Source: a virus
Virus record (IMG/VR): IMGVR_UViG_3300018476_000202
Location: 1-28,438 of that record
Reading direction: 5' to 3' (one strand)
DNA: 28,438 bases
A model generated the notes under the pieces. It was not told the DNA's origin, made no database searches, and saw only the letters and a list, made by a program, of their open reading frames with translations. The position numbers and the translations under genes were made by a program. Positions 1-28,438 of the stretch are shown here, one piece after another (position 1 is the stretch's first letter; each line of letters starts with the position of its first letter).

Positions 1-2553
1 ACTAGCTGCAAAGTCTTCGTAGAGTCCACGCATTTCATCTGTAGTAAGATGCCAGGTATCTGAGATTTTCCAAGTAGCACGACCACGAGACATTTTACGT
101 GCAAGCTCTTCATATACCTTGGGATTGATTCTGTCAAGCAGACCCATGAAAACGTCACTAATCATGTTACGTACATGATAGCCAGTGAATGGCATGATGA
201 CGGATGCTTTATAAAGGTTCGTAGCCCTGTTAAGCTGACGAATAACACCACCCATTGAGGCAGAGTTCCACTTCGTAAGCTCATTGAAAGTCTTAGCTAG
301 GTCGGCATGTTCTTTAGGAAGGTACCAATCTCCACCCTGGTCATCTACGATCTTCTTAAAATCAGCACGCAGACGATCATAATTAACACGAGTTAGGCCA
401 CGCTCAGTCATACCTTTTTCAGTAAGTCTCTGAGCATGTACACCATAGTTATCCATAAGATCGGCGTATACATATGCACGAGTCATCTCTCGCTGCATCT
501 TAATACGACGAACTAGTACTGCCTCAAATGCATTTTCAATAGGCTTCAAGCCTTCACTCTTAGCAGTAGTAGTTGTATATCTTCCTGCATTACCATTTTG
601 ATGTATGTACTTCTTACGAGAAGTTTTGAATTCACCCCTGGTACCAGTAGTTTTACGTCGGTTGTATACATATACATAGTTATCAGCCTTGCGGTGGCCG
701 ATATTACGTCCATTAGGATTAGTGGGTGTATTGCGAGCACCACCGCCTATCTCTTCAAAGTACATATCATCGTACATCTTTATAAGTTGCTGTCGAGCGG
801 TTTCCAGTCTCGGCTCCATGAGAACCGTACCATTATCAATAGCGTAATGTATACGAACAGCTTCATCCTTCGTGAACTCTCGTGCAATCTTCTGTAGTTC
901 ATCACGGAAGGCATTCAATTGCTTAACACCAAGAGAGTGTGCTCTCTGTGTTACAAGTGAAAGTTTGCCGGGGAAGTTGTGCTCAAAGCTAAGATGCCGA
1001 GCAGCCGATTCTGTTGATTCCTTGATAGACTCAGGTAGAATCTTCTTAGCTGACTGATAGACCTTACCAGTAAAACGCAGAGGAATATGAGAGTTCCCTA
1101 CACGAACAGAAATGGAACGATAGACAGGGTTACGAGTAGCTGCAAAGACTTCATCACGGACTATCTGTAGGTCTGGCTCATATGTTGCACGAACTTCATC
1201 AGCTACACCACGCAGACGATTAACGTCAGATTTAGTTAGTGCATCAAGAACTTCATCCATAGCAGCACCAGACGAAATACGACCAGAATTTACTAGCTCA
1301 TCGTCAACCTTAGACATGAAGTCTTTGAAATCTTCGCTAGCATTCAACCACTTATCAATCTGGTGAGGATAGATAGGTTGATTGTTCTTCAGCGCATCAA
1401 CGATGAATTGAGTACCTTCATCTAGGTCAGCATTAATTCCACGACGGACAGCCTCTGCAACTTGATTAGCTACAGCAGGAGCATGATATCGTGGAGCTAG
1501 TGTAGCTCTACCTCTTGAAGCATGAGAACCACGCATAGTGGTCAAAATAGTATTACGAACTTGATCTTCCGCTACAGTAGTAGCTTGACGAACAAGTGAA
1601 TCTACAGAGGGACGCCAGTTATTAGCATTAGGATAGTTCAAATAGGCTTGATCGGCGTAGCTTCTTACTGCTCTTTCGGCAGCATCTCGGCTAAGATTTA
1701 CCATAGACTCTTCCGAAAGACGAGTCATAGCTCGACCACCACGAGCAACATCGGCAATCTCATCTACTACACCAGCACCAAGCAGGTTAGTTGGATCTAG
1801 GAAGATTTCACCAGCAGCACCTACACCCCGAGATAGCCATGATTCTATACCAGGATGCTCTCTTTCCAACTCACGCAAACGATTAGCAAAGTCACCAGGA
1901 TCACGGTTCTTGAAAGTCTCGTAAACACTTCCAGCACCCGTTTTTTCAGTTCCGGCAAGCCCTTCACCTGCACCGCCAATACCGGCTCGTGCAGCACCAA
2001 ATCTACCCTCTAGGGCTTCTTCTGCTGATTTGGGGGCAGGTCTTTCTTCGTCATCATACTTATAGTTCAGCATATCTTTCATGCTCTCAAACAAACCATA
2101 AGCAGGACGAGAAACAACATCCATAGCTCGGCCACCAGGAGAGTTATTAAATCCATCGAATGCTCCACGGAGAGCTTCACCCTCACGAGCTTCGTGTCTA
2201 AGTAGAGAAACCTTCTGTTGGTAGTTCTCAATAGCTTTCTTTTCAATCTCTTCAAGAGCAGCATTGAGGGATCTATTCATCGAGGATGAAATACTATGCG
2301 ATCCTGTTTCATCAGGATCACCAAAAACATATTCGTATTGCTTGCGAGTAGATGTAGGAATCTTCTGAGTACCGGAACCAATACGGCGACGGATACCTTC
2401 TGCCCCCGCACGTACACCCTCTTGTGTGTATCCTTCATTGGCGTATGGCCGTCTGGCTGTTACCTGAGAAGGACTTGAAATTGGGCGGCCTTGTCTATAA
2501 CCTAGCAGTCGGTTGAAATCCCGAATATAGGTAGAACGAGGACGGAAAGGCAT
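1..2553 (-). CDS. Very large virion/ejection-type protein (N-terminal 851 aa, runs off window)
   Basis: The minus-strand frame is open from the ATG at 2553 to base 1 with no stop, giving 851 codons, and continues outside the window. The ATG overlaps the stop of the upstream gene (TAATG), so translation is coupled. It starts MPFRPRSTYIRDFNRLLGYR and is largely helical, charged and low in cysteine. Two segments look conserved: FLDPTNLLGAG near residue 250, and a NLYKASVIMPFTGYHVRNMI stretch near residues 775-795. The second resembles segments I associate with very large phage virion proteins. In short-tailed phages the gene at this end of the late operon usually encodes an internal or ejection protein. 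Microbacterium podoviruses are known to carry an exceptionally long gene, so this could be a similar giant gene. The function is inferred from size and position only; no enzymatic motif is visible in this part. Confidence 0.75.
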   Translation of the reverse strand, partial: MPFRPRSTYIRDFNRLLGYRQGRPISSPSQVTARRPYANEGYTQEGVRAGAEGIRRRIGSGTQKIPTSTRKQYEYVFGDPDETGSHSISSSMNRSLNAALEEIEKKAIENYQQKVSLLRHEAREGEALRGAFDGFNNSPGGRAMDVVSRPAYGLFESMKDMLNYKYDDEERPAPKSAEEALEGRFGAARAGIGGAGEGLAGTEKTGAGSVYETFKNRDPGDFANRLRELEREHPGIESWLSRGVGAAGEIFLDPTNLLGAGVVDEIADVARGGRAMTRLSEESMVNLSRDAAERAVRSYADQAYLNYPNANNWRPSVDSLVRQATTVAEDQVRNTILTTMRGSHASRGRATLAPRYHAPAVANQVAEAVRRGINADLDEGTQFIVDALKNNQPIYPHQIDKWLNASEDFKDFMSKVDDELVNSGRISSGAAMDEVLDALTKSDVNRLRGVADEVRATYEPDLQIVRDEVFAATRNPVYRSISVRVGNSHIPLRFTGKVYQSAKKILPESIKESTESAARHLSFEHNFPGKLSLVTQRAHSLGVKQLNAFRDELQKIAREFTKDEAVRIHYAIDNGTVLMEPRLETARQQLIKMYDDMYFEEIGGGARNTPTNPNGRNIGHRKADNYVYVYNRRKTTGTRGEFKTSRKKYIHQNGNAGRYTTTTAKSEGLKPIENAFEAVLVRRIKMQREMTRAYVYADLMDNYGVHAQRLTEKGMTERGLTRVNYDRLRADFKKIVDDQGGDWYLPKEHADLAKTFNELTKWNSASMGGVIRQLNRATNLYKASVIMPFTGYHVRNMISDVFMGLLDRINPKVYEELARKMSRGRATWKISDTWHLTTDEMRGLYEDFAAS

Positions 2554-4706
2554 TACTTACCGTAGAACTTGCTCTTGAAGTAGGCGGCCCCACCAATCTT
2601 GCTAGGTGGAGTGTAGCTAGCCATTCTAGCTGCTAGAGCACGCTTAACGAAATCAGATGGCATATATCGTGAAGAAGAACTAGAACTGGAAGAAGAACTA
2701 GGTGCCTTATACGACTTGCTAGAAGACGAAGATGAAGGCTTTGAGTAAGACGACTTGCTAGAGCTAGAAGTCGTCGGGTGACTATTCTCTCTGGCAGCAG
2801 ACGTGATCGGCTTATCCTTATTAAAGGACTCGTACTTGCCTACATGGAGGCTTGGAGAGATAGAGCCACGAACGCCACCGTTATCAGGCATCCTTAGAAT
2901 ATTGCCGATCAGGTTTCCACTAGCCTTACTGAGACTCTCGGCAACAGAACTTCCAGCATTACGAATCTGGTCTACTAGGTCAGCTTCTTCGACTGGTTCC
3001 TTTTCCTTTGCTCTTTGGAGTAGCTGACGAGAAGCAGCGGCTTGAATAGCTGCGTCGATCTTTGGGTTGCGCTCGGCAATACCACGACCTTCACCAGAAG
3101 AAGGCTTATAGGCTGGGAAGCCAGTATACATTCCTCCAGACTGTCCGGGATCGTCTAGATCGCCACCAACAGCAAAATCTGGGTTTCTTGTACTCTGTGT
3201 AGTACTCTGCTTACCTGTAAACTGCTCAGCAATACGGGTAGTGTTTGGCTCGATATTAGGGTTCCAAGGACGGCTACCAGCAAGCATTTTTTCAAAGAAA
3301 CTACGCTGTTCTAGATCTTCTCTATATTGATCTGCGTCAGGGTTTGGTATATACCCGCCTCGTGCAGACCATTTATCCAGATCGAAATCAGTTACAGGAG
3401 CCTCTTCATACCCTGTAGGAATACCAATAATACTGGCCTTCTCATATTCCCTTTTATCCTGTTCCTGCTTGACACCTTGTAGCCATCTAGAAAGAATCTG
3501 ACTCTTTTGCTCTTCTGTCCAGCGTCCAGCATTCACCATAGACTGTGCTTTGGCTACCTGAACCTGATACATAATACGTGTAGCTAGATCACTTGCTTCT
3601 TGATCTGTAAGACCTTGATGTTCTATTTTTGCCGTATTTCCAGCAGCATCTGTACGAGCAAGATCAGGCATACCCATACGTAGAGCGTCGTTACTCTGAA
3701 TTAGATCTTGAACAGCGCCTCCAGATTCAAGAGTTTGTTGTGATCTAGTAGGTAGAAGATTGTAGTAATCTGCACGCTTAGAGAGTTGACCTTGTGCAGC
3801 GTCAATGAGAGCTTGTACAGCAGGAATCTCCGTACCCGCTAGTCCAGCAGAAACATCTCTGGCAGTTCCGCCGTATCTTTCAGCAAGCTGCCGAGCTTGC
3901 TCTCGATCTTCTGGAGTATCAAAGATATCTTCAACTGCTTGGTAATAACCGGGGTTGTACCAGTTAGCGTACTCATTAGCTGTGGCTGTTTGTGTGTCGG
4001 TAGTTTTAGGGGTAGTCCAATCTCCACCACCTGAACCACCGCCACCATATCCCCCACCACCATAACCACCACGACGATATCCGCCACCGCCCCCTCCACC
4101 ACCTCCACCTCCGCCGCCACCACCCATTACAGGAGGATTAGCGAGAAGTGCGTTGTAGTTTTGAGCTAGAACGGTTTGCATCTTATCGAACCAAGCAAGA
4201 TCGGTAGCTTGATTCGTGTCAGAGGTTTCGTCGATTTGTGCAAGGGTATTAGCGTAGCCAGCAAATGCTGGATCTTGTGAAGCGAGAGCAGCATTTGGAT
4301 CAGCAGCAACAGCAGCAGGATCAAACAAGTTCCCGTAAAGCTGTTGCATCCAGTTGTTGCCGCTCTGTAGAACGTCACCAGTTAGATTGGCGTAGTTCTG
4401 ATTAACAGCCGCACGAGCTTGATCGAACTCTTGTGGCATGAGAGCCAATTGAGCTTGAATAGAACTCGCCATATTGGCGTTAATAGAAGCTACTGCACCG
4501 GAGTCTAGTTGTGCTGCTTGTTCGGCAGTAATTCCAGGCGGCAAAGCACCATTGTTAGCCGCCCTGTAGGCGTCCAGAAATGCCTTGGTAATAGGAATTG
4601 TGCCACCAGCAGGAGGCGGAGTTGTAGCAGCAGCAACAGGTTGTGCAGCAGCTAATACTCGTTTCTGAGCAGCAACAGGATCTACCCAGTTATATGGGTC
4701 AGACAT
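2553..4706 (-). CDS. Low-complexity virion protein, Gly-rich centre and Ser-rich tail (717 aa)
   Basis: The N-terminal 190 residues are rich in Ala, Gln and Asn and predicted helical. A long glycine tract with Tyr/Arg-Gly repeats follows at about residues 194-228 (bases about 4024-4125). The central part, about residues 235-600, is a normal soluble domain with charged helices. A Ser/Lys/Tyr-rich segment lies near residues 640-690, ahead of a basic C-terminus. Its place directly before the giant protein and after other small virion genes suggests an internal or ejection protein, or a tail component, of a short-tailed phage. I recognise no family. The glycine and serine tracts probably act as flexible linkers. 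The ATG at 4706 has only a weak AAGAG-like ribosome site. Confidence 0.75.
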   Translation of the reverse strand: MSDPYNWVDPVAAQKRVLAAAQPVAAATTPPPAGGTIPITKAFLDAYRAANNGALPPGITAEQAAQLDSGAVASINANMASSIQAQLALMPQEFDQARAAVNQNYANLTGDVLQSGNNWMQQLYGNLFDPAAVAADPNAALASQDPAFAGYANTLAQIDETSDTNQATDLAWFDKMQTVLAQNYNALLANPPVMGGGGGGGGGGGGGGGYRRGGYGGGGYGGGGSGGGDWTTPKTTDTQTATANEYANWYNPGYYQAVEDIFDTPEDREQARQLAERYGGTARDVSAGLAGTEIPAVQALIDAAQGQLSKRADYYNLLPTRSQQTLESGGAVQDLIQSNDALRMGMPDLARTDAAGNTAKIEHQGLTDQEASDLATRIMYQVQVAKAQSMVNAGRWTEEQKSQILSRWLQGVKQEQDKREYEKASIIGIPTGYEEAPVTDFDLDKWSARGGYIPNPDADQYREDLEQRSFFEKMLAGSRPWNPNIEPNTTRIAEQFTGKQSTTQSTRNPDFAVGGDLDDPGQSGGMYTGFPAYKPSSGEGRGIAERNPKIDAAIQAAASRQLLQRAKEKEPVEEADLVDQIRNAGSSVAESLSKASGNLIGNILRMPDNGGVRGSISPSLHVGKYESFNKDKPITSAARENSHPTTSSSSKSSYSKPSSSSSSKSYKAPSSSSSSSSSSRYMPSDFVKRALAARMASYTPPSKIGGAAYFKSKFYGK

Positions 4707-4719
4707 AATCTAGCTCTTT

Positions 4720-5409
4720 CTAACCGATTCTTTGGCTAGCGGCGCGACGAAGCATCTCCGGCGTAATTGAAAGTCCAGTTCGTGGTCCACGGTTTTGACG
4801 CTTACGTTCAAAGCCACCGAATGTTCCCGGTCCACCTTGAGTTGTAAATCCAGCGCCAGTTACTTGATTACCAGGAACTGTAACAGCAGGTGGTGGTTGA
4901 ACAGCAGCAGGAGGTGGACCAGTTACTGCACCAGGAAGTCCAGCGGTCATTGCTGCAACTCCACCTCCACCTCCACCAGAACCTCCACCGGAATAACCTC
5001 CGCCAGAAGGATTATAAGATCCTCCACCACCCCCACCATCATAACCAGTAGGAGCATAGTTTGAAGCTAGATCCCATTTAGTCTTCGCTACTGGTGTAGG
5101 AGGAGGAGTATATTTAGAAGCATATGCGTTGGTATACTTCTGCTTGTACGCATCAGAATACTTTTGCGTATAGGCATCTGTGTACTTCTGCTTGTACGCC
5201 TGATTGTACTTCGCAGCTACAGCAGCCTTATATGCAGCATTCCAGGCAGCAATTTGAGCAGCAGTAGGTCCAGAGGAACCACCGTATGATCCCGAAGAAC
5301 CACCACCACCTCCAGAACCTACTCCCGAAGATGGAGCCATTGTCTTGCCAGCATACTTACTGGCAGGCGGGGGAGAATAATCACTTTTGGTCTTGCTATA
5401 GTATACCAT
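4720..5409 (-). CDS. Gly/Tyr-rich virion protein with 8-residue repeats (229 aa)
   Basis: The protein opens with a basic segment rich in Ser, Tyr and Pro, then a Gly/Ser tract. About residues 65-100 carry tandem 8-residue repeats of the form AY-x-QKY-[TS]-D (AYKQKYTD, AYTQKYSD, AYKQKYTN, AYASKYTP). A second Gly-rich tract and a Pro/Val-rich region follow, then a basic C-terminus (FERKRQNRGPRTGLS). The start ATG at 5409 overlaps the preceding stop (TAATG), so it is co-translated with the neighbouring small virion genes. No enzyme motif is visible. The composition suggests a flexible structural or DNA-contacting protein inside the virion; the function is unknown. Confidence 0.7.
   Translation of the reverse strand: MVYYSKTKSDYSPPPASKYAGKTMAPSSGVGSGGGGGSSGSYGGSSGPTAAQIAAWNAAYKAAVAAKYNQAYKQKYTDAYTQKYSDAYKQKYTNAYASKYTPPPTPVAKTKWDLASNYAPTGYDGGGGGGSYNPSGGGYSGGGSGGGGGGVAAMTAGLPGAVTGPPPAAVQPPPAVTVPGNQVTGAGFTTQGGPGTFGGFERKRQNRGPRTGLSITPEMLRRAASQRIG
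5108..5214 (-). repeat. 24-bp tandem coding repeat
   Basis: About four 24-bp units encode the AYKQKYTD-type repeats of the Gly/Tyr-rich virion protein. Units differ by a few bases, for example ACTTCTGCTTGTACGC versus ACTTTTGCGTATAGGC on the plus strand. They probably arose by slippage or unequal recombination, so repeat number may vary between relatives. Confidence 0.7.
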
Positions 5410-5765
5410 TACTGATACCCCATCATTGAGAGTAGACGCTCATTGTTGTATTCAGCGTCAGTTTGGAGTCTGCGTCGAGCGATTGTAGCTAGGTTGGTAT
5501 TCATGTCCTGAGCCATGATTCCACCCTGCCTGTTATATTCTCCAGCAAGATCCATTTGACCTTTAATAGCTGGACCAGCATGAGTCATACCACGATCAGC
5601 CCATTGCTCTTTACCTTTGAGGGCAGTTTCATCGTAGGTACGCTTCATCTTGTCAAGAGCGTTATTGTAATTAATACGATAACGGTTCTCTTGATCGTCA
5701 TACTCCGCTTTCTGACCGGCCCACTTCAAGGTCAGAGCGTTAAGAGCGGCTTGATTTATAGCCAT
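5409..5765 (-). CDS. Small helical virion protein (118 aa)
   Basis: Starts MAINQAALNALTLKWAGQKA and is almost entirely charged helix, with a long central segment suited to a coiled coil (YDDQENRYRINYNNALDKMK). No transmembrane segment or catalytic motif is present. The ATG at 5765 overlaps the upstream stop (TGATG). A GTG at 5768 would add one residue. The position among small basic and low-complexity genes after the tail hub fits a minor internal virion protein. Family not recognised. Confidence 0.7.
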   Translation of the reverse strand: MAINQAALNALTLKWAGQKAEYDDQENRYRINYNNALDKMKRTYDETALKGKEQWADRGMTHAGPAIKGQMDLAGEYNRQGGIMAQDMNTNLATIARRRLQTDAEYNNERLLSMMGYQ

Positions 5766-6295
5766 CACCCACCCTTTAGTTTACGCTTCAATGCCTGGTT
5801 ATAAGCAGTCTTATACGTAGTACGTGAGGCAGGAGTAGAACTACCACGAGAAGTATAAACACTCTTAGAAGCAGGTGATTTCCCTGAATAATAGGAACGG
5901 CCAGTACTCAAATTGGGACTATGAGTAGTTTGAGTAGTGCGTGGAGTTACATAGCCACCAGTAGAGCGAGTACCAGTTGGAGTATTATAGCCACCCCTAC
6001 CAGTAGCAGGGCCACTCTTTACTGTACGACCTGGATTATAACGAGCTACGGAAGGAGCAGATCGAATCTGTCGATCACTGTGATCCTCGGCATTACGATT
6101 AGAGAAATGGCCGACCGCAGGAACATTATGCTTCATTCCTCGGTAGTTATCAGGATCATATTCTCGAAGGGTATAACCCTTCGTTTTGTATTGACGACCC
6201 TGACGACCGTCTCGTGGATCATTATTATCATCACCAGAGCGGCCACGAACACGCTGAGCAGCAGCTTTACGTAGCTTATCGGTTGAACTGGTCAC
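5765..6295 (-). CDS. Basic Ser/Thr/Arg-rich protein (176 aa)
   Basis: A strongly basic, low-complexity protein rich in Arg, Ser, Thr, Gly and Tyr with few hydrophobic residues, so probably largely disordered. It ends in a Lys/Arg cluster (ALKRKLKGG). The GTG start at 6295 overlaps the previous stop (GTGA) and has a good ribosome site (AAGGACACG before GTG). Such proteins near internal virion genes may neutralise packaged DNA, but that is inference. No recognisable domain. Confidence 0.65.
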   Translation of the reverse strand: MTSSTDKLRKAAAQRVRGRSGDDNNDPRDGRQGRQYKTKGYTLREYDPDNYRGMKHNVPAVGHFSNRNAEDHSDRQIRSAPSVARYNPGRTVKSGPATGRGGYNTPTGTRSTGGYVTPRTTQTTHSPNLSTGRSYYSGKSPASKSVYTSRGSSTPASRTTYKTAYNQALKRKLKGG

Positions 6296-6480
6296 CGTGT
6301 CCTTCTTCCGTCATTGATGCCTTGGAATTTCTTCAGTCTTTGTTTCGCCGCTCGCTGTACGTTATTGATGTTGCCAGGGCGAGGAGAATTAGATGGGCCA
6401 TAACGAGCTGGACCACGAGAAAGGATACCACGCATTCCACGAGCGTCTTGGGCATTGTAGATACTTCTAGGCCGAGCCAT
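6292..6480 (-). CDS. Small basic protein (62 aa)
   Basis: A 62-residue Arg/Pro/Gly-rich basic protein starting MARPRSIYNAQDARGMRGIL. The ATG at 6480 lies inside the end of the upstream fibre-like gene and is preceded by GGAGG about ten bases upstream. Its end overlaps the next GTG start, placing it in the coupled late operon. Composition resembles the next gene downstream, so the two may act together in the virion. Function unknown. Confidence 0.6.
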   Translation of the reverse strand: MARPRSIYNAQDARGMRGILSRGPARYGPSNSPRPGNINNVQRAAKQRLKKFQGINDGRRTR

Positions 6481-7147
6481 AGCTACTGATCCTCCGGACT
6501 TCCATATACATGGTAGTAACAGTCCAAGTCACAATGTCATTATGTTGAATAGCAACCTGAATGTTTGTAGCATTGCTAGGTGCTGAGTAGTGTACGTGGT
6601 CGAGTGCCGTGAATGTTACGTAGCTTGGAACATCGTACATAGAAACACGATGCACTTCACGTCCATAACCACCATTGTTGTAAAAGAAAACAATGTTACA
6701 CTCGCCACGGAAAAGACCACCACCGTCACGAGTAGCTCGCATTTGGAAAATAGTTTCCCAGACACCTTCTATCGGAAAAAGAACAATTTGTTGACTGCCT
6801 GGGGCTAGCATATTACGGCCGTTCAGAAAAGTCAAATTGTTAATAAAGACTTGACCGGGATTGATAGTCATACCAGCGCCATTAAAAATTCCGTAATAAG
6901 ACTTGTTATCATGAGCATGGTCAGCACGAGCCACAAATGGAGAGTAACCTGTATGAGTAGCAACACCAGATGGCTTAATTTCACCGATTGACGGTGAAGG
7001 CAAAGCTTCACCGATCCAGTGTTTATCTGGATCAATATGTCCACGAGTAGAGAGGTTTTCGTCAGCTACCGATGTTGATGCATATGGCTTATCTTCAATA
7101 GGAGGTTCTTCCTCCCGATTCATCATTCCTGAATAGGTGTTACTCAC
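6467..7147 (-). CDS. Tail appendage or fibre-like protein (226 aa)
   Basis: The N-terminal ~60 residues are acidic and Pro-rich and probably form an attachment segment. The segment GVATHTGYSPFVARADHAHD near residues 60-80 is of a kind common in phage fibres. The rest is beta-rich with aromatic residues (PIEGVWETIFQMRATRDGGG, CNIVFFYNNGG), suggesting a jelly-roll receptor-binding or decoration domain. The GTG start at 7147 shares a base with the tail-hub stop (TAGTG) and has an AGAAGG ribosome site. The fold assignment is inferred from pattern only. Confidence 0.6.
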   Translation of the reverse strand: MSNTYSGMMNREEEPPIEDKPYASTSVADENLSTRGHIDPDKHWIGEALPSPSIGEIKPSGVATHTGYSPFVARADHAHDNKSYYGIFNGAGMTINPGQVFINNLTFLNGRNMLAPGSQQIVLFPIEGVWETIFQMRATRDGGGLFRGECNIVFFYNNGGYGREVHRVSMYDVPSYVTFTALDHVHYSAPSNATNIQVAIQHNDIVTWTVTTMYMEVRRISSYGSA

Positions 7148-8847
7148 TACCGTACCTTCTCAAACTCAGACCGCTCAGTATTCTGTACGACAGCGATATC
7201 CTTAATTTTAATCTGTGACTCATCACTCTGTAGGTCTGCCATCAGCATCAAAGCACACCGTCGATAATGGAACAAACTCGGAATCTGAATCAAGTTTGAT
7301 CCAACACCTACAGTGTAGTCTTGATTTATAATGGTACGAACCATAGTAGACTCACCTACAGAGGCATCAATGTCCCAACTAGTTCGGAACTTATGCTGAG
7401 AGTCAGAAGTGAATAGCTCTACAAGTCCACGCTTACATTGCTTCAAGTTATACGGGTTACCACCGTCGATGTACTTTGTCTTAAGCAGGATAGAAACTTG
7501 CCGTTGCTCACCCGCACCAGTATTGGTCCAGTACTGGTCTTTACCGCCATCAAAGATGAGTAGTTGTAGTACAGCATTCTTAGGATCTGCTTCTGTTGAG
7601 TTTGTGATGTAGGCCATCATAAAGACAGTTGGGTCAGGGTTGAGAAATGTTGGAATCTTACGTGTAACTGACTGAATAGAGGCAATTCGATAACCAGCAA
7701 AATTCTCATCATCATAGCTATCCGCTGTCATGACATTCCACTCAGTCCACGAAATTGGATCGAGCTTGGAGTAGAAGGTCCTACAGGCTTTACTGTCATA
7801 TTTGTTAGCGTCACTGGAGAGAAGCTTACCAATAGAAACAATCATGCCATCTTCGTAGGAATTAATGGTATGCACACGAGTACCTTTGGCAAGGAACCAC
7901 TGATCTTCAATAACTGAGCTAAGTTTGGTACACTGTAGACCGTTTGTAGCCCAAACGCCCTGAGTATTCACATAATAGACAATATTCTTCGATTCAAACG
8001 CACATTGACTCGTAGTACAGATAGACTCCGAGTCCAATTGACGTAGAATCCATGACTGCGGCGATCCTTCCACAAGCAGCGTGAAAAGTCCTGCACTCGT
8101 AAAAACAATGAGCTTGTTTCCCAGCGGAACTACCTTCTTAATTGCTCCAATACCAGAAGCACCTACGAAAGGGATGCGATTTGTTGTAAATGCCCACGTT
8201 TCAGGGTAGCCGCCAGATGGTGCAATGTCAGTGAAGTAGAGCCATTGGTTCTGGTACGCCCAAAGACGGTCCTTGAAGGGGAAAAGACCGTGGAAAATAG
8301 CACCAGCAGAGCTAGGAATCTGTGCATATGTAACGGTATCTGCAACCCAGTCAATAGCCGTGATTTTGTAAACACCAAGAGAGTGAATAAGGAAGTAAAC
8401 AGTGTCGAGATACTGACAAATACCGTTAATAGAGGCAGGCATGGGAACACGAATGTAGCCGTCACCAGGGTTTGCAGCACCATGAGAACGAATCAGATTG
8501 AGATGCGGCCCATTTGAAACGGCATCGGGTACAGATTCACCCCAGGAACCCCATGCAAATGCAGGTGCGTCAGAGTTGTAAATGTTTGGGTTCAACTGGT
8601 AGAGAATGTTGGTCTTCTCAGTATCAGGGGATTTACCACTACCAGCAGCGTAGTCAAAGACCTTGAAATCAATAGAGCTTTGACGAATGCCCATACGATT
8701 TTCTAGCGAATCGCCGGTTGCTACGACGTTGTAGCAGATAGCTGAGAAGCCATCGGGGATATTAGAGGGAAGCTCGGCCGTATACATGCCCTGACCGAGC
8801 AGGACACGGAAATATTCTTCACCTTGAATTTGGGAGGTTAAGGCCAT
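7147..8847 (-). CDS. Tail hub / stabilisation protein, P22 gp10 or T7 gp12-like (566 aa)
   Basis: Starts MALTSQIQGEEYFRVLLGQG. The body shows repeated beta strands typical of the propeller-like nozzle or hub of short-tailed phages: FPFKDRLWAYQNQWLYFTDI, NKLIVFTSAGLFTLL and NIVYYVNTQGVWATNG. In P22- and T7-like phages this protein closes the DNA channel below the connector. It directly follows the connector gene, as expected. An upstream GTG at 8859 is in frame, but the ATG at 8847 overlaps the connector stop (TAATG) and is preferred. Confident as a tail hub; the exact family is less sure. Confidence 0.75.
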   Translation of the reverse strand: MALTSQIQGEEYFRVLLGQGMYTAELPSNIPDGFSAICYNVVATGDSLENRMGIRQSSIDFKVFDYAAGSGKSPDTEKTNILYQLNPNIYNSDAPAFAWGSWGESVPDAVSNGPHLNLIRSHGAANPGDGYIRVPMPASINGICQYLDTVYFLIHSLGVYKITAIDWVADTVTYAQIPSSAGAIFHGLFPFKDRLWAYQNQWLYFTDIAPSGGYPETWAFTTNRIPFVGASGIGAIKKVVPLGNKLIVFTSAGLFTLLVEGSPQSWILRQLDSESICTTSQCAFESKNIVYYVNTQGVWATNGLQCTKLSSVIEDQWFLAKGTRVHTINSYEDGMIVSIGKLLSSDANKYDSKACRTFYSKLDPISWTEWNVMTADSYDDENFAGYRIASIQSVTRKIPTFLNPDPTVFMMAYITNSTEADPKNAVLQLLIFDGGKDQYWTNTGAGEQRQVSILLKTKYIDGGNPYNLKQCKRGLVELFTSDSQHKFRTSWDIDASVGESTMVRTIINQDYTVGVGSNLIQIPSLFHYRRCALMLMADLQSDESQIKIKDIAVVQNTERSEFEKVR

Positions 8848-10142
8848 TACACGTACCAATACTCATTCTGAAAGTCATCAGGGTCGCTTATTTTGTACTG
8901 TGGCTGATCCGTTGACTGAGCTTCATTTCGGCGGGTAGACACGTGACGATCATACTGCTCCATTTCAGTCTCAGCAGCACGCCAGTTCTGATTCTTATTA
9001 TGTGCTCTAGCGAGACAGAATTTTACGACGTCTTCGTGATATACTTCGGGGACCGTGAATTCGTTAAAAGCGGCTTTCTGTATATCCCCACCTATAGTCA
9101 TAGTGTGACCGCTCGTTACATTAAATGGTGTAAGAGGTATCCCTGGCAGCACAGTCAGATCAACTGATCCATCGAATGTAAAGATAGGATAAGCAAGAGC
9201 CGTAACTTTACCGCTCCAAAGCTGAAAACCATACAAAGTAAAGCCAGGACGAGGAATGGGATCTTGAATAGGTAGATCAGCAGCACCAATGATAATATCA
9301 GCATCTATTGTAGCTTGAACATCAAAAGCTCCCCACGGTGCAGAAGCTGTAATCAATTGCTCTGCACCCGCAGAATCAATATTCCAGAGTTGTACTGTTC
9401 CAATTACATTGTCGTAAATAAATCTGATCTTAATACGTGTTCCAGGTTTATAGGTTGAAGAATAAACTAATGTAGGTACAACTTTGGTAGTAGTGCCATC
9501 AGAAACAGTTACATTAAAGGATAGGATTCCAATAGGACCTAAAGTATATTGAATAGACCAATGCAAATCAGGTGCAGCTTGGCCTGGTCCCATAGTAGTT
9601 AGAAAGTATGTTCCAGTAGCATCAATAGAAAGATCAAACGTTACATTAAAACTAGGCATCCCATACCATGTAGCATTAGGATTAGTATGTGCATATCCAC
9701 CAACACCAATATCAGATGCCTTCCACTGTAGGTAAGGAGCAACAACTGTCATTGGCGGTGGAGTCTTAGAATAGAGAACTTCTATCAAATACGTATCAGC
9801 GTCACTCACCGGCCAGAGACAAATGGAACCTGATTGATAGTACCAGTACTGAGCGCCACCTTTAGCATCTGTGAAACTACGAGACAGATCAACTTCATTC
9901 AAACTGGTATGAGCGAGCGCACGATTCGCTACGGAAAGACGCTTAATATTGACACGATCTGGTACAACGATAGGAAACTGATTGGCTGGGACGTTGAGCT
10001 TCGTATCGTTGTCTGACGTAGAGCGAATAATGTCTAGTTCAGCCTCATGAATCCATTCTAGAATGTCAGCATCATTGATGACGACGTTATATTCGTCACC
10101 AAACTGGCGCTTTACTTTTCGTACTGCGGACGCTACTTCCAT
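8847..10142 (-). CDS. Head-tail connector / tail tubular protein with inserted lectin-like domain (431 aa)
   Basis: Residues 1-130 form a helical connector domain (VINDADILEWIHEAELDIIR, then VLYSKTPPPM). Residues 360-431 return to helical connector sequence (VPEVYHEDVVKFCLARAHNK, NWRAAETEMEQYDRHVSTRR). Together these resemble the T7 gp11-type tail tubular A or adaptor protein. Between them, about residues 131-357 (bases 9072-9752) form a beta-rich block with a ConA/LamG look (IKIRFIYDNVIGTVQLWNID). That block reads as more A+T-rich than its flanks. The start at 10142 has GAGGAAGTA before ATG and overlaps the preceding stop. It lies directly before the tail hub, as in podoviruses. Confidence 0.7.
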   Translation of the reverse strand: MEVASAVRKVKRQFGDEYNVVINDADILEWIHEAELDIIRSTSDNDTKLNVPANQFPIVVPDRVNIKRLSVANRALAHTSLNEVDLSRSFTDAKGGAQYWYYQSGSICLWPVSDADTYLIEVLYSKTPPPMTVVAPYLQWKASDIGVGGYAHTNPNATWYGMPSFNVTFDLSIDATGTYFLTTMGPGQAAPDLHWSIQYTLGPIGILSFNVTVSDGTTTKVVPTLVYSSTYKPGTRIKIRFIYDNVIGTVQLWNIDSAGAEQLITASAPWGAFDVQATIDADIIIGAADLPIQDPIPRPGFTLYGFQLWSGKVTALAYPIFTFDGSVDLTVLPGIPLTPFNVTSGHTMTIGGDIQKAAFNEFTVPEVYHEDVVKFCLARAHNKNQNWRAAETEMEQYDRHVSTRRNEAQSTDQPQYKISDPDDFQNEYWYV

Positions 10143-10630
10143 TACTTCCTCGTTGGGGGTCGATCGTCATAGAATGTTAGTAGTTCGCCTGTATTGCTGT
10201 CTCGCACAGAAAAGCGACTCCGCATTCCAGCCATATGCTCTAGAATGTCTCGTGCTTCTGCTCTCTTTTCTTGGTATCTGTCGTCTGCGTCCTTCTTCTG
10301 TTGAGCTTCCATTTTCAGAAGGTTAGCAAACACGTCTTTCTTCTGCGTGTCTGCGTTATACAGCCGCAAGAGAATCTCATCATCTAGTTTCCACGCACGG
10401 AGGACGGGCTTTAGTGTCCCGTCCTTTGTTTTTTGAGCCACGACGAATGGTTCTTCGGAAATGCCTTCTGCTCTTGCTGGGTCCAGACAAAGTAGAAAGA
10501 GATTTGGGTCATATTCGGCGATTGCTTCGGCGATTCGTAAAGCATCACGTTCAACAATATGTCCATCAACGACAATAAATTGTCCGGTTCCTGGATCATA
10601 CCACTTTGTCTCGCTCACGGTGTACCCCAT
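10142..10630 (-). CDS. Conserved phage structural-region protein (162 aa)
   Basis: The sequence YDPGTGQFIVVDGHIVERDA, then LRIAEAIAEYDPNLFLLCLD and GISEEPFVV, matches a small conserved family I recall from actinobacteriophage genomes near connector genes. Its biochemical role is not known to me. The C-terminal half is a long charged helix (MEAQQKKDADDRYQEKRAEA). The ATG at 10630 overlaps the lectin gene by 16 bases. A GTG at 10618 overlapping that gene's TGA (GTGA), giving MSETKWYDP, is an equally plausible start. Family recognition is from memory. Confidence 0.7.
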   Translation of the reverse strand: MGYTVSETKWYDPGTGQFIVVDGHIVERDALRIAEAIAEYDPNLFLLCLDPARAEGISEEPFVVAQKTKDGTLKPVLRAWKLDDEILLRLYNADTQKKDVFANLLKMEAQQKKDADDRYQEKRAEARDILEHMAGMRSRFSVRDSNTGELLTFYDDRPPTRK

Positions 10631-11319
10631 TTTGCCTTGAGATATGCCTCAAGTTTAGTAAGATCGGTTCCTGCAAGTGCAGTAGATGTAACAATCAATG
10701 AGCCTAGAAGAAAGTTTAAGGCACTAGCAGGAGCGACAGTTGCACCAATAGAAGCTGCTGCGACAGTAAAACCATTAGTACCTGGATCAGCAGAAGAAAC
10801 AACGGCTCCGTCTGCTCTCATAGAAGACGAGGCACCATTGAAAATTCCAACCAATACATGAGGTAGGCTTACACCAGTACCACCACCAAGTCTACCAGTA
10901 GTAGCCGCATAATAATAACCTGATGTAGCAATTCCAAGATTAAGGTTAGTTATGGTAGTACCTCGACCATATATGCGACTGTTGGCAGCAGGCATTACAA
11001 TTATTTTAAAGGCAGAAGCAATAGTTAGCGGTTGGTTTACAGTAGGCCAAGTATAAGTCATGTGGTCTGTTACACCATCAAATTGAAGTGCATTCAGCCC
11101 ATTAATTTGGTTAGTACCTGTTGCTGGTTGGTTTGCTGCTGTAGCTTGTACGTGAGTCCTACCTTTACCACTCTTATCAGTAATTTGAGAACAAAAACCA
11201 CTTACATTAGTAATAGTAGCTATATCAGAAGCATCAAGCCATAGCTCCAAACCAGGCAAAGCAGCAGGAGTCCAAGAAGCCTCGGCATCTGAGTCTGCCA
11301 TAATACCGAGAACCGGCAT
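10615..11319 (-). CDS. LamG/ConA-like lectin tail appendage (234 aa)
   Basis: After a short N-terminus the segment LPGLELWLDASDIATIT, then DKSGKGRTHVQATAANQP and GLNALQFDG, is the characteristic opening of concanavalin A-like jelly-roll domains in phage tail appendages. The rest is beta-rich and ends TKLEAYLKAKWGTP. The likely role is binding host surface glycan. The start at 11319 overlaps the stop of the second anchor-module gene (TAATG), so it belongs to the same receptor-interaction cassette as the sulfatase. No catalytic residues are visible. Domain call fairly strong; ligand unknown. Confidence 0.75.
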   Translation of the reverse strand: MPVLGIMADSDAEASWTPAALPGLELWLDASDIATITNVSGFCSQITDKSGKGRTHVQATAANQPATGTNQINGLNALQFDGVTDHMTYTWPTVNQPLTIASAFKIIVMPAANSRIYGRGTTITNLNLGIATSGYYYAATTGRLGGGTGVSLPHVLVGIFNGASSSMRADGAVVSSADPGTNGFTVAAASIGATVAPASALNFLLGSLIVTSTALAGTDLTKLEAYLKAKWGTP

Positions 11320-11972
11320 TATACGAAGTCTCCGTGTAGATCCCAGGCATCTGTGTTAACCTTGATAATAGTCCAGCCTGATCTAACACTAGCTGTAACA
11401 AGTGTACGTGCCTTATTAATAACTACTACACCAGCAGCAGCAAGAGACATTGTAGTATTAGTACTTGTTCCGTGGATTTCTGTACCAAGAGGAAAAGCTA
11501 CAGTAGCTGTTTCAGGGATAGTGTAAACAGGGTTTGTGCCCGAAAATCGAAGATAACAACCTGAATCTACAAGTGCCGCAGTAACAGCAGCACCGGAATA
11601 CACTGTGATGGTACGAAGCTTAGTTTGTAGCAATGCTACGGCAGCAGCCAATTCTGCATCTGTAGCTGCTATTGCAATATGTGAGTTCAAAGCAGCAGTA
11701 GTAGCAAGAGGAGAAACAGCAGTTACCAAATCAGCATCAGTGGCATAATCAGCAAGAGCAGTAGCAAGCTCAGATTCAGTAATATACTCAGCGGGTATTG
11801 GACCTCCGCCACCTCCATCACCAGTACCAACCTCTACATCATTAACACGAACATCACCAACAAAATTGATCTTCGCTCCATTCAGAGCCTCAATAGTATA
11901 GTCTCGTGTCGTGACAATATCACGTCCATCAAGCATATAGGTGTCGTTAGTGTCTTGTGGAAAATTCGGCAT
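11319..11972 (-). CDS. Anchor-module tail-fibre protein 2 (217 aa)
   Basis: The N-terminal ~50 residues (YMLDGRDIVTTRDYTIEALN, KINFVGDVRVNDVEVG) are clearly related to the start of the gene upstream of the sulfatase (LMFNGANIISKEDYTLEVVP, EINFIGSVKVNGE). The middle holds Ala/Thr-rich helical heptads (ELATALADYATDADLVTAVS), typical of trimeric fibre shafts, and the C-terminus is a small beta domain. The ATG at 11972 has a strong AGGAGTTACC ribosome site. I infer that the shared N-terminus attaches to the tail and the C-termini differ in role. Confidence 0.7.
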   Translation of the reverse strand: MPNFPQDTNDTYMLDGRDIVTTRDYTIEALNGAKINFVGDVRVNDVEVGTGDGGGGGPIPAEYITESELATALADYATDADLVTAVSPLATTAALNSHIAIAATDAELAAAVALLQTKLRTITVYSGAAVTAALVDSGCYLRFSGTNPVYTIPETATVAFPLGTEIHGTSTNTTMSLAAAGVVVINKARTLVTASVRSGWTIIKVNTDAWDLHGDFV

Positions 11973-11980
11973 GGTAACTC

Positions 11981-13324
11981 CTATGGAACTGTTGGATGGA
12001 GGGCTGCCTTCAAACCAGCAAGACGGGCGGCATATGACGTCATATCATTCTGATACGCAAGACTAACCATTTCAGATGCACCATAATCCTCAATATCTCT
12101 ATAATATTCTAGTTCATCTGTTTCAAGATACTCTACATATTTAAGTTCTGATGAGCGAATACCATCCCATGGATCACACAGTTCATCATCAGATTCTCTA
12201 CGACCAGCAATATATTGCGTTCCTCGAAATGCTTGTCCGGGACTATACAGACGAGGTACTAGAGACATTCCTTGCATAGCATATTTCATCTTAGCATGAG
12301 CGAATTCACAGATTGTAGGTGCAATATCCATATTGCTAACAATACCGTTATCAATTCTACCTAGAGTAAAGTTCGGCAATCTAATCTGAATATTGGCTTT
12401 AATGGCTTCTTCATAGGGGAAGCCCTTTGTACCACCACGGCCAGACCGCCATAGACGATGCTCACCAAAGCAGTTTCCATTATCAGTCATAACAATAATA
12501 ACAGTGTTAGTCCAGAATCCATTAGAAACAAGAGCATCATGAATAGCTAGGAATTGCTCATCAACAGCAGCGATACAACGATAAGCATCATACCTGTATG
12601 TATCTGCATTAGTTTGAGTACCAGCAGTCATTAGGCTAGGAAAATGAGTAGACAGCCATTCAGGCTTATCTATAATATTATCCTCATTGAAGGACTCTCT
12701 ACGAGTAGCAACTCTGTTCTCTGTATTATATAAAGTTTGGTGTCGAGTAGCAGGATACGTGGAAGAAAGCTCTTGAGTAGCGTGGGGAGCAAAATTAGAT
12801 ACCTGTAGGAAAAAAGGAATTCCATCAGGTGCCCTGTTGATATAATCTACAGCCTTATTAGTGAAAACATCAGTAGAATAGTCCGCATCTGTACCACCAT
12901 ATGTAACTAGTACACCATTTTCAACCAATTTATAGTTACGATAGTCTGATTGATTATTATTGCTCATATGAAATGAGTAAGATTCTTCAAAACCAGGTGG
13001 ATTTGGAACTGCTGCTGGTGCAAAAGGCCATCCATTTAGAACTTTACCAATATGACAAGTATGATAACCAGCGTTCATGAGTGCTTTAGGGAGAGCAGTT
13101 TGAAAATCAAAGAGTTCTGCGTCTTCGTTCTTAATAATACCGTGATTAATAGGGTGACGACCACTCCAAATAGTACACCTAGAGGGTGTGCAAAGAGGTG
13201 TACACAGTAGTGAATTAGCAAATCGTACTTGTTGATTAGAATAAGTATTCCAGTTAGTCATTCTAGCTGGAAAATCTACTGGAGAGTCATCCAACAGGAT
13301 GAGAATAATGTTAGGTCTAGCCAT
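11981..13324 (-). CDS. Phage sulfatase, formylglycine (Cys) type (447 aa)
   Basis: A full alkaline-phosphatase-superfamily sulfatase. Visible active-site elements are the N-terminal metal-binding Asp pair (PNIILILLDD, D12-D13), the C-x-P-x-R signature (C45-TPS-R49 followed by CTIWSGR), K94 in HIGKVLNG, H181 in APH, D281-N282 in MTDNGNCFGEH, and K300. In this family the signature Cys is oxidised to formylglycine by a formylglycine-generating enzyme, which is not in this window and would have to come from the host. There is no signal peptide. The ATG at 13324 overlaps the upstream anchor-module stop (TAATG). The setting suggests desulfation of a surface glycan at adsorption. A phosphonate or phosphate ester substrate cannot be excluded. 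Confidence 0.9.
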   Translation of the reverse strand: MARPNIILILLDDSPVDFPARMTNWNTYSNQQVRFANSLLCTPLCTPSRCTIWSGRHPINHGIIKNEDAELFDFQTALPKALMNAGYHTCHIGKVLNGWPFAPAAVPNPPGFEESYSFHMSNNNQSDYRNYKLVENGVLVTYGGTDADYSTDVFTNKAVDYINRAPDGIPFFLQVSNFAPHATQELSSTYPATRHQTLYNTENRVATRRESFNEDNIIDKPEWLSTHFPSLMTAGTQTNADTYRYDAYRCIAAVDEQFLAIHDALVSNGFWTNTVIIVMTDNGNCFGEHRLWRSGRGGTKGFPYEEAIKANIQIRLPNFTLGRIDNGIVSNMDIAPTICEFAHAKMKYAMQGMSLVPRLYSPGQAFRGTQYIAGRRESDDELCDPWDGIRSSELKYVEYLETDELEYYRDIEDYGASEMVSLAYQNDMTSYAARLAGLKAALHPTVP

Positions 13325-14127
13325 TAAGCTGACCTTGTAACTCGAACACCCAAAAGAGCAATAGAACCAGCATATGTATCAGCCACGTTAGCACCCTTAC
13401 GCTGAACAGTAACCCTCTGTAGGACGTTCGTTCCATTTACATCAACACGAAGATTCGTAGCAACAACATCATATTGAGGAGTAGCACCCGCAGGAACTGT
13501 TATAACGGCTGTAGCTTCTGCTTGAACAACAGAACCAACGTCACTACCAACTGCAAGATAGCCACGAGTATGAGCAAGGTACCAATCTCCGTTAGTTGTA
13601 TCCATCTTGCACCAAAGAAGATCGATATCAAAATCTAGCCAACCATCGGGAAGCCTAAAAAATGCAGAAACTGCTGCGTTAGAGTCAAAAGGAAATGACC
13701 AAGCAGGAACAAAGTCAGCAACACTAGTACCTACAGGTGCAAGAACCGGCGTGCCAAGAACGGTATAGAAATCTGTGGCAGGGAGAAAAACAACTGAATA
13801 AGTGTCAGCTACGCCAGGACCAGTAGGAATCCACGATGAACCATTTGAACGATACATAGTACCGCCAGCTTTATCCGTAGCAAAGTATGTATAACCAATA
13901 TTACTAAACTGTGCAATAGGTCGATCAGCAAAAACGCCGGAGCTATTCACACCTGCTACAATTGCAGGCAAAGTATCAGCGGCAAGCATAGTCTCGCCGT
14001 TGACCTTAACGCTCCCGATAAAGTTGATTTCGGCTGGGGGAACAACTTCCAAAGTGTAATCTTCTTTGGAAATGATGTTAGCCCCATTGAACATTAGGGC
14101 ATCATCTACAGTATCGGGAAAAGTCAT
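13324..14127 (-). CDS. Anchor-module tail-fibre protein 1 (267 aa)
   Basis: Residues 1-50 share the anchor module with the gene downstream of the sulfatase. The sequence then passes into beta-rich domains, with GYTYFATDKAGGTMYRSNGS (a short motif common in phage tail proteins) and a final beta domain from about residue 120. The ATG at 14127 lies two bases after the endolysin stop. It probably attaches to the tail through its N-terminus and presents a C-terminal binding domain. No enzyme motif is visible. Confidence 0.7.
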   Translation of the reverse strand: MTFPDTVDDALMFNGANIISKEDYTLEVVPPAEINFIGSVKVNGETMLAADTLPAIVAGVNSSGVFADRPIAQFSNIGYTYFATDKAGGTMYRSNGSSWIPTGPGVADTYSVVFLPATDFYTVLGTPVLAPVGTSVADFVPAWSFPFDSNAAVSAFFRLPDGWLDFDIDLLWCKMDTTNGDWYLAHTRGYLAVGSDVGSVVQAEATAVITVPAGATPQYDVVATNLRVDVNGTNVLQRVTVQRKGANVADTYAGSIALLGVRVTRSA

Positions 14128-14129
14128 AG

Positions 14130-14903
14130 TTATGCTCCGTCACTATTTAGAGCAGCGCCCCAAGTCTGTGGTCCGCAAATAGCATCCTGAGTTAGCTGAT
14201 TGAGCTTCTGGATTTCACGAACAGCGGTTTGAGTACGAGGGCCATAGTCACCGTCTGGTTTTCCGCAGTCAAAGTTGGGACTGTTTGTTTGACGAAAGAG
14301 GCCAGCCGCAACATATTGGATCAGGAAGACGTCGCCGTTTCCCCTCAATGCTGCCTGATTCGATGGATCTAGTGTTGTTTTTTGAAGTTGCAAAGTGAAC
14401 TTCCCTACAGGTTGAGTTGGTGGAGTAGGACCTGGTTGACTTGGTTGTCCAGGCGTAGTCGGAAGAACAAAGTTCGTATTGATCGGAGGAAGTGTCCTGG
14501 CATACTTACGACTCGTTGGAGTCTCTACCAACTGAATATGCCACGGCTCATTGTTAACGTACTTGAATGTACGCAGTCCATATGCCTTGCAATTGTTTTC
14601 CATCCAAGGCCACGAAGCCGTCGGAACGGTATCAATTGCTAGTGCAGTCTGCGATGTTGGACTAACCGGACAGGATTCGTGCCACGAGTTACCAGGAGAA
14701 GCAAATCCCGGAGGCGGAGGATTCGGCTGAACTCTCCAACCTGTACCTACTCCAAGAGAAACTGTTCTACTATGAGCGTAATCAATGAGTGCATGGAAGC
14801 GGCGGCGCAATTCAGGATGCAGATTATAGACAGTGGACTTTGTCATCATCTGATCCCATGACAGCCGAACGCTGCCGTAACCATATGGATAGAGGTTAGT
14901 CAT
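14130..14903 (-). CDS. Endolysin: M15/VanY-type peptidase plus peptidoglycan-binding domain (257 aa)
   Basis: Residues about 28-130 form a VanY/M15-type zinc peptidase. H75 (NSWHES), D91 (ALAIDTV) and H122 (NEPWHIQ) fit the zinc-binding triad of D-Ala-D-Ala carboxypeptidases and L-alanyl-D-glutamate peptidases. A Pro/Gly/Gln linker spans about 143-167. A C-terminal PG_binding_1-like domain follows (KPDGDYGPRTQTAVREIQKL). The protein therefore cleaves the peptide part of peptidoglycan. Lack of a signal peptide implies release by a holin or carriage in the virion. It sits between the capsid genes and the fibre cassette. Which peptide bond is cut cannot be told from sequence. Confidence 0.85.
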   Translation of the reverse strand: MTNLYPYGYGSVRLSWDQMMTKSTVYNLHPELRRRFHALIDYAHSRTVSLGVGTGWRVQPNPPPPGFASPGNSWHESCPVSPTSQTALAIDTVPTASWPWMENNCKAYGLRTFKYVNNEPWHIQLVETPTSRKYARTLPPINTNFVLPTTPGQPSQPGPTPPTQPVGKFTLQLQKTTLDPSNQAALRGNGDVFLIQYVAAGLFRQTNSPNFDCGKPDGDYGPRTQTAVREIQKLNQLTQDAICGPQTWGAALNSDGA

Positions 14904-15081
14904 CTAGACCTTCCAATTCGTCATCTGGAACGTCTGACTTATTTTCTTCATGCCAACCTTCCGGTGGCTCCGGAACGTCTTCCACGTCTTCAATATCGTC
15001 TAGCTCTTCTTCGTCTTCTGGATGAGGAGTGTCAGCTTTTTCGTCCACAGATTCGACTCGCTCTGTCTTCTTCTTAGGCAC
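14896..15081 (-). CDS. Small acidic protein (61 aa)
   Basis: The GTG start at 15081 is well supported by GAGG seven bases upstream. A longer in-frame reading to 15270 is rejected because its N-terminal part is the antisense-free shadow of a separate small gene. The N-terminus is basic (PKKKTERVES). The rest is highly acidic (DEEELDDIEDVEDVPEPPEG) and probably disordered. It overlaps the endolysin start by eight bases. It may act as a charged scaffold or head accessory, but no family is recognised. Confidence 0.6.
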   Translation of the reverse strand: MPKKKTERVESVDEKADTPHPEDEEELDDIEDVEDVPEPPEGWHEENKSDVPDDELEGLDD

Positions 15082-15217
15082 GTTTGATCCTCTTCTTTGC
15101 TGCTTTTTTGAGAGTGGCTGGCTTCGGAGTGTTGCCGTATTTATGTGCCCATCTTCGGGCAATCGCCGGATGTTTCGACCAAAGTAATCGGCGTTGAGCT
15201 TCAGACTTAAACGGCAT
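15074..15217 (-). CDS. Small conserved phage protein, MPFKSEAQRR type (47 aa)
   Basis: Minus-strand ATG at 15217 to TAA at 15074. The peptide begins MPFKSEAQRRLLWSKHPAIA and ends in Lys/Arg-rich sequence. Openings of the form 'PFKS-x-AQRR' are frequent in small phage proteins near head genes, which supports a real gene although it is very short. A GGAG ribosome site lies about nine bases before the ATG. It follows the capsid terminator and overlaps the start of the small acidic protein by eight bases. Function unknown. Confidence 0.7.
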   Translation of the reverse strand: MPFKSEAQRRLLWSKHPAIARRWAHKYGNTPKPATLKKAAKKRIKRA

Positions 15218-15236
15218 AATAGAACTCCAGATAGTG

Positions 15237-15266
15237 AAAAGGGAGTGACATTACGCCACTCCCTTT
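15237..15266 (-). terminator. Intrinsic terminator after the major capsid gene
   Basis: A perfect 10-bp stem, AAAGGGAGTG paired with CACTCCCTTT around a 9-base loop, lies 23 bases downstream of the capsid stop. Read on the minus strand, the stem runs into TTTT. This could partially terminate so that the capsid, scaffold and portal transcript is more abundant than the tail genes, or stabilise an upstream mRNA end. Confidence 0.75.
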
Positions 15267-15288
15267 CCACCTCGCTATCCCCGGCGAC

Positions 15289-16488
15289 TTACGACTCAGT
15301 GATGTTGGTCATCTTACCGTGACAGTTACGCTGGTGCGTACCAATCTGCCAGTACTTCTTCATAAGTCCTTCAAAGGCATCGTAATCGGTAACCCACTTG
15401 AGGACGTTACCATCACGATCCTCCCAGTACCATTCCTTATCCCGCCAGATCTTCAGTTCCTTCTCATTCAAGAAGAACATCGTCTTGGCAGGAGTATCAG
15501 GATCGGCAACTACCGGAAGATCCTTCTCACCGTACATGAAAGAAAGACCGGTCAAACCACCGGCCCAGTTCTTCGGCTCGTTGTAACGGCGCATACCAGT
15601 AAGGAGATTCCAATATGCACGACGAACACCGAGAGAAGCAAAAATGGCAGTCGGAGTCTTACCGGAAACGACACGAACATCATCCACCATCTTAATCATG
15701 GAGAGTTCCGTTAGAGCCGTGGTAGATCCATCTTCCGTTGACTTCCACTTAGAAGTCGTGGTGGGATCAAGACCATGAAGAACGCCGGTAGAATCGACGA
15801 TCTTATTTAGTCCGGTCGGCTCTTGGTTGTAGTTGCCAGTACGGCTAACGTAGTTACCACTTGCAACAGTAGGAGCACCCACACCAACGGTGAAGGTAGT
15901 AGGAGTAAGAACAGCGTCAACTGTAAGAGCAGTACCGCCAGCGACAGGAGTGCCAGCGTTAGAAATGTCGATAACCATTCCCTCTTCGATATATTGTGTG
16001 CTATCGACGGTGATGGTTGCTCCCGATGAGGCACCCGAAGTCTTGGCCTTAATACCAGATGCGACGGCTGCATCAAGGTGTCCGTAGGCAACTCGGTTTT
16101 CATCTTTGAGAAGGTCATTTTTCAGACCATCCATTTCAATATCCATACCGGAAGCGAAAGCTTGCCGGTCGGACTCAGCGAGCGCAATAAGTTGACCCGT
16201 CAGACGAACACGACCGTATCCGTACTTCAAAGTTTCTTGCGCTGCCTTGAGTCCTTGACGGCCAGCAGGAGCAAGCTGGACGTTTTCCGCACGGTATGAA
16301 ATACCAGCGTTACGAGAAACACGAACAGGAAAGGTGACGTACTTACCGCCAACTGCATCTGTTCCAGTTCCTTCTGAGGTTCGTTCGATCCTCTTGATAG
16401 TGATCCGCTCTTCGTTAAGCTGATCGTTGATGTTGCCCTCGTAAATCTCCTTGAGGACACCATTCATGGTGGTCATTGTTGCAGACAT
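15289..16488 (-). CDS. Major capsid protein (399 aa)
   Basis: The N-terminal region (VLKEIYEGNINDQLNEERIT, KYVTFPVRVSRNAGISYRAE) and the P-domain-like stretch (LAESDRQAFASGMDIEMDGL) match HK97-fold major capsid proteins of actinobacteriophages. A beta-rich block at about residues 150-215 (ATITVDSTQYIEEGMVIDIS) looks like an inserted surface domain. The C-terminal part (LPVVADPDTPAKTMFFLNEK) is typical of the A-domain loop. The ATG at 16488 follows GGGAGACTAA and is directly adjacent to the scaffold stop. A terminator follows. The assignment rests on order (portal, scaffold, capsid) and motifs. Confidence 0.85.
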   Translation of the reverse strand: MSATMTTMNGVLKEIYEGNINDQLNEERITIKRIERTSEGTGTDAVGGKYVTFPVRVSRNAGISYRAENVQLAPAGRQGLKAAQETLKYGYGRVRLTGQLIALAESDRQAFASGMDIEMDGLKNDLLKDENRVAYGHLDAAVASGIKAKTSGASSGATITVDSTQYIEEGMVIDISNAGTPVAGGTALTVDAVLTPTTFTVGVGAPTVASGNYVSRTGNYNQEPTGLNKIVDSTGVLHGLDPTTTSKWKSTEDGSTTALTELSMIKMVDDVRVVSGKTPTAIFASLGVRRAYWNLLTGMRRYNEPKNWAGGLTGLSFMYGEKDLPVVADPDTPAKTMFFLNEKELKIWRDKEWYWEDRDGNVLKWVTDYDAFEGLMKKYWQIGTHQRNCHGKMTNITES

Positions 16489-17346
16489 TTAGTCTCCCAG
16501 GTTTTCTAGCATATTAGCGACCATCTGCCGACGGTCCTTGTCTCTAAGCTGCTTGGTATCAACCTGGCCGGAGGGAACACCACCCTGACCCCCCATAATC
16601 TTTGGGGCTTGTCGAGATGTACCATTACGGCTGCTATATTGTCCGAGCATTGAATTCCAGGCTTCAATAGCCTTTTGTGTGTCACCGTGCTGTGACAGTT
16701 GGAGTAGGATGAAGTCATCATCGAACTCCCCGTGTAGAGTATGCAACTGTTGGAGCACGTTGTCAAGTTGTGCTTGTTCTGCTGCATCTTGTTGTGATTC
16801 GGTAAACTGATCCCGCCAAGCCCGAAGTTCCTCTAGCTCCTGAACTACATTTTGCTGGAAGATCTCTTCTTCGCTTGGACCTTCATTGACTTCAAACTGT
16901 TCGTTACCGTTTGGCTGTTGTTGTTCGTAATTACTCATGGCTTCCTCTAGTTGTAGAATTCGAGCCAGTTCGGTCTCGAAACTTTCCCCGTACTGCTCGT
17001 TCATTCCTTCCCACATCAGGCGGAAAACCATCTCAGGATCTGATCTAAATGCTTTTACAAAGTTAACCTGTTGCTCTAGTTCCTTATAAGGACCTAGAGC
17101 TTCATATGGCTTTAGTTTGCCTGAATACTCCTGGAACTTCTTAGTTACTCCAGCGTCCCAATCTTTAATATAGCGCCCAACGATAGGACGATCCTGAGGT
17201 GGGATCTTACTAAGGAAAGGAGAAGCTAGACCTAAATCCTCTTCTACTTGCCCGTTTTCATTATCTGAGTTCGCCGGGGAAGCGATTTCTGAAGTCGGCT
17301 CGGGCGAGACCGACTCAGATGGAAACTCAGGAACTTCCATAGCCAT
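16489..17346 (-). CDS. Scaffold-like protein (285 aa)
   Basis: An acidic, Glu/Gln-rich helical protein lying between portal and capsid, the usual position of a scaffold. It begins MAMEVPEFPSESVSPEP, has a long helical region with coiled-coil character (ELARILQLEEAMSNYEQQQP, EEIFQQNVVQELEELRAWRD), and ends in a basic helix (QLRDKDRRQMVANMLENLGD) typical of coat-binding tails. The ATG at 17346 has GGAG nine bases upstream; a longer reading to 17379 lacks such a site. It overlaps the portal gene's 3' end by 20 bases. Confidence 0.75.
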   Translation of the reverse strand: MAMEVPEFPSESVSPEPTSEIASPANSDNENGQVEEDLGLASPFLSKIPPQDRPIVGRYIKDWDAGVTKKFQEYSGKLKPYEALGPYKELEQQVNFVKAFRSDPEMVFRLMWEGMNEQYGESFETELARILQLEEAMSNYEQQQPNGNEQFEVNEGPSEEEIFQQNVVQELEELRAWRDQFTESQQDAAEQAQLDNVLQQLHTLHGEFDDDFILLQLSQHGDTQKAIEAWNSMLGQYSSRNGTSRQAPKIMGGQGGVPSGQVDTKQLRDKDRRQMVANMLENLGD

Positions 17347-19600
17347 TGGAACTTGCTCCGTTGTTTGATGAAGATGCACCTACAGGGGGTCCACCATTAG
17401 AAGAACTACCGGACGAATTTGGTGGGCCGGCCTGACCATTTTGCGAACCTGCTTGGGACATACCCAATTGATTCATAGCTTCATCAGTCTGAATTGCATT
17501 ACGCTGCTTCAACATTTCCATCTTGTGTTGGTCTACGTGGTCCTGAATAATAGTCTGAATCTCTGGAGGAAGCATTTCAAACTCTTGGGTTTTCTGGAAC
17601 GCTTCGTGCTCCTGAACGTGTACGTCATGGTTATCGTAGGGATTAGTCGTTACGTTATAAACCGCAGGCTGTCCAGTCGTAGGATCAATAACAGGTTCAC
17701 CAGTCATAGGATCACGCTCAACATCCATCTTAGGCGGAGGCTGACCCATCATACCTGTCATTGGATCTGGCTGAGCTTGTGCCTTCGAGTCAATCTTTGT
17801 AAGCTCTTGACCTTGACTCATAAAGACATTCTCACGCTGAGCGTGTCGAACATCAAGCATCATCTCATCGTAAAGCTTATTCGTCTCGCTCATCTGTAGG
17901 TACTTCAAAGCCTTCGTCGGTTCAATCACACCCATCTTCATCAGTTCGGTAATAAATGCTTGCTTTGCAGCCGTGCTTCGTGGAGCCATAGAACCAGCTT
18001 CAACACGGAAGTCCATAATCGGATTCAGGTCTGCACCCTTGAATTGCTTCACTTCCATGAATTGGTTCTTACTTGTCATAGCTACAATTCGCTCTTCTGT
18101 CCAGAAGTCGTGTACATTTGCCAGAACTTGTACTCCTGTTTCCTGTACTGCTGCTTCAAGCGAAACAACGGTGTGGTGCATAATGGTATCATTTTCCTCT
18201 TGAAGATACGCAATAGCTGACGCCGCTTCAACTCCAGGAGGAGTTCTACCTTTGGAAATCTCGAATTGGCTCGAAACGTCATCCATATCCCGTAGGGTAA
18301 CATCAAGCTCGTTAGTAACAGAAGGAGGAAGTTCCGGTTGATCCAGCGCCTTTGGAAAATCAAAGCCAAGCTGAACAGCCAGAAGTAGTCCCGGCTTTGA
18401 ATTGAACTTCTTCGGATCAATTGATCCCGTGACATAACCCCACTGTGGCTTCCCTGCTAGGTTTCTATTTTCCAGCATGATGGAGCGAGTGCGGTTGTAC
18501 TCCTTCTGGAGAGGAATCAGAGACTTAATAACAGACTCAGCATAAAACATGCCAGTGGGAACATGGTCAATCTTAACAAACGGGTAACGTCCGTGTCTGA
18601 ACGGAAACTCATATTCATAGTCCTTCAATCCAGGCTCAGTAGACATAGGAGGAAGAATAGATTTATCACCTACAGGGGGCACAGCACCCATTTGTTCCAT
18701 ACCGGGTAGCATTGGTGTGTTACCCATTTGACCACCCATACCCATCATTGCTTCTGGATCTACAGCAGGGTCCATCTCTGGCTCGTAAACATAGATGACT
18801 TTGTTCTCAGCGGTAACAAACATGGCACCATTTTTGAAGTCTCGACAAGGCTTCACCCAAACTTCTTTAACGTAGCACATCTTCTCTTGATCTGATTTGC
18901 TAGTTTTAATGCCAATAGAAGTTAGGAATCGAGAATCAACAATAACAGAGGAACTATCCGTACCAGGCTGTACATCAACACCATACGTTTTGTAGACGTC
19001 TTCGGGGTCCATCGTTCGTGCATGGATGACATACGGTTGCTCTTGAATATCTACCCTCTGTAGGTTCGGTACGAAAAGATGGAAAGGAGTTACAGCTTCA
19101 AAGTCGATCTTGCCGGGTTGACCGTCAAGTTCTTCTTTGGACTCATCGTAATAATTTTTAAGAAATGCAGTACCGCAACAAACTGCCCAGAAAGTTGCTT
19201 CCATTCGTTTCGAGTTGAAATACTTCGTCCGAATAATGAATTCCGCAATTGCATCGCCAGCCATTGCCGCCAGGCGATCTTTCTCTTCCGTGCTTCTAGG
19301 AACACAATAGAACTGCGGCTCTTCTTTGGAAAGCTTTGTCACTTCGTTACGAATGATACGCAACATACGGTTAGCCGTGTGCCGAACACGCCAGCGATCT
19401 TGTGCTGGTTGTTCGACAAGTTGGAAGCCACCGTTTGGATTCTTGGTGGCAACAATCCATTGCCTACCGAAGTAAAACGACAGATTCTCGTGCCACTGTT
19501 TCTCGAAATTTAGACGTGCCTGTTGACACGACTTAAGACGCTGATCCCACTTAGTAACTAGGTTGGCATCAGCAGAACCTACAGCCTGCACGATTTCCAT
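17327..19600 (-). CDS. Portal protein (757 aa)
   Basis: The start contains features of P22-like portal proteins: FEKQWHENLSFYFGRQWI, RHTANRMLRIIRNEVTKLSK and DAIAEFIIRTKYFNSKRMEA. The size of 757 aa matches portals of short-tailed phages. The middle has a Pro/Met/Gly-rich insertion (about residues 270-320). The C-terminal third is helical, giving way to an Asn/Gly/Ser-rich tail. The portal forms the dodecameric ring through which DNA enters and leaves. It is flanked by terminase and scaffold/capsid genes as expected. Confidence 0.9.
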   Translation of the reverse strand: MEIVQAVGSADANLVTKWDQRLKSCQQARLNFEKQWHENLSFYFGRQWIVATKNPNGGFQLVEQPAQDRWRVRHTANRMLRIIRNEVTKLSKEEPQFYCVPRSTEEKDRLAAMAGDAIAEFIIRTKYFNSKRMEATFWAVCCGTAFLKNYYDESKEELDGQPGKIDFEAVTPFHLFVPNLQRVDIQEQPYVIHARTMDPEDVYKTYGVDVQPGTDSSSVIVDSRFLTSIGIKTSKSDQEKMCYVKEVWVKPCRDFKNGAMFVTAENKVIYVYEPEMDPAVDPEAMMGMGGQMGNTPMLPGMEQMGAVPPVGDKSILPPMSTEPGLKDYEYEFPFRHGRYPFVKIDHVPTGMFYAESVIKSLIPLQKEYNRTRSIMLENRNLAGKPQWGYVTGSIDPKKFNSKPGLLLAVQLGFDFPKALDQPELPPSVTNELDVTLRDMDDVSSQFEISKGRTPPGVEAASAIAYLQEENDTIMHHTVVSLEAAVQETGVQVLANVHDFWTEERIVAMTSKNQFMEVKQFKGADLNPIMDFRVEAGSMAPRSTAAKQAFITELMKMGVIEPTKALKYLQMSETNKLYDEMMLDVRHAQRENVFMSQGQELTKIDSKAQAQPDPMTGMMGQPPPKMDVERDPMTGEPVIDPTTGQPAVYNVTTNPYDNHDVHVQEHEAFQKTQEFEMLPPEIQTIIQDHVDQHKMEMLKQRNAIQTDEAMNQLGMSQAGSQNGQAGPPNSSGSSSNGGPPVGASSSNNGASSNGYGSS

Positions 19601-19606
19601 CAGATA

Positions 19607-20146
19607 TTACTTCTTATCATCCTTGGAGGTTGCAGCGGCCGTCTTATTCTTGTCGTGCTCGTTCTCGTCAACAGCAGTAGTCTGAGAAGTACCAGCCGGA
19701 ACCTGCTCAACGAGTTGAACGTCGTCCAGTTTCTTCTGATACTTAGAAGCGGCTTCGTCCCGCTCCTTATTCTTCTCATCTACCATCTTCTGCCGAGTCT
19801 CTAGATCGTCAAGAGGTTCAGCGGCGGGATCGTAAATCTCTTCGGGAATTTCACGCTCAAATGCAGCGTCGGGACGTTCCCCACGAGGTTGTGCCTGACG
19901 AAGAAGTGTTCCCGGAAGAACACCAAACTTACCGCAAGCAGCCTTGAATTCATCTTCGTCAATTTCATCACGAAGGAAAGCAAAGACGGCATCTTCGGCA
20001 GTCTGAATCTTCGGCGGACCAAACTTAAATCGTGGGTCGTCGTCCTTAATTGCATCCGACTTGACATTGGAACGATAATCGGACTTGGTATCCTTATCCT
20101 TATCGTCCTTGTCTGATCGTACTGGATGAGCAGCCGTCTCAGCCAC
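19607..20146 (-). CDS. Charged protein between terminase and portal (179 aa)
   Basis: Highly charged with Lys/Asp-rich ends and a more ordered middle (FKFGPPKIQTAEDAVFAFLR, DEFKAACGKFGVLPGTLLRQ). The GTG at 20146 has GGAG six bases upstream and is preferred over the ATG at 20152, which would abut that site. It overlaps the coiled-coil gene by eight bases. It could be a head assembly chaperone or scaffold-like factor, but this is inferred only from charge and position. Family not recognised. Confidence 0.65.
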   Translation of the reverse strand: MAETAAHPVRSDKDDKDKDTKSDYRSNVKSDAIKDDDPRFKFGPPKIQTAEDAVFAFLRDEIDEDEFKAACGKFGVLPGTLLRQAQPRGERPDAAFEREIPEEIYDPAAEPLDDLETRQKMVDEKNKERDEAASKYQKKLDDVQLVEQVPAGTSQTTAVDENEHDKNKTAAATSKDDKK

Positions 20147-20474
20147 TATCATCTCCTTCTTCTGAGGGAACTAGAACTTCGTCTGGAAATTCAATTGGTT
20201 GTTCTTCTAAAGCGTTATAACCTTCGTCATAAAAACCAGCAGGCTCTTCATGAACTTCTTCTGCGTCTTCGTCAGTCTTCTCCAAGGAGCGCAGAGAAAG
20301 CTTTTCGTGTTGTGCCATCTGCATCATCGTCATCAGTTGTGTCTGCATTGCTTGAATCTGGGTATTCTGATTCTGTATCGTCTGGTTCTGAACTTTGATC
20401 GTTTCCGTCAACTGGCTCACTAGATTGAGCAATTCCTCTTCCACTATTTTCCCATCTGTAGGTAGGTTCGACAC
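20139..20474 (-). CDS. Coiled-coil protein overlapping the zinc-ribbon gene (111 aa)
   Basis: A GTG start at 20474 gives MSNLPTDGKIVEEELLNLVS, then a regular Gln/Asn-rich coiled coil (TIKVQNQTIQNQNTQIQAMQ) and an acidic tail. The first 203 bases are in a different frame inside the zinc-ribbon gene. GAGG lies close before the GTG (three bases), with GGAAGG a little further up, so the ribosome site is imperfect. The heptad regularity argues it is real. It may partner the adjacent head-assembly proteins. Function unknown. Confidence 0.6.
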   Translation of the reverse strand: MSNLPTDGKIVEEELLNLVSQLTETIKVQNQTIQNQNTQIQAMQTQLMTMMQMAQHEKLSLRSLEKTDEDAEEVHEEPAGFYDEGYNALEEQPIEFPDEVLVPSEEGDDSG

Positions 20475-20721
20475 TATCCTCGGCCTTCCATGCTTCTCGA
20501 TCAGTTCGCCAAACTTGAATTTGCCGAGCTACATTTACCTGAACCGAGTTCCAGCATTCGTTACAGAAAAAGACAGTACCGTCAATGACGGGATTGAAAT
20601 GATTATCTAGGTCAATACCAATGTCTACGAACCATTCACGAGGTGGTCCACCTACACCGCAGACGATACATACGTAAGGATGGAAATTAGGCTTCTCCCT
20701 AATTGTTACTGGCCTCACCAT
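20272..20721 (-). CDS. Zinc-ribbon protein with acidic tail (149 aa)
   Basis: Two Cys pairs, CIVC (residues 18-21) and CNEC (residues 53-56), fit a four-Cys zinc ribbon. Between them GVGGPPREWFVDIGIDLDNH resembles a small phage family usually found near terminase or portal genes. The last ~65 residues are acidic, Asp/Ser/Thr-rich and overlap the coiled-coil gene in another frame. The start at 20721 overlaps the terminase stop. The role may be nucleic-acid or protein binding during packaging or head assembly; this is inference. Confidence 0.7.
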   Translation of the reverse strand: MVRPVTIREKPNFHPYVCIVCGVGGPPREWFVDIGIDLDNHFNPVIDGTVFFCNECWNSVQVNVARQIQVWRTDREAWKAEDSVEPTYRWENSGRGIAQSSEPVDGNDQSSEPDDTESEYPDSSNADTTDDDDADGTTRKAFSALLGED

Positions 20722-22226
20722 TCACTCCCTAGTACCTCGTCGAATAGAGATTGGCGCTTTGAGGAAAAGACTAGTTCGTAGTCAAAATCCTTCTCGCCTG
20801 CCTCTGGCAAGTTAAGCACATTTCCTACAGGGGCGTCAACTTCATCACTCAGCGCAGGACGGGACATTACTCCGTACCTAAGCGCATCGAGGCAATGGTC
20901 ATTCTTCTTCAGAGGAACTTCCTTCTTGTTACGCCGAGCTTCAATCTTCGAGCTAGCGAACCTGTCCCACCTGTAGTTTGCGATTTCCTTTAGAGTGTAA
21001 GAACACCTTCTGGAGATGAACAACAGCTTTGCATCAAATCGGTTCTGGACACGAGCTATTCCACCACGAACATCATTGTTACCGAGAGCGATAGGCAAAC
21101 CATTCTCTACATATTCAGTCTGGATAGAAGTACGAGTAATGGCACTAGTGTTTTGGATACTAGGATCGCCAACAATATAAAGAGGATAGACACGGAGTTC
21201 TTCTAAGTGTCGTTTGTAGATTTCAGCATTTTCAGAGACGATCCGCTTAGTTTCATAGATCTCATCGTAGACGATGATTCTACCGTCTGTGTCGAAGCAA
21301 CAAAAGAGGAAGACTGTGGGGTTGGCATACCCGTGGTCCATGCATACAAAATGACCCCATCGGTTCCGGTATTCGTCGAAATCTTCAAGGATATCTTCGC
21401 AGATATTCCCACCTTCGTGTACGTCCTTGTTAGAGAAACAGCCTGCGTATACGAGTCCGGTATGTGTGATGAACTTACCAGTTCTACGAGCTTCACGTTC
21501 CTCGGTAGACAATCCACGAGTAATACGATCAAGAGCCTCAATTTTGATATGAGGGTTTTCTTCAGTATTGATTTCCAGGACATATATCCCCTTATCTCCC
21601 TCCAACCAAGGGTCATAGATGCGGTCCTTAACCCACGTCATCTCAACTAGCGGAGTCATGGAAATCCAGTACGAACCATCCGTGTCAACCAACCGCATAA
21701 TACATTCGTTATAGATATCTTCGGGCGGCTCTTCATCGAACCAAGTAAAGTGACGTGAAGTACCAGCGAACTTCTCTACGTCCTGCTCATAAGACATGAA
21801 CTCCAGGAAGGAACCATTATTCAAGTATAGAGTTTTGCTCGCCTTGTCATACGATTCTTCCCAGCTATCATTCTTTAGAAAACGAGTTGGCATCCACCGT
21901 TGAATCTCAGGAATAGCAATCTTCTTGATACCGTCTTCAATATCTACTGCAACAACGCGACCACGAATGGGAGGAAGAGGAAGATCATTACGAAACTTAT
22001 GCTCACCAGTCAACCATTGTACCGCCTCGGCGCCACCAAATACCGTCTTACCGGAACGGTTACCACCAATGTAGAGTTTTTCTTTCGCAGTAGACCTGTG
22101 ACACTTTTCTTGCGAGGGGTGCGGCTTATATGCAACGAGGCCGGGGGAAATACTTGTTTCACGAAGCTTCTGCTCTACAATCAGAAGTACGTCATCAAAG
22201 GATATCTCTTTTTCTTTACGAGGCAT
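20715..22226 (-). CDS. terL: Terminase large subunit (503 aa)
   Basis: The packaging ATPase-nuclease. Walker A is GGNRSGKT at residues 54-61. Walker B is FTWFDEEP, with D164 and E165. A coupling-like motif ISMTPL follows near residue 190. The RNase H-like nuclease domain has D297 (VCMDHGYANP), D354 (IVGDPSIQ) and a C-terminal Asp in NDHCLDALRYG (D443 or D447). The protein cuts concatemeric phage DNA and drives it through the portal. The ATG at 22226 lies within the end of an upstream 50-aa membrane-protein gene. Length is normal. Confidence 0.95.
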   Translation of the reverse strand: MPRKEKEISFDDVLLIVEQKLRETSISPGLVAYKPHPSQEKCHRSTAKEKLYIGGNRSGKTVFGGAEAVQWLTGEHKFRNDLPLPPIRGRVVAVDIEDGIKKIAIPEIQRWMPTRFLKNDSWEESYDKASKTLYLNNGSFLEFMSYEQDVEKFAGTSRHFTWFDEEPPEDIYNECIMRLVDTDGSYWISMTPLVEMTWVKDRIYDPWLEGDKGIYVLEINTEENPHIKIEALDRITRGLSTEEREARRTGKFITHTGLVYAGCFSNKDVHEGGNICEDILEDFDEYRNRWGHFVCMDHGYANPTVFLFCCFDTDGRIIVYDEIYETKRIVSENAEIYKRHLEELRVYPLYIVGDPSIQNTSAITRTSIQTEYVENGLPIALGNNDVRGGIARVQNRFDAKLLFISRRCSYTLKEIANYRWDRFASSKIEARRNKKEVPLKKNDHCLDALRYGVMSRPALSDEVDAPVGNVLNLPEAGEKDFDYELVFSSKRQSLFDEVLGSEW

Positions 22227-22368
22227 CGTAGAAGAATTCTAGTAGTACCTGGATGAGTTCCTCTAATCTCTCAACCTTGTCATGCTCGTTAGCCAAGTAC
22301 ACAGCAATAAGAGCCGAAAGAACAGAAGCTATACCTACATATGGAATAACCTTTATATCAAACTTCAT
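22216..22368 (-). CDS. Small membrane protein, candidate lysis accessory (50 aa)
   Basis: A 50-codon frame from ATG 22368 to TAA 22216. It begins MKFDIKVIPYVGIASVLSAL, has one transmembrane segment at about residues 8-25, then a charged amphipathic helix (NEHDKVERLEELIQVLLEFF). It overlaps the upstream holin-like gene and the terminase start by 11 bases each, which fits a coupled operon. One membrane helix plus a short coiled coil would suit a holin partner or spanin-like factor, but this cannot be proved from sequence. Confidence 0.6.
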   Translation of the reverse strand: MKFDIKVIPYVGIASVLSALIAVYLANEHDKVERLEELIQVLLEFFYDAS

Positions 22369-22564
22369 CACTGTTTACCTTGACTTCTTCTTCTTTCGGC
22401 TCCTTCTTGAAGAAGTAAGTACCTAGTACCAAAGTAATAATAGGATACCACCATTGGGCCGGGTCGGCATTAGTCAGACCCCAGACAAGAAGAAGGATAG
22501 CCATAACAATGACAATAATACCCTTAATTACGTGATCGCTTGTGAGATCGGATAGGAAACTCAT
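22358..22564 (-). CDS. Holin-like membrane protein (68 aa)
   Basis: Two hydrophobic segments (about residues 13-31, IKGIIVIVMAILLLVWGL, and 38-52, WWYPIITLVLGTYFF) are followed by a charged tail (KKEPKEEEVKVNSDEV). This is the size and layout of a two-helix holin. The ATG overlaps the stop of the wall-binding gene (ATGA). The neighbouring cell-wall protein and second membrane protein make a lysis role likely. Confidence 0.7.
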   Translation of the reverse strand: MSFLSDLTSDHVIKGIIVIVMAILLLVWGLTNADPAQWWYPIITLVLGTYFFKKEPKEEEVKVNSDEV

Positions 22565-23304
22565 AGTCTTGTCTTGTAACGCTCGAATCCATCTCGTGTC
22601 CAGCGCCCGTAGTAACCGTCAACAGCTTTGTGATAAAAACCAGCTTCCTTCATATCGTACTGTAGTTCAGCAACAGCCTGACGAGTTACAGGTCCATATC
22701 TAGCGTCGTTACGAGTCTTGTAGTAACCGTAGTAAGAAAGAGCTTCAATCAGTCCGTGTACGTGTACGCTTTCACTTTCCAAATACATCGCTCCGTCAAC
22801 ACGAGGGAACGGTACCGTGTCTTCATTTAGCTTCAAATCGGGGATAATAGTAGACAGATAGAAGTGGTGGTCAGGTACACGGAAACGAACAATCGGGTAA
22901 ACGTGTTGAGCAAATTGAAATGCAAGACGTAGGTTTTCAAGTAGTTGGTCAGTAGGTCTTTCACCCTTACCTAGCAAAGCTAGCACCGACAGGGTTTCCT
23001 CTTTGTCTTTAAGTTGAAAGGCGTCTTTGGACCTACAGCCCCTCACTAAGTACATACCTTCCTTGTTGCCAGCAACCGCAAAGTTGTAAGCCAAATCGGA
23101 AAGTCCACCGTAGTTCAAATCATTCTTTAGGAGCGCCACGAGCAAAGGTTCCGGCTGCTGGAATTGGTAGTCAATGTCTTCTGGAAGGTAGTAAACGTCC
23201 AGACGAACTGGTTTACGGAGGCTATTAAGGTCTTGGTACGGATCGGCCCCCTTATTGGACCGAGGCACGATACTAGTCCAAGCTCCACGAAGATGTACTG
23301 TCAT
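22561..23304 (-). CDS. Degenerate PGRP/amidase-like protein with peptidoglycan-binding domain (247 aa)
   Basis: The ATG at 23304, with a GGAAGGAACC ribosome site, gives MTVHLRGAWTSIVPRSNKGA. The N-terminal ~170 residues follow the layout of PGRP-type N-acetylmuramoyl-L-alanine amidases (GLSDLAYNFAVAGNKEGMYL resembles the 'DIGYNF' strand). The expected zinc ligands appear absent: LDVYYLP stands where an HH is usual, KDAFQL where GAH is usual, and no clear Cys ligand follows. The C-terminal domain (DARYGPVTRQAVAELQ, VDGYYGRWTRDGFERYK) is a peptidoglycan-binding fold. It may be a wall-binding pseudoenzyme. It lies beside holin-like genes. Confidence 0.65.
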   Translation of the reverse strand: MTVHLRGAWTSIVPRSNKGADPYQDLNSLRKPVRLDVYYLPEDIDYQFQQPEPLLVALLKNDLNYGGLSDLAYNFAVAGNKEGMYLVRGCRSKDAFQLKDKEETLSVLALLGKGERPTDQLLENLRLAFQFAQHVYPIVRFRVPDHHFYLSTIIPDLKLNEDTVPFPRVDGAMYLESESVHVHGLIEALSYYGYYKTRNDARYGPVTRQAVAELQYDMKEAGFYHKAVDGYYGRWTRDGFERYKTRL

Positions 23305-23314
23305 GGTTCCTTCC

Positions 23315-24448
23315 CTACTGTAGTAAATTGGAAGCAGGCTCGGTACTGCGTACTTCAATAGCCTTCTTGATGGTTTCATTCTTTCTAATCTCGGCAGCAA
23401 CCGCAAGTAGGACTTCACTACTCACATACGTGGCAAGGATTTCCATAATAGCAGACAGTACAGTTGTAATCATTTGCTGCGAAATCGGCTCAGCTACGTA
23501 GGTAGTACTAGTAGTAGGACTGATATTAATGCCACCCTTTTCAGGACGATAGATGTTCAGCCACTCGTTGTAATACTTAATAGCATTCAAGTCACCATTT
23601 TGAATCGACCTTGCTATACTTAGTTTTGCGTCGTTCTGTAGGTCTTCTGAGAACACTTGCTCGATACGCATCGTATAGTAGTCGTGATGTGATTTCTTTC
23701 GCAACAAGGCGGTCCACTCTTTGGTGGTAATCCCTGCCTCTTTGAGCTTCGCCGCCAGGTTCCTCTTGTCGTTGATATTGACTACCAGAGTTACAGCCCA
23801 CGCGAACTTTGGATCTATGTAATCTTTTGATTTTACTTCGTAAGGAGGAACACCACGATTGGAGAGAGACTCCGAGATTTCTTCTACGATTACTGTCCAT
23901 CCCTCAATGACCTTAGGACGGCTTGGGTGCTCTTGAAATTTCTTGTCTAGTTCCTGTAGGAAAGGAAGACGCTTCTGAATAAAGTAGAACGTTTCGATAA
24001 AGGTAAGCAAGTCAGCACGAAAAGTGTCTGTGTTCCCGAACCGGGAAAATGGAGTAAATTTAGATTCTGGGAACGCTTTTTGACCTACAGGGGCGGGAGG
24101 TCCGTGCTTCTTTGAATCTTTGCCCTTCCGTTTTTGGAATTTAGGTTCGCTAAATGGACCAGTGGATTTTACGGTTGTGAGGTTTAAACGGTCCGGAAGA
24201 GCAGAATCAGTACTGCCAAAAGGACTATTCCAACTATCACGTACACTACTGGGTGCATCTTCGTCTTCTTCCTGTTGATCGGTGTCTTGAATGCTTATAC
24301 GAGCTTCATGCTTCTTCAACTCGTAGTTCTTCTCCAGTTGCTCTTGTTTACTCTGGAAGGCTTTGACAGTGGAAATGAAGTCCTGAGATTCTGAGATCAT
24401 CTTGGAGATATCTCGCATAACAGGAGGGTACCAAAAATGGGAACCCAT
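23315..24448 (-). CDS. Candidate terminase small subunit (377 aa)
   Basis: The first gene of the leftward operon. The N-terminal ~150 residues are charged and low complexity, with an initial coiled coil. Residues ~150-330 contain a helical region resembling small terminases: LPFLQELDKKFQEHPSRPKV, then KLKEAGITTKEWTALLRKKS and ARSIQNGDLNAIKYYNEWLN. The phrase 'GD-x-x-AIKYY' followed by a Y-x-P is typical of that family's HTH-linked domain. It would recognise the packaging site. The ATG at 24448 has only a weak ribosome site; ATG 24415 is an alternative. It is separated from the large subunit by lysis-type genes. Confidence 0.6.
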   Translation of the reverse strand: MGSHFWYPPVMRDISKMISESQDFISTVKAFQSKQEQLEKNYELKKHEARISIQDTDQQEEDEDAPSSVRDSWNSPFGSTDSALPDRLNLTTVKSTGPFSEPKFQKRKGKDSKKHGPPAPVGQKAFPESKFTPFSRFGNTDTFRADLLTFIETFYFIQKRLPFLQELDKKFQEHPSRPKVIEGWTVIVEEISESLSNRGVPPYEVKSKDYIDPKFAWAVTLVVNINDKRNLAAKLKEAGITTKEWTALLRKKSHHDYYTMRIEQVFSEDLQNDAKLSIARSIQNGDLNAIKYYNEWLNIYRPEKGGINISPTTSTTYVAEPISQQMITTVLSAIMEILATYVSSEVLLAVAAEIRKNETIKKAIEVRSTEPASNLLQ

Positions 24449-24544
24449 GTAAAATTACTCTGTAAGAAATCTATTTAGGGAAAAAAATTGAGCAGACGCC
24501 AATAAAATGAAACATTCCATTATCGCACTATCGGAGATCAATCC

Positions 24545-24564
24545 GTGTTAGGCTGGCCTAACAC
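24545..24564. promoter_or_regulatory. Perfect 20-bp palindrome in array unit 1
   Basis: GTGTTAGGC, then TG, then GCCTAACAC: nine-base arms around two bases. The two-base centre is too tight for an RNA loop, which favours binding by a dimeric protein at the DNA level. This is the best-conserved unit and is closest to the late operon start. Confidence 0.75.
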
Positions 24565-24752
24565 CGCGTGTTAGGATCGGTTATTCAAAAATATGAGGAG
24601 GGGGTAACTCGATTTGTAAGGCAAGCCTAACATAAGATGAGAGGGAAGGGGAACGTGGTATGTTAGGCTAGCCTTACGTCACGCATTAGGTGTAACGAAC
24701 AGTAGATGTTAGGTGTAATGATACCGAGATGTTAGGTCATCCTAATCTTTAT
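24546..24752. repeat. Nine-unit 23-bp phased repeat array (array 1)
   Basis: TTAGG-type boxes begin at 24548, 24571, 24594, 24617, 24640, 24663, 24686, 24709 and 24732, exactly 23 bp apart. Six boxes are TTAGG, and the others are TGAGG, TAAGG and AGAGG. Units 1, 4, 6 and 9 complete an inverted repeat (TTAGG-N4-CCTAA or one mismatch). The array fills the space between the leftward late operon (starts 24448) and the rightward early genes (starts 24843). It therefore looks like a shared operator or iteron region. Confidence 0.9.
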
Positions 24753-24771
24753 TGTTTTCTTTCCGAACCTA

Positions 24772-24801
24772 TTGCCTTTCGTTTCGGATTCTGCGCATAC
24801 T
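24772..24801 (+). promoter_or_regulatory. Possible promoter for rightward early genes
   Basis: TTGCCT at 24772-24777 and CATACT at 24796-24801 are separated by 18 bases and lie just after array 1 and 42 bases before the first rightward ATG. The match to sigma-70-type elements is partial, so this is a weak call. Confidence 0.25.
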
Positions 24802-24842
24802 ACTTGTGGGCCAGAGAACCCACAGAGAATGGAGACAAGGAA

Positions 24843-25055
24843 ATGAACAAGGAAATCGAAGTCAAGACCACGATGCCGGTGCCTGATTCGTGGCGCATGA
24901 ATCGTATCCTTCAAGAGAATGACAGCATTCAGGATACCGATCGTGTCCTGCTCGTCAATCTTTGGTGCGAGCACAATCGTTTGCGTGCCGAGCTTCGCAC
25001 GCTCAAGCGTCTCGTCGAGATTGCCGAAGTGAATGGCGATCGACGTTACGATTGA
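24843..25055 (+). CDS. Small early protein (70 aa)
   Basis: The ATG at 24843 is preceded by GGAGACAAGGAA. A longer in-frame reading from 24729 would start inside the repeat array and is rejected. The protein begins MNKEIEVKTTMPVPDSWRMN and is helical and charged, with an amphipathic C-terminal half (EHNRLRAELRTLKRLVEIAE). No domain is recognised. Its G+C-richer codon use differs from the late genes and from the second paralog. As the first gene after array 1 it is probably an early regulator or host-takeover protein, but that is inference. Confidence 0.65.
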   Translation: MNKEIEVKTTMPVPDSWRMNRILQENDSIQDTDRVLLVNLWCEHNRLRAELRTLKRLVEIAEVNGDRRYD

Positions 25056-25071
25056 TCGATGCTTGACAGTT

Positions 25072-25124
25072 CCTCTCTCAGTGCGAGAGAGAGGTTCTGT
25101 CTAGTCTCGAACAAACGAGAGACT
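25072..25124 (+). other. Two small hairpins between early genes
   Basis: CCTCTCTC (25072-25079) pairs with GAGAGAGG (25087-25094), and AGTCTC (25103-25108) pairs with GAGACT (25119-25124). The second hairpin ends ten bases before the next ATG, so it could influence translation of the first paralog. No T-run follows either. Confidence 0.4.
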
Positions 25125-25134
25125 GGAAAGGGAA

Positions 25135-25503
25135 ATGGAAATGGACGAGCAGACTGTTGCAACTGAGGAAGTGGTCAATCGCATTCCTCTCACTAAAGAC
25201 CAGGCTTCGGCTGAGATGCTCGGTCATCCGATCATCGAGTACTTCCTCACTCTCGTTCTGAGTGAAGGATGGAAGAAGCTGGAACTTGCTGACCAGGTTG
25301 ACTTCCGCACTCGACTTTCAGCCTTTGTTGCTACGGCAAACAAGGCTCGTGAGGTTTTCGACAAGGCTGTCTGGAAGGGACACGAGAATGGCTCGGTGCA
25401 TGTCGATGTCAAAAGCGTGCGCCAGCAGTCGGATGGCGACAAGCCCGGACGAAAGCCAGTCGAAAAGACGTTGGCTCAGATCATTGCTGAGTCGATGAGG
25501 TGA
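25135..25503 (+). CDS. Paralog 1, unknown function (122 aa)
   Basis: Starts MEMDEQTVATEEVV after GGAAAGGGAA; an internal ATG at 25141 is an alternative. A helical N-terminal half (ELADQVDFRTRLSAFVATAN) leads to VFDKAVWKGHENG and a basic end DGDKPGRKPVEKT. It aligns with the protein at 25952-26269, with 44 identical of 69 residues over the shared core including the invariant WKGHENG and DGDKPGRKPVEKT blocks. Codon use is markedly G+C-richer than in the second copy. The family is not recognised, and no catalytic or membrane motif is visible. Confidence 0.75.
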   Translation: MEMDEQTVATEEVVNRIPLTKDQASAEMLGHPIIEYFLTLVLSEGWKKLELADQVDFRTRLSAFVATANKAREVFDKAVWKGHENGSVHVDVKSVRQQSDGDKPGRKPVEKTLAQIIAESMR

Positions 25504-25512
25504 GGTTTGTCG

Positions 25513-25544
25513 GGCGGCTGGGATTAGCAATGATTCCAGCCGCC
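25513..25544 (+). other. Strong hairpin just after paralog 1
   Basis: GGCGGCTGGGA (25513-25523) pairs with TTCCAGCCGCC (25534-25544), 11 bp with one G-U pair and a 10-base loop, nine bases after the stop codon. It has the stability of a terminator stem but lacks a T-run, so it could equally protect the mRNA 3' end. Confidence 0.55.
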
Positions 25545-25550
25545 TGGCTC

Positions 25551-25622
25551 GCCGATTGGGCAGCGTATTTCCTCGGAATCTCCTGATTGGTTCGGGGGGT
25601 TCCGAGGAAATCCCAACTCGGC
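25551..25622 (+). ncRNA. Two-tier stem-loop, candidate structured RNA
   Basis: Outer arms GCCGATTGGG (25551-25560) and CCCAACTCGGC (25612-25622, one bulge) enclose a perfect 11-bp inner stem TTTCCTCGGAA (25568-25578) with TTCCGAGGAAA (25600-25610) and a 21-base loop. This is more elaborate than a usual terminator. It may be a structured 3' UTR or a small RNA; transcription is not shown by sequence. Confidence 0.4.
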
Positions 25623-25649
25623 AAGAACTGATGCTCATGCTTCGCATGG

Positions 25650-25669
25650 GTCGCAATAATACCTACTCG
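25650..25669 (+). repeat. 20-bp direct repeat, copy A
   Basis: GTCGCAATAATACCTACTCG lies downstream of paralog 1. A copy with one difference (GTCGCAATTATACCTACTCG) lies downstream of paralog 2 at 26377-26396, so each paralog is followed by the same element. Confidence 0.7.
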
Positions 25670-25675
25670 CGCCGG

Positions 25676-25813
25676 CGTTAAGCTTGCCTAACATATGTTG
25701 TTAAGCGCCCTTTATATTCGGCGTTCGGCAACTCCAATTTAGCGTGTTAAGCCCGCTTTATATTCTATATTCGGTTGAGCCAATATAGAGTGTAAGGCGG
25801 GCTTTCGTGTCAT
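25676..25813. repeat. Six-unit 23-bp phased repeat array (array 2)
   Basis: Boxes start at 25678 (TTAAG), 25701 (TTAAG), 25724 (TTCGG), 25747 (TTAAG), 25770 (TTCGG) and 25793 (TAAGG), each 23 bp apart. TTAAG and TTCGG units alternate over part of the array, giving a 46-bp super-repeat with CTTTATATTC after the TTAAG boxes at 25701 and 25747. Unit 1 completes TTAAG-N4-CCTAA. The array precedes the second paralog and fills most of the gap between the paralogs. Confidence 0.85.
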
Positions 25814-25887
25814 ATGTCACAACCGATATGTAATCCTTACACTCATTTCGTGTGCTAGGTTTACGAGCGTACCTTGTCAACTGAAGA

Positions 25888-25901
25888 GCGAGCGAAACCT
25901 C
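25888..25901 (+). repeat. 14-bp inverted repeat, left copy
   Basis: GCGAGCGAAACCTC is the exact reverse complement of 26283-26296. The pair brackets paralog 2 and its ribosome site. They could be ends of a small mobile cassette or could pair the 5' and 3' untranslated regions of the transcript. Confidence 0.75.
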
Positions 25902-25951
25902 TGCCACTGCATTGCCCAAATTCAAACGTATTTAAATTATAGGAGAATGTA

Positions 25952-26269
25952 ATGGCTGATGAAATTAATGTCAAGGTTGAGGGTAAGGCTGCTAATTTCC
26001 TGAAGATGTTTCCGGATATCTTTAGCGAGGATTGGCAGAATTGGGAATTGGACGATCAAATCAATTTCCGCAATATCCTTGAAGTCTTTGTCAAGGGTGC
26101 AAATCTTTGTCGGGAGACATTTGATAAGCAGGTTTGGAAGGGCCATGAGAATGGCAAGGTTAATGTTAAGGTGACAAGCATTAGGACAAAGGCTGACGGC
26201 GATAAGCCTGGTCGGAAGCCTGTTGAGAAGACAATGGATGATTTGCTCGACGAGCGTTTGTCCAAGTAA
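25952..26269 (+). CDS. Paralog 2, unknown function (105 aa)
   Basis: The ATG at 25952 has a good AGGAGA ribosome site. The core FSEDWQNWELDDQINFRNIL, then FDKQVWKGHENG and DGDKPGRKPVEKT, matches paralog 1 (44 of 69 residues). Codons are A/T-ending where paralog 1 uses G/C-ending ones, so the copies either diverged long ago or came from different sources. It is preceded by array 2 and bracketed by a 14-bp inverted repeat. The unusual amount of control sequence suggests tightly regulated expression. Family not recognised. Confidence 0.75.
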   Translation: MADEINVKVEGKAANFLKMFPDIFSEDWQNWELDDQINFRNILEVFVKGANLCRETFDKQVWKGHENGKVNVKVTSIRTKADGDKPGRKPVEKTMDDLLDERLSK

Positions 26270-26282
26270 TTAATTAATGGTG

Positions 26283-26296
26283 GAGGTTTCGCTCGC
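26283..26296 (-). repeat. 14-bp inverted repeat, right copy
   Basis: GAGGTTTCGCTCGC, partner of 25888-25901, begins 13 bases after the paralog 2 stop. A partial extra copy (TTCGCTCGC) lies at 26360-26368. Confidence 0.75.
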
Positions 26297-26298
26297 AA

Positions 26299-26391
26299 AG
26301 GTATAATTTCGGCGAATAGGTCAGATTAGGGGTAATACCCTGGTCTGGCCTATTTGTCGTTCGCTCGCTCACTCGCGTCGCAATTATACCT
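26299..26391 (+). ncRNA. Multi-tier stem-loop after paralog 2, candidate structured RNA
   Basis: An outer 10-bp stem AGGTATAATT (26299-26308) with AATTATACCT (26382-26391) encloses a 13-bp stem CGAATAGGTCAGA (26313-26325) with TCTGGCCTATTTG (26344-26356, G-U pairs allowed) and a small inner GGGT-AAT-ACCC hairpin. The right outer arm lies inside copy B of the 20-bp direct repeat. It may act as a terminator-like 3' structure or a stable RNA. Confidence 0.45.
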
Positions 26392-26396
26392 ACTCG
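26377..26396 (+). repeat. 20-bp direct repeat, copy B
   Basis: GTCGCAATTATACCTACTCG differs from copy A at 25650-25669 by one base. In this copy the sequence also forms the outer arm of the stem-loop. Confidence 0.7.
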
Positions 26397-26569
26397 TGTG
26401 AAAACTTTGGGTTATATTCTATATGCATATATTTTTTCCAGTAAAAGAGGAATAAGTCGAATATTCTCTTTTCCTACAGGTTCTATGTTACATATTAGCT
26501 GAACATAATCTCACTATCCCCTTATGGTCACTATGGCAGGAGGCATAGCTGGAGGGCTGTGTAAAGCCG

Positions 26570-26638
26570 TTTAATATTAGTCCCACTCTCACTCTCTTCT
26601 TCCCTATCGGGGAAGAGGAGTGAGAGGGACATATTAAA
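26570..26638. other. Long near-perfect inverted repeat / hairpin
   Basis: Outer arms TTTAATAT and ATATTAAA, then GTCCC with GGGAC, then pyrimidine-rich CTCTCACTCTCTTCTTCCC pairing with GGGAAGAGGAGTGAGAG through a few bulges, closing on a five-base loop (TATCG). About 27 or more pairs can form. No T-run suits either direction, so it is not a standard terminator. Confidence 0.65.
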
Positions 26639-26724
26639 AAAACCAATTTGGACTTGTCCACTATGGTACGATACCCTCCCCTAGAAATAGCCTCTGACCA
26701 GGGGTTATGTCAGTCTCGTGACAA

Positions 26725-26773
26725 CGTGCTATATAGCATCACTGTGACGCGTGTCACACTACCATATAGCACG
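26725..26773. promoter_or_regulatory. Interrupted palindrome, possible operator
   Basis: Perfect 10-base arms CGTGCTATAT (26725-26734) and ATATAGCACG (26764-26773) flank a central TGTGAC-GCGT-GTCACA palindrome. The nested dyad is symmetrical about its centre, as expected for a multimeric DNA-binding protein, or could fold as a cruciform. Confidence 0.5.
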
Positions 26774-26905
26774 ATATGGAATTGACTCGGCTCGAAACCA
26801 ATTAGTTCGAGGGCACTCCTAAACTTTCCCACGAGCAAGACCAGAAACCCTGCACGACCTACAGGAATCGCTCATAAGAATTCTTTGGGAAGGCTGGCTA
26901 TCGAG

Positions 26906-26914
26906 TTATCCACA
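26906..26914 (+). promoter_or_regulatory. DnaA-box match
   Basis: TTATCCACA is an exact match to the classical DnaA box. A near match, TTGTCCACT, lies at 26654-26662. A single nonamer can occur by chance, and actinobacterial boxes more often read TTGTCCACA. Confidence 0.3.
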
Positions 26915-26937
26915 GCCCGCGGCCTATCGGAAATGGC

Positions 26938-26964
26938 TTGACAAGCACAGCGAGCAGCTATCAT
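26938..26964 (+). promoter_or_regulatory. Possible promoter of the winged-helix gene
   Basis: TTGACA (26938-26943) and TATCAT (26959-26964) resemble -35 and -10 elements, but the 15-base spacing is short. If used, the transcript would begin almost at the start codon, giving a nearly leaderless mRNA. Confidence 0.25.
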
Positions 26965-26979
26965 ATGGTAGGCATGGAC

Positions 26980-27612
26980 ATGGACAGAAGCAGAGCAATA
27001 CTGAAACTATTACTAGAAAAGAAAGAGGCAGAGGGCAAAGGCTTCAAACAACCAGGGCACAATGCACCGCATATTGCCGAGGAGATTGGTAGCTCTGAAA
27101 GCTACGTTCGTACTTGTCTATCTTCACTGTACAAGCAAGGACTAGTTCGAGGTTACAGGGGATACTACAACATTACTGATGCTGGTATTGATGCATTGAA
27201 TAAGGGAGAGCCGATCTCACTCAAAGGCAAAAAGAATGTCACCGATGTCATCCCTAAGAATCTATTAGTACAAAGTGACTATTGCAAGGCTCTCATCAAA
27301 GACTACGCGCTCGTCGCGGAAACATATCTCAATCTAACTGATGAAGATGTTATCGAGAAGCTACTACCTATCGTAATGGTTTATTGCATCAAGCAAGGCT
27401 ATGAACTTCCTGCTGGTTTCAACCTTACTTGTAACAGTGATAAGGCTAACGAAACATGGGGAGAAGTAGACGGCTATCTTACATACAACATAGACAGTAT
27501 TATTTGTGCTATGGACTGGGATGCATATGCCGAGTATGAAACAGAAAAGGGAAGACCTAAAGAAACAGTAGCTCAAATGGAAAAAAGGTGGAACGAGAAA
27601 AAGGCTAAGTAA
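26980..27612 (+). CDS. Winged helix-turn-helix DNA-binding protein (210 aa)
   Basis: The ATG at 26980 is preceded by GGTAGG with seven-base spacing; ATGs at 26965 and 26974 and a TTG at 26938 are in-frame alternatives. The first ~75 residues form a winged HTH: NAPHIAEEIGSSESYVRTCL is the HTH, LSSLYKQGLV the linker helix, and RGYYNITDAGIDALNKGE the wing and following helix. This resembles MarR/PadR-like regulators. The C-terminal ~130 residues (LTDEDVIEKLLPIVMVYCIK, WGEVDGYLTYNIDSII) are not recognised and may mediate oligomerisation. It is the only clear DNA-binding regulator here, so it is a candidate binder of the 23-bp arrays (inference). Confidence 0.75.
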   Translation: MDRSRAILKLLLEKKEAEGKGFKQPGHNAPHIAEEIGSSESYVRTCLSSLYKQGLVRGYRGYYNITDAGIDALNKGEPISLKGKKNVTDVIPKNLLVQSDYCKALIKDYALVAETYLNLTDEDVIEKLLPIVMVYCIKQGYELPAGFNLTCNSDKANETWGEVDGYLTYNIDSIICAMDWDAYAEYETEKGRPKETVAQMEKRWNEKKAK

Positions 27613-27620
27613 TTGGGGCG

Positions 27621-27666
27621 TGTTAGGGGTGCTTAACAGAGCGTGTTAGGTGCCCCTATCATGCGC
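27621..27666. repeat. Two-unit 23-bp phased repeat (array 3)
   Basis: TTAGG boxes at 27623 and 27646 are 23 bp apart. Unit 1 completes TTAGG-N4-CTTAA and unit 2 TTAGG-N4-CCTAT, and both are preceded by GCGTG. A weak third unit (TGTAAAT at 27667) stays in phase. It lies in the gap between the winged-helix gene and the last operon. Confidence 0.8.
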
Positions 27667-27746
27667 TGTAAATATTGACTTACGGGTGTATGATGAGAGT
27701 GGGCCGAGCCACGCCCGCACACCCGAAACAAAGAAATGGAAATAAA

Positions 27747-27971
27747 ATGGAAGAGCAAGAAATGGATTGGAATTCAGCTAGGGAATCTCTAACAAAGAGC
27801 ATGGTTGGATTCGAGGGACTGATCGACGTCATTCAAGGAATGTTGATTGGAGAGGCTGTTGCAATGCAGCGCATCTGGATCACAGTGGATAACAAGCACA
27901 CACTGGAAATTGTTCGTGAAGTTCTGGCTGATCTGAATGTCATGACTTCAGCTTGGGGATATGAAAAGTGA
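27747..27971 (+). CDS. Small protein opening the last operon (74 aa)
   Basis: The ATG at 27747 begins MEEQEMDWNSARESLTKSMV. An upstream in-frame ATG (27675) would start in the control region and gives a Cys/Met/Arg-rich extension unlike the rest, so it is rejected. The protein is mainly helical (GLIDVIQGMLIGEAVAMQRI, TLEIVREVLADLNVM). The ribosome site is weak. The stop overlaps the next GTG (GTGA), so the genes are coupled. Function unknown. Confidence 0.65.
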   Translation: MEEQEMDWNSARESLTKSMVGFEGLIDVIQGMLIGEAVAMQRIWITVDNKHTLEIVREVLADLNVMTSAWGYEK

Positions 27972-28192
27972 GCGATCCCAATATCGTTATCGTCATCACT
28001 CAACCTTGCGTTATTTGCGGCCGGAAGTCTAAGGTTGCGATGTTGCGTGACCACTATAATGAGTGGGAATCTGGTAAGAACCTCCAATACGTTGTCCCGG
28101 AAATGCCGGTTGAGACTCGTGAGCTTCTTATAACAGGTACACACCCTTCGTGTTGGGATACATTTGCAATGGAAATGGGAGAAGATTCATGA
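27968..28192 (+). CDS. Small CxxC protein of an actinobacteriophage family (74 aa)
   Basis: A GTG start at 27968 overlaps the upstream stop. The pattern ITQPCVICGRKSKV (CxxC), an aromatic middle, then ETRELLITGTHPSCWDTFA matches a small protein family I associate with actinobacterial phages. The two CxxC cysteines, with the later Cys and a His, could bind zinc. The role is unknown. It is coupled to the next gene by ATGA overlap. Recognition of the family is from memory. Confidence 0.75.
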   Translation: MSDPNIVIVITQPCVICGRKSKVAMLRDHYNEWESGKNLQYVVPEMPVETRELLITGTHPSCWDTFAMEMGEDS

Positions 28193-28438
28193 GTACTGCA
28201 ATCTTTGATGATCTGGAAATCTCGACGAGTGAAATGCTGTCGAATCCAGAATCATTCCTCAAGTTGATTCATGACAAGGCCGACGAATTGAAAGAGGTGT
28301 GCAGAAAGTCTGTCACGCTTCAGTCGCTGTCTTCCCGATATGACGATAATAAGAAGGACGTTCCGAAGATCCAACAGGAACTTCTCGACACCTTCTATAC
28401 CGAACTCGATGAGATGCCGCTCGATTTCATGGCCGATG
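28189..28438 (+). CDS. Unknown protein, N-terminal 83 aa (runs off window)
   Basis: The ATG at 28189 overlaps the preceding stop (ATGA). The frame is open to the window end. The protein begins MSTAIFDDLEISTSEMLSNP and is a charged helical sequence (FLKLIHDKADELKEVCRKSV, KDVPKIQQELLDTFYTELDE). No family can be assigned from this part. G+C-rich codon use is like the early gene at 24843. Confidence 0.65.
   Translation, partial: MSTAIFDDLEISTSEMLSNPESFLKLIHDKADELKEVCRKSVTLQSLSSRYDDNKKDVPKIQQELLDTFYTELDEMPLDFMAD

Follow-up and report, generated by a model that had tools for sequence, protein, structure and literature searches.

What is the array of TTAGG-type boxes that lies between the divergent early and late genes of an environmental phage, and which protein might read it? 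To address this, we analyzed a virus record of 28,438 bases (IMGVR_UViG_3300018476_000202), hereafter the window, meaning the whole stretch of DNA. Its leftward genes include terminase, portal, major capsid and endolysin-like genes, whereas short rightward genes begin at 24843. The closest named terminases are 43% identical (Manatee Spring podovirus MW202795) and 34-35% identical (Arthrobacter and Cellulosimicrobium phages). As MW202795 carries two genes annotated as WhiB, an actinobacterial family, an actinobacterial host is likely, although this is an inference; a search for the terminase in 395 genomes of one actinobacterial class found none. Among the structural genes, a 447-aa protein at 11981-13324 reads like a sulfatase/alkaline-phosphatase-type enzyme (CTPSRCTIWSGRHP), although its only PHROG match is 19870, of unknown function. 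The features needed below are as follows.

24546-24752, no strand assigned: array A, nine 23-bp units, with full dyads at 24546-24563, 24615-24632, 24661-24678 and 24730-24747, half-boxes in units 24569, 24684 and 24707, and degraded boxes in units 24592 and 24638.
25676-25808, no strand assigned: cluster B, TTAAG/TAAGG-type boxes in units 25676, 25699, 25745 and 25791 (steps 23, 46, 46), upstream of the early gene 25952-26269.
27621-27661, no strand assigned: cluster C, two dyads exactly 23 bp apart (27621-27638 and 27644-27661), between the winged-helix gene and the next early gene.
24519-24541, minus strand: conserved late-direction element with an extended -10-like TGCGATAAT (24519-24527) and TTGATC (24536-24541), 4 bp from unit 0 of the array; its promoter role is inferred.
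24772-24801, plus strand: tentative candidate early promoter TTGCCT-18-CATACT right of the array (TTGACT-17-CATACT in the relative L010), below the threshold of the consensus scan.
23315-24448, minus strand: first gene of the leftward block, which continues to the endolysin-like, terminase, portal and capsid genes.
24843-25055, plus strand: first early gene, 70 aa, unknown function.
25952-26269, plus strand: early gene downstream of cluster B, 105 aa, paralogous to 25135-25503.
26974-27612, plus strand: winged-helix protein.

First, we examined whether the array is real. The initial annotation had described nine TTAGG-type boxes at exact 23-bp steps, and this observation was confirmed. The boxes lie at 24548, 24571, 24594, 24617, 24640, 24663, 24686, 24709 and 24732; six are exact TTAGG, whereas 24594 is TGAGG, 24617 is TAAGG and 24640 is AGAGG. 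When the best count on any lattice (periods 8-60, nine steps) was calculated, the window gave 6, against at most 3 in 300 dinucleotide shuffles. No unrelated 5-mer in the window exceeded 4, and only shifted versions of the same box came close. Lag-23 autocorrelation over the region was 0.50, among the highest in the window. However, two corrections were needed. The sequence at 24545-24564, described as a perfect 20-bp palindrome, matches its reverse complement at only 18 of 20 positions owing to a central TG. In addition, clusters B and C, which share the 23-bp spacing, had been missed. With the pattern TTAGGNTNNCCTAA and up to 2 mismatches, the window holds 20 matches against 7.1 expected, and no shuffle reached 20; fourteen of them lie in the three clusters.

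Next, we analyzed the conservation of the boxes. In L010, a relative whose terminase is 92% identical, all units of the three clusters keep the 23-bp register, including the four units of cluster B (reverse-complement positions 13175, 13198, 13244 and 13290) and the pair of cluster C (14999 and 15022). Over 15 aligned units, dyad positions are identical in about 83% of cases, whereas dyad centre and spacer are identical in about 50%. At unit 8 both half-sites change together, from TTAGG..CCTAA to TAAGG..CCTTA. In contrast to the other units, units 6 and 7 (24684-24729) are 45 of 46 identical with L010, spacer included, suggesting that another site may overlap them. MW202795 has dyads at 35439, 35507 and 35530 in its own divergent region, the last two 23 bp apart. 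However, the closer relatives L004, L006 and L008 (65-74% terminase identity) lack the boxes, so the device is dispensable in the lineage. The late-direction element TTGATC...TGCGATAAT is nevertheless conserved in the window, L010, L008 and L006, with or without the array. Arthrobacter phage Jasmine and Cellulosimicrobium phage DS1 have no comparable clusters.

The neighbouring early region was also compared. The early proteins at 25135-25503 and 25952-26269 are paralogous, have no Pfam or PHROGs match, each lie in a transcription block behind a box cluster, and have homologues in L004, L006 and L008. Two intergenic stretches, 25505-25675 and 26290-26400, contain hairpin-like repeats and end in a shared sequence like GTCGCAAT..TACCTACTCG; in L010 the first is almost unchanged although the flanking genes diverge. 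These are possibly structured RNAs or processing sites. A search of Rfam gave only matches below the gathering scores, and a sigma-70 scan found no promoters above threshold.

Pattern scans were then employed to ask whether the array is private to this phage, and this view was rejected because it was found in many viral contigs. Two fixed-spacing scans returned 21 viral stretches each. Many hits of the first scan (for example L012, L013, L018 and L024) are unrelated tandem repeats and were discarded, but in viral loci such as L025 (a 128-kb record), L030, L047, L048, L049, L054 and L056 the dyad recurs on the lattice. After removal of the pairs that defined the query, 62 of 86 dyad distances in other viral loci fall within 1 bp of a multiple of 23, against 11.2 expected. 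A scan with a free gap of 0-30 found pairs of the dyad in 20 viral stretches, while two control dyads found none; there, 23 bp is the commonest step, but 20, 21, 30 and 34 also occur. BLAST of a synthetic array against phages and plasmids found nothing useful, as spacers differ. In three phage records, Fur-type palindromes (TGAGAATGRTTCTCA, or separated arms in L092) lie within about 110 bp of the iron-box dyads (L054:4512, L025:10287 and L092:35395-35432), as if a second metal regulator were also read.

We then asked what the box is. The unit is TGTWAGG-N4-CCTWACA, and its core equals the published IdeR/DtxR half-site TTAGGNNNNCCTAA (PMC8464063), exactly at 24548-24561 and 24732-24745 and with one mismatch at 24617, 24663 and 25678. 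The full 19-bp two-dimer box TTAGGTTAGSCTAACCTAA is not matched exactly; the best matches have 3 mismatches to TWAGGTTAGSCTAACCTWA. Nevertheless, with up to 3 mismatches allowed, this published box hits the window only at 24617 and 24658, both in array A, against 0.01 expected. The free-gap scan of cellular genomes gave 16 stretches. Six Actinomycetota loci have the pair at a ferric-type solute-binding protein (SBP), of which L085 matches ferric-iron-binding protein 7w3w at E=2e-67. Three Gastranaerophilales loci and one rumen bacterium have it at a DtxR-family gene (both Pfam domains in L076, L084 and L086; L089 by its similarity to L084), and a Heimdallarchaeota locus has it at feoA-feoB; at these loci it precedes the DtxR-family genes and feoAB. 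The remaining loci of that scan (L078, L081, L082, L090 and L091) have other or unclear neighbours.

Because that scan asked for pairs, it was repeated with a single perfect dyad in one actinobacterial class. The dyad was found in 15 of 198 genomes, against 0 of 198 for the backward control. Of 14 new loci, five adjoin SBP_bac_6-type binding proteins, four adjoin FTR1 permeases (two by Pfam, two by reading the translation), one adjoins a Peripla_BP_2 protein (siderophore-type), three are unassigned, and one (L119) is a phage contig. Thus, 10 of 13 cellular sites adjoin such genes, indicating, by position only, that the same box marks iron genes in cells. L119 is binned in a genome of the class (G189) and shares its ORFs with viral contig L075, a possible host link. 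All six box-bearing cellular genomes tested encode a DtxR regulator. Furthermore, a matrix built from 22 cellular sites alone had its seven best window hits all in clusters A, B and C, at 14.9-25.2 bits, whereas the best hit of a shuffle averaged 10.2 and never exceeded 17.0. However, the cellular sites are single dyads or pairs 20-25 bp apart close to the start codon, not nine-unit arrays.

To find the likely binder, we searched 17 array-bearing virus records with PF01325, which gave no match over its cut-off, suggesting that the binder is probably the host's regulator. As the records are fragments, a DtxR gene could lie outside them, and one weak hit was present in a 106-kb record (E 0.0055, below cut-off).

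These results therefore led us to propose, with moderate confidence, that the array and its two sister clusters are operators for the host's iron-dependent regulator of the DtxR/IdeR family, coupling the early and late promoters of the phage to host iron. In this view, each dyad is one iron-box half-site, enough for one regulator dimer, and weaker boxes between the strong dyads may let dimers fill the 23-bp lattice side by side. A single IdeR dimer binds a half-site with KD 78 nM, and the authors of that work propose TTAGGNNNNCCTAA as the consensus and discuss SH3-domain swapping between dimers on adjacent sites, a possible cross-linking of neighbours, as well as oligomerisation of the relative MtsR on DNA (PMC8464063). 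A lattice of half-sites fits such assembly. In iron-replete cells, the Fe2+-loaded regulator would coat the region between the divergent promoters and hold them, most likely by repression, and when iron falls, or when replicated phage DNA outnumbers the regulator, the promoters would be released. Repression is favoured because it is the usual action of DtxR-type regulators at iron-uptake promoters. Unit 0 lies about 20 bp upstream of the conserved late -10-like element, and the last dyad ends 24 bp (window) or 11 bp (L010) upstream of the early -35-like hexamer, the promoter roles being inferred. What the sequence analysis establishes is the array, its conservation, its identity with the box at cellular iron genes, and the lack of a DtxR domain above cut-off in the 17 virus records. 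Binding by the host regulator, its metal dependence, repression rather than activation, cooperativity, and an actinobacterial host are all inferred.

The interpretation in the initial annotation was thus only partly supported. A cooperative regulator array with selected spacing at the divergent early/late region is supported, but the statement that it is no recognized operator type is not, since the box is an IdeR/DtxR half-site. Phasing on the helix in the sense of one DNA face does not hold either; 23 bp is about 2.2 turns of B-DNA, so successive dimers would wind around the DNA rather than share one face. The suggested binder, a winged-helix protein encoded at 26980, is disfavoured, and we consider a phage-encoded regulator of the lattice doubtful. 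Its gene lies next to cluster C in both the window and L010, and its only Pfam hits are weak HTH matches, none passing its cut-off. However, it is the most diverged protein compared between the window and L010 (42% identity, against 66-96% for the others) although the boxes are unchanged. Moreover, a homologue is present in L008, which has no array, and is not detectable in box-bearing L092. A search with this protein in viral contigs gave no hit. The same box at cellular iron genes cannot depend on it. Least likely are iterons for a replication initiator, also raised initially, or a partition centromere for a ParB-like protein. Regular tandem spacing is typical of iterons, but three separate clusters lie upstream of different genes in the window, eight occur in two parts of the 128-kb L025/L057 record, identical boxes lie upstream of cellular iron genes, and no initiator family was found among the early proteins tested with Pfam.

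Alternatively, the host iron regulator may bind the same boxes but activate the phage promoters when iron is plentiful, as IdeR/DtxR do at ferritin-type promoters. This remains possible but is less likely than repression. In L010 the boxes end 11-16 bp upstream of TTGAC(A/T) in all three clusters, and cluster C of the window ends 13 bp upstream, rather than overlapping it; phage clusters end about 85-143 bp upstream of start codons, against 19-56 bp at most Acidimicrobiia-type iron genes. Nevertheless, the promoter calls are weak, and the position of unit 0 also suits repression. A further reading, more speculative and unlikely on present evidence although not excluded, is that the arrays act as a sponge and timer: replication of phage DNA would titrate the host IdeR, which would at once open host iron uptake and release the late promoter, so that the early-to-late switch would be set by gene dosage and iron. 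There are seven strong and several weak sites per genome, and FTR1-family genes are among the cellular genes with this box. During infection by an unrelated Rhodococcus phage, WC1, an EfeU-type iron transporter is raised and bacterioferritin is lowered (PMC10986025). However, all clusters sit in intergenic regions upstream of genes, which a pure decoy would not need.

If the proposed reading is correct, phages of environmental, probably actinobacterial, hosts wire their central early/late switch to the host's iron sensor rather than to a repressor of their own, which predicts iron-dependent timing of infection for phages known only from metagenomes. The arrays would also supply natural tandem half-sites for a question left open by structural work, namely what IdeR does at half-sites and whether neighbouring dimers are cross-linked on DNA.

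Finally, we compared the array with known systems. The novelty is the architecture and position, not the box. The IdeR/DtxR iron box and its half-site (TTAGGTTAGSCTAACCTAA and TTAGGNNNNCCTAA; PMC8464063) share the core dyad TTAGG-N4-CCTAA, which in cells occurs at ferric transporter, FTR1, feoAB and DtxR-family genes, whereas here half-sites with flanking TGT/ACA form long 23-bp arrays in phage genomes. Among the papers found, which exclude most subscription literature, none described phased iron-box arrays in phages or at a phage's main divergent promoter. Control of phage genes by host DtxR is known for targets in the Corynebacterium glutamicum prophages CGP3/CGP4 (PMC12327846) and occurs at the corynephage tox gene; iron-triggered induction of CGP3 acts through the SOS response (PMC6173762). 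Those targets are individual cargo or prophage genes, whereas the present arrays sit between the early and late gene blocks of a podovirus-like phage whose 43-kb relative MW202795 has no annotated integrase. Phi29 p6 and other phased phage nucleoprotein sites similarly show regular spacing of about 23-24 bp near early and late promoters, but p6 sites lack a fixed sequence box, in contrast to the strict palindromic box shared here with cellular iron genes. The dyad ends also fit TGT-N12-ACA, the site of the P2 Ogr/P4 Delta activators, although the conserved inner TTAGG/CCTAA and the cellular iron-gene context are not features of Ogr sites.
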